DNA of 64,000 nt from a virus: positions 24,475 to 88,474 of the IMG/VR virus record IMGVR_UViG_3300043411_000910; one strand, written 5' to 3'. Below the pieces are notes generated by a model. The model had not been told where the DNA came from and searched no databases. It worked only from the letters and a program-made list of their open reading frames with translations. Shown one piece after another: positions 1 through 64,000 of this stretch. Each line of letters starts with the position of its first letter. The stretch's first letter is position 1. The position numbers were made by a program, and so were the translations under genes.

Positions 1-1032
1 GAAGTTCTAGATTCAGCTAACACAAGTAAATATGTAGTTGTAAACAGAGACGTTGTTCCAAATGGTTATGCTTTAAGAGTAACACTAATAGATGAAAAGG
101 ATGCCGCATTCTTCGACGCTGGTTGGTTGTCAGCTCTAGAATCGCTAGAAACAGTTGAATGTGATATTTTATCTGTTCTACCAAAACAAACAAAATCATC
201 TATATTCCAAAATGCTTTAAATCATTGTAAGCTAATGAGTAATATAAGAAATAAGAAAGAAAGAGTATTATTCATGGGAGCTATCCAAGGATTAACCCCA
301 GATAATTTGACTGGTACTGAAGATGCCGCTGTAGAAGACATTGGAGTGCTGGAAGGTATCCAAGGTGATTCAGTCACAGAAGTGCTTGCAGCCAATGTTG
401 AAGATTTAGCTAACTATTCTGTAGCTGATGCCTTCGGATCAACCTATAGAAATGTTTATCTTTACCCTGACGAGGTTGTTGTTAATGTAAATGGCACTAA
501 TACTTTAGTTGATGGATTCTATATGGCTCCAGCGGCAGCAGGATATGTAAGTGCTGACCCAAAGATTGAAAATCCACTAACAAATAAAGTAATTCCTGGG
601 TTTACAATTCTAAGAAACAAAACATATAACCTAACAACACTAGAGGCTTTAGCACAAGCTGGTGTTACAACTCTTCAACCTGTAAGTGGTGGTGGTAGAG
701 TAATATGGGGCAAAACAACAACTCAATCTGGTTTCCCAGAAGAAGAAGAAATCAGCATAGTATTCATAAGAGATAGAGTTGCTAAGATAATGAGGGCGGC
801 TTTCCAAGGATTCATTGGTACTCCAGAAAGCTCAGATCAAAAAGCTGTATTGACAAGCAGAGCTGTTCAAATATTAAATGCACTTGTGTCTCAGAAATTA
901 ATAACTGCATACACAGATCCAGTTGTTGAGAGAGATGGTACAGACCCAAGACAATTTAATATCTCTTTTAATATCCAGCCAACGTATCCAACCAATTGGA
1001 TTTTTTTGAAAATAAATGTCGGTCAACTATAA
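1..1032 (+). CDS. Tail sheath protein, C-terminal part (cut by window edge)
   Basis: The reading frame is open from base 1, so the gene starts before the window and 343 C-terminal residues are visible. The protein forms the contractile outer cylinder of a myovirus tail. The end resembles the conserved sheath C-terminal domain: a stretch with GFTILRNKTYN, then GGGRVIWGKTT, then a helical region with the IRDRVAKIMRAAFQGFIG segment, and a final beta strand region ending in NWIFLKINVGQL. A TTG at 127 is only an internal codon. The tail tube gene follows after an inserted HNH gene, which supports the call. A strong terminator lies 11 bases after the stop. The family call is by pattern and context; the missing N-terminus cannot be assessed. 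Confidence 0.88.
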   Translation, partial: EVLDSANTSKYVVVNRDVVPNGYALRVTLIDEKDAAFFDAGWLSALESLETVECDILSVLPKQTKSSIFQNALNHCKLMSNIRNKKERVLFMGAIQGLTPDNLTGTEDAAVEDIGVLEGIQGDSVTEVLAANVEDLANYSVADAFGSTYRNVYLYPDEVVVNVNGTNTLVDGFYMAPAAAGYVSADPKIENPLTNKVIPGFTILRNKTYNLTTLEALAQAGVTTLQPVSGGGRVIWGKTTTQSGFPEEEEISIVFIRDRVAKIMRAAFQGFIGTPESSDQKAVLTSRAVQILNALVSQKLITAYTDPVVERDGTDPRQFNISFNIQPTYPTNWIFLKINVGQL

Positions 1033-1043
1033 AAGTATTGAAT

Positions 1044-1080
1044 AAAAAAGTGTGTTGTTATGAAGGCAACACACTTTTTT
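1044..1080 (+). terminator. Rho-independent terminator after tail sheath gene
   Basis: A 14-base-pair perfect stem (1044-1057 with 1067-1080) closes a 9-base loop and ends in six T. It lies 11 bases after the sheath stop codon. The ATG of the downstream HNH reading frame sits in the loop at 1060, so the structure may also repress that gene. Confidence 0.85.
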
Positions 1081-1896
1081 ATTTTCAATGAAGAATATTA
1101 TTTTTATAACTTCAAAAGCATACAGAATGAAGATATATGCAAAAATATAATAAGTTATAGTAATACAACAAGCAATAAAATTATCCACATATCTAAAGCT
1201 TTAGGGATAAGCAAAAATACTGTTAAAACTTTCTTTAAATTAAATAGCCAAGATAAAAACGCTTTAATGCAAAGTATAACTAAAAAATCGTGTGCTATAT
1301 GCAAGCAAATTAAAGATAAAAATAATTTTTCTAAAACTAAAAAAATTACTAAATGGGGTGAGCCAATTTATAATTGTTATTGTAATATATGTCAAATAGA
1401 ATATACAAAAACAAGTGGTTTAGAGTATAGGAAAAATAATAAAGAAAAAATAATTGAAAGGTGGAATAAGTATAAGAAAAACAATAAAGAGGCTGTTAAA
1501 ATTGTACATAAAAAATATGTATTACGTAAAACAAATATAGATCCTTATTTTAAGTTCAAAAGAAATTTTTCTTTAAGAATGACTAATATTTTTAAAATAA
1601 AAGATAAAGATATGATTTATAGTTTATTCGGGTATTCTTTAGATAACCTAAAGATTCATTTGGAATCTAAATTTGAATCATGGATGAATTGGTCTAATTG
1701 GGGTAAATATAATATTTCTAGTTGGGATGATAATGATAGCACAACATGGAAATGGAATATAGACCATATAATACCACAAAGCTCATTAAAATATAAAACA
1801 ATCAATGATGAAAATTTTAAAAAATGTTGGGCACTTGATAATTTAAGACCACTATCTGCAAAAGAAAATTTGATAAAATCAAATAAGATTATATAA
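1060..1896 (+). CDS. HNH homing endonuclease, free-standing
   Basis: Likely a DNA-cutting homing endonuclease that spreads its own gene. The N-terminal ~65 residues include a helix-turn-helix-like stretch (ISKALGISKNTVKTFFKLN). Next is a four-cysteine zinc motif (CAIC ... CYCNIC), then a basic helical region. The C-terminus has an HNH core: WNIDHIIPQS, CWALDNLRPL, then AKEN and a lysine-rich end, matching the DH, N and H/N positions of the family. It sits between the sheath and tube genes, which are normally adjacent, so it looks inserted. The start is uncertain: the ATG at 1060 lies in the loop of the sheath terminator, the next in-frame ATG is at residue 69, and no good ribosome site is visible. 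The gene is followed by its own terminator. Confidence 0.82.
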   Translation: MKATHFFIFNEEYYFYNFKSIQNEDICKNIISYSNTTSNKIIHISKALGISKNTVKTFFKLNSQDKNALMQSITKKSCAICKQIKDKNNFSKTKKITKWGEPIYNCYCNICQIEYTKTSGLEYRKNNKEKIIERWNKYKKNNKEAVKIVHKKYVLRKTNIDPYFKFKRNFSLRMTNIFKIKDKDMIYSLFGYSLDNLKIHLESKFESWMNWSNWGKYNISSWDDNDSTTWKWNIDHIIPQSSLKYKTINDENFKKCWALDNLRPLSAKENLIKSNKII

Positions 1897-1911
1897 AATA
1901 AAGCAGCAATT

Positions 1912-1937
1912 AACGCGCGATCATACGCGCGTTTTTT
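1912..1937 (+). terminator. Rho-independent terminator after HNH gene
   Basis: An 8-base-pair GC-rich stem (1912-1919 with 1926-1933) surrounds a 6-base loop and runs into six T. With the terminator at 1044-1080 it brackets the HNH gene, so the insert is transcriptionally insulated from both neighbours. Confidence 0.85.
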
Positions 1938-2009
1938 ATTTTGTGTGTATTATAACTAGGCATTTAATTAATATTACTAATATATAAAAATTATCTTGAG
2001 GGATATTAA

Positions 2010-2696
2010 ATGGCTAATAGTAAATTCTCGTCTTCTGCTAATACAAATTCTACACTTGGATACACTTCAGGTCAGAATAAAACTAGCACATCTTTATCAA
2101 CAAATATATTAATATATGTTGATACTGGAAATGGTATTCTACCAATAGGTGCAATACAATCATTAAGCATAAAAGAAAGTAGAGATGTAAAAATGATAAA
2201 TGAAGTTGGAACTGATGGTAACATCGATTCTGTTCCAACTAGTGCTGTGCAAATATCTGGATCTTGCAAAAGAATTAGATATGATGCTTTAAGAGCAACT
2301 GAAGCTTTTGGTAGAGCATATCTACATTTAGCTTCTCAAATCTATCCTTTTGACATTTACATCATAGACAAAAATCGTAGAAATGGTGGAAAAGTTACAA
2401 CAGTAATTAAAAATGTTTGGTTTACAGATACATCAATAGATTATAGCTCAAATGATTGGATTATAACAGATGATGTAAGCTTTAAAGCTGAAAGGGTTTA
2501 TAGCTTCCTATCTGAATCTGGTGGTAAATCAGCTGCTACTGGTGGTGATCTTGGTATTACACCTGCTGGTCCTATGAATTCTGAAGGGGTTAGCGATGTT
2601 GAAAGAGTAGTTGATGCTGGAAAGGGTGGAAGACTTGGATCTTTGGATTCAGGTGGTTTACTTGATCTAGTAGATTTCTCAAGCAACGTATTTTAA
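2010..2696 (+). CDS. Tail tube protein
   Basis: This 228-residue protein probably forms the inner tube through which DNA passes. After a Ser/Thr/Asn-rich head it reads NILIYVDTGNGILPIGAIQS, then an ISGSCKRIRYDALR stretch and strands typical of the tube beta-barrel fold (about residues 30-165). The tail end is Gly/Ser-rich. Length and position fit: it follows the sheath (separated only by the HNH insert) and precedes the tail-assembly chaperones and tape measure. Translation start is supported by GAGGG 8 bases before the ATG. The identification rests on gene order plus general tube-like features rather than an invariant motif. Confidence 0.78.
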   Translation: MANSKFSSSANTNSTLGYTSGQNKTSTSLSTNILIYVDTGNGILPIGAIQSLSIKESRDVKMINEVGTDGNIDSVPTSAVQISGSCKRIRYDALRATEAFGRAYLHLASQIYPFDIYIIDKNRRNGGKVTTVIKNVWFTDTSIDYSSNDWIITDDVSFKAERVYSFLSESGGKSAATGGDLGITPAGPMNSEGVSDVERVVDAGKGGRLGSLDSGGLLDLVDFSSNVF

Positions 2697-2715
2697 TTAA
2701 AACAAAAATTGATAT

Positions 2716-2753
2716 ATAACCTATGGGAGTAATAAAATATTTCCATAGGTTAT
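2716..2753 (+). terminator. Hairpin/terminator between tube and chaperone genes
   Basis: An 11-base-pair stem (2716-2726 with 2743-2753) with a 16-base loop is followed by a T-rich stretch. It lies 19 bases after the tube stop and before the ribosome site of the next gene. It would lower expression of the chaperones relative to the tube, as expected since many more tube copies are needed. The T tract is broken by an A, so termination may be partial. Confidence 0.6.
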
Positions 2754-2770
2754 TTTATTTAAGGAATAAG

Positions 2771-3319
2771 ATGGCAGGATTTGATTCACCAATAGGCAGA
2801 AGAGATATTAAGCAAACAAAAACATTTGAAGTCGAAGATCCAGATCTAGATGAAGACATTGAAAATCAAATAAGAGAACAAAGAAAATTAAAAGCAGCTG
2901 GCAAAGAAAGAATGACCAGTAATGCTAAGAGAAGAATAGAGCTTCTTTTAAATATGACTGTACTAACAGAAGAAGTTACTTTAGGTAAAGTAAAATTTAT
3001 ACTAAGAACTCTTAAAGCTGGGGAAGTCAAAGAAATATTAAGCGTAATTAATCCATTAAGAGGATCTTATGAATTTGAGTTAGAGATGAAAAGACAAATG
3101 CTAGCTAGATCATTAGTTAAGATTAATGATTCAGAAGTGGAATCTTTTCTTGATTCAGATACTTTAGATGCTAGACTTGAATTAGTTGACTCATTAGAAT
3201 CAAGTGTTTTCACTGGACTATTTCTTGGATATGAAAAGCTACAAAATAATTCAGAAAAATATTATGGAATTGCTAATGCTGAAAATGCAAAGGAAGTAGC
3301 TGAAGAAATAAAAAAATAA
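2771..3319 (+). CDS. Tail assembly chaperone, zero-frame product (gpG-like)
   Basis: This small acidic/basic helical protein (182 residues) sits between tube and tape measure, the standard site for chaperones that coat the tape measure during tail assembly. I place the start at 2771 (MAGFDSPIGRRDIKQ) because AAGGA precedes it by 6 bases. The frame extends upstream to 2723, but that extension runs through the terminator hairpin. The frame ends in codons ATA AAA AAA TAA. The A AAA AAA heptamer there allows a -1 shift into the next frame, which is open across the junction. Function is inferred from position and the frameshift arrangement; there is no catalytic motif. Confidence 0.78.
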   Translation: MAGFDSPIGRRDIKQTKTFEVEDPDLDEDIENQIREQRKLKAAGKERMTSNAKRRIELLLNMTVLTEEVTLGKVKFILRTLKAGEVKEILSVINPLRGSYEFELEMKRQMLARSLVKINDSEVESFLDSDTLDARLELVDSLESSVFTGLFLGYEKLQNNSEKYYGIANAENAKEVAEEIKK

Positions 3320-3412
3320 GATTTGAACCGGATCATAGATTTATTTATGAGTTATGTAAAATCTATAGGGTAACACCAGATGATGACTTCATAACAAATA
3401 TGAATCCGGTTC
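3310..3412 (+). promoter_or_regulatory. Probable -1 programmed ribosomal frameshift signal
   Basis: The slippery heptamer A AAA AAA (3310-3316) lies in the zero frame just before the stop TAA (3317-3319). Eight bases later a 9-base stem, 3325-3333 (GAACCGGAT) with 3404-3412 (ATCCGGTTC), could form and act as the pausing structure, with a 70-base loop. The -1 frame is open from 3316 straight into the downstream chaperone frame. Confidence 0.8.
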
Positions 3413-3654
3413 TTAAGTTATGGTATTATTACAACTGGATAGGTGATAAGGAACAGCAGCAAGAAATCGCTAGAGACCATGCATATTTAACAGGTTCATT
3501 TATAGACCCAGCAGCCGTTAAAGCTTTAACTGATCAAGAAAACAAACACGTATCTACGGATGAAGAGTTTGAAGAATCATTTAAAATGGTCCAACAATAT
3601 AACAATATTAAATTAGGCAATAAACCTAGAAGAACTAGACCTAAGCGAGAATAA
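3316..3654 (+). CDS. Tail assembly chaperone frameshift extension (gpT-like part)
   Basis: This frame is read after a -1 shift at 3310-3316. Without a shift only an internal ATG at 3400 would start it, with no ribosome site. From 3316 it gives 112 residues (IRFEPDHRFIYELCKIYRVT onward), so the fusion product is about 294 residues. The region includes the NPVLKLWYYYNWIGDKEQQQ stretch and ends with a basic RRTRPKRE tail. In many long-tailed phages such gpG-gpGT pairs are made in a fixed ratio and load the tape measure. The stop overlaps the tape-measure ATG by one base (TAATG). Confidence 0.75.
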   Translation: MRFEPDHRFIYELCKIYRVTPDDDFITNMNPVLKLWYYYNWIGDKEQQQEIARDHAYLTGSFIDPAAVKALTDQENKHVSTDEEFEESFKMVQQYNNIKLGNKPRRTRPKRE

Positions 3655-5879
3655 TGACTGATCCAAAAGATAACGAACCACTTCCAACCGTTCCTAGCGT
3701 AGAAGATACAAAAGCGGCAGCAGATTATGGTAAGGTTGTTGGTGAAAATGTTGATAAACAAAAAGACTTCACACAAGCAACTGATAAAGCAAAAGAAGCT
3801 ACAAAAGAAGTAAAAGAAGCATATAAAGGCGCTAGAGATGGCTTACTAAGTTTTATTAAAAATATTCAAACAGGCACTTCATTAACTGATGCACAATCTA
3901 TTGCTATTGGTAAATTATCTGCGCAGATATTTGATTCAACAAAAATATTTCAAAATTTTGGTGCAGCAAAACTAAGCCCTTCATTTTTAGAGCAATATTC
4001 GGATGTGTCTGACATTATAATGAAAGACATATTTCCTATGCTAAATAAAGGGGCTGATGCTGTTAATTCAGTCACTCAAAAGCTTCTTGGAATAAAATTA
4101 CCAACAGATGTTATTTCTGGTGGCGCTGCCGTAATTGATAATTATTTAAGAAAGCAATTTGCTGCCGCTGATACGGCTACAAAATTCAGAGATGAAGTAT
4201 TAGCAAATGCTGTTGCAACTGGCGTATATGGTGATGTATTAGATTCTGTTGGAGATGATTTATCAAATCTAAATAATCTTTTAGAAAACCATAATGAACT
4301 AATGATAAATGCTCAAAAAGCAACTGGTATGACAGATGAGCAAATACAATTGTTCTATAAAGAATTAAATAAGATACCAGGGGCTTTTAATAATTCAATT
4401 GCCACTGGTGGAAAGTTTAATCAAAGCATGCTTTCTGCTGTCGCAACATTATCAACTGCTACAAGAAGATCTGCTGCTGAGATAGGTGCTTCGATGATGA
4501 AGGCTTATCAAAACTATGGTGTATCAGACAAGAGAGCATTACAATTTGTTGCTAGAATGAGCGAGGCATCTAACAATCTAAAACTTCCATTTAATGTTGT
4601 AGAATCATTTATGGAAGATATAGCTGGTCAAGTTGGAATGCTTGGTGAAAATATAGATGCTTCAGCTAGGATACTTGATACTTATGCTGGTAGTTTTACT
4701 AAACTAGGACTAAGCGCAGATCAAGCTAAAAAATTAATATCAGGAATGACTAGCTCAGTATTGCAAATGAACATAGCTCAGAAAGCATTTTTATCTGCTC
4801 AATCAGGTGGTCCTGGTGGATTAATGGGTGGGTTTAGAATAGATAAGATGATGAGAGATGGTAAACTTGATGAAGTTATGAAGATGGTTGAATCTCAAAT
4901 GAAAAAACAATTTGGAAGAATTGTTACATTAGACGAAGCGGAAAAAAGCCCTCAAGCAGCAGCACAATTGGCAAAACAAAAAACATTGGTTCAATCTGGA
5001 CCTCTTGGTAAATTTGCACAAAATGATTCTGAAGCATACAGGGTATTAGAAGCTTTAAAAAACAAAGACTCTAAATCTCTATTAGAGCTTGGTAACAAAA
5101 AAGAAATGTCTGAAACTCCAGTTCAAGACTTCCTAGCAAAAGGCAATTCATTACAAGAGCAATCAATAACTATATTTAGTCAAATGGCTTCTGATCTAAC
5201 AGCAATAAAGCAAAGAGGTGTATTATCTAATCTTAGTGATACTCAATTAAGGTATTCAGCTAATCCTGGTGGAAAAATAACACCGGGAACTCCTGATTTA
5301 AATGCTGGAATGAGGGGAAGATTAAAAGCAAATGCTTTAGGTGCAAGAGAGAAGGGTGAGGAGTTATCTGAAGTAATCAGAACCGGATTTGAGAATAAAA
5401 GATTTTTATCTAATCAAAACAATGAAGCAAGCCTTCAGTTAAGAAGCTTATCAAGTAATTTAGCTCAAGATTCTAAAGATATAGCTATGGCTCAAATAAA
5501 TGCTGGTAAAATGGTTTTCGGTTCTAAAAACCTAATGGAAGAAGAACAAGCAAAGCTTGATGAAAAATATAGTAGAGAGAAGCTTTCACCAAAACCAAAT
5601 GAAGAAACAAAAAAAGTATTAGATTTAAGAAAACAAAAAAATCCATTAGAAATGCCAGAGGATGTTATTAAAGCATTTTCAGTTAGAAAATCTGCCGAAA
5701 CAGTTGCTTCAAATTTGACCAAAAGAAATGAAGATAAGATGAAAGAAAAGCAAGAGCATGATGTACATGTTGATGTAAAGTTTGATGGTGTATGTATACA
5801 TTGTAGAGAAAAAATGCAAGCAGGAGCATCGTCTCAACAAATTGCGCGAAATGCTGGGGACGCTGCTAAGCAACAATAA
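3654..5879 (+). CDS. Tape measure protein
   Basis: At 741 residues this mostly helical protein follows the frameshifted chaperones directly, the canonical tape-measure position. The N-terminal ~65 residues are charged and coiled-coil-like (ATDKAKEATKEVKEAYKGAR). The middle has repeated Ala/Ser-rich helices and glycine patches that could be membrane-active (GGPGGLMGGF near residue 390). The end is Lys/Glu-rich with an odd CIHCREKM pair of cysteines near the C-terminus. The length would predict a tail of roughly 110 nm if about 1.5 angstrom per residue holds, which is an inference. Its start codon overlaps the previous stop. Confidence 0.78.
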   Translation: MTDPKDNEPLPTVPSVEDTKAAADYGKVVGENVDKQKDFTQATDKAKEATKEVKEAYKGARDGLLSFIKNIQTGTSLTDAQSIAIGKLSAQIFDSTKIFQNFGAAKLSPSFLEQYSDVSDIIMKDIFPMLNKGADAVNSVTQKLLGIKLPTDVISGGAAVIDNYLRKQFAAADTATKFRDEVLANAVATGVYGDVLDSVGDDLSNLNNLLENHNELMINAQKATGMTDEQIQLFYKELNKIPGAFNNSIATGGKFNQSMLSAVATLSTATRRSAAEIGASMMKAYQNYGVSDKRALQFVARMSEASNNLKLPFNVVESFMEDIAGQVGMLGENIDASARILDTYAGSFTKLGLSADQAKKLISGMTSSVLQMNIAQKAFLSAQSGGPGGLMGGFRIDKMMRDGKLDEVMKMVESQMKKQFGRIVTLDEAEKSPQAAAQLAKQKTLVQSGPLGKFAQNDSEAYRVLEALKNKDSKSLLELGNKKEMSETPVQDFLAKGNSLQEQSITIFSQMASDLTAIKQRGVLSNLSDTQLRYSANPGGKITPGTPDLNAGMRGRLKANALGAREKGEELSEVIRTGFENKRFLSNQNNEASLQLRSLSSNLAQDSKDIAMAQINAGKMVFGSKNLMEEEQAKLDEKYSREKLSPKPNEETKKVLDLRKQKNPLEMPEDVIKAFSVRKSAETVASNLTKRNEDKMKEKQEHDVHVDVKFDGVCIHCREKMQAGASSQQIARNAGDAAKQQ

Positions 5880-5892
5880 ATAGGATATAAAA

Positions 5893-6771
5893 ATGAGTAT
5901 TAAATTTCTAGAAGATATAAAAAAAGAAGTTTTTAATGATCCAACTTCAGATGATATACAAGGTCAAATAAACAAAAATGGTTTTGCTTTACCTCCAGTC
6001 GCAATAGCTAATGGAAATGGTCTTCCAACTATGAAGAATTATGGTAGGTATACTAAGGCTAAATTAAAGCGTAACATTATTTCATGGCTTGTTCCAGAGA
6101 TAGGTCTAGTTAAGATGTATATAAATCCTGAGTCTATTTCTATCAATGATAAAAAGTTGATACAAAAAGAACAAACAAAGGGTGGATTCTCTTTGCAATA
6201 TTGGGGAGAAGATCTAAAAACAATAAGATTATCAGGAACTACTGGAAGCTCTGGGATAGAAGGTGTTAATTTACTACACGAGATTTATAGAGCAGAACAA
6301 CATGTATTTGATGGAACAGCATTAACAATAGCAAATAAAAATGCAGCTACTACAGATCTTATTTCAAAGGGCGTAGATTCTATATTTTCTGGTGTAGGTA
6401 GTTTATTCGGTGGAGGGTCAACAGTTTCATCTATATTAGGATTAGGTGCTGGATTAACTAAAGGCGCACTTGGTGTAGATTCTAGTTTAGCACCAAGTAT
6501 TATTCCTTCTCTAGCTCAATACGCTTTTACAGTTGAGATGTTTTATGATGGTTTAGTTCATAGAGGGTATTTTACTGATATGTCTGTTACCGAAGCTACG
6601 GATTTTCTTTTTAAGTATGATATATCTTTTACGGTTACACAAACGAGAGGATATAGAACTAATTATTTAGGATGGCATAAATCACCAAATAACGCACCAA
6701 GTAGAGATAATCCAGAATCACCTTATTCGGCTTATGGTGATGATTATTCTTTCGATAGGAAATTAGGATGA
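5893..6771 (+). CDS. Baseplate/tube-initiator-like protein
   Basis: A 292-residue protein between tape measure and hub. The conserved-looking core is MYINPESISINDKKLIQKEQ, followed by TKGGFSLQYWGEDLKTIRLS and a GTTGSSGIEG turn. This NP-S ... TKGG-QYWGE-L--I--SG pattern is one I associate with proteins joining tube to hub in contractile systems (Afp7-like/tube initiator). A Gly/Ser-rich, hydrophobic middle (about residues 155-200) precedes a C-terminal strand region with the YAFTVEMFYDG segment. AGGA precedes the start by 8 bases. The end overlaps the hub gene by 4 bases. The exact role is inferred. Confidence 0.55.
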   Translation: MSIKFLEDIKKEVFNDPTSDDIQGQINKNGFALPPVAIANGNGLPTMKNYGRYTKAKLKRNIISWLVPEIGLVKMYINPESISINDKKLIQKEQTKGGFSLQYWGEDLKTIRLSGTTGSSGIEGVNLLHEIYRAEQHVFDGTALTIANKNAATTDLISKGVDSIFSGVGSLFGGGSTVSSILGLGAGLTKGALGVDSSLAPSIIPSLAQYAFTVEMFYDGLVHRGYFTDMSVTEATDFLFKYDISFTVTQTRGYRTNYLGWHKSPNNAPSRDNPESPYSAYGDDYSFDRKLG

Positions 6772-9700
6772 GTTTTTTAGAAGGCTTGACAAATAAATTA
6801 TCATCAGCTCTTACAGTATCAGAGAATTCAAAAGACAATTTGAATTATTCTGATTTTGAAAATATATCTAATAAAGTAGATACATCTGCAACTAGAAATT
6901 ATGTAGAAGAAGGGTTTTCAAGAACTGATCCATATTTCACTGATATTAAATCTATAGAGATACTTATGCAAGAGCCAAGCGCTACAGTCTTGGTTAAAAA
7001 GAAAATGTTTTCATCTCTTGCTAATAACTTTAGACCAGATTATATGAGCAAGGATGAAAAGTTATTTTATAAAGCATGCAATGCATTGTTTTATAATAAA
7101 GCTCAACAAATATCTGCTTTAGAAAGATTATCGAAGATAGAGAAGATAATTGATAAAAATGAAACACTAACAGATAGCTTTATGCCATCTATAATTAGTC
7201 TAGTTGATTCATTAACTGCAAATGATTCTATAGTTGGTACTACTAGCTTATTTGGTGGTAATAATGGTCTTAAAGATTTGTTTAGTATAACTGACCGTAT
7301 AAGAAAATTATATGCATTTACCAAACCATCTCAATTTACTAAATGGATAGATTCGCCTACAGCAATGTTTTCTGGAGTTTATGGAGAAGGTACTGGTGTA
7401 TTTGAAATAACTAACTTTACTGATTTCAGTACAGCTGTAGGAAATTCATTAGGAAAAGGTAGAGCGGATTTTAATATAGTTGATCCATATAAAGCCTCTT
7501 TTATTACAGAATATGATATCGAGAAGGCAATAAGTGATGCTACCAATTTGTTCTATAATAAAAAGACATTTAATTTCTCTGAGTCACAAATAAACGAATC
7601 CATTGGTACATATAAAGCTAAACTAAATTCTTTAAGATCTAAAAGAAGAGTTTCTGAGATAGATGTTTCTATTAACCCTGACTCTTCAATAGGAGAAAAA
7701 GTTGTAGCTAGATTAACTAATGGTCAAAAAATAATTTTTACACAGAATTCATCCAAAGCATTAGGCTCATTATTTTCTTTTAGTTTATCTAATAAATCAT
7801 CTGAAGTAGAAGTCTCAGGTGCATATTTAATAGATGGAGAAATACTTGGCAATCAAGGTCTTAATACAAAAGCAGAAGATGTAAATGTTTTTGAGTCAGG
7901 AAGTTTCTTATACAATAAAACTTCTGAGCTTGAATTATTTCAAAACTTGATTTCTTCAATATACTTGAAACTTACACTAACTAATAATTCTCAAAATACT
8001 TTTCAAATAAATAACCAACTAACTAATTATGCAAGACGTAAGATGAATTTCTATTTTCTTGGTAGAAATATAATTCAGCCTATGGATGAAGTGAGAATAT
8101 TCATTTCATCTAAAACAAAATTAGATTCAAATGTTAGCAGTGGTTTGCGTGAAGCATTTGCTGGTCAAAATTTTATAGAGAAATTCTCTTCAACAGTTTA
8201 TGACATACAAAATCAATTCAATGCAATATTTAATGCATCCCAGAATCTAGATCTACAGGCTGAGAAATCAATATATGTTGGTCAAAGTTTTCCTAATCAA
8301 TTATGGAATATGATCCGTGGGTATTTTGTTAATGATAAAGAAGGACCATGTGTATTTGCTGGGGTTGTTGGATCTTCTAATTTATCAGGATCTCCAGGAT
8401 CTTATAAATTATCAGTTAATTGCTCTGACAATTCAAGTTATTTCAATAATGGGCAAGTAAATTTCAATCCAGGTGTTGATAATTTCAATGGTTATATATA
8501 TGACCCATTGACACCGTTTGAATCCAAATTTGATCAAGTTAGTACAAATTTAACGAATCAAATTCCACAATTATTAGAAGAAAATAGAATTATATTAAAT
8601 AATGCTGGCAAAGGTATATTAAAATATAAATCTGGTCCTGGAGCTGGGCAATTAGCGACTCAAGATAATTTTATTCAAGACGTATCAATAGATCCAAGAA
8701 CTGGTGCTAAGAAACAAGTTTATTATGGTCCTGATGGATTAGTGTATAATTGGAAACAAGGTATAGGTGTATTTACTCAATACGGAAATTCAATTTCACT
8801 TAATGATCCATCAACCGTTGGTAATCAAAATGTATATAATAATCCATTTGCCGGTCAAGATGTAATGAATGTTATATCTTTGGCTATTACTGGTAAACCA
8901 TATAATTTTATAAATTATTGGAAAGCTGTTCAAAATCTAGAAGGATACTCAAGAGATCCTTATAATAATACTGATGCAGCATATTCTTATTCTAACTCAT
9001 TGAAACAAGACCTAAGCAAAAATAATATGCTATGGGGTAATTTTATACCTTTCAAAACTTTAGTAATAGATGAATTATCTTATGCTAAAGTTTTAAATGC
9101 CGAAAGATCTATACTTAGAACTGTAGATCAATTAGAGGATAATATAAACAAACTAAAAGATATAGACAATGGTTTGTATCTGTTTGGTTTATCTGGCATT
9201 GGTTCTGGAACAGATACTTTTGCTAAAGCAACAATATTATCAGCACAAGCACAAGCTATAAACAATGATGTAGAAGTGTTGAAGAATAATCTTTTACAGG
9301 AGGATGTTTCTAATTATGGTTTAAAAATTGTTGGCTCAGATGTTACTTTTGATGCTGACCAATTTCTATCACAAGAAGATCCTAATAAATCATTAAATCA
9401 ATCTAATGTAAGAAGAAGCCTTAGAAGAAAAACAAACCAATTAACAAGAAGAATGCCTTGGGCTGTAAGAGCAAATGAAGACAAAAATCTATTAATCGTT
9501 GATGACTCTTATGATAAAGATTATGATATAGCTGCTTACGATAAAGCTTTACAATCAAATCTAAGCACTTTATATAGCAATGGATTTACTACAGTTGGTG
9601 AAAATATAACATCAGCAGCTAATTTATTAAATTTAGAAGTTTTTTGTGACACTCAAGGTCACATCAGGGTTCAACCACCACAATATAATAAAATCCCAAG

Positions 9701-11645
9701 CTCTATATTTGATAGATTGATACAAGAAAAAAGAATGTATGGTAAATCAATATATCCAGAATTTATAGATAATATGTTTACTAATCAATTAGATGCATTT
9801 AAAACAAAACTAGAAGTATCTGAAGATAATATAAGACTTTTATCTGCAATGATGGATTTAGCTGATGATAGTTCAATAAGTATATTTATCAACTCTTTTC
9901 CTAACTATGGAGCTGGACCAACTTTTTCTTTCTTAACTGATGATAATGGATATCTAATACAATATCAAGATTTATTAAAACAATCTTTACCAGAAGCTAT
10001 AGAGAATCAAAACTTTCAGGCGATACAAAATCAATCTAATTCATCTAGATCTTTTTTTACTTCTGCTAATAGATATGATACCTTGTCACAATTTATGAAG
10101 CCAGAATATAGATCTAAGTTTACAGATGTATCAAGCGTATTTGCTTCAGATAGAATAAATAGAATAAATAATAGAATACAATCTAAAACTGGTCAAAAAG
10201 TTAATTTAGATAATTATATACTTGTAAGCGATCCAGGACTTATTAAAAATGTAATTCCTGCTAGAAAATCAATTGACATATTCAAAATAACAAAAGAGCT
10301 TGGAGATAGATTAGCCGAGAGACAAAGAACTGTTAAGCAATTCTATGAATCACTTAAGAATTCAATTGAGACTAATTCTATTTTTGATAATACTACACAG
10401 AATAGATTATTCACGCCAGGTATCAATAATAAAGCTGTACCAGAATCTTTAGAGCATATGATAGAAGATGAAAACTTTGATGACTATGGATTTGGATCAG
10501 GTTCCAGATATGTTATAAGAAATTATCAAATAAAAGATTTTTCAATAACTGAAGAGGCTCCAAATTATACTGGTGTAACTGTAAGTGGTTCTTTTAATCT
10601 ATACGAGGAATCAAGAAACCAGGGTCCAGCTGAACTAAATTCATTGCCTGCGGGTGGTAATGGTTTAACGAGTGCAACAGCTATAGATTATGATCTTATG
10701 AGAATGTATGGCTTTAAAAGTGTTAGCAATGTAAACGTTCCATTCTTATCTGATCCACAATCACAATGTGCTCCATATGCATCAATGCTTTTAAGTATTG
10801 CCAGAAAAAATATACTAAGAGCAAACGTAACAATTGTTGGCAATGAATATTATCAACCATCAGAAGTTGTGTATATTGAAGATATTGGATTGCTATTCTA
10901 TATAGAGAGTGTATCTCATAGATTTCAATTTGGATCAAGTTTTACGACTACATTGAGCTTAACTTATGGTCATGCTCCTGGTGATTACATCCCAAATGTT
11001 TTGGATATGGTTGGCAAAGTAATATATAAAAACCAAGACGCCAAAGATTTTATTAACTATAGACAGCAAAATTCATATAATGAACAAAATATTGGAATAA
11101 TAATACTAGATCCAAATTCATCATCTGTGTTTAAATTAAAGTCAGACTCGGATGAGTTTGTTAGTAGATATTCTCAAGCTAATGCAAAAACTATAAATGA
11201 TATTATCTATACCACAGCATATCGGCTTGATATTAATAATATCAAAGATCAAAACTTAAAAGTTACAATAGAGCTTAGAACATACTATGATTCATCTACA
11301 CCTACACCAAATCAACTTATAAAATTAAAAGAAGAGGTATCCCAAATACTTACTGGAACAAAGCAAGTATTTAAAGAAAGCGCAAGTGGGGAAATAAAAA
11401 TAACATTACCAAAAGAGTTTATAATTATAATAACCGATAGCTCATCTGAGATTAATTTAGATGATATGGAAGATACTAGATCACCATCTAATAAAGCTAC
11501 TTCTTCAGCTAGGGATATATCTAATGATAACTCTTCTTATACTTCATCAAGCAAGTTTAAAGATAACTCTGACAAGATAAGAGAAGGTTTAATTAATTAC
11601 ATGATAGATTGTTGGATAAAGTTTGAGTATACAGGAAAACAATGA
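6768..11645 (+). CDS. Giant baseplate hub protein (gp27/gpD-like C-terminal part)
   Basis: A very large protein (1625 residues) with no signal peptide. The region around residues 1230-1420 resembles hub domains of contractile tails: YVIRNYQIKDFSITEEAPNY, then VTVSGSF, and EVVYIEDIGLLFYIESVSH (about residue 1366), a pattern common to late-control-D/gp27-type hubs. The first ~1200 residues are Asn/Ser-rich and unlike anything I can name; they may form additional baseplate layers. It overlaps its neighbours by 4 bases on both sides, so hub and spike are translationally coupled. Typical hubs are 350-450 residues, so this one is about four times larger. Confidence 0.62.
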   Translation: MSFLEGLTNKLSSALTVSENSKDNLNYSDFENISNKVDTSATRNYVEEGFSRTDPYFTDIKSIEILMQEPSATVLVKKKMFSSLANNFRPDYMSKDEKLFYKACNALFYNKAQQISALERLSKIEKIIDKNETLTDSFMPSIISLVDSLTANDSIVGTTSLFGGNNGLKDLFSITDRIRKLYAFTKPSQFTKWIDSPTAMFSGVYGEGTGVFEITNFTDFSTAVGNSLGKGRADFNIVDPYKASFITEYDIEKAISDATNLFYNKKTFNFSESQINESIGTYKAKLNSLRSKRRVSEIDVSINPDSSIGEKVVARLTNGQKIIFTQNSSKALGSLFSFSLSNKSSEVEVSGAYLIDGEILGNQGLNTKAEDVNVFESGSFLYNKTSELELFQNLISSIYLKLTLTNNSQNTFQINNQLTNYARRKMNFYFLGRNIIQPMDEVRIFISSKTKLDSNVSSGLREAFAGQNFIEKFSSTVYDIQNQFNAIFNASQNLDLQAEKSIYVGQSFPNQLWNMIRGYFVNDKEGPCVFAGVVGSSNLSGSPGSYKLSVNCSDNSSYFNNGQVNFNPGVDNFNGYIYDPLTPFESKFDQVSTNLTNQIPQLLEENRIILNNAGKGILKYKSGPGAGQLATQDNFIQDVSIDPRTGAKKQVYYGPDGLVYNWKQGIGVFTQYGNSISLNDPSTVGNQNVYNNPFAGQDVMNVISLAITGKPYNFINYWKAVQNLEGYSRDPYNNTDAAYSYSNSLKQDLSKNNMLWGNFIPFKTLVIDELSYAKVLNAERSILRTVDQLEDNINKLKDIDNGLYLFGLSGIGSGTDTFAKATILSAQAQAINNDVEVLKNNLLQEDVSNYGLKIVGSDVTFDADQFLSQEDPNKSLNQSNVRRSLRRKTNQLTRRMPWAVRANEDKNLLIVDDSYDKDYDIAAYDKALQSNLSTLYSNGFTTVGENITSAANLLNLEVFCDTQGHIRVQPPQYNKIPSSIFDRLIQEKRMYGKSIYPEFIDNMFTNQLDAFKTKLEVSEDNIRLLSAMMDLADDSSISIFINSFPNYGAGPTFSFLTDDNGYLIQYQDLLKQSLPEAIENQNFQAIQNQSNSSRSFFTSANRYDTLSQFMKPEYRSKFTDVSSVFASDRINRINNRIQSKTGQKVNLDNYILVSDPGLIKNVIPARKSIDIFKITKELGDRLAERQRTVKQFYESLKNSIETNSIFDNTTQNRLFTPGINNKAVPESLEHMIEDENFDDYGFGSGSRYVIRNYQIKDFSITEEAPNYTGVTVSGSFNLYEESRNQGPAELNSLPAGGNGLTSATAIDYDLMRMYGFKSVSNVNVPFLSDPQSQCAPYASMLLSIARKNILRANVTIVGNEYYQPSEVVYIEDIGLLFYIESVSHRFQFGSSFTTTLSLTYGHAPGDYIPNVLDMVGKVIYKNQDAKDFINYRQQNSYNEQNIGIIILDPNSSSVFKLKSDSDEFVSRYSQANAKTINDIIYTTAYRLDINNIKDQNLKVTIELRTYYDSSTPTPNQLIKLKEEVSQILTGTKQVFKESASGEIKITLPKEFIIIITDSSSEINLDDMEDTRSPSNKATSSARDISNDNSSYTSSSKFKDNSDKIREGLINYMIDCWIKFEYTGKQ

Positions 11646-13582
11646 ATAAAGGTGCTAGAATATTTAATGAAGAAGTTGGTTTACCTAGAGAAGGTTTTAT
11701 AGTAGGATTTGATGCTATCAAAAGAATAGTTAAGGTTCAATTAAATTCTGGCGATTCTGTTCAAAACAAGTTTTATGTAGAAGCACCATTACCAATGATA
11801 TCTGCGCAAAACAATGGGTTAATAAACTTATCTTATCCAACCAATGGTACTCCAGTTGTTGTCGCTCAAGGAAGCGGTGGTAGGTATTATATACTACAAT
11901 ATCTTTCTGATGGAATAGATCAGATTCCAATATCAAAGAATGAATATCTTTTGCAGTCAAGCGATTTTACTAAATTTAAATTATTGTCCAATGATATATT
12001 CATTGGATCAGATGAATCTAGAATAAATATAAACACTAATCTTGGTCATTACACAAGAAACTTTAATAATGAATATTCTTTTACGGATGGATCAAGAAAG
12101 ATAAACTCTACAATATTTAGAGAAAGATATATAAATGTAAATTTAGCTGACTCTAACAACATATTAGATTCAAAAAGATATTTATTAAAGCAATCAGTTA
12201 ACCTTGATCCTAAATCTAATGGTAATGATACTTCAGTTGGTTCAACTAAAAACCCAATGTTAATGGAGTCAAGGGAGTTAATATTTGAACACAAAAATTC
12301 TTCTAATATATTAAACGATGTATCTGAATCATTGAACTATAAATCAATAGTTGATAATAAATCTTATTCTTATCCAGATAGAACCAAATCACGATGTGAT
12401 GTTTTGAATTTAAATCTAAACAACCCAAATTATCTTATAGAGACAGTAAAAGGTACACTTGTTGATATCTTTGGTAACATACTTGATCTTAATAGATATC
12501 CACTAGATTTTGATAGTACAACCACTTTATCTAACAATGAAAACATAGATAAAACTCAAACATTTCTAAATCTAAAAGCATTACAAAGAAAATCAATAGC
12601 TTATCATTTTGAACTTAACTCAAGAAAAGACTTATCTGGATCAAATGGTAAAATATCTATTCCTGATATTAATTCAACTGATGATAAAGCTAGGGCTAGA
12701 AGTAGATTCTTCTTAGACATAGATAAAGAAGGTCAGATAAAACTAAATGTTTCTGCTTCTAGTGAAACAGGCAACATACCAATATTATCTAGATATGAAA
12801 ACTATTCTAATATATCTGAGGATGATAATAAAAATCCTAACAAATTAATATTTAGGGAAGATTATCTCGATGTACTGCATGATAGTTTTGGAGTAGGTGT
12901 TATTTCTGTTTTAAAGAATGACAATGAATCTACTCCTATTGATAGAATAACAAAATCTCATATAAAGCATGGTACAGCACATCATAATTTATTGAAAACA
13001 TGTTTTGCTGCACAAACATTAGATTTTATAGATTATCAGAATGATACGACTATAAAGCTTGACTCAAGTTATTTATTAACTAATTTTATTCAAGAGAAGA
13101 TAATAGCATATGGACCAAATGCAAATGCTGGCGGAAGAAGTGGTCAATTGAATTTTGATGGATCATTAGAGCTTAACGTAGGAGCTAATACAAGCGATAG
13201 GCAATCTATGTTGTTAGATTTTGCCGGTGGTGTTATTGGTAATATTGGTCGAGATAGAAATAACAATAGCATGATTTTGGGTATGGATGGAAATATGTTT
13301 GTGCAAATAGGTGGAAATGGAGTTTCTGGTGATTCTAGATTCAGTTCATTAAACAATGGATACCTTGATGGAACGTTGGATATTAGGGTTATGCGTCCAG
13401 GGTATCAAGCTACGATGCTAAGAATTGATAAAGAAGGTATTAAGGTTATGACGGCTGGTAGGATGATGTTTCATGCAAATAGTGATATTGTATTTAAATC
13501 TGATGCAAATATGACTATAGAGGCAGAGACATTGGTTATGAATGGAAGAGTTGTTTATAAAACTTTTGGTGGTGAAATATGA
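11642..13582 (+). CDS. Baseplate central spike protein (gpV/gp5-like)
   Basis: This 646-residue protein probably forms the needle tip. The N-terminus looks like an OB-fold (GFIVGFDAIKRIVKVQLNSG then APLPMISAQ), with NGTPVVVAQGSGGRYYILQY around residues 65-90 as in spike proteins. The middle (about 110-440) is an expanded insert. From about residue 480 come short strand repeats with Gly and Asn, ending in GIKVMTAGRMMFHANSDIVF and further beta-helix-like turns, as in trimeric spike shafts. No PAAR-like histidine tip or lysozyme domain is evident. The gene follows the hub with a 4-base overlap, as expected. Confidence 0.68.
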   Translation: MNKGARIFNEEVGLPREGFIVGFDAIKRIVKVQLNSGDSVQNKFYVEAPLPMISAQNNGLINLSYPTNGTPVVVAQGSGGRYYILQYLSDGIDQIPISKNEYLLQSSDFTKFKLLSNDIFIGSDESRININTNLGHYTRNFNNEYSFTDGSRKINSTIFRERYINVNLADSNNILDSKRYLLKQSVNLDPKSNGNDTSVGSTKNPMLMESRELIFEHKNSSNILNDVSESLNYKSIVDNKSYSYPDRTKSRCDVLNLNLNNPNYLIETVKGTLVDIFGNILDLNRYPLDFDSTTTLSNNENIDKTQTFLNLKALQRKSIAYHFELNSRKDLSGSNGKISIPDINSTDDKARARSRFFLDIDKEGQIKLNVSASSETGNIPILSRYENYSNISEDDNKNPNKLIFREDYLDVLHDSFGVGVISVLKNDNESTPIDRITKSHIKHGTAHHNLLKTCFAAQTLDFIDYQNDTTIKLDSSYLLTNFIQEKIIAYGPNANAGGRSGQLNFDGSLELNVGANTSDRQSMLLDFAGGVIGNIGRDRNNNSMILGMDGNMFVQIGGNGVSGDSRFSSLNNGYLDGTLDIRVMRPGYQATMLRIDKEGIKVMTAGRMMFHANSDIVFKSDANMTIEAETLVMNGRVVYKTFGGEI

Positions 13583-13881
13583 AAAAAATATCTAAAGTAC
13601 TATATGATAGACTATATGTCCAAGCTGAGCTAGCCAAAGATATTGGCAACAAACAATTATCTGATAGCATATTTAAAATAATAGGCGCTGGAGTTGAAGA
13701 ATCTGATCAGAATATAAATGAGATAGAGGATAACGTTAAATCTTCATTGATTAATTGCATAATAGATTTAGCAGACCATTATAACAAACAAGATATAGAT
13801 ATATCAGAGATAAATAAATTTTCAGAATTATTTGTAAAGTTATTTATTAAAAAATCAAAAGAACATCTTAAAGTAGATTAA
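13579..13881 (+). CDS. Small helical baseplate-operon protein, unknown function
   Basis: A 100-residue, mostly helical, acidic protein with a lysine-rich end. It has no cysteine motif, signal peptide or membrane segment. The start overlaps the spike stop (ATGA), so it is translationally coupled to the spike, and 7 bases separate it from the next gene. Proteins of this size beside the spike often act as assembly factors or minor baseplate parts, but nothing in the sequence shows which. I do not recognise a family. Confidence 0.7.
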   Translation: MKKISKVLYDRLYVQAELAKDIGNKQLSDSIFKIIGAGVEESDQNINEIEDNVKSSLINCIIDLADHYNKQDIDISEINKFSELFVKLFIKKSKEHLKVD

Positions 13882-13888
13882 GGAAAAA

Positions 13889-16105
13889 ATGCCTTGTGAT
13901 ATTAATGATATTGATGTAAAAATAACTTCGCCAACTGGACCTTCTATACCAGGATTTGGCTCTCCTTTCAGTATTAGTCTTCCACAAAACCTATTTCAAT
14001 TTCCAAATGGTTTTCCACAAAATCTTTTGGATATGTTTAATAAATTTAACATTAATTTACCAATAGGTCAATTAAAGTCACCACTTAATCCTAATTTCGG
14101 TAGAGATGCTTTTGATTCAATAATGAAATTATTGGATCAATTTTTTCCATTTCTAATGCTTTATAAATTCTTCTTACCAATACTAAATCTAATAGTTTGT
14201 ATAATAGAAGTTATTTGTAGTTTAAAGAATCCTTTCAAGTTAAGAAGAGCTATACTTAGACTATTTAGAAACTGTATTCCAGATTTTCTAAGTCTATTTC
14301 CTATATTTGCTCTTATAGTAATGATAATATCTTTGCTATTATTAATTCTACAATTGATAGAATATATATTAGAGCAATTAAAAAAACTAATAGATGCTAT
14401 TTTAAAAAACATAGCTACATTAGAGCATGCTATCAGTATAGCCGACGAAGAATCCATATTAGCTGCGTCTAAAAAATTCGCTGGATTTTTATGTTTTTTC
14501 CAAAACATATTTGTTATACTAGCTGCTTTCGCTGTACTCATACAAGCAATAAAAGAAATACTAAAGATAAAATTCAGAATCCCACCATGTGATAGTGATT
14601 CTGCTTCTAATATAACAGAAGAAGAGTTTTTAAATCAATGCTGCGGAACTGATGTTTGCCCAAGTGTAGTTAAAGAAAATATCAATAGATCAACTGGATC
14701 ATTTCAACATTATAATAAAGTTGTTCTTGTATCTTCAGTAGATCTAGGGTATGTTGTTGATCCAAATGCTGGAACTAAGTTAACCCAAACAATAAGAAAT
14801 TCATCATTTCAGCTTTATGATACAGCACAAGCTATAAGTGAAAGATTCTTGAATGTTATTGATGGATATGATATCCCAGATTTTATTGTGCCTAAGCCAG
14901 TATTCTTTCCAACAGATGCTAGCTATTCAGCTTCAACTAATCCAAAGCAAGCGGCTTATACTGTTGATTTAGATTTATTCTATAATCCAACTTCATATGA
15001 TAGGAACAATGTTTTAGTTGATGGCTCTCCGCGCAGAGTTAAGTTTAAAGATTGTATAGTTCTTGCGGCGCCCTCGACTTCGCTTTTGGATTTCCAGAAT
15101 GCTACGGCTTCGGTGGCTAATGGTGTAATATTGTTGGCTGGCGGATCTGGATATGAAGAAGATGGTACTACAAAATTGTTAGGATATTTTTCAGATGGAT
15201 ACACGCAAATTTCATCTCAAGCTACTCTAGAAACATTTTTAATGATGAAACCATTATATGATACGAGTCCAGAGCTAAAAGTAACTGATGGTTATTTATA
15301 CTCTGATGTTCAATATGAATTCAAACCAAACTTTGATTTGTTATTTAGCAAAGATCTTGTTACTGGAGGATGTTCACCAGATGTTGAATTTAATAGAGTG
15401 TTTATAAATTCAACAGTTGGTGGTGATGCTAATATAAGATTTGCAGCTTTATCAGCATTAGTTAATTCAGATGGGTCTGGAGAAAACAATGGTATAGATG
15501 GAACAAATAATCCTCCATTTAAGTTCCCAAATATAACAAATGCACAAAACTGTTTAAATGCATCAATAGAAGGGTTAAGGAGAAATTTCAATAGAGAACA
15601 AGTTGCAATATTTAATACATCAATAACTTCATGTTTAGATAACTTAAAGCAAGAATCATTAAATGCAATAGGTGAATTGGTTGGTATTGGATTTGATCAA
15701 TATAAGTCAACATTTACTATTGACCCAGTTTCTCAATTTACAACTAAAACAATAAAAGTAAAAGTTGATTTACTTGACTCAAACTCACAATCGATAACAA
15801 ATAATCTAACCCAAGAAGTTTCTGATTTAATTGCAAAAGAAATAACTGCATCTGTAACTTTTGGAAGTGTTAGTGACTTTGTTTATGATGGAAGTAGATA
15901 TTTCGTTGCGAGTATATCAGCTGATCAATCAGGATCAGGTACAATATCTGTAGAATATCAAAACAAACAATTTACTACTCTAACAATACCAGATGATTTA
16001 GATGTTAATCCTTCATCTACTGCATTAGTATTAGATTATACATTCATATATGTCGATGCTCTAAATGACAATGGACAAGTAAGAAGAGACATATCAGATC
16101 TATAA
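13889..16105 (+). CDS. Virion/baseplate protein with N-terminal membrane helices
   Basis: A 738-residue protein that starts with a Pro/Phe/Asn-rich segment. It then has three long hydrophobic stretches: about residues 85-113, 133-165 (FALIVMIISLLLLILQLIEY) and 196-224 (FVILAAFAVLIQAIKEIL). A cysteine-rich bit (CCGTDVC) follows. The remaining ~500 residues are soluble, strand-rich and fibre-like. The gene lies in the baseplate operon with AAGGA before the ATG. A tail protein with several membrane helices suggests a part that enters the host inner membrane during infection, or a membrane-docked assembly factor; both are inferences. A GC-rich patch lies at 15020-15120. Confidence 0.6.
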   Translation: MPCDINDIDVKITSPTGPSIPGFGSPFSISLPQNLFQFPNGFPQNLLDMFNKFNINLPIGQLKSPLNPNFGRDAFDSIMKLLDQFFPFLMLYKFFLPILNLIVCIIEVICSLKNPFKLRRAILRLFRNCIPDFLSLFPIFALIVMIISLLLLILQLIEYILEQLKKLIDAILKNIATLEHAISIADEESILAASKKFAGFLCFFQNIFVILAAFAVLIQAIKEILKIKFRIPPCDSDSASNITEEEFLNQCCGTDVCPSVVKENINRSTGSFQHYNKVVLVSSVDLGYVVDPNAGTKLTQTIRNSSFQLYDTAQAISERFLNVIDGYDIPDFIVPKPVFFPTDASYSASTNPKQAAYTVDLDLFYNPTSYDRNNVLVDGSPRRVKFKDCIVLAAPSTSLLDFQNATASVANGVILLAGGSGYEEDGTTKLLGYFSDGYTQISSQATLETFLMMKPLYDTSPELKVTDGYLYSDVQYEFKPNFDLLFSKDLVTGGCSPDVEFNRVFINSTVGGDANIRFAALSALVNSDGSGENNGIDGTNNPPFKFPNITNAQNCLNASIEGLRRNFNREQVAIFNTSITSCLDNLKQESLNAIGELVGIGFDQYKSTFTIDPVSQFTTKTIKVKVDLLDSNSQSITNNLTQEVSDLIAKEITASVTFGSVSDFVYDGSRYFVASISADQSGSGTISVEYQNKQFTTLTIPDDLDVNPSSTALVLDYTFIYVDALNDNGQVRRDISDL

Positions 16106-16114
16106 TAAGGTACT

Positions 16115-17701
16115 ATGAGCGATAACCAAGAGATTTTCAAAAATTTCCAACAATATGAAATTGACCTAGATATTATTTATGATCAATTCATAAAGCCACT
16201 AGACTCCATTAGAAGCTTTATTAATGTTAATAGCGCTTCTAATGAGGGTTTATTTAAGAAAGTCTCAGTTAATAATATAATGGGAGTATCTAGATTCTCT
16301 ATAGAAGAAAAATATCAAGAAAGCAGAATTCATGCTTTCTTCAGGATGATTGGATTTCCTGTCATTGGTAATGATAATTCTTTTTATAATCCAGGGTTTG
16401 ATTTAAATAGAAATAAATCAATATCACTAGAGTCAAAGATAAATATAATAAACAATCCTAAAGAAGGTTATTATAAATTCTCAAAATTTAAAGAGGGATA
16501 TTATAATGATAAGGTAAAAAGATATTTTAAATCACAAGATTTAGATTCTTCTTGTTATATCTTGTCTTCTTACAATATAAGAGATTTCAGTGATTTTGAA
16601 TCTAAATATGTGAATCCAATAGATTTTGAAGTTGAGGATCAAAGCTATCTTATTACGCTTGAAGATTCAATTGGCAATCCATTTTTAAAGTATGAAGATT
16701 CTGCTGGCGATAACCCAAAGACTTTAAATCCAAAAAGATATCACTTTATATTTCCATTTATTGTAGATGGTAGAATAGATATTTCTTGTTCTAAAAAAGT
16801 AGCTGTCCCATTTGTGCCAGATAAAACTTATCTTGATTTAAATGAAGGTTATGTATGTCCAAGACCATATATAGAAAAGATAATAAGAGAAAGATTTGAC
16901 CAGTCAAATAATAATAAAGATCTAGGTCAAGCTTTTAATGATGAAATAAATAGAGTTAAGCTAAATAAAATTTATACATCAACAGATCTTATAGATAAAA
17001 TCTATAGTAGCGATATTTATGGAGTTAGTGAAAAGAACCAATTCAACAAATTCATAAACATAAGTTTAGCTATAGTAGATAAAATAAGGCTTAGTAGAAT
17101 AGATATACAAAAGGCACAATCTTTTACCTATTGGAATCCAATGCCATCTATAGATGGTCCAGAGTATTCTATTAGAAATCAAAATGTATATTTACAATCA
17201 GCAAAGAATTTGCAAAAGAAAGTAGATTTAGATATTTGTGATTTACAAACAAAAATAATTGTAAACCTTCTAAATACTCAACTAAATAAAATATCTAATA
17301 CTAACTCCCAATTTAATTTTGACGCCTTCTCTCAAAATGTTCAAGATGATAATCCTGGATTAGGATCAACATTAGAATCCCAGATAGAATCTTTAAATAA
17401 GAAAAGAGAAAGTATTTGCAAAAAAGGCTCAGATGGTTTAAAAACAATAGAATTATTAACTGGAGAATTCAGTGGGCTTGGGTTGATAGATATGATTGTT
17501 ATCATAACTAGTTTATATTTGGTTGATAAAATATATTTGTTAGGATTACTTGATGATGATTCTTTTAATAGGGCAAAGCTAATTTTAAACTTTACTGAAG
17601 AGCGTGCAAGTGTTATGAATTCTATATTAGAGATACAAAAGAAAAGTTTAGAGTTATACTCTATATTTCAAACAACTATGAATGAGTATAGTAAAATATA
17701 A
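16115..17701 (+). CDS. Baseplate-operon protein, unknown function
   Basis: A 528-residue soluble protein, rich in Asn, Ile and Lys, with no motif I recognise. The first 100 residues look helical (YEIDLDIIYDQFIKPLDSIR). The middle carries aromatic loops (KEGYYKFSKFKEGYYNDK) that form an imperfect GYY repeat. The last 120 residues are helical with one hydrophobic stretch (LGLIDMIVIITSLYLVDKI). AAGGTACT precedes the start. It sits between the membrane-helix tail protein and the gp25-like wedge gene, so a structural or tail-assembly role is likely by context only. Confidence 0.6.
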   Translation: MSDNQEIFKNFQQYEIDLDIIYDQFIKPLDSIRSFINVNSASNEGLFKKVSVNNIMGVSRFSIEEKYQESRIHAFFRMIGFPVIGNDNSFYNPGFDLNRNKSISLESKINIINNPKEGYYKFSKFKEGYYNDKVKRYFKSQDLDSSCYILSSYNIRDFSDFESKYVNPIDFEVEDQSYLITLEDSIGNPFLKYEDSAGDNPKTLNPKRYHFIFPFIVDGRIDISCSKKVAVPFVPDKTYLDLNEGYVCPRPYIEKIIRERFDQSNNNKDLGQAFNDEINRVKLNKIYTSTDLIDKIYSSDIYGVSEKNQFNKFINISLAIVDKIRLSRIDIQKAQSFTYWNPMPSIDGPEYSIRNQNVYLQSAKNLQKKVDLDICDLQTKIIVNLLNTQLNKISNTNSQFNFDAFSQNVQDDNPGLGSTLESQIESLNKKRESICKKGSDGLKTIELLTGEFSGLGLIDMIVIITSLYLVDKIYLLGLLDDDSFNRAKLILNFTEERASVMNSILEIQKKSLELYSIFQTTMNEYSKI

Positions 17702-17702
17702 A

Positions 17703-18032
17703 TTAATCATAAGCCGTTGAAATTTCTATTTCAGCAACTAGCTTGTTTTTACCATTTATGTTTTTTATTATGTACTTTGGTTTATGAAATGTCCCAGCGA
17801 TGTATTCTTGTATTACCATCTGAAAAACTTCTTCATTATCTATAATATGTATGTTATGTTCATTGAATAATTCTCTTAACATATATTTTATTTCTACTGA
17901 GTCTTGGGATTTAAAGATACCATTATCATTGATTTCCAGACATTTTAGAAGTTCTTTTATGAAAATGAATAAATGCCTTTGTTCAAAGTTTTCTTTATTC
18001 TCATATAGATCTAGAACGAACAATTGTTTCAT
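17703..18032 (-). CDS. Small reverse-strand protein inside the tail operon, unknown
   Basis: On the minus strand an ATG at 18032 opens a 109-residue frame (MKQLFVLDLYENKENFEQRH onward) that ends one base after the stop of the preceding plus-strand gene. It fills a 350-base gap in which no plus-strand gene exists. The protein is acidic, helical in the first half, then has a KPKYIIKNINGKNKLVAEIE strand pair. A TTG at 18038 is an alternative start. Upstream is an inverted repeat (ATAAAC ... GTTTAT), with a TATAAA that could drive it. It opposes all other genes in the first 55 kb. I do not recognise a family. Confidence 0.55.
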   Translation of the reverse strand: MKQLFVLDLYENKENFEQRHLFIFIKELLKCLEINDNGIFKSQDSVEIKYMLRELFNEHNIHIIDNEEVFQMVIQEYIAGTFHKPKYIIKNINGKNKLVAEIEISTAYD

Positions 18033-18054
18033 AAACAAATATGTTTATAGGGAT

Positions 18055-18489
18055 ATGATGTCATTTGATTTTAAACTTAAAGATGGAAGTGTAAGTATTG
18101 TTGATGGTGAACTTGAAATAGTTCAAGACTCTGAAAAATTAATACAGGATGTTTTGAAGATATGTTTAACACCTGTTGGGTCAAATTATTTGAATCCTTG
18201 GTATGGGTCTTATTTGAGTAAATCTGTAGTTGGCTCTTCAGAAGATCCTAAGCTTATAATAAATATAGCTAAATCACAATTATCAAAAGCTATAGAAAAT
18301 TTAAAGAAAATGCAAGATATGCAGATTAAAAATTTTCAACAAGTATCAGCAGATGAACAGATATCATCTATAAGATCTATTGACGTTTTTCAAGACAATA
18401 ATAATCCAGGAGTCTATAATATAAATATAACAATTATCTCTAAGGGATTTAAAGCTATATCTACTAGATTTACTCTATCAACAATATAA
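18055..18489 (+). CDS. Baseplate wedge protein, gp25/GpW-like
   Basis: A 144-residue protein (MMSFDFKLKDGSVSIVDGEL ...) with the pattern of the gp25/Afp9 family: an N-terminal strand pair, then EKLIQDVLKICLTPVGSNYL, NPWYGS, a helix, and a C-terminal segment of beta strands. The P-G-S-NP-YG arrangement matches the family's conserved core, which links the wedge to sheath contraction. The open frame reaches back to 17851, but that part overlaps the reverse gene and has no ribosome site; AGGG before the double ATG supports 18055 or 18058. Baseplate J follows, as in other contractile systems. Confidence 0.8.
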   Translation: MMSFDFKLKDGSVSIVDGELEIVQDSEKLIQDVLKICLTPVGSNYLNPWYGSYLSKSVVGSSEDPKLIINIAKSQLSKAIENLKKMQDMQIKNFQQVSADEQISSIRSIDVFQDNNNPGVYNINITIISKGFKAISTRFTLSTI

Positions 18490-18508
18490 GTTGTATAAGA
18501 AGGTTTAA

Positions 18509-21500
18509 ATGGTTTCAATCAGAAATACTAATGAAATAATACTAAGTTTAATTGATTTTTACAGAACAGTAAAGCCTAATCTAAACACTAACCCAGGCTC
18601 TTATACAAATGATGTTTTTATATCTCCACTAGCTTCACAACTATCACTTCTTTATGATCAAATATCTAACATATCATCTAAACAATCTTTAAGGTTGGTT
18701 ATTGGAAGCGATCTTGATAAGTTTGCAAAAAACTTTGGAATATCTAGAGCTGGTTCTACTTCTTCGTCAGGGGTAGTTTTAGCTACATTTTCATCATTGA
18801 ATGCTAATTTTTCTATTAAGAAAAATGATGTTTTCATATCTAACAATGGTGTATCATTTGTTGCTACCTCAAACATACCAATAAGTATTAGTAACTCTAA
18901 CTTTTATAAATCAATAGCATTGAAATATAAAAACGATTTGGATGCAAATAACATAACTGATGTATATGCGGTCGAAGTTCCTTTAGTTTGCTCTAATGCT
19001 GGAACAATAGGTAACATAGCTAAATACTCAATGTCTAGAACAAATGTTTCTGGAATAAATAATGTTATCAACCCAAATTCGTTTGGTGGTGGATCTGATA
19101 AAGAAAACGATGCTATTTTTAGAGACAGGATTCTTTCAGTTTTTACTGGATCAAGTGTTGGAACTAATCTTGGTTATTTAAACTCTACATTAGCTGTATC
19201 TGGAGTACTAGATGCTTTTGTTGTAGAGCCAGGTGACACTCTTATGACAAGAGACGGTACTGTTGTAAATAAAGCCCTTGATGGAACTTTGACTATTGTA
19301 AGTGAAGGTTCAGGTGGTAAGGTAGATATAGTTGTTCTTGGTGACTCTAATCAGGAAACAACAGATTCTTTTATATTTCTAGACAAATCAAATGAATCTA
19401 ATATATCAAATTCAAAAAATGATTACACCATTGGTCAAATATCTGGTGAAGAAAATAAATCCATAAAAAGAAAAAGAATAGATAATATCAAAGCTGGTGT
19501 TTTGCCAAATCAACCAATTTCAGCAATAACAAAAGTATCAGGAAGCCTTAGCGGTTCAAATTTCAAAGAAAAAACAGTTGATTCTTATGGTAGAGTATCA
19601 GGTAACTATGAACTATTAAAAGATAGTGGTTATTACTCTGAAAGTCCATGGGCATTAGATAAATTACATTGGATATCAGATAGGATTGAAGAGTTTCAAG
19701 AGGATCGTATAAAAAATCAAATATATGGTCAAGATACTCTTAATTTCACAGGAACAATAAGAATACCAAAAGTAACTCAACAGGTACAAATATTAAATGA
19801 GAATAGTAAAATAACTTCTGATAGAAGTATAATACAACTATTACATTATCCAGTGACTAATGTTACTAGAGTATTTAATACAAATACTGGTGAAAGGTAT
19901 ATTGTATCTAATCAAAATCCAGATGGTTCAGGATCAATAAATACAACTGGTAGAATAAAAATATCAGGAGGTACTTTACCAACACAAAGCACAACACTAC
20001 AGGTTGATTACTCTTGGGTTGTTGACTATGATTCTACTTTAGATTATGATGGGTTAGAGAATACAAGAAATATAAGAAGTGTTAGTGATAGTATTGATTG
20101 GGGGTACTCCGGAATTGTTAGGGATGAAAAAATAAAACTAACTTTAGATTCTGGAGGATCTTTTTACTCTGGAAAATCTTTATTACCAATAAACAATATA
20201 GTATCTTGTTTTCAATATGATCAATTTGTTTCTCAGGTATACAAAATAACTTCAGGTGTTTATGTTGATAGGTTGGCTGTAACTATATCAAATATAAATG
20301 TAGAACCTGCCTCAGTATATAAGGTAACCAAACTAAATACTAACATAGATGTATATAATACCAATTCAGCTGATTATAAAACCTCTTCATCAACATCATT
20401 GTTTGGTTTAGAAACAGTATACAATTTAACAATCATACTACCAAGTGATACTACAGTAATAGAAAATAATTATGTTTCAATTTATCTAAATAGTTCAGAG
20501 ATATTTTCTGTAGATGATGTTGTTGGGTCTTTTTCTAATTTTGATATCACCATACCAATAATAAATACAACTAAAACAGCTGAAGAAATATATGTTTTGG
20601 TTAATTATATATCTAACGCCCAAAATGTTTATAATTCAAGTATAACAAATTTACCAAATTCATTATTTAATAATGGTTTGTATTCAGCTCAATCACAAAA
20701 AACATCTAACATAACAAATCCAATATTCTCAGAGTCTTTAAAGGTAAAGACGAATACAAATTCAGAGCTTTATATAGAAACAAGTTTAACTTCTGATTTG
20801 TTTGATGTTAGCGTTAATGATGTTTTAACTATTGTCAAAGTTTCTAATAATTTTGAACTTTGGAATAGCGCACATTTAGGATCAATAGCATTATCTGATG
20901 CAAATAAAGTTCAGCTGATATTATCAGGGTACAATTCTCCTGTTGATGGAGATGTTGTTACTGTTGTAATGATACCAAAACAAATTTCAAGATTTCAGCC
21001 AATCACAAGGCAATCAAACAATATCCAGTATTCTTTATGCCAGGGATCATCTACTGTGGCAATATCAAATTTCATAGTAGAATCAGAAATAGAGTTTAGT
21101 ATATCATCTATGTCAGATGGATATGAAATCGTATCATATACTGATGGATATGTTTCTTCAACCGATGATAATATTTGTATATTTTCTTCACTAACATACA
21201 GCTTCTCATTGCTTGATAATGTAAAGAATTACATAGTAAAAATAAAATCGGGGTCAAATATAGGGGATCATTATGTACTTGATTATGAGCAATCTGACAA
21301 TACGATTACAATAGGCAATGATTATAATAATACAACTATAAATAACTACTCGTTAATCAAAATTGCTGACGCTAAAGAAATACCAATAACAAGTGTAGAT
21401 TATACAAACAATAGATTAAACATAAATAACACTTCTACAAATATATTAAGTCCAGATAAATTTGTTCTTGTGAAATATGAAAACAATATTTTAAGAACTT

Positions 21501-22540
21501 CATATGGAAGATTAAGCTTAAGTGTTTCTGATCAAGTAATAAATGCTGGAAGCGTTAATATATATGGTGATACTATATATAAAGCAACAGATGTAGTTTT
21601 TTCACAAATCTACAATGATTACAAAGTAAATTTATCTGAAGCTATTAAAACAGCTATGGGTAAAAATTCAAATTATCAAATACCATCTGGAATAAAACTA
21701 GTTGGTGTTGTTGATTTGAGAAAAGTTACAACTGATTCTAATAACATTGTAATTTCAGAAGTTTTAAAATATGATTTATATAATGCTAAGTTGAGCAACA
21801 ATAATTATTACAATAATGAATTAGATTCTTCTATAAATCAATATGATTTAGTTATACCAAAAACATCTATAAATACAATAAACAAACCATCAATAGGCGA
21901 TAAATTAATGTGTAGCTTCTATTATGTTTTAGAGAATGATAGCGAAACACTATCATTTACAAGAAACTCTACACTGTACACGAATAAGAAGTTTGCAAAT
22001 ATTAAAAAGATGGCTGTATCCAGTGGATTCAAATCATCTCTATCAACAAAATTGAACGTTAATTTGTTTAATCAACCATCTACTAATTCTAGATATTCTG
22101 TTTATTATGACTATACTGCCCCAAAGCAAAATGAAAGAATAACTGTAGATTATACTTATAACAAGCTTATATCTGATGTTCAATTAGCTATAGAGGCATC
22201 AAGACCAATAAATGCCGATGTGCTTGTGAAAGCATCTTCAAAAGTAATAGTAGATGTTTCTATTTTAATCTATGTAGATTCTTCTGTGGGATTGTCCGAG
22301 ACTTCTGTGAAACAAAACGTGTCTAATGCTATAACTTCAACTGTAAATGTTTTGGCTTTAGGTAGGACATTAGATGATATAGATATTACAAATGCTGCTG
22401 ATGCAACTACAGGTGTATTAAAATCAAAAATATTATATTTTAACGTATCTGGATCAAGCGGCTCTGTTTCAAAAATTGTAGCGCAAAAAAATGAATACTT
22501 CAATATAGGAACAGTTTCTATTACATCGGAAATTAGATGA
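18509..22540 (+). CDS. Baseplate J-like wedge protein (gp6-like), enlarged
   Basis: A 1343-residue protein with a baseplate-J-like N-terminus: helical head (residues 1-75), a VIGSDLDKFAKNFGISRAGS step, then the VPLVCSNAGTIGNIAKYSMS and GGGSDKENDAIFRDRILSVF segments, the hallmark of J/gp6 wedges. The C-terminus carries the second family block (SVGLSETSVKQNVSNAITST and ALGRTLDDIDI). Between them about 900 residues of Ser/Asn-rich strands have been inserted; J proteins are usually 300-660 residues. Wedges of this type form the ring whose shape change triggers contraction. It overlaps the next gene by 4 bases. Confidence 0.8.
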   Translation: MVSIRNTNEIILSLIDFYRTVKPNLNTNPGSYTNDVFISPLASQLSLLYDQISNISSKQSLRLVIGSDLDKFAKNFGISRAGSTSSSGVVLATFSSLNANFSIKKNDVFISNNGVSFVATSNIPISISNSNFYKSIALKYKNDLDANNITDVYAVEVPLVCSNAGTIGNIAKYSMSRTNVSGINNVINPNSFGGGSDKENDAIFRDRILSVFTGSSVGTNLGYLNSTLAVSGVLDAFVVEPGDTLMTRDGTVVNKALDGTLTIVSEGSGGKVDIVVLGDSNQETTDSFIFLDKSNESNISNSKNDYTIGQISGEENKSIKRKRIDNIKAGVLPNQPISAITKVSGSLSGSNFKEKTVDSYGRVSGNYELLKDSGYYSESPWALDKLHWISDRIEEFQEDRIKNQIYGQDTLNFTGTIRIPKVTQQVQILNENSKITSDRSIIQLLHYPVTNVTRVFNTNTGERYIVSNQNPDGSGSINTTGRIKISGGTLPTQSTTLQVDYSWVVDYDSTLDYDGLENTRNIRSVSDSIDWGYSGIVRDEKIKLTLDSGGSFYSGKSLLPINNIVSCFQYDQFVSQVYKITSGVYVDRLAVTISNINVEPASVYKVTKLNTNIDVYNTNSADYKTSSSTSLFGLETVYNLTIILPSDTTVIENNYVSIYLNSSEIFSVDDVVGSFSNFDITIPIINTTKTAEEIYVLVNYISNAQNVYNSSITNLPNSLFNNGLYSAQSQKTSNITNPIFSESLKVKTNTNSELYIETSLTSDLFDVSVNDVLTIVKVSNNFELWNSAHLGSIALSDANKVQLILSGYNSPVDGDVVTVVMIPKQISRFQPITRQSNNIQYSLCQGSSTVAISNFIVESEIEFSISSMSDGYEIVSYTDGYVSSTDDNICIFSSLTYSFSLLDNVKNYIVKIKSGSNIGDHYVLDYEQSDNTITIGNDYNNTTINNYSLIKIADAKEIPITSVDYTNNRLNINNTSTNILSPDKFVLVKYENNILRTSYGRLSLSVSDQVINAGSVNIYGDTIYKATDVVFSQIYNDYKVNLSEAIKTAMGKNSNYQIPSGIKLVGVVDLRKVTTDSNNIVISEVLKYDLYNAKLSNNNYYNNELDSSINQYDLVIPKTSINTINKPSIGDKLMCSFYYVLENDSETLSFTRNSTLYTNKKFANIKKMAVSSGFKSSLSTKLNVNLFNQPSTNSRYSVYYDYTAPKQNERITVDYTYNKLISDVQLAIEASRPINADVLVKASSKVIVDVSILIYVDSSVGLSETSVKQNVSNAITSTVNVLALGRTLDDIDITNAADATTGVLKSKILYFNVSGSSGSVSKIVAQKNEYFNIGTVSITSEIR

Positions 22541-25500
22541 ATAATTTGAGAATAGTTAATGTTGAAATAAAGTCAAGCACATCAGTGGTTATTGAATTTT
22601 CTGATAAGTTATATAAAAATTTATCAGAAGATAATTTTACAATAACTTGTGATGTGAATTCAGTTCCAGACTCTAAAGTATTATCTATACTAGTTAAGAA
22701 TGAGTTTGTTTTTCTTGAAGTACAACCACTTACTCCTTTCGTAAAATATAAATTAACAGCAGTAAATACACCAGCAAAAATAATATCTCTAGAAAATAAA
22801 TATCAGCTATCAGAGGATGGAGTATCAAATACATTTAGTTTTTTAGGTCCAATACAAGATGATAATGTTTTTAAAAACATATTGTTTTCACTTCTAAAAG
22901 ATTCTGTATACAATGTTCATTCTCAAAATACATATGAATCAAACATACTAGATGCTTTATCTAAATATTTAGATAAAGCATTGGATGATATCAATCAAGT
23001 AAAGAATGAAAATTATTTATTTTTTGATGTAATAGATGAACAAAAGGTAAGGGGATCAGGTCCATTTGATAAGCTAAATGAAGGTAGTGCATTTAAAATA
23101 TCAAGAGTTTCAAGATCTCCAAGTAACAAAAAATCAGAATTGAATTTATCCATAAATCCATCTGAACAAAAACTAATATCTTTACAACAAGAGCTTACTA
23201 CGGAAATATTTAATGGCTCTAAACTATCTAGTTTCGATCCAAATTCATTGGTATTAAATCTATCTAAAAGTAATGTTATTAGAGTATCTAGTATTTCTTT
23301 TACTTTGAATACATCAAATCCAAACTATACATATGATATAGAAAAATTTGGCTACCAGTTAAAAGAAAACAAATATGATGAATTTGCGTTCAAATATCTT
23401 TTGCTAGATGATAATCAACTAAAACTAAGCAATGGCTTGTTATTAGATTCTAATTTTGATATATCGAAAATAATAAAAATAGAAGTTAGTTATTATTGGA
23501 AAAACTTAGCCATACTACCTTCTGATACAGTGAATGTTTTTACAATAGCTAGATCTAATTATGAACTAATAAATCCAATAGTAAATAAATTTAATCTAAA
23601 GTATAGTAACATAGTTGATTCAGATGGAAACTCAATCAAATCAAATGGGTTGATTATAAAGAATACTGAATCGAACTCAACTCATCAGGCATTTTTATAC
23701 GAAATAGATTATAACTTAGATGCACTGCCATTTAGAGCTGGTCAATATTGCGTTGATTATAGCTCGGGAACGTGTTTTGTTTATGGAGAAGATTCTAGAA
23801 ATAATGGGACTGGAGAATTCCCTCCATTGATTTCATACTACCATAAAAATTCATATAAAGATAGTATTGACTATACTTATGATTCATCTAATTATGATTT
23901 TGCAGTGATGCCAATGGGCAGTTTAACAGAAACTAATTTTATCATAAATTTTCAATATGAGTCTGTGCTAATAGATGGTAAAGACTATGTTTCATTTTTA
24001 CATGAAGAATCTTTAAATGAATCTGTAGAAAATAATCTAGTAGCTTTGAATGTGCTAAAAACCAAAAATTATCCAGTAACAAATGTATTTGATATTTATA
24101 ATCAAACAACTGGTGAAAAGTATACAGTTAGTAGGTTTGAAGATGATAAAGTTTACTTTAAATATATAAATGCTCCCAATGTAAAATCGATAACAAAAGA
24201 GCCAATAAATTTTTCATCTATATCAGATGAACTTATAGTTAATGACATTGTTACTAACTTAAATTCACTTTTGATAGCCAAGTGTGAACTATCTAAAACG
24301 AATATCCTATCTAGGACTTTTGATTCTCTTGGTAACTTTACAAATACTACATTTGTGCCAACGGATAGAGAAATATTTAAAACAGAATATAATTATCTAG
24401 AAGTTTTATCTAGCACAGAGAACTCAAATAAATTAAATAATCTTGGTGATTATTTGGTTGATTATAGAAATGGTGTTGTTTACTGTGCCATAGCAACTTC
24501 TTTAGATAATCTTGGTTTTTGTAATTATTATTACTCAGAGATAATTACAACGAATAAACATATACTATCAGTTGATGACTTATATAGATTATATAATACC
24601 AAATCAAAAATAGAATATACTTCATTTACAGATTCTTCCATAACATTTGACATGGATAAAGTATCAGCTGAATATGGTTTAAACGCACAATATCCATATT
24701 ATATAAAAGATAAATATATAGGTACTTTTGGATCATCATTTTCTTATGGTGTTAAAGACAACATATCATCTTTAAATGGTGTATATGAATATCTAGATTT
24801 TAAGAATTCAAAATTCCCTGTTAACTTCTCACAAACATCAAACTTTTCAGGAACAAATATAATAGTAGAAAGTGTAAGTAAACAATATACACTAGAAACC
24901 AAGTATTCAGAAGATGGCTATTATGTTGATCTAGATAATGATGTTTCTTACAAATCACCAAATATACAATATAGTTTCACAGTACAAGATGAATTTGCTG
25001 CTCAAATAACTGTATTAAGCTTTGATATTTCTAATGGCAATAAACTATTCATAGATGTAGCTATGGAAGGATTATTGGTTAATGTTGTTTCAGAATTTTC
25101 AATTAATGATGTATCTAATATTGTTGTTGATCATAGCTCTGGACCAATCTTAGTTGATTATTCTTATCTAGTAGATGAGATATTGGTTAGCTATGAATAT
25201 GGAGAAAATGTAATTGATTTCAGGTTGAGTGAAACTGTAAAAAAAGATGATATCTATTACGTCTCATATAAAGTTGGTGCATTAAGAGATGCTCTAATAA
25301 GAAATTTCGGAACATTAATAAATATTCCAGAGCTAGCTACATTTGATACTCAGCTGGAAAGAGAAAGATATAGGGATGCTATATTTGCAGCTTTAAGTTC
25401 TTTTATAAAAGGTTCAACTTCTGATTCTATAAAAAATATAGTTTATAATATAGCTCACACACAACCAAACATAACAGAATCAAATTTAAACGCATGGGAA

Positions 25501-28500
25501 TTGGGCTACAACATACTAGAGCCTTCTTTGGTTAAAACAAAGGGTAATTTTGAATTTGTAAACTCGAAGCATGGTTCAGGTATATTGGTAGATGAAGATA
25601 AAGAGATAAAGTTATCTTCGTTTTCAAATATAAATCCAGAAGAAGGCACCATCCAGTTTTGGGTAAAACCAACATGGAATGGTTTAGACGATACTAGCGA
25701 TGTAACATTTGAAATAAAATACTCAACTACACAATATCCAATTGATCATATCTATATTGGATCTGATCAAAAGTATCTTACTACAGATGAGTATTCTACT
25801 GGTAAATTTACATTAAATAAATCTAATGTTGTATCTGGTATTCCTTCATTAACCAGTGATGGTATATATGTTTACTACACTGATAAATGGAATCTATCTA
25901 TAATAGATGGATATACAAATGTTGATTTGTCTGGTTTAACAGTAGAAATCACATCCAGTGACCCGATATTTAATGCAGAGTTTGATGGGATTAATTCACC
26001 AACAGTTACTTCAGGCAACAATAAACTAAAGTTAAGATTCAATGAATCAAAAATAAACTATAATATATCTTTTAGATCAGATTCATATAAATATTTTATA
26101 GATTCATCTATGGACAAATCTAGATTTTCTATATACAAAGATCCATTTGGATATTTATGTTTTAGAGTTATTGATGCATCTGGGAAAGTTTATAGCATAA
26201 AGGGTGATGTAAGTTCTTGGTTGAAAGAAGATAATCACCAGATAGCTGTAAGTTGGAAGATAGGATCAAAAAATTATCAAGATGAACTTCATTTATTCCT
26301 AGATGGATTTGAGGTTTCAAATAATACAAGATATTCTTCTGGAATAAATCCATACACAAATCAAAAATATACATCGGCAGAACGAAGCTTTATATTAAGC
26401 AGCTCAAATACTGTTGGATCAAATGATCTTGAGACCGTTGCTGGATCAAGTGTAGTAACATCATCAATAAACTTTAGTAACTATAATATTACCCCCGGAG
26501 ATGTCCTTTATATATATAATGATTTGTTTGATGCAAATGGTTATGTAGTGGCTTCTGTATCTGGTCAGACATTAACTTTAGCCTCTACTATTGGTTATTC
26601 GATATCAGATCTTGAGTTTTCTATAAACCCAACGTTAACAGAAACAAATGCAGCTTATAAACTTTACAAAAACACAATAGTTACAGCTTATGATTATTAT
26701 CTATCGTCAAATGATGGATACGTGCTATCTGGATCAAATGCATTGTATTCTTCATCTGACTTCTCTAATGTTAATAAAAATGATTTTGTTGTAATAGACA
26801 AAGTTGGTTATCTTGATTATTATATAGTATCTCAAGTTGGAGATGGGTATCTAACTCTAGATGAAACATTCAATTCAAATGATTCATCACTTGATTTTTA
26901 TGTCTATGATTCATCTTCTGGCAAAGAATTAAAATCACCAAGAACAAGTTTACCTGATTATTTGTTTTCCACAAGCAAAGATAAAAATTATATTTCTTTT
27001 AGGAATGGCATATCAGATAAATCTATAATTATAATACAAACATTAGGTTTGAATTTTGAGAGAGTAAATAGAAAATATTATTTATGGTCAGATGAAAGCC
27101 AAAATATAATAAAAACACAATTGCCAGCTCCAGTTAGCATTGATGATGTTAAAATATATAAAACAATACTTGATAGAACAAACATAGATTCTTCTAACTC
27201 TACAACTATAGTTAATTCATTCACATCAAATAATTTGACAACCTATGATGCAATAAACTCTGGATCAGGAAGAACTTTAAATGTATCATTATCTGGATCA
27301 AATATAGATTTTACAACACCTGTATCAGTAAATGTAAATGGTAATGTAAATTATATAAATACAACCGAAACTATTATATTTAATGGTTATGGTAATCTAC
27401 AGACAACAAACAAATTTCAAAACGTTAATTACATTAATGTAACTGGAGACGTAGTATCTATATCAAAAAACTATTGCGCTATTTCATGTAGAGAGTATAA
27501 TATATTAACAGATGAAGAGTTAGATTATTTGGCAGAAATAAAATATAGCTATGAGGTTAATAGAGGCATTTCTTTATTCTCTGATGGATATGGTCTTGTA
27601 TCTGATGCTAATAATGTTTTTAGTCAATCTAATATAGATGATTTCATCAATATAACCTCCCCAATGGAGGTGGCTGGATTTTATAAAATAAAATCATTAT
27701 CAGATAGTAATACATTATCTATAGAACCATTAGACACTGGATTTTCACTTCCATTGGCTTCATTTACAGATGGTGTTTATTCAATAATAAAATCAACGGA
27801 TTATAGGTCTGGCTTGCAAAACGGATTCTTCTATTTTGAGCCAAGTAAATTCCCAGGACAACCATATTATCTAAAGAAAGGATTTTATGAATTTGACTAC
27901 AATACTTACTTAAACATCTCTCATAAATTTGGGAAATATTTATTTATAGGCTCTGATGTTAATTCTAGTAATCAATGCAAATCATCAATAAATAACTTTG
28001 CTATTTATAATATAGCTTTAACTGATGTAAGGTCAGGCGAAATAATATCAGATGTCTTATCAGTAACAAAAGATTTTAATTCTATTCTTGGAGTTAAGCT
28101 AAACAAAAATGTATTATTTTTCAACAATTTTGATAGCACATCAATAACAAACCAAGCTCCATTTTATCAATCTGATAAGAAATACATATACTCAAATAAC
28201 TCTGTAAATGAAAACTTTAAATCATCAGTTTATCTAAATAATTACTCTATATCAGAAGAAAACAATGGTTATCTAAGTGAATTGGAGGGGACAATAGATG
28301 CTTGGATTTCTCCAATATTTGATTCGATTAATGATAATAATTATAGATTTTACTTTGATTCAACATCGGCTAAAGAATTAGACTTAGTAAGTTCGTCTAA
28401 TAATTTAATTAATTTACCAGAATTAGCAGAATCAATAATATCAATAACAACAAACAATCAAGCTGTAAATTACGCAATAGGTTCAAGAATTGAATTATTA

Positions 28501-29517
28501 AAGTCAGACTCAACTGAAGAGACAATAACATCAAGCTCAACAAATAAAGTTGTGCTATCAAATGATGCATATCAAATACTTTCTGTAAAAATAGTCAATA
28601 ACTATTCTAATATAGATTACTTTGACTCTGGAGTAATATCCTCTGACCATAGGACAATATATTTAAACAAAAACTTACCAGCAAATAATACTCAAGTGAA
28701 GGTAATATACAAAAAATTATCATCAGTATCCAATAAATCTAATGGTCAATCTATTATACTAAATAAAAAACTACCTACAAATACATGTAATGTAAAAGTG
28801 AAGTTCATACCAAAAGGAATGAATGGTGATAGAATTTGTTTATACAAAGATAAAGAAAGTTACTTAAACTTTGCAATAAGGGCTAATTCAAAAGATTATG
28901 TTGTTAGGCACCCAATAACATGGATACGTGGTTCATGGCATAAGGTTAGAGTTTCTTGGAAGACAAATTCCAAATCTGACAATATGGTTATGTTTATAGA
29001 TGGATACAAAGCATCCTCAATAACATCTGGATCAAATCTGATATTACAAGAAAATGGATTCAACCAAACTATAGTTGGCGATGGATATAATATATCTTTA
29101 AGTGATAAGATTGAGTTATCTGATAAATTAAATATGTTTCATATTGGATCAGATTATTCTAAAAATAACTTGGCGGTTTGTAGCATGGATAATTTTAAGA
29201 TAAGCAATGTATTCAAAAAGGTTTACTCATACAATGGTGAATCAATGGATCCAACATATAATGGTTCATCTTCATATCCTACAACTAAAGATTTATATAC
29301 TACATATTTATTAGATAGTGACATAAGTTATGAAAGAATTGATAAAACAAAGTTCATACAAATAATAAATAAACAAAATGGATTAAATGAATTTGTTGTT
29401 GATGTTTTTGATGAATTCTTTATACTAGAAAACAGTTCAAGAAGCAAAGAAATAATGGAGCTTTTGATAAATATACTTAAGCCAGCTAACTCAAGAGTCT
29501 TTATCAACTACAATTAA
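22537..29517 (+). CDS. Giant baseplate/fibre protein with LamG-like domains
   Basis: At 2326 residues this is the largest gene of the window. It begins with an Ig/SbsA-like beta domain (NVEIKSSTSVVIEFSDKLYK). A helical part around residues 110-180 resembles tail protein I-type connectors. Two concanavalin/LamG-like modules are visible: residues about 1030-1260 (GTIQFWVKPTW, then HQIAVSWKI and LHLFLDGFEVSN) and about 1910-2210 (GTIDAWISPIF, SWHKVRVSWKTN, MVMFIDGYKA). Such folds bind carbohydrate, so host-surface binding is a reasonable inference. The end (LLINILKPANSRVFINYN) resembles ends of baseplate connectors. It is coupled to baseplate J by overlap. Confidence 0.65.
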   Translation: MNNLRIVNVEIKSSTSVVIEFSDKLYKNLSEDNFTITCDVNSVPDSKVLSILVKNEFVFLEVQPLTPFVKYKLTAVNTPAKIISLENKYQLSEDGVSNTFSFLGPIQDDNVFKNILFSLLKDSVYNVHSQNTYESNILDALSKYLDKALDDINQVKNENYLFFDVIDEQKVRGSGPFDKLNEGSAFKISRVSRSPSNKKSELNLSINPSEQKLISLQQELTTEIFNGSKLSSFDPNSLVLNLSKSNVIRVSSISFTLNTSNPNYTYDIEKFGYQLKENKYDEFAFKYLLLDDNQLKLSNGLLLDSNFDISKIIKIEVSYYWKNLAILPSDTVNVFTIARSNYELINPIVNKFNLKYSNIVDSDGNSIKSNGLIIKNTESNSTHQAFLYEIDYNLDALPFRAGQYCVDYSSGTCFVYGEDSRNNGTGEFPPLISYYHKNSYKDSIDYTYDSSNYDFAVMPMGSLTETNFIINFQYESVLIDGKDYVSFLHEESLNESVENNLVALNVLKTKNYPVTNVFDIYNQTTGEKYTVSRFEDDKVYFKYINAPNVKSITKEPINFSSISDELIVNDIVTNLNSLLIAKCELSKTNILSRTFDSLGNFTNTTFVPTDREIFKTEYNYLEVLSSTENSNKLNNLGDYLVDYRNGVVYCAIATSLDNLGFCNYYYSEIITTNKHILSVDDLYRLYNTKSKIEYTSFTDSSITFDMDKVSAEYGLNAQYPYYIKDKYIGTFGSSFSYGVKDNISSLNGVYEYLDFKNSKFPVNFSQTSNFSGTNIIVESVSKQYTLETKYSEDGYYVDLDNDVSYKSPNIQYSFTVQDEFAAQITVLSFDISNGNKLFIDVAMEGLLVNVVSEFSINDVSNIVVDHSSGPILVDYSYLVDEILVSYEYGENVIDFRLSETVKKDDIYYVSYKVGALRDALIRNFGTLINIPELATFDTQLERERYRDAIFAALSSFIKGSTSDSIKNIVYNIAHTQPNITESNLNAWELGYNILEPSLVKTKGNFEFVNSKHGSGILVDEDKEIKLSSFSNINPEEGTIQFWVKPTWNGLDDTSDVTFEIKYSTTQYPIDHIYIGSDQKYLTTDEYSTGKFTLNKSNVVSGIPSLTSDGIYVYYTDKWNLSIIDGYTNVDLSGLTVEITSSDPIFNAEFDGINSPTVTSGNNKLKLRFNESKINYNISFRSDSYKYFIDSSMDKSRFSIYKDPFGYLCFRVIDASGKVYSIKGDVSSWLKEDNHQIAVSWKIGSKNYQDELHLFLDGFEVSNNTRYSSGINPYTNQKYTSAERSFILSSSNTVGSNDLETVAGSSVVTSSINFSNYNITPGDVLYIYNDLFDANGYVVASVSGQTLTLASTIGYSISDLEFSINPTLTETNAAYKLYKNTIVTAYDYYLSSNDGYVLSGSNALYSSSDFSNVNKNDFVVIDKVGYLDYYIVSQVGDGYLTLDETFNSNDSSLDFYVYDSSSGKELKSPRTSLPDYLFSTSKDKNYISFRNGISDKSIIIIQTLGLNFERVNRKYYLWSDESQNIIKTQLPAPVSIDDVKIYKTILDRTNIDSSNSTTIVNSFTSNNLTTYDAINSGSGRTLNVSLSGSNIDFTTPVSVNVNGNVNYINTTETIIFNGYGNLQTTNKFQNVNYINVTGDVVSISKNYCAISCREYNILTDEELDYLAEIKYSYEVNRGISLFSDGYGLVSDANNVFSQSNIDDFINITSPMEVAGFYKIKSLSDSNTLSIEPLDTGFSLPLASFTDGVYSIIKSTDYRSGLQNGFFYFEPSKFPGQPYYLKKGFYEFDYNTYLNISHKFGKYLFIGSDVNSSNQCKSSINNFAIYNIALTDVRSGEIISDVLSVTKDFNSILGVKLNKNVLFFNNFDSTSITNQAPFYQSDKKYIYSNNSVNENFKSSVYLNNYSISEENNGYLSELEGTIDAWISPIFDSINDNNYRFYFDSTSAKELDLVSSSNNLINLPELAESIISITTNNQAVNYAIGSRIELLKSDSTEETITSSSTNKVVLSNDAYQILSVKIVNNYSNIDYFDSGVISSDHRTIYLNKNLPANNTQVKVIYKKLSSVSNKSNGQSIILNKKLPTNTCNVKVKFIPKGMNGDRICLYKDKESYLNFAIRANSKDYVVRHPITWIRGSWHKVRVSWKTNSKSDNMVMFIDGYKASSITSGSNLILQENGFNQTIVGDGYNISLSDKIELSDKLNMFHIGSDYSKNNLAVCSMDNFKISNVFKKVYSYNGESMDPTYNGSSSYPTTKDLYTTYLLDSDISYERIDKTKFIQIINKQNGLNEFVVDVFDEFFILENSSRSKEIMELLINILKPANSRVFINYN

Positions 29518-29540
29518 GGTTGTATATTTATATAGGAAAC

Positions 29541-32500
29541 ATGGATAGAAAAACTATTACAGCTGAGCAGAATATATGGTTTAATTCTCAACAAATAGAT
29601 GAAGACAACTTAAACCTAGAACAAGAGTATAATAATACAACAAAATCTTCACTGGTTTCTAATCATATAGGTTCAGGTGTATTAATTGATGGCTTAACCC
29701 AATTAGAATATTTTTCAACAGAAGATGTTACTTCAACTATAGATGGAAATGTATTAACACCAAAAGCTCAACCAAGCGATATTAATTTTGGAAATCAATT
29801 AGAGGTATCTCTAGATCAATCAAAAGTATTTGGAAGAAGAACGGTAAAATGTGTTGTGATAGGTACTGACTACAATGACTCATTGATCTTCGAACAATTT
29901 GTGTTCAATAGAAACGAATCACAATTTGGCTCAAAACATTTTAAGAAAATAATAACTGTTTTGATAAATGACTTATCTGGAGATTCCGGCAAAAGCTTTA
30001 ACCTTGGTGGGGTTTTAAAAGTAAAAGAAGCGAAGCAATCTATACTTTCAAGAGATACTTTATCTGTATATCAAAATTATCAACCAAATATATTTTGGAG
30101 AGATTTTTATAGCTTACAAACAGTAGACTTAAATAGTCTATTAGAGTTAGCTTTACCAACATATGATATATCTTCTTTAAATATACAAACCTCAGAATTT
30201 ACCACAAGATCTATAATAAAAGATGATATCTCGACAGAACTAGGACAGAAGTTTAAAGCAAAATCAAATAATATTCAAAAAATAAGATTATTGGTTTCTG
30301 TTGAAAATACAGAATTTGGTTCAGAAACAGATTTAGAATGGAATGGAGAAATGGTTTTAAGTGTATATCCACTACAATCAACAATATCTTGTCCTTCTGA
30401 TATTGCTCCTAATTTAGAAATAGATTTTGATCCAATCAATTCTCCTATAGCTCAAGTTAGTTTTAGTTATGCAACTTTACTTGCTTCTGGAATACAATTA
30501 TCTAATACATTACAGCCAGTGGAATTTGTATTGTCAAACATTTCAGTTGGCACAAACAAAAAGATAGAGAAAGACAAATACTATCTACTATCTCTTAAAC
30601 GTTCTGGCTCTGCGGATAAGTGTAACATTACGCTAGGCATCTCTGAGAATTTACTAACAGATAGCAGGCTTGTTGTTAGTAACGGCGAGATTTGGGTTGA
30701 CGTACAGGACGAAAGTTTATGGTTTGAAATAGAATCAGATACAGCCAAACTTTCATCTGGTAAAATATATGAAGATGGTTTTGGTATTGAAATAGAAAAA
30801 ACTAAAACTGATTCAACTGGCACATATGATTATTCATTAAGTGGTTTATCATTTCATGGTAATTCAGAATTCACTGGAGTTGTTAGTTCAGTTACTAGTT
30901 CTTATTCAGAGGTTGAAGATACTAGAACTGGCGGAACTACTTATTCAGTTCAAAAGAAAGTTCCAGATGTTAATCTATTATCATCAATAGAGCTATCAGA
31001 TTTAGAATCAACTAAAACTTTATTGAAAGTTGGAAAGATACTAGATAAAAATAGAAAACTCGTTCCAAGTAATATAATAAACTCCAATTTACATTCTTGG
31101 AGTTTTGTAAAGAACCAAATAATAATACCAATTGTTGATGATGCAACAGATGGATACAGATATGATGGTTATGTAAATACTTTAGTTTCTAGCTTAATCA
31201 ATGGTGAGTTATTTTTATCCAAGATAACACCAAATAATTTAAGCTCATCATTGTCCTACAGAATAGGCGATGCAGAAGTTAGGACATTAATTTATGGTGA
31301 TTTAAATGGGGATTGTATAGTAGATGAATCAGATCTTGATCTATTAAACTACTATTCTGATTTCAATTTAAATTCATCACCAAAATTAGATTCTGTTATG
31401 GTTAGTGATGGAATATCTCCAGCTACATATGAGAATGGTTACAAGTTTTTAACTAATCCAAGTAAATCAGCTTCATCATTAGACTTTCAAGTTGTTTTAA
31501 AGTCAAGCGGAGCTATGTTAGCTCAAGCACTTGATGGTGTTTTAGTTAATTCATCAAATACACTTTCAAGCTTTTCAAGTGCCAGTATAGATTTTTCAGC
31601 AATAACAAATCTAACAGATTGCGTACTATTAGTATTTGATGGAACTAATTCAGAAAATTATGGTGCGTTTGATATCAAATCAATAAATACAGCAACAGAT
31701 ACTTTAACCATAGGTAAAAAATACATTGATGAATCTGTAATGCTTTCTTTATTAGCTGGCAACATAGACCAAGATTTTTATATAGGTCCAAATGATGGTT
31801 ACATATTGGAAAGCTATTTAGTTAGAGAGAGATTAACTTCTTTTGATGCTACACCATATCCAAGTGTTACTTCAAATTACTATGATAAGGTTGGGAAAAC
31901 ATTTCAAGCCGTTATTCTAAAAATAGAATCTATTGTAGATAGAGATGATGAATATTCAACAGATTTGTTTACCAGAGACTCAGTAGTCCATCCTATAAAA
32001 GATATATTCACACTTGATGTGAATTTACAAGATTTAGATCTATTAAATAATCCAGTACAGTTTACTATAGAACCAAGATTAGTTTGGAAAAATTATCTTG
32101 TTGTTTCTGAATCAGATGTAAAGCTTGTTCCAAATGTATTAACATCTGGATCTGGATCACAAGAACCATGTCAAGAATTATGTGAGAAGCCAATTGTCTA
32201 TCCAGTCAAACCAACATTTGACAAAGGCAAAAATGATTTCTTTGTACCAGATAATTTAATAATCAACAATGGTCAAATTTTAAACAATGATGGATCATAT
32301 CATAAAGTAGATTTTGAGGTTGGTACAATTATGCTTGAGATCCCAGATAATTTCTACGGTAACGAGCAAAGCATAAATATATTCACGGCTTTTGTTTGTG
32401 ATAACGAATCCACTGGTAAAACAATACAAGGGTTCCCAGCTATGAAATTTGCCGACTGTACATTTGTTAAATCTGATTCAATATCTAAAGGACAAGTAAA

Positions 32501-32768
32501 ATTTGATATAGCAATACAATCATTTTTCCCTAACCTAGATGGATACAGTGAAGATTTAGATCCAGGAATAATTGTTGATGGTAAAATGGGTGTTTACGTA
32601 GATCAAACAACTGGTATACTAACATTAAACTTTACTAATTTATCATATGACTCCTCTACATTTACTGGGTCAACTAGATTACAAATAAATGTATTTTTAA
32701 AGAAATCTGGGTTCAACAACAACACTTTGAGTGTTAATAAAACAATAGTTAATAACTTGTTTATATAA
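29541..32768 (+). CDS. Large tail/baseplate surface protein with dockerin-like repeat
   Basis: A 1075-residue virion protein. I start it at 29541 (MDRKTITAEQNIWFNSQQ) because AGGA precedes this ATG; the frame extends 7 codons upstream to a TTG without support. Most of it is Ser/Asn/Asp-rich beta sheet. Near residues 583-600 it carries GDLNGDCIVDESDLDLLNYY, a calcium-loop/helix pattern like a dockerin repeat; I see one clear copy. A cysteine pair group (EPCQELCEKP) lies near residue 880. It is the last gene of the tail block, followed by glycosyltransferases, so it could be a glycan-binding or glycan-carrying surface part. Confidence 0.58.
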   Translation: MDRKTITAEQNIWFNSQQIDEDNLNLEQEYNNTTKSSLVSNHIGSGVLIDGLTQLEYFSTEDVTSTIDGNVLTPKAQPSDINFGNQLEVSLDQSKVFGRRTVKCVVIGTDYNDSLIFEQFVFNRNESQFGSKHFKKIITVLINDLSGDSGKSFNLGGVLKVKEAKQSILSRDTLSVYQNYQPNIFWRDFYSLQTVDLNSLLELALPTYDISSLNIQTSEFTTRSIIKDDISTELGQKFKAKSNNIQKIRLLVSVENTEFGSETDLEWNGEMVLSVYPLQSTISCPSDIAPNLEIDFDPINSPIAQVSFSYATLLASGIQLSNTLQPVEFVLSNISVGTNKKIEKDKYYLLSLKRSGSADKCNITLGISENLLTDSRLVVSNGEIWVDVQDESLWFEIESDTAKLSSGKIYEDGFGIEIEKTKTDSTGTYDYSLSGLSFHGNSEFTGVVSSVTSSYSEVEDTRTGGTTYSVQKKVPDVNLLSSIELSDLESTKTLLKVGKILDKNRKLVPSNIINSNLHSWSFVKNQIIIPIVDDATDGYRYDGYVNTLVSSLINGELFLSKITPNNLSSSLSYRIGDAEVRTLIYGDLNGDCIVDESDLDLLNYYSDFNLNSSPKLDSVMVSDGISPATYENGYKFLTNPSKSASSLDFQVVLKSSGAMLAQALDGVLVNSSNTLSSFSSASIDFSAITNLTDCVLLVFDGTNSENYGAFDIKSINTATDTLTIGKKYIDESVMLSLLAGNIDQDFYIGPNDGYILESYLVRERLTSFDATPYPSVTSNYYDKVGKTFQAVILKIESIVDRDDEYSTDLFTRDSVVHPIKDIFTLDVNLQDLDLLNNPVQFTIEPRLVWKNYLVVSESDVKLVPNVLTSGSGSQEPCQELCEKPIVYPVKPTFDKGKNDFFVPDNLIINNGQILNNDGSYHKVDFEVGTIMLEIPDNFYGNEQSINIFTAFVCDNESTGKTIQGFPAMKFADCTFVKSDSISKGQVKFDIAIQSFFPNLDGYSEDLDPGIIVDGKMGVYVDQTTGILTLNFTNLSYDSSTFTGSTRLQINVFLKKSGFNNNTLSVNKTIVNNLFI

Positions 32769-32781
32769 ATAGTTATATAAT
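32763..32781 (+). promoter_or_regulatory. Late-type box TATAAATA and TATAAT close to start codon
   Basis: TATAAATA (32763-32770, as in TATATAAATAG) is followed by TATAAT (32776-32781), and the next gene's ATG comes 5 bases later. No Shine-Dalgarno sequence lies between. If TATAAT is a -10 element, transcription would start at or inside the ATG. Confidence 0.5.
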
Positions 32782-32786
32782 TATTT

Positions 32787-33905
32787 ATGAAAGTTTTATG
32801 GAAAGGCTACTTAGGTGGACTACATAGTTGGTCACAAGTAGCCCAAAATTTATCTAGAGAGTTTATCAGATCTAATTATGAGATTGACTTGTTTTCAACA
32901 AATGGTATTAAACACTTCCCAGATGATCTTAAAAGTAACTTAATTGCTTATGTAGAAGATAATAAGGTTTTATCTAAAGAATTGGAAAACAATAAAACTT
33001 ATGATGTTCAGTGCAGTTATACTGCAATGAGTAATTTTAAAAATTATTTCTCTAAAGGTGATCAGAATAGATTAGGTATATGGTGTTATGAATTTTCTGG
33101 TAAGAATGCATTACCAACTGGATTTGCAAAAAATCATTTATTTGTTGATTATATACTTCCTCCATCTGTACATGCTAAACAAGTTTTTATAGATTCTGGT
33201 ATACCAGAAAGAAAAGTAAAAATAGTTCCTCATGGTTATGGCGAAGAATTTATAAATAGAACCAATAAGTTAAACATAACCAAAGATCAATTTGTAATAG
33301 GTGTAAATATAGCTCAACCACATCTTAGAAAGAATATTAGTGGTATTATAGAGTCTTATTTCAAAGCTTTTACAAAAAAAGATGATGTTGTTATGTTATT
33401 TAAAGTATCAAAATCAACTACCAATAAATTTGATGTTGATTTTGACGCAGTTTTAAATTCATATAAAGCGAAATATAAAAATCATCCTAAGATAATTGTA
33501 TTGTCTGATTATATAGAATATATTTCTGACTTTTATAGAGAGTGCGATTGTATATTATCTTTATCCCATGCCGAGTCGTTTTTGTTCCCAGCATTAGAAG
33601 CTTTAGTATCTAAAAAAATACTTATTTGCAGTGGATATGGTGGTCAATTAGATTTTTGTAATAAAAACAATTCCTTCCAAGTTCCTGGCAAATTGATTAG
33701 AGCTAACCCAAATATGTTATATTGGGAACAAAAACCAAATACTATTGTATTTGAACCAGATGTATCTTCAGCTGTTGATTTGTTGAGATTAGCATATTTA
33801 AACAAAGATAAGATTAGTAAAGATTTTGATCAGGAGTATAACAAAATAATATCAGAGTACACATGGAATAATGCCTTTAAGAAAATGGAAACTTTAATAA
33901 AATGA
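32787..33905 (+). CDS. GT-B glycosyltransferase (family 4-like)
   Basis: A 372-residue enzyme of the two-Rossmann GT-B type that moves a sugar from a nucleotide-sugar donor to an acceptor. Evidence: N-terminal WKGYLGGLHSWSQVAQNLSR, a linker, then the C-terminal domain with FVIGVNIAQPHLRKNISGII, IIVLSDYIEYISDFYRECDC and the donor-site motif SLSHAESFLFPALEALVSKK, which corresponds to the E-x7-E signature of family 4. Acceptor and sugar cannot be told. The gene has no Shine-Dalgarno sequence and a TATAAT 5 bases before its ATG. It overlaps the next glycosyltransferase by 4 bases. Confidence 0.85.
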   Translation: MKVLWKGYLGGLHSWSQVAQNLSREFIRSNYEIDLFSTNGIKHFPDDLKSNLIAYVEDNKVLSKELENNKTYDVQCSYTAMSNFKNYFSKGDQNRLGIWCYEFSGKNALPTGFAKNHLFVDYILPPSVHAKQVFIDSGIPERKVKIVPHGYGEEFINRTNKLNITKDQFVIGVNIAQPHLRKNISGIIESYFKAFTKKDDVVMLFKVSKSTTNKFDVDFDAVLNSYKAKYKNHPKIIVLSDYIEYISDFYRECDCILSLSHAESFLFPALEALVSKKILICSGYGGQLDFCNKNNSFQVPGKLIRANPNMLYWEQKPNTIVFEPDVSSAVDLLRLAYLNKDKISKDFDQEYNKIISEYTWNNAFKKMETLIK

Positions 33906-34597
33906 TAATGTCTATAGTCATACCTTGTTTTAATAATTGGAATTTTACAAAAGCCTGTTTAGATGATCTTAGCTATCTTCCAAATGATCATGAGCTAATT
34001 GTTGTTGATAATGGAAGTACAGATGACACAAGAAAAAATTTAGAGAAAAGCAGCGCTGTTAATAAATATATAAGATTAGATAAAAACATGGGGTTTGGTT
34101 ACGCTGTTAACACAGGATTTTCCAAAGCTTCTGGTAAAAACTTAATGACTCTTAATAATGATATAAGAGTTAAGTTTAATAAAGACTCTTGGACAAAATC
34201 GATAATAGAAGAATGTGGGGGTAATTTAATTTCACCTAACCTTGGGATACTTAATAAGGATTTTTCTTTTAGTAAAGAAATAGATTATTTTGTTGATAGT
34301 AAATATTCTTATTTAAGTGGTTGGTGTTTAAGTTCATCTAGAGACAATTGGGATAAATTAAAATTATCGGATAATGGAACTCATCAAGAATATTTTGATG
34401 AGAGGTTTTTTGTATATTTCGAGGATACAGATCTTGGATTTAGGGCTAGACAATTAGGAATTAATTTGAAAGTTTTACAAATACCAGTTGTACATTTTGG
34501 GAAACAAAGTTCTAAGAATCTAAATACTTATAAACTATATACTGATTCTAAAAAAATATTTGAAGAGAAATGGAGTAATTATGAAAAGTCTATTTAA
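33902..34597 (+). CDS. GT-A glycosyltransferase (family 2-like)
   Basis: A 231-residue family 2 type enzyme. It opens with MSIVIPCFNNWNFTKACLDD, then ELIVVDNGSTDDT (nucleotide binding), GFGYAVNTGFSKASG, and LMTLNNDI with the metal-binding DxD-type site here as NND. A DERFFVYFEDTDLGFRARQL block near residue 165 matches the rhamnosyltransferase-type ED acceptor/catalytic region. A polypeptide of this length is a complete small GT-A. It is coupled to the preceding GT by overlap, and its end overlaps the start of the Fpg-like gene by 17 bases. Confidence 0.85.
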   Translation: MIMSIVIPCFNNWNFTKACLDDLSYLPNDHELIVVDNGSTDDTRKNLEKSSAVNKYIRLDKNMGFGYAVNTGFSKASGKNLMTLNNDIRVKFNKDSWTKSIIEECGGNLISPNLGILNKDFSFSKEIDYFVDSKYSYLSGWCLSSSRDNWDKLKLSDNGTHQEYFDERFFVYFEDTDLGFRARQLGINLKVLQIPVVHFGKQSSKNLNTYKLYTDSKKIFEEKWSNYEKSI

Positions 34598-35441
34598 TTT
34601 AACAGAGGGTCCAGAGACAAGAATAACTAGTGACCTTGTTAGCAAGGACATTCTTGGGATGTATTTTGATTCATTTACGTTCGCACCAAATTCTAAATTT
34701 AGTAAAGGTTTACCAGGGTTTGACTTAATCAGGTCTAACGAATCACTTGGCAAGTTTAAGGTAACTGAGGTTGATTGTAAGGGCAGGATGTATTACTGGA
34801 AGTTACAGAACAAAAGTAAAACTTTCTATTTCATATCTAAGGCTAGGATGACTGGTACATGGTCTAGAGTCAAAGCTAGGGATTGGATATGTGAAGTTAC
34901 ATTGACTAACGAGAACGAATCCAAGAAACTATACTTTAATGATCTTAGACATTATGGTGATTTAGAAGTATTAACACGCTCAGAATTTAAAAAACAATAT
35001 GATATCTATGGATTTGATCCATTAATAGATGATGTTGATAAATATTTTCCATTAGTATGGAAGAAATCAAGAGGCACTAAAAATTGTGTATCAAAGTTTT
35101 TATTAGATCATACATCATTCTACGGGATAGGCTTATATTTAAGATCAGAAATATTACATTCATTGAAGTACTATCCATATCAAAATGTAAATACTTTTTC
35201 TAAAAATCAAATATTAGATCTAATGAAGACGGCAGTAAAGATTGCAAAAGAATCATATGCAAATAATGGGTGTGTTAAATTAAAGTATAATGAAGAAACA
35301 TTTGGTGGGGACTATTTGGGTAAGTTAAAAGTTTTCGGAAAACCTCGAGATATTGACGGCAACAAAGTAATAATTACTATAGGTAAGAATGACAAGCGCT
35401 CTATGTTCTGGTGTAGAGATATACAGGTAAGAAATGAATGA
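34581..35441 (+). CDS. Fpg/Nei-like protein lacking the usual catalytic N-terminus
   Basis: A 286-residue protein with the layout of formamidopyrimidine/endonuclease VIII DNA glycosylases. TEGPETRITSDL (residues 8-19) matches the family's PEGPE start. KLYFNDLRHYGDLEVL matches the end of the N-domain. LLDHTSFYGIGLYLRSEIL (about 175-193) matches the helix-two-turn-helix region. The tail KVFGKPRDIDG ... SMFWCRDIQ resembles a finger without its zinc cysteines. Oddities: the active-site Pro at position 2 is replaced by an internal Thr8 behind seven extra residues, and the usual Lys in the GK turn appears as Gly-Arg (CKGRMYYW). GGAG 5 bases before 34581 fixes the start; no start codon exists immediately before Thr8. 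DNA binding is likely, glycosylase activity doubtful. Confidence 0.75.
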   Translation: MKSLFNLTEGPETRITSDLVSKDILGMYFDSFTFAPNSKFSKGLPGFDLIRSNESLGKFKVTEVDCKGRMYYWKLQNKSKTFYFISKARMTGTWSRVKARDWICEVTLTNENESKKLYFNDLRHYGDLEVLTRSEFKKQYDIYGFDPLIDDVDKYFPLVWKKSRGTKNCVSKFLLDHTSFYGIGLYLRSEILHSLKYYPYQNVNTFSKNQILDLMKTAVKIAKESYANNGCVKLKYNEETFGGDYLGKLKVFGKPRDIDGNKVIITIGKNDKRSMFWCRDIQVRNE

Positions 35442-36387
35442 AATTATAAATAAAATATCTTATGCTTCTAATATAATAATGCTAATTGTAGTTTGTATAT
35501 TATTTGGATCTACAATTTCTGATTGTAGAAAAGGTTCTAATAATAAACAAGTCGAAATTCTACAAAAACAATTAGACGCATATACCATGCGCTCATCAAA
35601 TGAGACAGTAACCAAAGAATATCTTGACTCTGTGATTAAAGGATCTAAGATAAATATCTCTAAGCTTGAAGATGATATGAGTTCTTTAAATTCTAAGCTT
35701 GATTCAATGAATCAGGTAAAGATAATTAGTGTACCACAATATATTAAAGAAGTAAATTCTACCAAGCAAGAGCCTAAACCAGATACACAGCCAATTGAAA
35801 AGAAAGATGATCAATATATGAAGAACAAACAGATATTAGATTTATACGAGAATTTTGGAATTTCAAAAGTTCCGATAGGTAATACTTCTTTTTCTGCTTG
35901 GAAGAATTCTCCTTGGGATTATAATATCTATGGAAGAAATTATACAATAACAAATGTAATAACGAAAACCGATGAAGACAAAACTATTGTTTATAATAAG
36001 TTTAATATTGAGGTGGAAGGAAAGACTTATGAAGTCCCTATAACTAGCTCAAAAACAATACAAACAAATCCTAAGTCATCATTTAAACTATACCCAAAGT
36101 TATTTCTAGAATATTCTTCAGGAATTTCTTCTGATAGAAATTTGAATAATGCTGTTGGTTTAATGATTTCTCCTATACAATATGGTCAAAGTAAATTTAA
36201 TCCTAAATTTGTTTTTGCGTCTATTGGCGCTGGATATTCTAATAATGGGTTGAATATTATATTTTCTCCAGTTATGTATAAAATTGATGTTGTTGATTTT
36301 ATTAAAAATGTTTATATAGGACCAATTACAAGTATTAATATGTCTAAAGTATTTACTGTTGGTTTATCATTAGGAGTATCTTTTTAA
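35434..36387 (+). CDS. Membrane-anchored coiled-coil protein with beta-rich C-terminus
   Basis: A 317-residue protein with one N-terminal membrane segment (ASNIIMLIVVCILFGSTI, residues 11-28) ending in a single Cys. It is followed by a coiled coil (about 40-105), a Pro/Gln/Lys linker and a beta-rich end (about 215-317) with alternating strands that could form a barrel or porin-like sheet. Topology suggests an anchored protein with a large external or periplasmic part. It overlaps the Fpg-like gene by 8 bases and shares one base with the next glycosyltransferase gene. I see no spanin or holin signature. The function is unknown. Confidence 0.62.
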   Translation: MNEIINKISYASNIIMLIVVCILFGSTISDCRKGSNNKQVEILQKQLDAYTMRSSNETVTKEYLDSVIKGSKINISKLEDDMSSLNSKLDSMNQVKIISVPQYIKEVNSTKQEPKPDTQPIEKKDDQYMKNKQILDLYENFGISKVPIGNTSFSAWKNSPWDYNIYGRNYTITNVITKTDEDKTIVYNKFNIEVEGKTYEVPITSSKTIQTNPKSSFKLYPKLFLEYSSGISSDRNLNNAVGLMISPIQYGQSKFNPKFVFASIGAGYSNNGLNIIFSPVMYKIDVVDFIKNVYIGPITSINMSKVFTVGLSLGVSF

Positions 36388-37211
36388 TGTTACACGTTCT
36401 AACTCTTAACTGGAATGGCAAAGCTAGAATTTCAGACTTAAATAAATCTATGGCTAACCTTGATATGCCAGAATACATTTGGCATATCAAAGACAATGGA
36501 TCTATAGATGGTTCCATAGACGAAATAAACTCATGGGGAAATAAAAATATAAACATAATAAAAACTGGTCATAACAATGATACATTTGCTTATGGAACAA
36601 ATATATGTTTTAATACAGCTTCTCCAAAAGACAATGACTATGTACTATTACTAAACAATGACATAATCTTTAATAAGAAAGATGATATCAAAAATATGAT
36701 TAATATATTAGACCAAGGTGTTGGGATAGTTGGTGCAAAGCTAATGTATAAAAATACGAATACTATACAACACAATGGAGTTGTATTTGATAAGAAGTAT
36801 TCTTTACCAGTACATTATGGTGTTAATATGCAGGATAGTTTAGATATGTCTAAATCAAGAGAGTTTCAAGCTGTTACTGGTGCGGTAATGATGATGAAAG
36901 CAGAAACTTTTAGAAATATACATAATACAAATAAATCAAAGAATAAAGGATTGGATGAAGATTTCATTTGGTGCTACGAGGATATAGCCGCTTGTATATC
37001 TGTTAAATATCATTTGGGCAAGAAAATAGTTTGTTATTCTGGGTCAAATATATCCCATGAAGAGAGTGCTTCATTGAAAATTAATCCAATAAACAGATTA
37101 TTCTTAGGAAAGAATATTCAAACAATGCATTTGAAATACAAGCATCTCTATAAAATAGATAGAGAATTATATGATAATGTAAATTACAATTTATTTAAGG
37201 AAGTTAGATGA
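36387..37211 (+). CDS. GT-A glycosyltransferase (family 2-like)
   Basis: A 274-residue second family 2-like enzyme. It starts with MLHVLTLNWNGKARISDLNK, then WHIKDNGSIDGSIDEI (usual VVDNGSTDGS region). The donor/metal site is YVLLLNNDIIF (NND in the DxD position). GIVGAKLMYKNTNTIQHNGV and EFQAVTGAVMMMKAETF follow, then the EDFIWCYEDIAACISVKYHL block with the ED pair. This pattern matches the rhamnosyl/galactofuranosyl type GT2 group. Its ATG shares a base with the previous stop, and its stop overlaps the epimerase start. Together with 32787 and 33902 it forms a sugar-transfer module. Confidence 0.85.
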   Translation: MLHVLTLNWNGKARISDLNKSMANLDMPEYIWHIKDNGSIDGSIDEINSWGNKNINIIKTGHNNDTFAYGTNICFNTASPKDNDYVLLLNNDIIFNKKDDIKNMINILDQGVGIVGAKLMYKNTNTIQHNGVVFDKKYSLPVHYGVNMQDSLDMSKSREFQAVTGAVMMMKAETFRNIHNTNKSKNKGLDEDFIWCYEDIAACISVKYHLGKKIVCYSGSNISHEESASLKINPINRLFLGKNIQTMHLKYKHLYKIDRELYDNVNYNLFKEVR

Positions 37212-38155
37212 AAATATTAGTAACAGGATCTTGTGGCTTTATAGCTTCAAACTTTATAAGAAAAGTTATTTTTAATAAACTAGATCATACTATATGTAGT
37301 ATAGATAAAATACCAGAAATAAATATACTTAACAATATCTATCAAAACAAAAGTCATTCATTTTATATAGGAAATGTTCTAGATACACATCTATTGAATA
37401 TTATATTTTCTCATGAAAAACCTGACGTTGTGATACACTGCGCTGCCGAAACAAATATAATGGATAGCAACATTAGTCTAGCAAAGTATATAGATGATAA
37501 TGTAAATGGAACACAAAAAATTCTAGAATCATGTGTTAAGCATGGCGTAAAGAAAATGATATATCTATCTTCAATGGAGGTATATGGGTCTAATAACCCA
37601 TCAGATCCATCTGTGGAGAAATCTGTACTAAATCCCGAGAATTCATATGCTCTTTCAAAAACATTATCAGAACAGATAGTTTCTTATTATGGAAAATATA
37701 ATAATGTTAATTATAATATAATAAGATTGGGATCTGTTATGGGACCAAGAGAATTTGGCAATAAATTTGTTCCTTATTTAATAGACTCTATATTAAAATC
37801 AAATAAACCAATTTTAAGTAAGGATGGCAATAATATAAAAAATTGGCTGCATGTAGCTGATGTTGTAAATGGAATTCTTAATGTGCTAGAGAATGGTACA
37901 AATAATGAAATTTATAACTTATGCTCATCCAAGGACACGACCGATCTTGAAATCTTTCAAACATTGGCTTCAATGTGTAATTTTTCTCAAGAAAATGTAG
38001 ACTTTGACGGCGAAGATAAAAGGTTTTATAGAGTATGTACGGGCAGCAACGCTAAAATAAAAAAGATTGGATGGCAGCAAGACATTGATTTAAACAATGG
38101 ATTGTCAATGACATTTGATTGGTATAAGAATAATCCATGGTGGTTTAAATCTTAA
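37208..38155 (+). CDS. NAD-dependent nucleotide-sugar epimerase/dehydratase (extended SDR)
   Basis: A 315-residue extended short-chain dehydrogenase that would convert a nucleotide sugar, feeding the adjacent glycosyltransferases. The NAD-binding turn is TGSCGFIASNF (GxxGxxA, residues 6-16). DVVIHCAAETN follows, then LSSMEVYG with the catalytic Ser. Tyr147 and Lys151 form the YxxxK pair (SYALSK), and RLGSVMGPREFG and NWLHVADVVNGI match substrate-binding blocks. Whether it is a 4-epimerase or a 4,6-dehydratase is not decidable here. Its start overlaps the preceding GT by 4 bases. Confidence 0.88.
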   Translation: MKILVTGSCGFIASNFIRKVIFNKLDHTICSIDKIPEINILNNIYQNKSHSFYIGNVLDTHLLNIIFSHEKPDVVIHCAAETNIMDSNISLAKYIDDNVNGTQKILESCVKHGVKKMIYLSSMEVYGSNNPSDPSVEKSVLNPENSYALSKTLSEQIVSYYGKYNNVNYNIIRLGSVMGPREFGNKFVPYLIDSILKSNKPILSKDGNNIKNWLHVADVVNGILNVLENGTNNEIYNLCSSKDTTDLEIFQTLASMCNFSQENVDFDGEDKRFYRVCTGSNAKIKKIGWQQDIDLNNGLSMTFDWYKNNPWWFKS

Positions 38156-38161
38156 TGTTGC

Positions 38162-38171
38162 TATATAAATA
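38162..38171 (+). promoter_or_regulatory. TATATAAATA box 2 bases before the helicase GTG start
   Basis: TATATAAATA lies within a near-perfect inverted repeat CTATATAAATATAG (38161-38174). The start codon GTG at 38174 begins inside the repeat and there is no Shine-Dalgarno sequence. This could be a late-type or -10 promoter box for a leaderless message. Confidence 0.42.
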
Positions 38172-38173
38172 TA

Positions 38174-40891
38174 GTGGAAAAAATAATAATAAAGAACAAT
38201 AAAGAATGCCAACTTCAAACAGAAAATGAAGAAGTAGTAAAAAAAGTAAAAAAGCTATTATCATTTAAAGCAAGCGGTGTTGAATATACTCAAGCATATA
38301 AAAATGGATGGAATGGGATAACTTATTTGCTATCTAACAAAGGTACATTTGGTCTTGGGTTGTTAAATCATGTTATTAATAATTTACCAGAATTTGAATT
38401 TGAGATAGTAGATAACAGGAAAAATACATTTGAATATGTACCAATGGATCTATCTAAAAAACTAGAATCTATAAATATGATTCCACGAGAACATCAAGTA
38501 AGATGTTTAGATGCTGCAAAAAATAATAATAAAGGCATATTAAGATCGGCAACAGGTTCAGGGAAATGCAACAACATAGATTCTGTTAATTTAACAGAGC
38601 TTGGTATGCTCTCTTATAGGGAGCTTTCTGAGTATTTTAATATTTCTTTAAACGATGGAGAAGCTTATCCCATAAAAATAGATGTAGCTACACCATTGAA
38701 TAAAGATAGAGATGAAGCATCTATGATTTACCATGATGGTAAAACAATGTCAAAAAAAATAACTACAAGATTTGGTTACTCTGTTACCGGGACTTTAGAT
38801 CATAAAATTAAAGTAATTGACAAATCTGGTGATTTTCTTTGGAAAAGAATGGAAGACTTGTCATTTGATGATTATGCGGTTATCTCATATAATAATCAGA
38901 TGTTTGGTAAAGAAAAAATGTCAAATGATGAGGCTTATTTTCTTGGATTAATTATAGGGGATGGGTCGATTACCGATTCGCATAAAAATAGCATAACCAT
39001 AACGAATATGGATCAACATATAATAGATTTTGTAATGAAATATACCAAATCTATTGGTCTGAATCCAAAACTATCACAAACAAAATCTAAAGCGCACAAT
39101 ATACACGTACACTCTTCAAAATATAGAAAACATTTATTAAATCTTGGGGTTAAGTATTGTAAATCGACAGGTAAAGAAATTCCTAAATATATTAGAATGC
39201 TAGAGAAAGAGCCTTTATCTTACTTGATAAGGGGTATTTATGAGACAGATGGTTGGGTTGAAAAGACAAATGACTCAACTTGTATTTGTTTAGCACTTTC
39301 AAATGAAAAAATAATAGAACAGATCCAACTAATTTTACTTAATTTTGGAATTGTATCAAGCAAATCTGTAAAAAAGACAAAAAATGAAAACTCACATAAA
39401 ATTACAATATATTCATCATTTGTTGATAGATTTATGGAGCAAATTGGCTTAGATAAATTGGGTCATAAATATAATAAAGTAATGTCTAGTGTAAAAAAAG
39501 TAAAAAATGATAATGTTGATTTGATACCAAATCAAGAAGATAAGATAAATAATATATATAAAATAATCACAAAAGAAAAAATAAACTTAACTGTAAAAAA
39601 ACATACAATTAGATCATGGGCTTCATGGAGAACTCCATCTAGATCTAATTTAAAATCAATGATTTATGAATTTGAAAATAAATACAAGGAAACTTATGAT
39701 TCATTGAAAATAAAAGAAATATTGGACGGGGATTTAATCTATCTAAAGATAGAAAAAATAGAAAATGTTATGTCTGATAATTATGATTTCTCAATACCTA
39801 AAACTCATAGTTTTGTTTCGCAAGGTTTTATAAATCATAACACAATGATTGCTGCCATGATTGCTGCTGAATTTAATGAACCAACTATAATATATGTCAT
39901 AGGCTTGGATCTACTACAACAATTCCATAATTTATTTTCAAAGATATTTGATGAGGAAATTGGTTGGATTGGAAATGGAATTGTTAATCCAAAAAGAATC
40001 ACAATAGCAAGTATATGGTCATTAGGATCAGCATTAGATTTTAAAAAGACTTTATTTCTAGATGATGAGGCAACAAAAGAATTACCTGCATCATTGCAAG
40101 ATAAGAAGAAAATTCTAGAATGTTTAAAGGCAGCTAAGACTCATATAATTGATGAATGCCATGCATGTACTTGTGATACTATTCAGAGTATCTATAAATT
40201 TATAGATCCAAAAAGAATATATGGTTTATCAGGAACTCCATACAGAGATGATGGCAGTGACTTATTAGTTACTTCATTACTTGGTGAAATAATAGAAGAT
40301 GTATCTGCTTCTGAACTAATAGAAAAGAAAATCTTAACAGAGCCAATAATAAAATTTGTTATGGTTCCACATCAAAATATTCAAGTAAGAACATACAATG
40401 AAGTATACAAAGAATATGTTGTTTGTAATGAATACAGAAACAATATGATATTATCTCAATCAATTAAGCTAATAGAAAAGGGATACAAAGTTCTTGTGCT
40501 ATTTAAAACAATAGATCATGGCAAGATGCTTCTTGAAATGTTTAGAGATAAAAATGTAAATTGTGATTTGTTAAATGGTAATGATAGTTTAGATAAAAGA
40601 AATGAGGTTAAGGCTAAATTAGAAGCTGGCAATCTTGATTGTTTGATAGCTTCTACAATATTAGACATTGGTTTTGATGCTCCGATATTATCGGCATTAG
40701 TTTTAGCTGGAGCTGGGAAATCAAAGATAAGAGCATTACAAAGAATAGGAAGAATTATAAGATTTCATCCATCAAAGAAAAGATGTGCTGTGGTTGACTT
40801 TATGGATAATTGTAGATTCTTAGATAAACATTCTAAGATAAGATATGAGACGTATAAGCAGGAATCTGGATTTAAGATATTAGGAAGTTAA
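38174..40891 (+). CDS. uvsW: UvsW-like superfamily 2 helicase interrupted by an intein
   Basis: The 905-residue precursor would splice to a ~480-residue helicase, close to T4 UvsW size, an ATP-dependent branch-migrating/recombination helicase. The extein has an N-terminal ~90-residue domain, then MIPREHQVRCLDAAKNNNKG, and the Walker A motif ATGSGK at residues 126-131. The intein (132-556) follows, and the motif resumes with Thr557. Further motifs: DECHA (660-664), GLSGTPYRDD (motif III, near 686) and ALQRIGRIIRFHP (motif VI, near 855). Without splicing the P-loop is destroyed, so activity depends on the intein. The start is GTG with no ribosome site; the next ATG is far inside. Replication and repair genes follow. 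Confidence 0.87.
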   Translation: MEKIIIKNNKECQLQTENEEVVKKVKKLLSFKASGVEYTQAYKNGWNGITYLLSNKGTFGLGLLNHVINNLPEFEFEIVDNRKNTFEYVPMDLSKKLESINMIPREHQVRCLDAAKNNNKGILRSATGSGKCNNIDSVNLTELGMLSYRELSEYFNISLNDGEAYPIKIDVATPLNKDRDEASMIYHDGKTMSKKITTRFGYSVTGTLDHKIKVIDKSGDFLWKRMEDLSFDDYAVISYNNQMFGKEKMSNDEAYFLGLIIGDGSITDSHKNSITITNMDQHIIDFVMKYTKSIGLNPKLSQTKSKAHNIHVHSSKYRKHLLNLGVKYCKSTGKEIPKYIRMLEKEPLSYLIRGIYETDGWVEKTNDSTCICLALSNEKIIEQIQLILLNFGIVSSKSVKKTKNENSHKITIYSSFVDRFMEQIGLDKLGHKYNKVMSSVKKVKNDNVDLIPNQEDKINNIYKIITKEKINLTVKKHTIRSWASWRTPSRSNLKSMIYEFENKYKETYDSLKIKEILDGDLIYLKIEKIENVMSDNYDFSIPKTHSFVSQGFINHNTMIAAMIAAEFNEPTIIYVIGLDLLQQFHNLFSKIFDEEIGWIGNGIVNPKRITIASIWSLGSALDFKKTLFLDDEATKELPASLQDKKKILECLKAAKTHIIDECHACTCDTIQSIYKFIDPKRIYGLSGTPYRDDGSDLLVTSLLGEIIEDVSASELIEKKILTEPIIKFVMVPHQNIQVRTYNEVYKEYVVCNEYRNNMILSQSIKLIEKGYKVLVLFKTIDHGKMLLEMFRDKNVNCDLLNGNDSLDKRNEVKAKLEAGNLDCLIASTILDIGFDAPILSALVLAGAGKSKIRALQRIGRIIRFHPSKKRCAVVDFMDNCRFLDKHSKIRYETYKQESGFKILGS
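38567..39841 (+). mobile_element. Full-length intein with LAGLIDADG endonuclease in the helicase P-loop
   Basis: A 425-residue intein (residues 132-556 of the precursor) begins with Cys132 directly after GSGK and ends with Asn556 before Thr557, giving a Cys ... His-Asn/Thr splice site. Block B is YSVTGTLDHKIKVID, and block F/G is SFVSQGFINHN. The centre carries two LAGLIDADG helices, YFLGLIIGDGSI and LIRGIYETDGWV, each with the catalytic Asp, so the endonuclease looks intact. The insertion lies in the Walker A lysine/threonine step, a typical conserved nucleotide site for inteins. Confidence 0.9.
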
Positions 40892-40892
40892 A

Positions 40893-41444
40893 ATGAATTA
40901 TGAAGCCCCAAACAATTTTTATTCAAAGTTTTTCTCTAAGTTCTCTGAAATAGATAGCTTAGCTATTTCTGATTGGAGTAAAACCCATGTTCTAGGATAC
41001 TTTTGTAAAAAGTATTATGATAAATACAATAAACTATATTCATTTAAGTTTAATACCCCTCAGCCATCAAAGTCATTCGAAATATTTCAAATAAATAAAC
41101 TTTATATAAGTTTAAGCTCAGATCCAAAAGTTCTTAAGTCTTATATAGATTGGATATTTGAAACAAAAGTAAATAGAGCTAAAAGACAATTGACATCAAT
41201 AAGCTTTCTTACAACAGAACAAGATTTGTATGCATTTAAAAACAAATATCTTTCTGGAACACTTAACGAAATGGTAATAGACAGAACAACTAAATTACCA
41301 GAAGAGATTAAATCAATTTGTAACATTGATAACTATGGTGACTTGACGTTCTTCCTATCAGTAGAGTCAGAAGAATGTGTAGAGTTAAAGAAGAAACTTG
41401 TAGAGTTAAAGTTTGATCTTGGTTCGTTGTCAAAGGTAAGATGA
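40893..41444 (+). CDS. Hypothetical protein in the replication cluster
   Basis: A 183-residue soluble protein without a recognised motif. It is Lys/Phe/Ser-rich, with a helical middle (SYIDWIFETKVNRAKRQLTS) and an acidic end. It lies 1 base after the helicase stop and overlaps the next gene by 4 bases, so it belongs to an operon of helicase, unknown, unknown, loader and DnaB helicase. A replication or helicase-loading role is possible by context only. I looked for resemblance to T4 gp59 and did not see any. Confidence 0.65.
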   Translation: MNYEAPNNFYSKFFSKFSEIDSLAISDWSKTHVLGYFCKKYYDKYNKLYSFKFNTPQPSKSFEIFQINKLYISLSSDPKVLKSYIDWIFETKVNRAKRQLTSISFLTTEQDLYAFKNKYLSGTLNEMVIDRTTKLPEEIKSICNIDNYGDLTFFLSVESEECVELKKKLVELKFDLGSLSKVR

Positions 41445-41845
41445 AGCCAAAAAAGAATGAGTCTGTAAAAATAACATTGAAGCAAAATATACTAATAGCT
41501 GGGTTGGTTGTATCTTGGAGTAGTACTAAAGTCGTTCTAAAACATAAAAACGATACAATAGTTATTCCAGATGTATCTAATATACTTTTCTATCTAATAG
41601 AAAATAAAGTAGAAAAAGTTATCCAGCCTAGAATAGAGAAAATAGAAATTATAGATAGAAGTGATCTTAGTATAGAAGAAAGGATAGATATAGATTCTAA
41701 AAATCTAGCAGAGTTAAAAGTAGAAGAAGCTAAAGCAGAAAGAGAAATGGCTTCAGAGAAATTAAAAGATTTAACCTTTTCAAGAGTAGGTGGAAGTAAC
41801 TATGGAATCCCAAGCATCATTTCAAAGATCAAAATATCTAAATAA
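41441..41845 (+). CDS. Hypothetical protein upstream of helicase loader
   Basis: A 134-residue protein. The first half is a small beta domain (KITLKQNILIAGLVVSWSST, KVVLKHKNDTIVIPDVSN) that looks like an SH3/OB-like barrel. The second half is a charged helix (LAELKVEEAKAEREMASEKL), probably a coiled coil. It overlaps the previous gene by 4 bases and the loader by 44. Its function is unknown; a DNA- or partner-binding adaptor is one possibility. Confidence 0.65.
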   Translation: MKPKKNESVKITLKQNILIAGLVVSWSSTKVVLKHKNDTIVIPDVSNILFYLIENKVEKVIQPRIEKIEIIDRSDLSIEERIDIDSKNLAELKVEEAKAEREMASEKLKDLTFSRVGGSNYGIPSIISKIKISK

Positions 41846-42500
41846 TATCCCAACAAAAAAGCTATCTTCAAAAATAGAAGAAATAAAAAAGCTAGACATA
41901 GACATTAAAATAAAAACAAACAAAATAAGGGCAGTTAATAGATTTGCTGAATCAAATATACCAGCTTCATATTGGGATATTTGGATGGATACTCATTTCA
42001 CAGGCGATCAAAGGCTGTTAACTAAGTATCAGAATTACATAGAAAACATAGAAGATAATTTTAATTCAGGGAAATCTTTATGCCTATGTGGAAACACAGG
42101 TGTTGGTAAGAGTATGACGATATCAAACATTCTAAAGTTAGCAGCAATTAAGAATTATAATTGTTTGTATATAACATTGAGTGATCTTGTCACGGTTTTA
42201 ACTACAAACAATGACGAAAAGTTTCTAGTTAGAAAAGAAATAAATACTGTTGATTTTCTAGCTATTGACGAATTTGATCCAAGGTTTATATTATCATCTA
42301 ACGCATCTGATTTATATGGCTCTACTCTAGAGCTTGTATTCAGATCTAGGATACAAAACAAATTACCAACATTAATGGCTACAAATTCTCCTAATCCATT
42401 AGAAGCTTTTTCTGGTCCATTAAAAGATAGCTTAAAGAGCATCTTTAATTATTTGGAAATGTTTCCTGTACTAGGAAAAGATCATAGGAGTATTAAATGA
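41802..42500 (+). CDS. DnaC-like AAA+ helicase loader
   Basis: A 232-residue AAA+ ATPase that probably loads the DnaB-like helicase encoded next. Walker A is CGNTGVGKSM (about residue 97), Walker B is VDFLAIDEFDPR (about 153), and sensor 1 is LPTLMATNSP, as in DnaC/IstB ATPases. The N-terminal ~60 residues are helical and basic, the usual helicase-binding part. I choose the ATG at 41802 (MESQASFQRS), preceded by AGGTGGAAG; a GTG at 41790 is possible. It overlaps DnaB by 4 bases, so both are coupled. Confidence 0.82.
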   Translation: MESQASFQRSKYLNNIPTKKLSSKIEEIKKLDIDIKIKTNKIRAVNRFAESNIPASYWDIWMDTHFTGDQRLLTKYQNYIENIEDNFNSGKSLCLCGNTGVGKSMTISNILKLAAIKNYNCLYITLSDLVTVLTTNNDEKFLVRKEINTVDFLAIDEFDPRFILSSNASDLYGSTLELVFRSRIQNKLPTLMATNSPNPLEAFSGPLKDSLKSIFNYLEMFPVLGKDHRSIK

Positions 42501-43882
42501 GTTTAGATATTAATATATTGAAAGTTTTAGTATCAAATAAAAATCTTGCAATGGAGTTTGTTCACGAATGTGATGAAACTTTACTTTCTCCAGATTATTG
42601 GTTTATTGGTAAAGCAATAGTAAATTACATTAAAACATATAAAGAAGTTCCAACTCAAAAAGTTCTATCAGAAAAGTTTTCTAATAAAAAAGAAATATTA
42701 GACTCTGTAAATAAACTATTCTCAGAAATAGAGAAAACTTCATATGACGATAAAGAATTTAGATTTGATATTGATAAACTAAAACAAAGGTTTATACAAA
42801 ATAAAATCTCAAGATTAAGATCTGAGTTAAGTGATTCTTTAAACATAGATAAATCTTATTCTCTAATAAAGAAAACAATAGAAGATGTATCATCTATTAC
42901 AAAAACAAAATCATATGAAAGAAAAACATTAAAAGATTCTATTTCTTCATTCACAGAGGAATATAATGCAAAGCTTGATGCAAGAAAGAATGGCAAGGAA
43001 CTAAATGATTCTATAAAAACTTGCTATTCAGGAATAGATGAAGCAACTGGGGGAATGAGGGAAGCTGAGCTTATATTAATAGCTGGTGAATCTGGGTCAG
43101 GTAAATCAACCATGTTGCTTAATATAGCTATACAAGCATGGTTGCAAGGAAATACTATAGATTCAACTGAATTTACTGAGGGTACTAATGGTTGTTATTA
43201 CACATTAGAAATGCCTCATAAAGTTGTGTTTAATAGAGTATTGGCAAAATTAGCTGACGTTAATGTTAAACGAATCAAGTCTGCAAAGCTTACGCAAGAT
43301 GAGAAAGCCCGTGTCAAGAAAGCCATGGAGTTTATTAAACGTTATCCATATAGTTTTGAGATAATAGACTTTCCAAGAAATACGACTGTTGAGGCTATTG
43401 AAGCTGTGCATATGGATATAAAGTCAAGTTTTAATCCAGCATTTATAGCAATAGATTATTTACAATTAATGGATACTTCAGAAAAAATATCTGAGGATTT
43501 TTTAAAACTTGGTAGGCTAGCCGAACTTTTACATGAATTTGCCAGGGTACACAAGGTTCCTGTGTTATCGGCTGTACAACTAAATAGACCTAAACAGACC
43601 AAAGAATTAGATTCTAATATTGGATTACACAGAATAGGTAGGTCTAATGAGATTGCAAAAAATGCTAACGTTGTTATACAAATACATTCCAGACAAAATG
43701 AAAGCAATTATCCAGATCTAGAATACTATATAATAAAAAATAGAGATGGTGATCTGATAAAAGGTAGACTGATCAAGAAACTTGAATGTGCTACATTAAT
43801 AGATGATGCAATAGATTACTCTGAAGATTTTGTTGATTGTGATGACCTCACTGATAGTATAGATGATATACAAAGGTTATAA
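42497..43882 (+). CDS. Replicative DNA helicase, DnaB/gp41-like
   Basis: A 461-residue helicase that should unwind the phage replication fork. The N-terminal ~150 residues match the small helical DnaB N-domain and linker. The RecA-like domain has Walker A GESGSGKSTML (about 196), CYYTLEMPHKVVFNRVLAKL (H1a/switch), FIAIDYLQLMDT (Walker B and DYLQL, characteristic of DnaB), VPVLSAVQLNRPKQ (H3) and EIAKNANVVIQIHS (H4). No intein interrupts it, although gp41-type helicases are a known target. The next gene, an endonuclease, begins at the base after its stop. Confidence 0.9.
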   Translation: MSLDINILKVLVSNKNLAMEFVHECDETLLSPDYWFIGKAIVNYIKTYKEVPTQKVLSEKFSNKKEILDSVNKLFSEIEKTSYDDKEFRFDIDKLKQRFIQNKISRLRSELSDSLNIDKSYSLIKKTIEDVSSITKTKSYERKTLKDSISSFTEEYNAKLDARKNGKELNDSIKTCYSGIDEATGGMREAELILIAGESGSGKSTMLLNIAIQAWLQGNTIDSTEFTEGTNGCYYTLEMPHKVVFNRVLAKLADVNVKRIKSAKLTQDEKARVKKAMEFIKRYPYSFEIIDFPRNTTVEAIEAVHMDIKSSFNPAFIAIDYLQLMDTSEKISEDFLKLGRLAELLHEFARVHKVPVLSAVQLNRPKQTKELDSNIGLHRIGRSNEIAKNANVVIQIHSRQNESNYPDLEYYIIKNRDGDLIKGRLIKKLECATLIDDAIDYSEDFVDCDDLTDSIDDIQRL

Positions 43883-44998
43883 TTGATTAAGCTTACTCAA
43901 GAAGAATTTATAAACAAATGCAAAGCGATCTATAATTCCACTATGGATTACAGTGATACTAAATATATAAATGCAAGAACTGATGTACAAATTAAATGTA
44001 TGATCCATAACATGGACTTTATAATAAAGCCACAATTACATTTAAAAGGAGTTGGATGTAGGAGTTGTTGTAGGTTTATGACATTTGAAAAATTTTTATT
44101 GGAGGCTAGAGCAAAGCATAGAGATAAATTTTTATATGAGTTTAGTGGGGGTAAATTTACCAGGGATTCTAAAATAAATATAAAATGCAAAGACCACGGT
44201 TGGTTTGAGCAAGGACCAACTATTCATCTTAAATCAAGTACTGGTTGTGGTAAGTGTAGTACAATAAAAATTAATAATAAAACACTAAAAGAAAGAAAAG
44301 AGGCATTCATATCAAAAGCTAAAAAAATACATGGTGATAAATTTGACTATTCAAAAGTTGAGTATAAAAATAATATCAAAAAGATAGAAATATCATGTGA
44401 ATACCATGGCTCATTTTTTGTTATGCCAGTATCACATTTAAAACAAAGTTCTAGATGTCCAAAATGTTATTTGGGATTAATAACATTAGATACCGATGAT
44501 TTTATAATTAGATCAACAGAGACCCATGGTGACAGATATGATTACTCAAAATCTGTTTATAAAAATTCGAAAGAATATATAGAAATAATTTGCCAAAAAC
44601 ATGGCTCTTTCTTTCAGAGAGCGGGGCAGCATATATATGGTCAGGGATGTCCTGATTGTAAACCATATCATTCTGGAAAAGAAGATGAGTGGATAGGCTC
44701 TTTAAATAATCCAAATATAGTTAGAAATCACTACATAAAATATGGCAATGAAAGGATACATCCAGATGGTTTTGATCCTATAACAAACACAGTATATGAA
44801 TTTAATGGGTCATATTGGCATGGCGACAATAGAGTATTTAATCATTGCGATACTAATACTTGTGTTGGGAAAACTTTTGGTGAATTATATTCGAAAACAA
44901 TAGATAGAGAAAATAAAATAAAAGAGCTTGGTTACAATTTAGTTGTAATGTGGGAAGAAGATTATAAACAAGGAACAAATGCCAACATATTATCATGA
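43883..44998 (+). CDS. Vsr-like (EDxHD) homing endonuclease with zinc-finger repeats
   Basis: A 371-residue protein. The first ~250 residues hold four copies of a ~65-residue unit ending in a C-x2-H/C-x2-C zinc site (ISCEYHGSFFVMPVSHL ... RCPKC; IICQKHGSFFQ ... GCPDC). The C-terminal ~110 residues are a Vsr-like nuclease: HPDGFDPITNTVYEFNGSYW with Glu306, then His313 and Asp315, then NKIKELGYNLVVMWEEDY. This layout matches the EDxHD homing endonucleases such as I-Bth0305I. It starts with TTG right after the helicase stop and overlaps the next gene by 20 bases, so it was slipped between helicase and zinc-ribbon genes. It may be mobile by cutting at helicase or neighbouring DNA. Confidence 0.83.
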   Translation: MIKLTQEEFINKCKAIYNSTMDYSDTKYINARTDVQIKCMIHNMDFIIKPQLHLKGVGCRSCCRFMTFEKFLLEARAKHRDKFLYEFSGGKFTRDSKINIKCKDHGWFEQGPTIHLKSSTGCGKCSTIKINNKTLKERKEAFISKAKKIHGDKFDYSKVEYKNNIKKIEISCEYHGSFFVMPVSHLKQSSRCPKCYLGLITLDTDDFIIRSTETHGDRYDYSKSVYKNSKEYIEIICQKHGSFFQRAGQHIYGQGCPDCKPYHSGKEDEWIGSLNNPNIVRNHYIKYGNERIHPDGFDPITNTVYEFNGSYWHGDNRVFNHCDTNTCVGKTFGELYSKTIDRENKIKELGYNLVVMWEEDYKQGTNANILS

Positions 44999-45326
44999 AT
45001 GTCAGAATGAAGAATGCAATCACGCATGGGAAGATCAATATTCAATTAAAGCTGATCCACCAAAGCAATGTCCTAAGTGTTTACAAGAAACAGCAAAGCG
45101 TATGATTAACTGCCAAGGAGGAAAAGAAGTTTTACTAGCTGGACAAGATCTTGTTGATAAGGTTAAACAAGATGCAGTTAAGCTAAGACATGAGCTTTCA
45201 ACTAATGAAAATGCTTATGCCAATTTTATAGGAGAAGATAAATATCAAAATAAAATGAAAGAGAAGGATAGTATGAGGGATTATATGAAAGAAGCAAAAT
45301 CATTTAGAAGGATTTACGATAGGTAA
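44979..45326 (+). CDS. FmdB-type zinc-ribbon protein
   Basis: A 115-residue protein with a zinc ribbon at the N-terminus: Cys8, Cys13, Cys31 and Cys34 (YYHECQNEECNHAW and KQCPKC), as in the FmdB regulatory family. The rest is charged and helical (VDKVKQDAVKLRHELSTNEN) and could bind nucleic acid or polymerase. Its start lies inside the end of the homing endonuclease gene. Two bases separate it from a second zinc-ribbon gene. A transcription role is guessed from the sigma-like factor two genes on. Confidence 0.7.
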   Translation: MPTYYHECQNEECNHAWEDQYSIKADPPKQCPKCLQETAKRMINCQGGKEVLLAGQDLVDKVKQDAVKLRHELSTNENAYANFIGEDKYQNKMKEKDSMRDYMKEAKSFRRIYDR

Positions 45327-45328
45327 AA

Positions 45329-45517
45329 ATGACTTACACTTATTATTGTGAAATACATGGCGAGTTTGAAGTTGATCAGAAGATAAGCGACAAGGCATTG
45401 GAATTTTGCGAACAATGCGCCGCAGAAAATGTTTCGACGAAAGTTAAAAGATTGATATCATCTTCTGGTGGATTTATACTAACAGGGAGCGGGTGGGGAA
45501 AAGATAATTACTCATAA
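45329..45517 (+). CDS. Small FmdB-type zinc-ribbon protein
   Basis: A 62-residue protein with a compact zinc site (Cys7, His10, Cys27, Cys30) and the tail GGFILTGSGWGKDNYS, which matches the Gly-rich ends of FmdB family proteins. It follows the larger zinc-ribbon gene at 2 bases, so the pair probably arose by duplication and then diverged. AGG lies 8 bases before its ATG. Role unknown; a small regulator or adaptor is likely. Confidence 0.7.
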   Translation: MTYTYYCEIHGEFEVDQKISDKALEFCEQCAAENVSTKVKRLISSSGGFILTGSGWGKDNYS

Positions 45518-45527
45518 GGAATTAAAT

Positions 45528-46115
45528 ATGCTAACAGAGAAAGAAGCGCAAGATATATTTAAAAATTTCGTAGAGCTAAAAAACCTAGCAGATGGTGATA
45601 AAACATACGTAACAAAACTAAAAAGACAAGAAAATTTTATGATGAGAGAGTTTAAATACATAATTGAATCAAAAACGGCTAAATATAAAAAGCATAGTAA
45701 TTATGATGACTTAAACCAAGATGGGTATGAAGCATTGCTAATGGGGATTAAGACTTATTCACCAGATAAAGGATCTATATTCTGGTGGCTTCATAAATAT
45801 ATAGGGACAAAAGTTTCTAGATCAGCAAACATGCATTCAGTTGTAAGATCTTCAATAAAAAGATCATCTCAAGGCGACATACCAAAGTGTGATAATTCTC
45901 CTATAAATCTTGTTGATAAAACGACGCCATTTGATATTCTAAATCAAATGGAAACAGAGAAGATAGTAAAAGAAAAGCTATCAAAACTATCTAAAGAAGA
46001 TTATGATCTTATCACAAATGTTTATAAGATGAGTAATGATGATGCTGAAGAGATAAAAGCTAGTAAAGTATCAAATAAGCTTGCAAAGATACTAAGAAAA
46101 CTACGCAAAAAATGA
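45528..46115 (+). CDS. Sigma-70-family-like factor, probable late sigma (gp55-like)
   Basis: A 195-residue protein with a sigma region 2: YDDLNQDGYEALLMGIKTYS (residues 59-78), then PDKGSIFWWLHKYIGTKVSR (79-98), the core-binding and -10 box recognition part. The C-terminal half is helical and basic (KLAKILRKLRKK) and lacks an obvious region 4, so it is a short sigma like T4 gp55, which reads TATAAATA late promoters. Boxes of that sequence occur in this window. AAGGA precedes the ATG, and a terminator follows 28 bases after the stop. Confidence 0.75.
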   Translation: MLTEKEAQDIFKNFVELKNLADGDKTYVTKLKRQENFMMREFKYIIESKTAKYKKHSNYDDLNQDGYEALLMGIKTYSPDKGSIFWWLHKYIGTKVSRSANMHSVVRSSIKRSSQGDIPKCDNSPINLVDKTTPFDILNQMETEKIVKEKLSKLSKEDYDLITNVYKMSNDDAEEIKASKVSNKLAKILRKLRKK

Positions 46116-46143
46116 TAGTGTAAATTTTTGACATAACTTAACC

Positions 46144-46173
46144 AAGACCTGTTGTACCATATACACAGGTCTT
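46144..46173 (+). terminator. Rho-independent terminator after the sigma-like gene
   Basis: A 9-base-pair stem (46144-46152 with 46165-46173) with a 12-base loop is followed by T residues. It separates the replication/transcription operon from ribonucleotide reductase. Confidence 0.8.
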
Positions 46174-46195
46174 TTTAATTTAAACATGGATAGGA

Positions 46196-47161
46196 ATGAT
46201 GAGTAACTTAACGCAAAAAGATAATTCTAGATTTGTTTTATTTCCAATTAAAAACCAAGAGATTTGGAAAATGTATAAAGACGCTGAAGCATCTTTTTGG
46301 ACAGCGGAAGAAGTTGATCTATCAAATGATATGATAGATTGGAATAAGCTTAGCTCAAATGAGCAGCATTTTATAAAATATGTCCTAGCTTTCTTTGCCG
46401 CTTCAGATGGTATAGTTAATGAAAACTTAGCAACTAGATTTTATAATGATGTTGGCTTAGCAGAAGCAAAAGCTTTTTATGCTTTTCAAATGATGATAGA
46501 GTCTATACACAGTGAGATGTATTCGCTTCTAATAGATACATATGTTAAAGACTCAAATGAGAAAAAAGATTTGTTTAATGCGATAGATACTGTTCCATGT
46601 GTCAGTAAAAAAGCCGAATGGGCTTTAAAGTGGATTGATTCAAACAAATCCTTTGAAGAAAGGCTAATAGCATTTGCGTGCGTTGAAGGTATATTTTTCT
46701 CTTCAAGCTTTTGTAGTATATATTGGCTAAAGAAACGTGGATTGATGCCAGGATTATCATTCTCAAATGAACTTATTTCTAGAGATGAAAACATGCATTG
46801 TGAATTTGCCTGCTTATTAAGCTCTGTATCGGATGTGAAAGTTTCTAGAGAAAGAATATTAGAAATATTGACTGAGGCAGTTGATATAGAAAGGATTTTT
46901 TGTAGTAATTCTATTCCTGTTGAATTAATAGGGATGAATAGTAAATTAATGATTCAATATGTAGAATTTATTGCTGATAGGCTTTTAAATATGTTAGGAC
47001 AAGATAAGTTCTATAATTCAAAAAATCCATTTGATTTCATGGAGTCAATAAGCTTACAAGGTAAAAGCAATTTCTTTGAAAAAAGAGTTGGCGATTACAA
47101 GAAAGCTGGTGTTGGCAACTCAAAAGAAGAAAATCAAATAGGATTTGAAGCAGACTTTTAA
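46196..47161 (+). CDS. nrdB: Ribonucleotide reductase, class I, small subunit
   Basis: A 321-residue small subunit that makes the tyrosyl radical used to reduce ribonucleotides. The metal ligands are in place: Asp71 (ASDGIVNE), Glu102 and His105 (IESIHSEMY), Glu164 (VEGIFFSSS), Glu198 and His201 (RDENMHCEF), with spacing equal to the known D-31-E and E-34-E distances. Tyr109 is at the radical position (E-x2-H-x3-Y). The double ATG at 46196/46199 has AGGA in front. The gene is complete and uninterrupted, and nrdA follows after 15 bases. It supplies dNTPs for phage DNA synthesis. Confidence 0.93.
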
Positions 47162-47176
47162 TAATGGAGAAAAAAA

Positions 47177-48778
47177 ATGCTAGTAACTAAACGAGATGGA
47201 AGCACTGAAGTAGTAAAATTTGAAAAAATTCTAAAAAGAATCCAAAGGCAATCTAAGGATCTAAAAAACATAGACGCGCACGAAGTTGCGCAGAAAGTAA
47301 TATTGGGATTATATGATAAGGTTACCACAAAAGAGCTTGATGATTTAGCTATACAAACAGCATACGCATCTACAACAAAACATCCTGATTATGATAAATT
47401 GGCTGTCAGGCTAGAGATAACAAGACTACATAAGGAAACAGATAGTACTTTTTCAAATGTAATAGAAAGTTTAAATAAAATAAAAGATAAGAATGGTAAT
47501 GATAAGAAATTAATAGCAGAAAATGTAATGAAGTTTGTAAAGAAAAATTTGCATGTATTAAACACTGCCATAGATTATAATAGAGATTTTAAATTTGATT
47601 TTTTTGGATTAAAAACTCTTCAAAGGTCGTATCTTTTAAAAATAAATGAAAAGATCGTTGAGCGTCCGCAGCACATGTGGATGCGCGTTGCTTGTGGGAT
47701 ACATTATGATGATATTGATGCTTGTATTAATACTTATAATATGCTAAGTAATATGGAAGCTACACATGCAACACCAACATTATTTAATTCTGGTTTAATA
47801 AAGAATCAACTTTCTAGTTGCTTCCTTGTAGCAATGAAGGATGATAGTGTGTCTGGGATATATGATACATTAAAAGAATGTGCATTGATATCACAATCGG
47901 CTGGTGGTATAGGATTACATGCCCACAATATTAGATCAAAAGGATCTCCTATATATGGGACAAATGGAACAAGCAATGGATTAGTTCCTATGTTGAAAGT
48001 ATTTAATGAAACTGCCAAGTATGTTGATCAAGGTGGAAATAAACGTAAAGGAAGTATAGCTATATATCTAGAGCCGTGGCACGCCGATGTAATTGATTTT
48101 CTTGATCTAAGAAAGAATAACGGCAAAGAAGAGTTAAGGGCTAGAGATTTAAATCTTGCTATATGGGCTCCTGACTTATTCTTTAAAAGAGTTAAAGCTG
48201 ATGAAGATTGGTGCTTAATGGACCCAAATGTGTCAAAAGGTTTATCTGATGTATATGGAGATGAATTTGATGCATTATATACAAAATATGAATCTGAAGG
48301 AAAATTTGTATCTAAGGTAAAAGCTAGAGATATTTGGTCTAAGATACTAGAATCGCAATTAGAAACTGGTCAACCATATTTATTAGCAAAAGATGCTGGA
48401 AATAAAAAATCAAATCAAAAAAATATAGGAACAATAAAATCTAGCAATTTATGTATTGATGGAGATGCTTTTGTAAGGGTTAAGAAAGATTTAGATGTTA
48501 ACTCTGATGAATTTTTATTTACAATGAAAGAGGTAGATGAAATGAATAAAGCAAATAAAAATAGTCTCTATATATTAGGATACGACGAGTCTGCCAAAAG
48601 AAAAGTTTATAATAGACTAATTGCTAGTAAGCTAACAAAAGAAAAGGCTAAAGTTGTTAAAATAACATCAAATGGAAAAGAATTAAGGTGTACTCCAGAC
48701 CATAAAGTATATACAAAGAATAGGGGATACGTTGAAGCAATTAATCTAAAAGAAGATGATGAGTTAGATATAATATAA
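47177..48778 (+). CDS. nrdA: Ribonucleotide reductase large subunit, N-terminal half fused to IntN of a split intein
   Basis: A 533-residue product. Residues 1-425 are the N-terminal part of class I NrdA: an ATP-cone (residues about 1-90, KRDGSTEVVKFEKILKRIQR), then HATPTLFNSG, QLSSCFLVAMKDDSVSGIYD with the first redox cysteine, SAGGIGLHAHNIRSKGS, and EPWHADVIDFLDLRKNNG. At Cys426, after KSSNL, an intein N-part starts (CIDGDAFVRV, then RCTPDHKVYTKNRGY as block B) and runs to a stop at 48776. Two further genes lie before the rest of NrdA. The active enzyme needs trans-splicing with the product at 49957. GGAG lies before the ATG. Confidence 0.93.
   Translation: MLVTKRDGSTEVVKFEKILKRIQRQSKDLKNIDAHEVAQKVILGLYDKVTTKELDDLAIQTAYASTTKHPDYDKLAVRLEITRLHKETDSTFSNVIESLNKIKDKNGNDKKLIAENVMKFVKKNLHVLNTAIDYNRDFKFDFFGLKTLQRSYLLKINEKIVERPQHMWMRVACGIHYDDIDACINTYNMLSNMEATHATPTLFNSGLIKNQLSSCFLVAMKDDSVSGIYDTLKECALISQSAGGIGLHAHNIRSKGSPIYGTNGTSNGLVPMLKVFNETAKYVDQGGNKRKGSIAIYLEPWHADVIDFLDLRKNNGKEELRARDLNLAIWAPDLFFKRVKADEDWCLMDPNVSKGLSDVYGDEFDALYTKYESEGKFVSKVKARDIWSKILESQLETGQPYLLAKDAGNKKSNQKNIGTIKSSNLCIDGDAFVRVKKDLDVNSDEFLFTMKEVDEMNKANKNSLYILGYDESAKRKVYNRLIASKLTKEKAKVVKITSNGKELRCTPDHKVYTKNRGYVEAINLKEDDELDII
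48452..48775 (+). mobile_element. Split intein, N-terminal part (IntN) in NrdA
   Basis: 108 residues from Cys426 to Ile533: block A CIDGDAFVRV and block B TPDHKVYTKNRGYVEAINLK, ending DDELDII before the stop. It lacks blocks F/G, which are found 1.2 kb downstream at 49957-50055. Confidence 0.88.
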
Positions 48779-48865
48779 CTAATCCCTGTGGTGCTAGGTT
48801 ACGCATATATTAATATTTTATTACTGTATACACAGGTTAGATGATTTAGTTGTTTATGGAGCATC

Positions 48866-49960
48866 ATGAAATGTAGACTTACTGGAATGGACATGGATCT
48901 TACTTTTTGGCACAGTTTAAAGAAAAATAAAATAATTAATGAAATGTATGAAGAAGAAATGCTATCTAAAAACCCAGAGGCATATAAAGCATATGTTGAA
49001 TCAAATAAACATATAAATTTCTTAAAGAAGTGGATAAAGGGAGAGGGTATAAATTGCAAAATTACTGGAAAATTAATTCCAGTAGAAAAAATAATTTCAA
49101 CACCAAATACAAATCTTTACTATTCTGATGTTGAGACTCGCATAGCTCGTGGTTCATCATTCAGGGGCAAGAAAAGACCAGAGTTTGCTAAAAAAATATC
49201 TTCTATTTTAAAAGGAAGACCAAAAACAGATGAAGATAAAAAACAAAGCTCTGATAGATTAAAGTCTATAGGATTTAAGAAAAAAGTTTTGTTAAATAAA
49301 AGCATTATAGACGAATTATGCAATGATGAGATAAAAATAAGAGAATTATATAAGAAAATGTACTCTGATCTTCAAAAAGGAATAGAGTATAAAAGAAGAT
49401 TTGTAATAAAAAATATAAATAAATATATTGAGGATTTTAATGGGTCTTTAGATTATTTAGCATTTGCACCTGAAGATGAAATAAGAATAATATTTAGTGA
49501 ATTACAGTCGATAAAGTCATCGATAGCCATGAGGGATAACCCAACCATGGGCAATGCCAAAGTAGTACTAATGACTGACCTTAAGCATAATAATAACGGG
49601 CTAGTTGAAGTTAAAGTAAGGTCGGTCATGGAGTCAGAAATAATAAAAATGTTCGAAAGATATGGTGTAAAATGGGAATATGAAACGGAGACTATTGAAT
49701 ACTTCTATCTTTTCAATAGAAAATATACGGTTGATTTTAAATTTTATTATAACGATAAAATATATTATTTAGAAGTTAAAGGGTCCGTTAGATCTACTGA
49801 TCACGATAAAATAGTAACCAAGGCTGAATTCGCTGTTAAGAAATTCGATAATTATATCTTTTATCAAAAAGAATTGATATTAAATATCGATGACTTAATA
49901 AAATATAGGTTAACTCCTGATGATAAAATAAAAATAAAACACTTGTACGAGGTTAAATGA
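48866..49960 (+). CDS. Endonuclease gene between the split nrdA halves (NUMOD3 plus PD-(D/E)XK-like)
   Basis: A 364-residue protein placed between IntN and IntC. An N-terminal cysteine region (KCRLTG and INCKITGKLI) may bind zinc. GKKRPEFAKKISSILKGRP (about residues 100-118) is a NUMOD3-type DNA-binding motif common in homing endonucleases. The C-terminal part has a PD-(D/E)XK nuclease pattern: Glu in the VMESEIIKMFERYG helix, Asp290 (YTVDFKF), Glu303-x-Lys305 (YYLEVKG), then a basic helix. This should cut the intein-less nrdA allele and copy the element. GGAG lies before the ATG, and it ends with ATGA overlapping IntC, so the two are coupled. Confidence 0.8.
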   Translation: MKCRLTGMDMDLTFWHSLKKNKIINEMYEEEMLSKNPEAYKAYVESNKHINFLKKWIKGEGINCKITGKLIPVEKIISTPNTNLYYSDVETRIARGSSFRGKKRPEFAKKISSILKGRPKTDEDKKQSSDRLKSIGFKKKVLLNKSIIDELCNDEIKIRELYKKMYSDLQKGIEYKRRFVIKNINKYIEDFNGSLDYLAFAPEDEIRIIFSELQSIKSSIAMRDNPTMGNAKVVLMTDLKHNNNGLVEVKVRSVMESEIIKMFERYGVKWEYETETIEYFYLFNRKYTVDFKFYYNDKIYYLEVKGSVRSTDHDKIVTKAEFAVKKFDNYIFYQKELILNIDDLIKYRLTPDDKIKIKHLYEVK

Positions 49961-50055
49961 TAAAAATAGAATTGATAAATGAAGAAGTTGATGTTTATGA
50001 TTTTACAATAGAAAATACTCATAATTTTTATGCTAACGACATACTTGTTCATAAT
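49957..50055 (+). mobile_element. Split intein, C-terminal part (IntC) in NrdA
   Basis: 33 residues: block F VDVYDFTIENTHNFYANDIL and block G ILVHN, followed by Cys34 as the +1 residue. It pairs with the IntN at 48452-48775; the splice site is Cys ... Asn/Cys. Confidence 0.88.
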
Positions 50056-51147
50056 TGTTGTGAAATTTTTGAAGTATCTTCTCCGGAAGAAACTGCTGTT
50101 TGTAATTTAGCCTCTATCTCGTTACCATCATTTATAGATAATAAAAATGGGAGAAAAAGCTTTAACTTCTCAAGATTAATAGAGACTTCTAAAACATTGA
50201 CAGAGAATTTAAACAAAATAATAGACAATGAGTATTATCCTGTAGAATCAGCTAAAAAATCAAATAACAGACATAGACCAATAGGTATTGGTGTTCAGGG
50301 TTTAGCTGATGTGTTTGCTCAAATGAGATATTCATGGGAAAGTGAAGAGGCTAAGAAATTAAACAAAGATATTTTTGAATCTATATATTATGGATTCTTA
50401 TGTAAGTCCAATGAACTATCAGAGAAGCTAGGATCATATGAAACATTTGCAGGTAGCCCAGCATCCGAAGGAATGTTACAGTTTGATTTGTGGGGTGTTG
50501 AAGAGTCAAATAGATATGATTGGGGGTCACTAAAAGAAAAGATAAAGCAAAGTGGGTTAAGAAATTCATTAGGGTTAGCGCCAATGCCAACTGCATCCAC
50601 TTCTCAAATAATGGGTAATACCGAATGTTTTGAGCCAATAACCTCTAACATATATAAAAGAGCAACATTATCTGGAGAATTTATACAATTAAATAAATAT
50701 CTTGTAGACGATTTGATTGAGTTAGGATTATGGAATGATCAGATAAGACAAAAGATAATAGCAGCAGAAGGATCAATTCAAAACATAGACGAGATTCCAT
50801 CTGATTTAAAGAAATTATATAAAACAGTTTGGGAAATGTCTCAAAAGGTTTTGATAGATATGTCTGCTGATCGTGCTCCATTTATATGTCAATCACAAAG
50901 TTTAAATCTTTATTTTAAAGATGCTAATTTTGCCAAACTAACATCAGCATATTTCTATGGGTGGGAGAAGGGATTAAAGACAATAGTTTATTATACAAGA
51001 ACGCAAAATAAGAGTGCTCAGAAATTTACTGTTGAATATAATATAGAAAAAGAATTGAAAGAAAAAGCAAAACAAAAAGAAGTTGAGACTGAAGAATTAT
51101 CTTGCTCATTAGATAATCCAGATGCATGTTTATCTTGCGGTAGCTAA
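49957..51147 (+). CDS. nrdA: Split intein IntC fused to the C-terminal half of ribonucleotide reductase large subunit
   Basis: A 396-residue product. Residues 1-33 are IntC, and residues 34-396 are NrdA. The join reads NDILVHN/CCEIF; together with SSNL from the first half it restores S-N-L-C-C-E, matching the site of the radical cysteine. Cys34 is therefore the catalytic thiyl cysteine, Cys49 (ETAVCNL) the second redox cysteine and Glu36 the conserved Glu. Further family blocks: RPIGIGVQGLADVFAQMRYS, PMPTASTSQIMGN, and a C-terminal CLSCGS redox pair. Summed exteins give 788 residues, a normal NrdA size. Confidence 0.93.
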   Translation: MIKIELINEEVDVYDFTIENTHNFYANDILVHNCCEIFEVSSPEETAVCNLASISLPSFIDNKNGRKSFNFSRLIETSKTLTENLNKIIDNEYYPVESAKKSNNRHRPIGIGVQGLADVFAQMRYSWESEEAKKLNKDIFESIYYGFLCKSNELSEKLGSYETFAGSPASEGMLQFDLWGVEESNRYDWGSLKEKIKQSGLRNSLGLAPMPTASTSQIMGNTECFEPITSNIYKRATLSGEFIQLNKYLVDDLIELGLWNDQIRQKIIAAEGSIQNIDEIPSDLKKLYKTVWEMSQKVLIDMSADRAPFICQSQSLNLYFKDANFAKLTSAYFYGWEKGLKTIVYYTRTQNKSAQKFTVEYNIEKELKEKAKQKEVETEELSCSLDNPDACLSCGS

Positions 51148-51165
51148 TTAATATCATATACTGTT

Positions 51166-51750
51166 ATGTTTAACTTTGAAAAGATATCAAAAGAACTTAA
51201 TAAGGATAAGTATTTTTATCATTTGAAATCAGAGGACTTTAGTGGTAAAATTATTTATCCTTTATCTACTTTGAAAGAAAAGGACAATAAAGTTTATAAG
51301 CAATCTATTAAGAAATATAAAGGTCGTGAAAATCAATTAACAACAAAAATAGATTTGTTAAATTGTGAATGGCAAGATTGCATAAATTTATCTACATTGA
51401 ATCCTGCTAAAATATTTGAGGCGGCATTTTTATTAGGTCTTAAAAACAATGAATATAATATTGGTAAAGAAATATTAAGATTTCCTATATCATGTTTGGA
51501 GGGCAAAAAGTTTTGTTTATACAATGATGGTAAAATAGATGATTCTAAATCATATTCTAAAGTTACTGTTAAGTCGTATAAAGAACTAGAGTTTGTACCT
51601 AGTGAAACAATGAAATACTTTGCTGAATGTAAAGATAATGATGAAGACCCTTTGATATTTAGTGATGTTGTGCATATCTTATTAAAAGATGAATTGGATA
51701 TAAGTGAAGCTGATGTTGTAAAATACGAACCTAGCAAAATATACTACTGA
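51166..51750 (+). CDS. Hypothetical protein after nrdA
   Basis: A 194-residue protein of mixed charge with no family I recognise. Features seen: an N-terminal Lys-rich segment (MFNFEKISKELNKDKYFYHL), a central helical region (NLSTLNPAKIFEAAFLLGLK), and an acidic C-terminus (LLKDELDISEADVVKYEPS). It is soluble and has no signal. It follows nrdA by 18 bases and has no Shine-Dalgarno sequence; CATATACT lies directly before the ATG, as in other possibly leaderless genes here. A regulatory or nucleotide-metabolism role would be guesswork. Confidence 0.6.
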   Translation: MFNFEKISKELNKDKYFYHLKSEDFSGKIIYPLSTLKEKDNKVYKQSIKKYKGRENQLTTKIDLLNCEWQDCINLSTLNPAKIFEAAFLLGLKNNEYNIGKEILRFPISCLEGKKFCLYNDGKIDDSKSYSKVTVKSYKELEFVPSETMKYFAECKDNDEDPLIFSDVVHILLKDELDISEADVVKYEPSKIYY

Positions 51751-51767
51751 TAGTCTATAAGAATAAG

Positions 51768-51776
51768 TGTTATAAT
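51768..51776 (+). promoter_or_regulatory. Extended -10 promoter (TGTTATAAT)
   Basis: TG at 51768-51769, one base, then TATAAT at 51771-51776. It points into a ~150-base gap before the PhoH gene and is the best sigma-70-like box I saw. No convincing -35 was found. It would transcribe the short segment ending at the terminator 51834-51879. Confidence 0.5.
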
Positions 51777-51783
51777 CTAGGTG

Positions 51784-51879
51784 AATGACAAAGGAATAAA
51801 AGATTATACATTTTGTAAAGTGAAAATCTCTGCAATCCTTCATTCCAATAAATAAATATCGGGATGAAGGATTTTTTTT
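51784..51879 (+). ncRNA. Candidate small RNA or attenuated leader before phoH
   Basis: A strong promoter box at 51768-51776 is followed by an intergenic stretch with no ORF except a 4-codon MTKE peptide (51784-51798), and ends at a perfect terminator. The product would be about 95 bases. It could be a stand-alone small RNA, or a leader that attenuates the PIN-PhoH gene starting at 51903. The role is inferred. Confidence 0.35.
51834..51879 (+). terminator. Rho-independent terminator before phoH
   Basis: A 10-base-pair stem (51834-51843 with 51864-51873) with a 20-base loop ends in eight T. It sits 24 bases before the ATG of the PhoH gene, so it ends an upstream transcript or acts as attenuator. 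Confidence 0.82.
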
Positions 51880-51902
51880 AAACAAAGGAAAAGATACATA
51901 AA

Positions 51903-53165
51903 ATGAGTAAAATCTACGTCTTAGATACTTCGGCAATTGTAGATGAACCAACAATACTCTATTCATTTAAAGATTCAATAATTATTATACCATTCGTAGT
52001 CCTAGAAGAGTTAGATAAATTAAAGACTTTCAATAATGATGCCTCTAGAAATGCACGCTTAGCTATTAGATTCCTCGATCAAATATTTGAGGACTCAAAT
52101 ATAGCTCACATCCAATCAAATTGTAAGATAAGAATAGAATTTGATTATGATAACCTATTCGATGATATGTCATATGGCGATAATCAAATAGTTGCTTGTG
52201 CTGTTAGAATTAAGAAAACATATAAAAAAGATGTTACACTAATAACATCAGACATAAATCTAAAAGTTAAAGCTAAATCCATGGACTTAAAAGCAGAATC
52301 ATTTGCTTCAACAGTTTCCATATTTGATATGTATCCTTACCTAGAAATGTGCTCTGATATAGATCTATTAACTAAAATCCAACTACACCAACAAGCCGAA
52401 GATGATATGGGTCTAGTTAATAATTCATTCATCTTATTTGAAGATGAATATGGTAAATCACAATGCCTATCAAGGAAACATGCCGATGGAAAAATAAAGC
52501 TTATAAAGAAACATAATCCCTGGGGATTGTCTTGTAAGAACAAAGAGCAGTCATGTCTTGTAGATTTAATAATGGATAAAAATGTAAGCTTAGTTACAGC
52601 AATGGGTGTCGCTGGATCTGGTAAAAGCTTATTAGCTATTGCTTGTGCTCTAGAACTAGTATTAGAACAAAAAAAATATGATAAAATAATAATCTATAGA
52701 CCAATCCAAGAAACAGGCGAATCTATAGGGTATTTGCCTGGCTCACAAGAAGAAAAACTAGCTCCATATTTTACAGCTGTAATGGACTCATTTGAGTTTC
52801 TTCTAGCTCATAAGAATCCAGATTGGAAACGAACACTAGATATGTATGTTTCAAAAGGTAAAATTGAATTAGATTCAATGACTTTTATTAGAGGCAGGTC
52901 TATCCCAAATACTTTGATAATTCTTGATGAATGTCAAAATGTTGCAGAAAAAGATGTTAAAACATTTTTAACTAGAATAGGTGAAGGATCTAAAGTTGTC
53001 ATCTTAGGTGATATAGAACAGATTGATAGTGATAGACTAAATATAGTTAACAATGGTTTATCAAAAGTAATGCAGAAGTTTAAAGGATCAGAATTATATG
53101 GTCACGTTACTTTGACCAAGGGCGAAAGATCTAAATTAGCCGCGGAAGCAGCTAAGTTGTTATAA
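51903..53165 (+). CDS. phoH: PIN-domain PhoH-like ATPase
   Basis: A 420-residue fusion. The N-terminal ~150 residues form a PIN nuclease domain: Asp8 (YVLDTSAIV), VLEELDKLK and a later acidic pair (TSDINLKVKA). Residues ~200-420 are a PhoH ATPase: Walker A VAGSGKSLL (about 236), YRPIQETGESIGYLPGSQEE (PhoH signature), RGRSIPNTLIILDECQN (Walker B, DECQ) and ILGDIEQID. The combination is the YlaK/PhoH2 type, whose cellular members unwind and cut RNA. PhoH genes are common in large phages. AAGGA lies 13 bases before the ATG. Confidence 0.88.
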   Translation: MSKIYVLDTSAIVDEPTILYSFKDSIIIIPFVVLEELDKLKTFNNDASRNARLAIRFLDQIFEDSNIAHIQSNCKIRIEFDYDNLFDDMSYGDNQIVACAVRIKKTYKKDVTLITSDINLKVKAKSMDLKAESFASTVSIFDMYPYLEMCSDIDLLTKIQLHQQAEDDMGLVNNSFILFEDEYGKSQCLSRKHADGKIKLIKKHNPWGLSCKNKEQSCLVDLIMDKNVSLVTAMGVAGSGKSLLAIACALELVLEQKKYDKIIIYRPIQETGESIGYLPGSQEEKLAPYFTAVMDSFEFLLAHKNPDWKRTLDMYVSKGKIELDSMTFIRGRSIPNTLIILDECQNVAEKDVKTFLTRIGEGSKVVILGDIEQIDSDRLNIVNNGLSKVMQKFKGSELYGHVTLTKGERSKLAAEAAKLL

Positions 53166-53166
53166 T
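53161..53166 (+). promoter_or_regulatory. TATAAT box overlapping phoH stop, 6 bases before next ATG
   Basis: A perfect TATAAT at 53161-53166 overlaps the PhoH stop, and the ATG of the next gene begins at 53173. No Shine-Dalgarno sequence exists between them, so transcription would begin about at the ATG (leaderless). Confidence 0.5.
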
Positions 53167-53172
53167 AGCTGT

Positions 53173-53406
53173 ATGGAAAAAATAACTGAAGAAGATCGAT
53201 TAACAATAGAATTAGCCAAATCGAATAAAAAAATTGCAGAGATAAGCGCTGAGAAAGCACAGTTACAAAGCGATTTGGCTGAGTCCTATTTTAGGAATCT
53301 AATTCTAGAAATATATATGAAGTACAATCTAACAAAAGATTGTTCTATAGATGCTGAAGGAAATATAATTAGAAAGGAAAATGATGAACAAGTTAAAGCT
53401 GAGTGA
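53173..53406 (+). CDS. Small coiled-coil protein, unknown
   Basis: A 77-residue protein with an N-terminal coiled coil (EEDRLTIELAKSNKKIAEIS and AEKAQLQSDLAE) and a YFRNLILEIYMKYNL helix, then an acidic tail. It contains no cysteines or catalytic pattern. Its start lacks a ribosome site but follows a TATAAT by 6 bases. It overlaps the next small gene by 26 bases. It resembles many small phage proteins that oligomerise; the function cannot be given. Confidence 0.6.
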   Translation: MEKITEEDRLTIELAKSNKKIAEISAEKAQLQSDLAESYFRNLILEIYMKYNLTKDCSIDAEGNIIRKENDEQVKAE

Positions 53407-53584
53407 AGTTAGCAATCTTATAAATATAAGAAATTATATAAGAACAGCAATTGATAACTTTAGTATAGATAAACCTAAAGTTAATAAGATGAATAAGATA
53501 CTTTCTTCACTTGACAATACTATTGTAGATCAAATTATCCAGATGTCAGAACAGAAGGATCAAGGTGATAACGAAAAGCCCTGA
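53381..53584 (+). CDS. Small helical protein, unknown
   Basis: A 67-residue, mostly helical protein (MNKLKLSEVSNLINIRNYIR ...) without a recognised motif. AAGGAAAATG precedes it, favouring the start at 53381 or 53384. It overlaps the gene before it by 26 bases and the methionine aminopeptidase by 20. The compact nested arrangement supports a real gene, but the evidence is limited to frame and ribosome site. Confidence 0.55.
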   Translation: MMNKLKLSEVSNLINIRNYIRTAIDNFSIDKPKVNKMNKILSSLDNTIVDQIIQMSEQKDQGDNEKP

Positions 53585-54347
53585 CAATGGTGAAATAATA
53601 ATAATAGAAGATCAAGAATTTTTGCATAATCAAAGAATAGCCGGCTCAGTTGTTAGTCGGCTATTAAAGTTATTAGAGTCAGAAACTAAATCTGGAAACT
53701 GTGTTACTGGATTAGATCTAGACGATTTAGCAGAAGAATTTATTCTAGATCATAAATGTCAACCAACATTTAAAAATTATAAACACACATACCCTAATTC
53801 AATATGTGTGTCAGTAAATAATGTTGCAGTACATGGGGTTCCAAACATAATATCCTTTAAAGAAGGAGATATTATATCAATAGACTTAGGTGCTACATAT
53901 AATAGAGCAATAGCTGATTCAGCAGTTACTTTTATATTAGGAAAGTCAAATTCCCAAAGAGAGGAAAATCTTGTAACTCTAACAAAATTAGCTCTTACAA
54001 AAGCAATTGAATCTATAAAAATAGAATCTAGATTAGGAATAATAGGCGAAACAATAAATAATGTAGCAAAGAATAATAATTTATCTGTTATTGTAGATTA
54101 TGGTGGTCATGGTATAGCTAGAGACACGGCTCACGCCAAACCATTTGTTTCCAATAAAGATTCAAAGTCAAATGGGATAAGAATACAAAATGGAATGAGC
54201 TTGGCAATAGAGCCAATATTTACTTTAGCTTTAACAAGTGATACGAAAACGGCTAATGATGGTTGGTCTGTTAACTGTATGGATAAGACGGCTCATTTTG
54301 AGCACACGATTAACATTAATAATAATATAGTTGAAATTATAACATAA
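53565..54347 (+). CDS. map: Methionine aminopeptidase, type I
   Basis: A 260-residue enzyme that removes N-terminal Met from proteins. All five metal ligands are present: Asp107 (ISIDLGAT), Asp118 (AIADSAV), His182 (YGGHGIA), Glu216 (LAIEPIF) and Glu246 (AHFEHTI). The start is GTG with AAGGA upstream; no in-frame ATG is near. The usual length is about 250-265 residues, so it is complete. A phage copy could mature virion or host proteins. Its gene overlaps the preceding small gene by 20 bases, and a kinase gene follows after 8 bases. Confidence 0.9.
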   Translation: MITKSPDNGEIIIIEDQEFLHNQRIAGSVVSRLLKLLESETKSGNCVTGLDLDDLAEEFILDHKCQPTFKNYKHTYPNSICVSVNNVAVHGVPNIISFKEGDIISIDLGATYNRAIADSAVTFILGKSNSQREENLVTLTKLALTKAIESIKIESRLGIIGETINNVAKNNNLSVIVDYGGHGIARDTAHAKPFVSNKDSKSNGIRIQNGMSLAIEPIFTLALTSDTKTANDGWSVNCMDKTAHFEHTININNNIVEIIT

Positions 54348-54355
54348 AGGAAGTT

Positions 54356-54907
54356 ATGAGAATATATATGTCAGGTAGTCATTCAGTTGGTAAGAGTACA
54401 TTAGCAAGATACATTAGCAAGAAATATAATTTACCCATAGTAACTGAAGTGGCAAGATCTGTATTAGCCGAGAAAGAATTATCTTTAAAAGATATAAGGA
54501 TAAATATAGATTCAGCTGATTCTTTCCAAGAAGAAATATTTTATAGACAACTCAAAGAAGAATTAAAATATACAAATTTTATATCTGATAGATCTATTGA
54601 TTGTTTGGCTTATACTGCTCAACATACAAGGATTTTAGGTAATCTAATACAATCAAAAGAACTTAAAGAATATATAGAGAAACTAAAAGAAAAAGAATCT
54701 GTAATACTATTTGTCAGACCTTGTAAAGAAACATTGGCTCAAGATGGCGTTAGGGAGAATCTAGATTGGGATGGGGTTATAGCAATAGATTCAATGATAA
54801 AGATGTTACTTGAGATGTTTGATTTGCCATATTTCCAGATTAATACACCAAATATGCAAGAAAGAGTTAGATTTGTTGATTCATTAATAAATAAACTTAA
54901 ATCATAA
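54356..54907 (+). CDS. P-loop nucleotide kinase, NadR/AAA_28-like
   Basis: A 183-residue ATP-binding protein. Walker A is GSHSVGKST (residues 7-15), with the TEVARSVLAE and ISDRSIDCLAYT segments typical of the NadR ribosylnicotinamide-kinase-like group. A LID-like FVRPCKETLAQDGVREN follows. In phages this family phosphorylates nucleosides or NAD precursors; the substrate is not visible. AAAGGAAGTT lies before the ATG. It stands beside methionine aminopeptidase and virion genes. Confidence 0.72.
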   Translation: MRIYMSGSHSVGKSTLARYISKKYNLPIVTEVARSVLAEKELSLKDIRINIDSADSFQEEIFYRQLKEELKYTNFISDRSIDCLAYTAQHTRILGNLIQSKELKEYIEKLKEKESVILFVRPCKETLAQDGVRENLDWDGVIAIDSMIKMLLEMFDLPYFQINTPNMQERVRFVDSLINKLKS

Positions 54908-54921
54908 AAAGTAATATCTTT

Positions 54922-55431
54922 ATGAGTAATGTATTAGATACCGCAAATGCTTTGAGAGATGCTGTTTTTGCAATAGAAACGGAATTGGGTAAGAATCCAA
55001 AATCAATATATGGCAATGTAAAAACAAGATTAGATGTAATAGAATCTAGAATTAATAATCTATCCGGATTAAACCAAATAACATTGGTTGGGTCAGGTGA
55101 TGCTGGCGCAAGTTTTGATTGTTATATAAATGAATCACTAAATGGATTATCGTTCGAAGATAATACAGTTTATAAATTAACATTGGATATTCTTATTTCA
55201 AATTTAACAAACCCAATAAAGAAAGCGTTTATAAGAAAAGAAGTATTATTATCTAAAGAATCTGGAGTAATAGATTATAGCACATCAGAAACATTGGCTA
55301 TTATTGGCTCTACCGGATGGTCTGCCTCTGTAGTAGATTCTAGCAATGAGCTATTTGTTAGGATAGCTTCAGATGTAGATGATAATAGGCAGGCTTACGT
55401 TAAATGTGAAATTCAATCATTATCAATTTAA
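54922..55431 (+). CDS. Putative virion/fibre-associated protein
   Basis: A 169-residue protein with an N-terminal helix (VLDTANALRDAVFAIETELG, then NVKTRLDVIESRINNLSG) that looks like a trimerising fibre stalk, followed by a small beta domain. It is Ser/Asn-rich, like the fibre genes that face it from the other strand at 55435. No Shine-Dalgarno sequence is seen; TAATAT lies 4 bases before the ATG. The structural role is inferred from composition and context. Confidence 0.55.
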   Translation: MSNVLDTANALRDAVFAIETELGKNPKSIYGNVKTRLDVIESRINNLSGLNQITLVGSGDAGASFDCYINESLNGLSFEDNTVYKLTLDILISNLTNPIKKAFIRKEVLLSKESGVIDYSTSETLAIIGSTGWSASVVDSSNELFVRIASDVDDNRQAYVKCEIQSLSI

Positions 55432-55434
55432 ATA

Positions 55435-55779
55435 TTATACAGTCCAACTAGTTACAACGGCTATGTTTGTTAATACATGTCCACTAGGAACAGTTAAGCT
55501 TGGAGATCCTGTTACTATATATGTTTCATAAACTCCACCAATAGTGTAATAGCCTCTCATTTTAAAATATGTAATTGAGGCTACTGTGCCATTTATTGAT
55601 GAATTTGTGTTTAATGAAGGAATTGTTACTCCACGATCATTGCTATCATAATAAATCATTTCGGTGAAATATGTTGATAGCAATTTGCTTGAGTTAGATT
55701 GATCCACTGAACTTACTGGTGTTGTTGTTAGTTCTGTTGTGTATATACCAGCTGGTGAAGTTGTTCCATTATCAGCCAT
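55435..55779 (-). CDS. Small virion/fibre-associated protein
   Basis: A 114-residue Ser/Thr-rich beta protein (MADNGTTSPAGIYTTELTTT ...) ending in a strand region with GHVLTNIAVVTSWTV. It is the last gene of a three-gene minus-strand operon and starts 8 bases after the preceding gene's stop, with AAGGA on the minus strand. The composition resembles fibre or capsid-decoration proteins. No family is recognised. Confidence 0.6.
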   Translation of the reverse strand: MADNGTTSPAGIYTTELTTTPVSSVDQSNSSKLLSTYFTEMIYYDSNDRGVTIPSLNTNSSINGTVASITYFKMRGYYTIGGVYETYIVTGSPSLTVPSGHVLTNIAVVTSWTV

Positions 55780-55787
55780 TTATTCCT

Positions 55788-57176
55788 TTATGATTGTAGT
55801 GGGCTAGTTGTGCCATCATATGGACCCATTATAATGCTGGCATTGAATGTTGATGGAGCCATGACCGCCATTCTAACTTTAGAGTCATATGTATCAAATG
55901 TAGTTCCTCCTTGTACTTGGTGCATCCATCTTACTGTGCCTTTTCTTGTTTTCTTTGTGGAGGTTGTAGAAATTAGAGTAATTGGTTCTCTAACTCTTTT
56001 TGTTGAGTATGTACAAGCAACTGTTTCTGCTGTAGATGTTTCAAAAGCCATTGCTGAAACAGCGCTAATTGTTACACCAGCGAATACAGCTGCATAGCAA
56101 CATACTATTTGCTCATCTGTACCGAAGCCTCTTCTACGCCATGCTTTCCAAGAATCATTTTGGTTCTGATAATTTAGTAAATTTACTGATGCTTCAGCAA
56201 TATCCATATCCGATGAGTTTTTCTGTAAATTCACGTTGTTGTATCCGTTGTTTGATGCTTTATAGCTTACAAACGGATCTAGATCACCATCTTCAGAATT
56301 ATCCATTCTAAAATATCCCCAAAAATTAAATTTCGTTGATGTTGATGTTACGCCACATCCTATCCAGAATGTTCCATCAGCAGATACATTTGTTGCTGTT
56401 ATTATATTTGTTGCTACAATTTGTGCTCTACCTAAGTTTGTATTTACTCCAAAAAAAGATCCATGTACAGCTGCTCCTGAGCTAAAAGCACCGCAAATAG
56501 TCCATGTGCCAGTTGTTGGATATTCATTTCCTACACCGCCACCACCAGGACAAATTGAATTTGTACACCCAGCAGCAACCGCTAATGTAGAAAATCTAGA
56601 AGCTGTTTCTGTTACTGATGATACACATTGTATTATTATAGATCCATCAGTTAAATCAGCTGAGCTTTTTTGTATTACTATTTCCCTTACAAATGTATCT
56701 ATGGTTCCGCTTGGTGTTAGTGTTGCTCCTGAACCAGCGCCAGTAATAAGATTTGTATTATCAAATGTACCAACCCTGGGAAGAACAACTAAATGTCCAG
56801 CTGAAGCTCCATCATATTCATAGCCTATTAGTTCGCCCTCAGCTAAGCTTACAGCTTGTGTAATCTTCTCGCCACGTAAGAATGTGCCAGTGCTGGCAAC
56901 AGTAAATGGTATTTTAACTGTGCTTGGTCCTTGGGCACACCACCAAGTAGATACACCACCAAAAGATGGATAAGAGTCTAATGCTGGATCAGCATTGCCA
57001 CCCCATAAATCTGCTGTAGCAACTCCAGATGTTTCAGGTGCTCCGCTTCCAGTTCCAGTTCCACTTGCTTTATAAGTCCAACCAGCTTTTTTTAAAGCTC
57101 TTGATAATTTCCATATTGCAGAAAAAGCATCATTCGCAGCAGCTAGTGCATAATTTGTAAATTGTACGTTTGCCAT
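55788..57176 (-). CDS. Virion surface protein, probable fibre/capsid decoration
   Basis: A 462-residue Gly/Ser/Thr/Ala-rich beta protein. The N-terminal FTNYALAAANDAFSAIWKLS helix precedes a glycine-rich linker. A CPGGGG stretch lies near residue 210, and aromatic strands fill the rest. It lies between a collagen-like fibre gene and a small structural gene, all on the minus strand, with GGAG before the ATG. Its base composition is more GC-rich than the neighbours, in part because of Gly/Ala codons. Its role is inferred from context. Confidence 0.62.
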   Translation of the reverse strand: MANVQFTNYALAAANDAFSAIWKLSRALKKAGWTYKASGTGTGSGAPETSGVATADLWGGNADPALDSYPSFGGVSTWWCAQGPSTVKIPFTVASTGTFLRGEKITQAVSLAEGELIGYEYDGASAGHLVVLPRVGTFDNTNLITGAGSGATLTPSGTIDTFVREIVIQKSSADLTDGSIIIQCVSSVTETASRFSTLAVAAGCTNSICPGGGGVGNEYPTTGTWTICGAFSSGAAVHGSFFGVNTNLGRAQIVATNIITATNVSADGTFWIGCGVTSTSTKFNFWGYFRMDNSEDGDLDPFVSYKASNNGYNNVNLQKNSSDMDIAEASVNLLNYQNQNDSWKAWRRRGFGTDEQIVCCYAAVFAGVTISAVSAMAFETSTAETVACTYSTKRVREPITLISTTSTKKTRKGTVRWMHQVQGGTTFDTYDSKVRMAVMAPSTFNASIIMGPYDGTTSPLQS

Positions 57177-57191
57177 TATATTAAATCTCCA

Positions 57192-57839
57192 TTATACATA
57201 TGTTATTTCTAATCTTGCACCGCTGCAAGTAACCCTATCTGTAGAAGGATTACCAACGCTCATTTTAACTTGCACTTCATATATTGTTGTGGCATCATCT
57301 CTTATATTACCAGCACTAGATCCAACAGTTAAAGCTGAAGAAGTATATAATGTTGTAGTATCGTTTGTTGTGGAAGAAGAAGCGCCAGATATTGCTGTAT
57401 TATTTGTATAATCAAAAAGTCTAATATCTGCCGTTGCACTGGTAACACTTGTTTCAAATGTCGCTATGAATTTTATTTGCCTGGTGTAGCTGCCATGCGT
57501 GGCTGGAAAATTGGTTAAATCTAGTTCTCTAGTGCCAGATCTTACAAACACAGAAGAATTTGTATTAAATTCATAAGACAAGAAATACACTGGATAAGGA
57601 ATTAATATTCCATCCAACCCATTCGTGCCGTTCGTGCCGTTCGTTCCGTTAGTACCATTGGTTCCGTTCGTGCCATTCGTTCCAGCGACACCCTGAATTC
57701 CTTGAATGCCCTGGATTCCTTGGTCACCAGTATCACCCTTATCTCCTTTATCGCCAGTGTCACCTTTTGGACCAGTAGCAAATGTTGCTGGTGGTATCGT
57801 TGTTGAGTTATCTATATTATTTGGATAATTTGTAGACAT
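57192..57839 (-). CDS. Collagen-like fibre protein
   Basis: A 215-residue protein. After a 22-residue head, residues ~23-77 are perfect Gly-X-Y collagen repeats: GPKGDTGDKGDKGDTGDQG, then GIQ repeated, then seven GTN units and GLDG. A beta domain of ~135 residues closes the chain, probably a trimer-forming or receptor-binding head. Collagen-like stalks are common in phage fibres. It is the first gene of the minus-strand operon, and AGGA lies before the ATG. The region upstream is shared with the divergent zincin gene. Confidence 0.82.
   Translation of the reverse strand: MSTNYPNNIDNSTTIPPATFATGPKGDTGDKGDKGDTGDQGIQGIQGIQGVAGTNGTNGTNGTNGTNGTNGTNGLDGILIPYPVYFLSYEFNTNSSVFVRSGTRELDLTNFPATHGSYTRQIKFIATFETSVTSATADIRLFDYTNNTAISGASSSTTNDTTTLYTSSALTVGSSAGNIRDDATTIYEVQVKMSVGNPSTDRVTCSGARLEITYV
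57621..57683 (-). repeat. Seven 9-base repeats encoding GTN collagen units
   Basis: Seven tandem 9-base units (plus-strand consensus RTTCGTNCC) encode Gly-Thr-Asn triplets of the collagen-like stalk. Slippage here could change fibre length. Confidence 0.8.
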
Positions 57840-57847
57840 TTATTTCC

Positions 57848-57857
57848 TATATAAATA
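57848..57857 (+). promoter_or_regulatory. TATATAAATA box in the divergent intergenic region
   Basis: In the 48-base gap between the minus-strand fibre operon and the plus-strand zincin gene. On the plus strand it is TATATAAATA, 30 bases before the ATG (57888) with GAGGGG as ribosome site, so this gene has a proper leader. A T4-late-type promoter is plausible. Confidence 0.5.
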
Positions 57858-57887
57858 ACATATTTAGATAACCATTGCGAGGGGATC

Positions 57888-58505
57888 ATGAATTTTGATG
57901 ATGTATACTTAAAATCACTTAAATATTTTCCAAATGTCAAAATAAAATTCAAAAATGAAAGTATGTTTATGAAGGCTTTATCTATACTATTATTCTTTAA
58001 TAAAGATTTTGATAAGTACATAACAACTATTGGTGAAACTATTTATTTCCCAAGCAAAGAACAATTATATAAAAATCAAGATTCATCTATTCAAGTTTAT
58101 CTTCATGAGTTGGTTCATGTTAATGATTATTATAATGACAAACTATTTAAAATAAAATACTTGTTACCACAAATATTATTCATACCATTTCTATTAACAT
58201 TATTAATATCATGGAAGATATCATTGCTTGGTTTATTGTTTTTGTTACCATTACCAGCATATTTTCGTGCTCAATATGAATTAAAAGCATATGTTGCTCA
58301 GCTATATGTTAAATCAAAAATGAACAAGAATATAGATTATTACAATGAAGCCAATAAGATATATTCACATTTTGATTCTTCAGATTATTATTACATGTAT
58401 CCATTTAAGTCTATAAGGGCTAAGATTCTTGCTTATGCTTTTCTGATAAAAAATAAGAAAATGGATTTTGAGCTTAAATCAAAGTTTGATGATATTTTAA
58501 AATAA
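57888..58505 (+). CDS. Membrane-associated zinc metallopeptidase (HExxH)
   Basis: A 205-residue protein with HELVH at about residues 71-75 (VYLHELVHVNDYYNDKLF), the zinc site of gluzincin/metzincin types. A second acidic position is RAQYELKAYVAQ near residue 132-143. Two hydrophobic helices (about 94-128: ILFIPFLLTLLISW and SLLGLLFLLPLPAYF) lie between, so it is inserted in a membrane. The C-terminus is cytosolic-looking. Function is inferred; substrate unknown. The ribosome site GAGGGG supports the start. Confidence 0.68.
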   Translation: MNFDDVYLKSLKYFPNVKIKFKNESMFMKALSILLFFNKDFDKYITTIGETIYFPSKEQLYKNQDSSIQVYLHELVHVNDYYNDKLFKIKYLLPQILFIPFLLTLLISWKISLLGLLFLLPLPAYFRAQYELKAYVAQLYVKSKMNKNIDYYNEANKIYSHFDSSDYYYMYPFKSIRAKILAYAFLIKNKKMDFELKSKFDDILK

Positions 58506-58510
58506 TGTTA

Positions 58511-58516
58511 TATAAT
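58511..58516 (+). promoter_or_regulatory. -10-like TATAAT before the FAD oxidoreductase gene
   Basis: TATAAT at 58511-58516 follows the zincin stop by 5 bases, with AAGGA 25 bases further on before the ATG at 58542. This is a normal leadered arrangement, unlike the boxes at 53161 and 32776. Confidence 0.45.
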
Positions 58517-58541
58517 CATCAGATAACTATTTAAGGACTTT

Positions 58542-59756
58542 ATGGGTTTATTTGATGTTGCAATAATTGGAGCAGGTGTAGCTGGATCTGTCGCTGCATA
58601 TAGGATAAAAAAAGCTAATGAAAAGATTAAGCTAGCAATAATAGATGTTGGCAGACCACCTCTTAAAAGAAGAAGGCAAATAGAAGGTTGGCTTGGCTGT
58701 CTTCCAAATAGTGATGGCAAGCTATACACTCACGATTTGAATAATCTTAAAGAATTTCTTACAGAAGAATCTATTGAGTCAGGTCTCGAATATTATATGA
58801 ATTTGTATTCCAGCTTTAGAAAACCAGAACTAACAAAGAATAAACCAATGTCTAAAAAGTTCTCTAAAGAACTAAACTCCAAAGGTTATTCAATAGAATA
58901 TTCTGATTATTATCAAATCTTTCCAAAAGACATTCATCAACTATCAAAGAAAATGTCATCTTTCATAGAGGACACAAAATTTACAGAATATTTTTTCGAT
59001 ACAGAAGTAATATCAATAGAGAAAGATTCTGATAATTTCTGTATCAAGACAGAAGAATCAGAAATATTAGCAAAGAAAATAATATTTTCTCCAGGTAGAA
59101 GTGGATGGAGATTTGCTAAATCAGTATTTGACTTTTTCAAACTAGAACAAGAAAATGATTATTCTTATTATGGAGTAAGAGCAGAAGTTGAAAGCCTATG
59201 CGCTAAAGATTTTAATAAATCAATCTGCACCCTAAATAAAGATGATCTTATGTTAGGAAGATTTTCATGGGCTGGAACAACTATACAAGAAGATCATATA
59301 GATATTGCAATATCATCATTTAGATCAAATGAGAATAGATGGCTTTCAGATAAGGTTAGCTTTGATGTAATAAAGAAAGTACATAATCCTGGTAAAGGCA
59401 TGGAAGAATCTGAAAGGATATCTAAACTATCATTCTTACTAGCTAATGATAGGGTTCTTAAAGAAAAGATAAGTGTAGTTTTATCAGGCAAGGCAAAGAT
59501 ATCACCGCTTAAAGAATATAATTGGCTTTTAAGTGATTTAGAAAAAATAAATGACATAATGCCTGAGTTTACTACTAAAGCAAGTGTATATTATCCCAGC
59601 ATAATTGCAGTTCCACCAAAGGTAAAAGTCTCAGATAAGTTAGAAACACAAATTAATGGTTTGTATTTAGCTGGGGAAACATTAACTAAGTATGGAATAT
59701 TATTTTCTGCTATAAGTGGAATACAATGTGCAGATAATGTTATGGAGAGTCTATGA
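58542..59756 (+). CDS. FAD-dependent oxidoreductase
   Basis: A 404-residue flavoprotein. The N-terminus has the dinucleotide motif VAIIGAGVAGSVAAYRI (GxGxxG). KKIIFSPGRSGWRF (about residue 185) is the second FAD/substrate block, and the end carries NGLYLAGETLTKYGILFSAI, where the Gly-Asp/Glu contact to FAD sits. The layout is that of COG2509-type dehydrogenases rather than thioredoxin reductases (no CxxC). Such a complete flavoenzyme is unusual in a phage. It may act in nucleotide or nucleic-acid modification or in host redox; the sequence does not say which. AAGGA lies before the ATG. Confidence 0.75.
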   Translation: MGLFDVAIIGAGVAGSVAAYRIKKANEKIKLAIIDVGRPPLKRRRQIEGWLGCLPNSDGKLYTHDLNNLKEFLTEESIESGLEYYMNLYSSFRKPELTKNKPMSKKFSKELNSKGYSIEYSDYYQIFPKDIHQLSKKMSSFIEDTKFTEYFFDTEVISIEKDSDNFCIKTEESEILAKKIIFSPGRSGWRFAKSVFDFFKLEQENDYSYYGVRAEVESLCAKDFNKSICTLNKDDLMLGRFSWAGTTIQEDHIDIAISSFRSNENRWLSDKVSFDVIKKVHNPGKGMEESERISKLSFLLANDRVLKEKISVVLSGKAKISPLKEYNWLLSDLEKINDIMPEFTTKASVYYPSIIAVPPKVKVSDKLETQINGLYLAGETLTKYGILFSAISGIQCADNVMESL

Positions 59757-60088
59757 GTAAAGATTACGAAGGTTACAATGGAGAATCTACACCAAAGTAT
59801 ATTTCAAGTAAATTTGAATATGATTTGTTTGATGATGAAGACAATAAAGTAAATGTATGTGTTAGAATAAAAAGAATAACTTCTCCAACAGAAAAATGGA
59901 GATTTTATGAAAATAAAAAGAATACAATCACTATTGAATCATCTGAACTAAAAGAAGATCAGATTAAATTTATAAGAACTGTAGAGGGTATTAACTATTG
60001 TATTTCTTTTTACAAGAACTTGAAAGAGCGTAGGGATATAAAGAATAAACTTTTGGCTAATCTTGCGAACATTGCACCCAAAAGATAA
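59753..60088 (+). CDS. Hypothetical protein coupled to the FAD oxidoreductase
   Basis: A 111-residue, Lys/Glu-rich soluble protein. It has a beta middle (KVNVCVRIKRITSPTEKWRF) and a C-terminal basic helix. The gene overlaps the flavoenzyme stop by 4 bases, so translation is coupled. I see no motif that assigns a function. Confidence 0.62.
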   Translation: MSKDYEGYNGESTPKYISSKFEYDLFDDEDNKVNVCVRIKRITSPTEKWRFYENKKNTITIESSELKEDQIKFIRTVEGINYCISFYKNLKERRDIKNKLLANLANIAPKR

Positions 60089-60092
60089 GTGT

Positions 60093-60112
60093 TTACCTTG
60101 TGTGTAAGGTAA
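60093..60112 (+). promoter_or_regulatory. RNA hairpin hiding the ribosome site of the exonuclease gene
   Basis: A 7-base-pair stem (60093-60099 with 60106-60112) plus a possible G-U closes a four-base loop. The Shine-Dalgarno AAGG (60106-60109) is in the right arm, and the ATG follows at 60114. This would repress translation until opened, as in the T4 gene 43 operator type of control. Confidence 0.6.
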
Positions 60113-60113
60113 C

Positions 60114-60689
60114 ATGAGCCAGATTGAAATTTATTATTGTGACGTTGAATCAACAGGTCTAGATTTTTATAAACATTCACCAATTGAAATATCTTTAATT
60201 AGAAATTCAACTAAGGAGCAGAAGACTTGGTTCCTTGCTCCATTAGATATAGAAAATATAGATTTAGATGCTTTAAAGATGAATCATAACAAATATGAAG
60301 ATGTAATTGGTAAAACAAAAGAAGGTAAACTAAAATATATAGATCCAAGAAAAGTTCTAATTGATATAGAGAATTGGATTGTAGATGATAATATGACGAC
60401 TAATGAAAGATGGCTATGCGGTCATAATATAGCTTTTGATAAGTACATGCTAGAATTTCTTTGGAAGAAATGTAATACTTTTGATTCCTTCCCATTTGGT
60501 AGAAGGATGCTAGATACAATGCAAGTTCAATTACTTTTAGATTTAAAAGATAATGCATTATCAGATAATTATACATTATCAAATTGTATTAAACGATATG
60601 GAATAAAGAATGCCAAAGCACATTCAGCCGAAGCAGATATAAAAGCAACATCGGAATTATTCCTAAAACAAATTAGTTTAATGAAATGA
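60114..60689 (+). CDS. DEDDh 3'-5' exonuclease (DnaQ-like)
   Basis: A 191-residue exonuclease. Asp10 and Glu12 (YYCDVESTGLDF) form Exo I, Asp109 (LCGHNIAFDKYM) Exo II, and His170/Asp175 (AKAHSAEADIKAT) Exo III with the HxxxxD pattern. This is the DnaQ/epsilon type that removes 3' nucleotides in proofreading or repair. It is stand-alone, not fused to a polymerase. Its ribosome site is buried in a hairpin. It overlaps the next gene by 4 bases. Confidence 0.88.
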   Translation: MSQIEIYYCDVESTGLDFYKHSPIEISLIRNSTKEQKTWFLAPLDIENIDLDALKMNHNKYEDVIGKTKEGKLKYIDPRKVLIDIENWIVDDNMTTNERWLCGHNIAFDKYMLEFLWKKCNTFDSFPFGRRMLDTMQVQLLLDLKDNALSDNYTLSNCIKRYGIKNAKAHSAEADIKATSELFLKQISLMK

Positions 60690-61516
60690 ATATATTATTT
60701 GTTTACTCAACAGTAGATGCTGAAATTCAAGGCTTAAGATTTTCTAGGAGTTTTAAAGGCAAAGTGAAATTTGCTTCTACATATGATTCTAAATATGTTA
60801 GTCCAGATATTAATTTAAATTTCTTTTCATTTTGGTCAACTGAATCAAAATTTGATTTATTGAGAGATTATCTAAAATCTAACAAGATAGATTGTATAGT
60901 AACAGACCATAATGCTTTTATATTTAGATTTTGTAGGAAAACAAAATTTCCATATTACTATTATTATTTTAATGAACACAACCTTAAATATTATAATTAT
61001 ACAGAAATTGTTGATGAAGCTTCTAAAGCTATAGAACAATTCTGTATATGTTCATTTGATCCAACAGAGGTTGCATTCAAAAAAAGCATAACACTTCCTT
61101 ATTATGAGCAGGGTTTAAATACCTTAATCGATAAGGAATTTTCATTTTATTGCTTGAATAATAATAAAAATCTTATAAATAAAGTTAAGTTATTAGACAA
61201 TATTTCTATATTTTCAACATATCAGGAAGAAATAAATAATAGAAAAACGGAATTATTGTTTAGTAAAGAATATAAAAAATCATTGAACACTAGTAGTTTT
61301 CTAATTATAGAGGATAACGTAACTTTAATGATTGATTGTCTATTTAATAATAGATATTTTTATGTTCTAGATAGAAATCCAAATACTAAAACAGAAAGAT
61401 TGATTAGAGGAAATGTTTGTGAATTAATAGATTCTAACACTACATTTAATAAATCATTGGTGAATTTTACTGATATGAGTGGTTATAAATATTTGCACGA
61501 AAGGATAGGAGAATAA
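60686..61516 (+). CDS. Hypothetical protein, possibly Rossmann-like
   Basis: A 276-residue protein starting MNILFVYSTVDAEIQGLRFS, similar in feel to the first strand and loop of GT-B glycosyltransferases. It has DCIVTDHNAFIFRF near residue 75 and a C-terminal SSFLIIEDNVTLMIDCLFNN segment. It contains many Tyr/Phe/Asn residues and several cysteines. I do not see a sure catalytic motif. It sits coupled between the exonuclease and the next unknown gene (4- and 1-base overlaps). Its identity is open; glycosyltransferase is only one idea. Confidence 0.55.
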   Translation: MNILFVYSTVDAEIQGLRFSRSFKGKVKFASTYDSKYVSPDINLNFFSFWSTESKFDLLRDYLKSNKIDCIVTDHNAFIFRFCRKTKFPYYYYYFNEHNLKYYNYTEIVDEASKAIEQFCICSFDPTEVAFKKSITLPYYEQGLNTLIDKEFSFYCLNNNKNLINKVKLLDNISIFSTYQEEINNRKTELLFSKEYKKSLNTSSFLIIEDNVTLMIDCLFNNRYFYVLDRNPNTKTERLIRGNVCELIDSNTTFNKSLVNFTDMSGYKYLHERIGE

Positions 61517-61980
61517 TGGCAAGTGAAGTTGGTAAAGCAAAAATCAAATTATGTGGAAATCTATTACTAGAAACTGAGACTTCTGCATTAAAAATAGTTC
61601 TTAATGTTTGTAATGTATCTAGTGATAAGTTTAAGCCAAAACAATATAAAACAGCAGCTCTACTAAATAACAGATGGAAGAAAGTAGCTGAACTAGATAG
61701 ATCTTTTTCTTATACTAGAAACTTTAAGCTAGGCGAGGTTAATACCTCAGCGGTTCAATCAGATGTTTGGGTTGTCTCTATGGTTTGTCAAGAAGAAGGT
61801 AAGACCTCTTTAGATCATCTTAAAACATGTTTAAAGAAAGTTGCTGATATGGCTAAATATGAGCATGGTTATGTTCATGTAAGTCATCTTTTATTTGAAG
61901 ATGTTCCTGAATTAACAAATGATTTATTGAAGGAATTCTTTGTAGATAAGAATGTAAATGTGTTTGTATATAAGAGCTAA
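61516..61980 (+). CDS. Conserved-looking protein, possibly macro-domain-like
   Basis: A 154-residue compact alpha/beta protein. Strand-helix alternation and the VQSDVWVVSMVCQEEGKTSL, KTCLKKVADMAKYEHGYVHV and NVNVFVYKS blocks remind me of macro/TARG-like ADP-ribose-binding domains, but the key Asn and Gly-rich loops are not clear. It starts by sharing one base with the previous stop; AGGAG lies upstream. An alternative is an unrelated phage-specific fold. I would not trust the macro label without a search. Confidence 0.5.
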   Translation: MASEVGKAKIKLCGNLLLETETSALKIVLNVCNVSSDKFKPKQYKTAALLNNRWKKVAELDRSFSYTRNFKLGEVNTSAVQSDVWVVSMVCQEEGKTSLDHLKTCLKKVADMAKYEHGYVHVSHLLFEDVPELTNDLLKEFFVDKNVNVFVYKS

Positions 61981-61984
61981 TATA

Positions 61985-61990
61985 TATAAA
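61985..61990 (+). promoter_or_regulatory. TATAAA box 8 bases before the peptidase gene
   Basis: TATAAA within TATATATAAATT lies 8 bases before the ATG at 61999, with no Shine-Dalgarno sequence. If used as -10, transcription would start at about the ATG. Confidence 0.42.
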
Positions 61991-61998
61991 TTGTTTGT

Positions 61999-63876
61999 AT
62001 GGATGAGTACCTAAACAATTTAATAAAAGACCTTTCTTTAATAATGAATAAACCTAATGATCCCGAAGACGGTTCATCAGGTTTAATCGAAGCTATAGAC
62101 TCATCTGAAGAAGATGAAGATGATAGTGAAACAAAATTACATAATCCTATAAGAGCCAATTATTCAAACATTGGCGACTTTGGCGTGGTTAATGCTAGAC
62201 ATTCGGGCGGGCACCAGGGGGTAGACTTACGCGCCCCGAAGGGCACGGAAATCTACAGCATTAGCTCTGGAAAGGTGACGAACACTGGCTCAAATGCCAA
62301 GGGCGGGTTAGTCGTATCCATTGCACACGATAATGGGTTTAGGAGCTACTACGCCCATTTAGATTCTATCAAGTGTAAAAAAGGAGATGCTGTAACCAAG
62401 GATTCTGTAATAGGAACAGTTGGTAATACAGGGAACGCCAATATAACTTCTGCTCATTTACATTTTCAATTATGGAAAGATAATACGTTGGTCAATCCAG
62501 CTAATTATATATATGTTCCAAAATATTCTTTAAAGAGCCCAGAAGCTTTATCTAGTATCGCTGCAATGATAAAACTTGGAAGTCAAATAGAAGTTCCAAC
62601 TAAAGAATTAAATATAATAGGTTCTTTGTGTAAAGAGTTTTTAAGCAAGTCTTGGAAAGATGAATTAGGTTATCATTTCGATAAGTTAAACCCTGTATTC
62701 AAACATAGGCTAAGCAAAGCGCAAAGTGATAGTAATCTTATAATCAGTAAAGGCAAATATGTTTCATGGATAGATTTTAATCCTAGAGACTCAAAATACT
62801 TTAGTTATTTTAAAAAGAAAACTGATGATACCAAGGCTAAGGATCAAGAAATATTATCTGATTTAACTAATGATACAATTAAGCAAGTTTTAACTATGCT
62901 TATGGATGATTACTATAAAGTATCTTTCGATATGGAAACAGTGAGAGTTCCATTATTCTTTGAGCTAGAAGTAAAAGAAATTAAGCCAGCAGAGGATCCT
63001 AAATCAAAGAAAATAAAAAATGATCTTTATTCTCATGGTAGGTTTTTAACTAATCCACCAGAGATATTATCTATATTAACTATGGATAACAATATTGATT
63101 TAACCGATGAAAGAAATTACGAGAGAGCATTGCTTGATTTAATCAATACTTGTGTTCATGAGTTCATGCACTTCATACAGTTTTTTATAAACAAATCAAA
63201 TAAACCATCTCCAATGAAAGAATATTTCAGAAATATAAATTATTATGATAAAACAAATGATGTAGATGGATTTATTAACTTCTTTGAAAATTTAGAAAAA
63301 TCAGGTAAGTTAAATTCAGATATTAAGACTAAGAACTTCAAAGCATTTAAACTGTTTAATCCTAAAACAAAATTAGATGAAAACAGAAGTAAGTTCTTAA
63401 CTAAGACTCATAAAGATAAAGTTAAAGCTTCGGTGCAAGAGCTTAAAGAATATTTAGCTAATAACAATAACCCAGAAACCAAAAAACATGTAATTAATCT
63501 AATAAAGAATATAAAGGATGGTAAACTAGAAACTGGCACACAAGTACATCATCATCTTGATAGAGTTGAGTTCTTCCCACAAATGTTTACCGAATCAGTA
63601 GTTCTAGCATCTCACTTAAAAAGTATTCCAGTTCAATTTAGAAATGCTGCAATAAAATTATACTTTGGTGCAATTAATTATCAATCAGCTATGGGGCTTC
63701 TCAAAGAGAAAACCAAAGAATTTCCATCATTAAGCCGAAAGAAAGTCCAGGACATTTTTCAACTAATAGCAAAATCTCCTAATGAAGTAAAAGCTATAAA
63801 AAAAGATGATATTAAAAGATGGGAAGAGGCGTGTTCTAGAGTATATTCAAGTCTTGTTAGACAAGGTTTGATCTAA
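61999..63876 (+). CDS. Two-domain peptidase: M23 endopeptidase plus HExxH zincin
   Basis: A 625-residue protein. Residues ~50-170 form an M23 (lysostaphin-type) peptidoglycan endopeptidase: His72 and Asp76 (HSGGHQGVDLRAPKG), YYAHLDSIK, and HLHF at 153-156 as the remaining zinc/catalytic His. Residues ~360-540 carry a second zinc site, HEFMH (387-391), followed by an acidic FTESVV near 530, a separate metalloprotease of unknown substrate. The first 45 residues are acidic, and no signal or membrane segment is seen. It could act on the host cell wall at lysis or entry. Bases 62161-62340, the M23 core, are strikingly GC-rich. Confidence 0.78.
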   Translation: MDEYLNNLIKDLSLIMNKPNDPEDGSSGLIEAIDSSEEDEDDSETKLHNPIRANYSNIGDFGVVNARHSGGHQGVDLRAPKGTEIYSISSGKVTNTGSNAKGGLVVSIAHDNGFRSYYAHLDSIKCKKGDAVTKDSVIGTVGNTGNANITSAHLHFQLWKDNTLVNPANYIYVPKYSLKSPEALSSIAAMIKLGSQIEVPTKELNIIGSLCKEFLSKSWKDELGYHFDKLNPVFKHRLSKAQSDSNLIISKGKYVSWIDFNPRDSKYFSYFKKKTDDTKAKDQEILSDLTNDTIKQVLTMLMDDYYKVSFDMETVRVPLFFELEVKEIKPAEDPKSKKIKNDLYSHGRFLTNPPEILSILTMDNNIDLTDERNYERALLDLINTCVHEFMHFIQFFINKSNKPSPMKEYFRNINYYDKTNDVDGFINFFENLEKSGKLNSDIKTKNFKAFKLFNPKTKLDENRSKFLTKTHKDKVKASVQELKEYLANNNNPETKKHVINLIKNIKDGKLETGTQVHHHLDRVEFFPQMFTESVVLASHLKSIPVQFRNAAIKLYFGAINYQSAMGLLKEKTKEFPSLSRKKVQDIFQLIAKSPNEVKAIKKDDIKRWEEACSRVYSSLVRQGLI

Positions 63877-64000
63877 CATATTTAACTAGCATTAGATTAT
63901 TTTCTTTATCTAATTCCTCTATTGAGGAGATTTTGAATTTTAATGGGTTTATAAATGGAAAGTATACAGCTTTCTCATTTTTTATAATATCTGGAGTTAT
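63857..64000 (-). CDS. C-terminal end of a minus-strand gene (cut by window edge)
   Basis: Reading the minus strand from base 64000 gives an open frame of 47 residues (ITPDIIKNEKAVYFPFINPL then KFKISSIEELDKENNLMLVK and a short end) and a stop at 63857-63859. It meets the peptidase gene tail to tail, overlapping by 20 bases. The composition looks like real coding sequence. The N-terminal part and the function are outside the window. Confidence 0.5.
   Translation of the reverse strand: MTPDIIKNEKAVYFPFINPLKFKISSIEELDKENNLMLVKYVRSNLV

What the first reader, a model, noticed from the sequence alone, without database searches (positions are those of the whole stretch)
48866..49960. Endonuclease inside the split intein looks like NUMOD3 plus PD-(D/E)XK, not the Vsr type
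Published fractured genes mostly carry Vsr-like (EDxHD) endonucleases between the intein halves, as I recall. Here the ORF shows a NUMOD3-like motif and a D290 ... E303-V-K305 nuclease core. If confirmed, a different nuclease family has colonised the same kind of site. It is translationally coupled to IntC (ATGA), so its own spread and NrdA repair are linked.
Basis: partly seen in the sequence, partly recalled or inferred. Interest (0 to 1): 0.68.

Follow-up and report, generated by a model that had tools for sequence, protein, structure and literature searches.

The report
Endonuclease I-type nuclease inside split intein
A virus gene for making DNA building blocks is cut in two by a self-joining protein element, and the DNA-cutting enzyme sitting in the gap is of the phage T7 endonuclease I kind, one of at least three unrelated nuclease types that have settled at this same spot in viral genes.

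Summary
ORF 48866-49960 (364 aa) lies between the halves of a split intein in nrdA and overlaps IntC by ATGA. Its C-terminal domain is PD-(D/E)XK, specifically T7 endonuclease I-like: phrog_945 E=2e-9 and a predicted alpha-beta-beta-beta-alpha-beta fold, with E256, D290, E303 and K305 aligning with the T7 residues. It is not Vsr, HNH or GIY-YIG. NUMOD3 is only partly supported: Pfam finds nothing, but residues 106-133 match a Pfam-called NUMOD3 repeat better than every shuffle, and the motif recurs in homologues. The insertion lies directly before the RNR radical cysteine. More than 70 related viral nrdA genes are empty there. The closest relative (L044, 74%) has the same split intein with no nuclease. 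A survey of 147 viral intein loci with this RNR junction found mostly GIY-YIG, fewer HNH and about 11 PD-(D/E)XK, besides nuclease-free split and contiguous inteins. Two homologues of this ORF sit in RNRs only about 25% identical; types are scattered on the RNR tree (at least 27 changes). Most likely it is an intein-linked homing endonuclease cutting empty nrdA alleles. Cutting is inferred, not shown. New variant of a known kind.

The parts
46196..47161 (+). nrdB, class Ia RNR small subunit, directly upstream
   Evidence: ORF list; the corresponding gene next to nrdA in relative L044 hits PF00268
47177..48451 (+). NrdA N-extein (425 aa), ends ...KSSNL
   Evidence: PF02867/PF00317/ATP-cone; alignment to yeast Rnr1 1zyz
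48452..48778 (+). IntN, 108 aa, starts CIDGDAF, block B RCTPDHKVYTKNRGYV, stop TAA
   Evidence: PF14890; closest solved intein NrdJ-1 8ubs E=6.7e-18
48779..48865 (+). 87-nt spacer with GGAG just before the nuclease ATG; no intron family, no significant hairpin
   Evidence: (z=0.63)
48866..49960 (+). free-standing endonuclease ORF, 364 aa
49148..49264 (+). NUMOD3-like stretch, residues 95-133 (RGSSFRGKKRPEFAKKISSILKGRPKTDEDKKQSSDRLK)
   Evidence: shuffle test, conserved in L241 and partly in L239; not called by Pfam
49613..49900 (+). T7 endonuclease I-like PD-(D/E)XK domain, residues 250-345
   Evidence: phrog_945, PF05367; AlphaFold pLDDT 76.6, alpha-beta-beta-beta-alpha-beta; Foldseek viral 'Endonuclease I' models
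49631..49633 (+). E256 codon (T7 Endo I E20 equivalent)
   Evidence: alignments A2, A3, A6
49733..49735 (+). D290 codon (T7 D55 equivalent)
49772..49780 (+). E303-V-K305 codons (T7 E65, K67 equivalents)
49957..50055 (+). IntC, 33 aa, starts at the ATGA overlap, ends ILVHN
   Evidence: PF14890; alignment A1
50056..51147 (+). NrdA C-extein (363 aa); +1 Cys is the radical-cysteine equivalent (yeast C428)
   Evidence: PF02867; alignment to 1zyz

Best explanation
The ORF is a homing endonuclease of the T7 endonuclease I branch of the PD-(D/E)XK superfamily, carried between the halves of a naturally split intein in nrdA. Its N-terminal half, with a NUMOD3-like motif, probably recognises the intein-free nrdA sequence around the radical-cysteine codon, and its C-terminal domain cuts there using E256, D290, E303, K305 and metal. 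Repair of the cut allele from the occupied one copies IntN, nuclease and IntC together. The host phage tolerates this because IntN and IntC trans-splice NrdA. Shown here: gene arrangement, domain identity, conserved catalytic residues, empty and nuclease-free alleles, homologues at the same site in distant RNRs. Inferred: DNA binding, cleavage, repair and trans-splicing.
For: Domain: phrog_945 E=2e-9, PF05367 E=2e-4, profile to PDB 1m0d E=2e-4; all four catalytic residues conserved; predicted PD-(D/E)XK topology at pLDDT 76.6 with viral 'Endonuclease I' models among the best fold matches. Location: the intein interrupts nrdA directly before the radical cysteine, and more than 70 viral relatives are uninterrupted there. 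Dispensability: L044, 74% identical in the NrdA N-extein, has the split intein without a nuclease. Site association: homologues over residues 93-348 (phmmer E 2e-13, tblastn E 5e-12) lie in split inteins at the same site in RNRs about 25% identical. Related nucleases occur free-standing in phages, for example in a Citrobacter phage tRNA cluster and beside thymidylate synthase in HVTV-1, a placement typical of homing endonucleases.
Against: No cleavage data and no identified cut site. The Pfam match is below the curated cut-off and NUMOD3 is not called. T7 endonuclease I itself is a junction resolvase, so a structure-specific rather than sequence-specific activity is possible. The full-length model is poor (pLDDT 43), so the DNA-binding half is uncharacterised.
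Confidence: 0.8

Rival explanations
1. The ORF is the phage's own Holliday junction resolvase or general endonuclease I that happens to lie between the intein halves and does not drive homing.
For: The domain is closest to T7 endonuclease I, a resolvase; it is the only PF05367 match in the 88-kb record.
Against: The close relative L044 has nothing in the same slot; homologues recur at the same RNR site in distant RNRs; the protein carries about 245 extra N-terminal residues with a NUMOD3-like motif that T7 endonuclease I lacks. The record may be incomplete, so absence of another resolvase is weak evidence.
Confidence: 0.1
2. A decayed former homing endonuclease with no present activity, retained only as a spacer between the intein halves.
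For: L044 and 11 of the surveyed split loci keep a split intein with no nuclease ORF, so loss is common.
Against: The frame is intact over 364 codons, all four catalytic residues are present, and the overlap with IntC is tight.
Confidence: 0.08
3. The nuclease is another fold (EDxHD/Vsr, HNH or GIY-YIG) and the PD-(D/E)XK likeness is accidental.
For: Single-sequence Pfam score is below its cut-off.
Against: Three independent libraries point to endonuclease I, E256-D290-E303-K305 is fully conserved in ten sequences, and the predicted topology is PD-(D/E)XK.
Confidence: 0.02

Closest known systems
T7 endonuclease I (PDB 1m0d; Pfam PF05367; phrog_945)
   Same: PD-(D/E)XK domain with E...D...ExK in the same order and similar spacing
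   Different: T7 enzyme is a 149-aa resolvase; here the domain is the C-terminal third of a 364-aa protein and its C-terminal part is shorter and diverged
Fractured genes with split inteins (Dassa et al. 2009, cited in PMC3653736 and PMC10448857), including NrdJ-1
   Same: Free-standing nuclease between IntN and IntC in an RNR gene; the intein is closest among solved structures to NrdJ-1
   Different: The family newly described there is Vsr-like (EDxHD), as recalled, paper not readable here; this one is endonuclease I-like
Zinc finger + NUMOD3-like + endonuclease I proteins of T4-like and other phages (phrog_15137, Citrobacter phage CkP1 QQG32139)
   Same: N-terminal recognition motif plus C-terminal endonuclease I domain
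   Different: Free-standing, not in an intein; the weak similarity to this ORF (tblastn E=0.2, residues 208-361) is essentially confined to the nuclease region
I-Ssp6803I, PD-(D/E)XK homing endonuclease
   Same: PD-(D/E)XK superfamily used for homing (PMC3943268, PMC6083498)
   Different: Group I intron-encoded, another PD-(D/E)XK branch as far as I know; not compared by sequence here
L239/L211/L215 and L241/L227 nucleases
   Same: Same RNR site, split intein, same architecture over residues 93-348
   Different: 27-31% identical; L241 has about 120 extra C-terminal residues; N-terminal 90 residues diverged

Membership tests
T7 endonuclease I-like PD-(D/E)XK nucleases | Catalytic E, D, ExK in order on an alpha-beta-beta-beta core | tested here: met
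   E256, D290, E303, K305 aligned; topology in model
T7 endonuclease I-like PD-(D/E)XK nucleases | Profile match to the family | tested here: met
   phrog_945 E=2.1e-9; PF05367 E=2.4e-4 but 21.2 bits against a cut-off of 29.1
T7 endonuclease I-like PD-(D/E)XK nucleases | Domain-swapped dimer, junction cleavage | not testable with these tools
   needs protein
Fractured gene with split intein | Gene split into two ORFs ending in IntN and starting with IntC, with intein motifs | tested here: met
Fractured gene with split intein | Intein-free alleles at the same site in relatives | tested here: met
   more than 70 uninterrupted relatives, sites compared
Fractured gene with split intein | Trans-splicing restores the product | not testable with these tools
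   Cys1, block B, C-terminal HN and +1 Cys present; splicing not assayed
Homing endonuclease | Cuts the allele lacking the element at or near the insertion site | not testable with these tools
   inferred
Homing endonuclease | Sporadic presence at a fixed site among relatives | tested here: met
   absent in L044, present in L239 and L241 at the homologous site
NUMOD3 | Pfam PF07460 match | tested here: not met
   no match at E<=10
NUMOD3 | Sequence likeness to a called NUMOD3 repeat above shuffles | tested here: inconclusive
   one repeat: 0 of 1000 shuffles reach the score; a second repeat p=0.02; a third, sub-threshold one, p=0.32
EDxHD (Vsr-like) homing endonuclease | Vsr-type profile match | tested here: not met
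   no Vsr, HNH or GIY-YIG family among the Pfam and NCBIfam hits; the PHROG hits to the nuclease domain are endonuclease I-type or unnamed

The most novel reading that the evidence does not exclude
The codon before the RNR radical cysteine is a shared docking site at which a split intein serves as a reusable cassette: unrelated nucleases (two PD-(D/E)XK branches, GIY-YIG, HNH) have repeatedly replaced one another between the same intein halves, and the endonuclease I-type nucleases form an undescribed homing endonuclease family dedicated to this site.
Probability: 0.5. Interest if true: 0.68.

Novelty: new variant of a known kind. Interest (0 to 1): 0.56.

Why it matters
It extends the nuclease types found in fractured split-intein genes to the endonuclease I branch, and shows one insertion site held by at least three nuclease superfamilies, by nuclease-free split inteins and by contiguous inteins. 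That makes the question of how nucleases move into and between inteins testable by comparing close relatives such as L044 and this phage. The pieces (a split intein near NrdJ-1, a compact PD-(D/E)XK nuclease) may also be useful as tools.

Tried and rejected
Direct searches for close relatives of the ORF in viral and genome collections found none; homologues came instead from scanning for the intein/extein junction. A group I intron or regulatory hairpin in the 87-nt spacer: no Rfam intron, hairpin z=0.63. A full-length fold prediction was too poor to use (pLDDT 43); only the nuclease domain was searched. PDB fold matches are weak (best Bax1 nuclease E=6e-4, high rmsd), so they support PD-(D/E)XK only in general. 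Talia1610 hit: GIY-YIG with NUMOD3 between two separate RNR subunit genes, not a fractured gene. HVTV-1 hit, labelled RFC small subunit in one record: a separate ORF next to thymidylate synthase, not an intein. Defence-system library: no match. The 2009 fractured-genes paper and the I-Bth0305I paper are not in the library.

Full report
What is there. The window is part of an 88,474-base IMG/VR virus record. nrdB (46196-47161) is followed by nrdA in two pieces. The first ORF (47177-48778) holds 425 residues of NrdA and a 108-residue IntN. The ORF in question (48866-49960, 364 aa) follows after 87 nt. The last ORF (49957-51147) begins with a 33-residue IntC and continues with 363 residues of NrdA. 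The nuclease stop and the IntC start overlap as ATGA. The intein has Cys1, block B (RCTPDHKVYTKNRGYV), a C-terminal HN and a +1 Cys. Its nearest solved relative is the split intein NrdJ-1 (8ubs, E=6.7e-18).

Insertion point. Joining the exteins and aligning them to yeast Rnr1 (1zyz, E=3.5e-297) puts the intein between the Leu427 and Cys428 equivalents. From established knowledge of class I RNR, Cys428 (E. coli C439) is the radical-bearing catalytic cysteine. An unspliced NrdA is therefore almost certainly inactive.

The nuclease. Residues about 250-317 match phrog_945 (endonuclease, E=2.1e-9), Pfam Phage_endo_I (E=2.4e-4, 21.2 bits, below its cut-off of 29.1) and, weakly, T7 endonuclease I structures. 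A profile of the ORF with its homologues reaches 1m0d at E=2e-4. E256, D290, E303 and K305 align with the four T7 catalytic residues and are invariant in ten related nucleases. A prediction of the domain alone (pLDDT 76.6, pTM 0.75) gives helix, strands, helix, strand, the PD-(D/E)XK order. Fold search returns several viral 'Endonuclease I' models at E 4e-5 to 1e-3, while PDB matches are weaker and general. No Vsr, HNH or GIY-YIG family appears among the Pfam or NCBIfam hits.

NUMOD3. Pfam's model does not find it. Residues 106-133 align with a NUMOD3 repeat of phage Talia1610, in a protein called by Pfam at 9e-24, with a score no shuffle reached. Homologue L241 has RGHSFRGKRRPDHSKKLKGRP against RGSSFRGKKRPEFAKKISSILKGRP here. 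I call it NUMOD3-like.

Empty and occupied alleles. Of the nrdA relatives fetched by the C-extein, more than 70 run through this site without interruption, as do Tenacibaculum phage pT24 and Cellulophaga phage phi19:2. Locus L044 (73.6% identical in the N-extein) has a split intein at the identical site, but only 54 nt and no ORF separate IntN from IntC. L029 has a split intein one codon later with a GIY-YIG nuclease between the halves.

Survey. Two scans for IntC followed by CxEI gave 147 loci. By motif classes, checked by Pfam or PHROG on representatives: about 65 GIY-YIG, about 12 HNH, about 11 PD-(D/E)XK, 11 split without ORF, 17 contiguous inteins, and the rest truncated or unclassified. 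The PD-(D/E)XK cases fall into two groups: one in RNRs mostly with a TNPC junction (L107, L125, L136, L137, L143, L175, L189), and one that includes this ORF, L129/L211/L215/L239 (one lineage) and L227/L241.

True homologues. Against the surveyed nucleases the ORF matches L215/L211 at E 6e-14 to 2e-13 over residues 93-344, well beyond the catalytic core, and L241/L251 at 30% over residues 95-348, E=5e-12. The RNRs that carry them are only 24-27% identical to this NrdA. In a tree of the C-extein this phage groups with L044 (no nuclease) and seven GIY-YIG loci (support 100), while L211 and L227 sit apart among HNH, contiguous and nuclease-free neighbours. The labels need at least 27 changes, and the three loci of this nuclease group need three. 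The tree was a quick search and cannot separate gain from loss, and nuclease and RNR divergence are similar, so recent transfer is not shown.

Mechanism. I conclude that this is an intein-linked homing endonuclease: cut the empty nrdA site, be copied in with the intein by repair, and be tolerated because the halves trans-splice. Arrangement, domain, residues, empty alleles and sporadic presence are shown; binding, cutting, repair and splicing are inferred. ATGA coupling is real, but short overlaps with IntC are common with GIY-YIG and HNH nucleases as well, so it reflects compact packing and perhaps coupling in general.

Comparison with the literature. PMC3653736 reports that split-intein nrdA and nrdJ genes were found in ocean metagenomes by Dassa et al. 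2009. PMC3943268 and PMC6083498 list PD-(D/E)XK among the homing endonuclease families, with I-Ssp6803I as the intron-borne example. I found no paper in the library that describes an endonuclease I-type nuclease in a split intein, but the library lacks the key 2009 paper and most subscription journals. Free-standing relatives with zinc finger or NUMOD3-like motifs plus an endonuclease I domain are common in phage records and are often annotated simply as endonuclease. Hence 'new variant of a known kind'.

Noticed in passing
window 38174-40891: Contiguous intein with LAGLIDADG-like motifs (LGLIIGDGSI, GIYETDGWV) inside a helicase-like ORF, inserted in the Walker A motif (SATGSGK|CN ... FINHN|TMIAAM); a second, conventional intein in the same phage.
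   Followed up: partly
window 43883-44998: Free-standing homing-endonuclease-like ORF (phrog_681 E=6e-62, phrog_559, DUF723 repeats) with a C-terminus that looks Vsr/EDxHD-like by eye, about 1.2 kb upstream of nrdB.
   Followed up: partly
L044:5500-7550: Second split intein in the same nrdA (NrdA residue 606, AS|CQSGEN ... VVSHN|TSQIMGN) with its own ORF 6010-6966 (phrog_22677), EDxHD-like by eye; one gene in three pieces with one nuclease.
   Followed up: partly
L029:300-1940: Split intein offset by one codon (SNLC|CLTGD ... LVHN|CEIY) with a GIY-YIG plus NUMOD-like nuclease between the halves.
   Followed up: partly
L096, L116, L140, L154, L179, L188 and others: Split inteins at the RNR site with no ORF between the halves: splitting persists after, or exists without, the nuclease.
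   Followed up: partly
L247:2794-3519 (HVTV-1): Endonuclease I-like ORF directly after thymidylate synthase in a haloarchaeal virus, in a cluster with HNH and GIY-YIG nucleases.
   Followed up: no
L004 and L008, near NrdA residue 285: nrdA interrupted at a different position by more than 1 kb in two related viral contigs; nature not examined.
   Followed up: no
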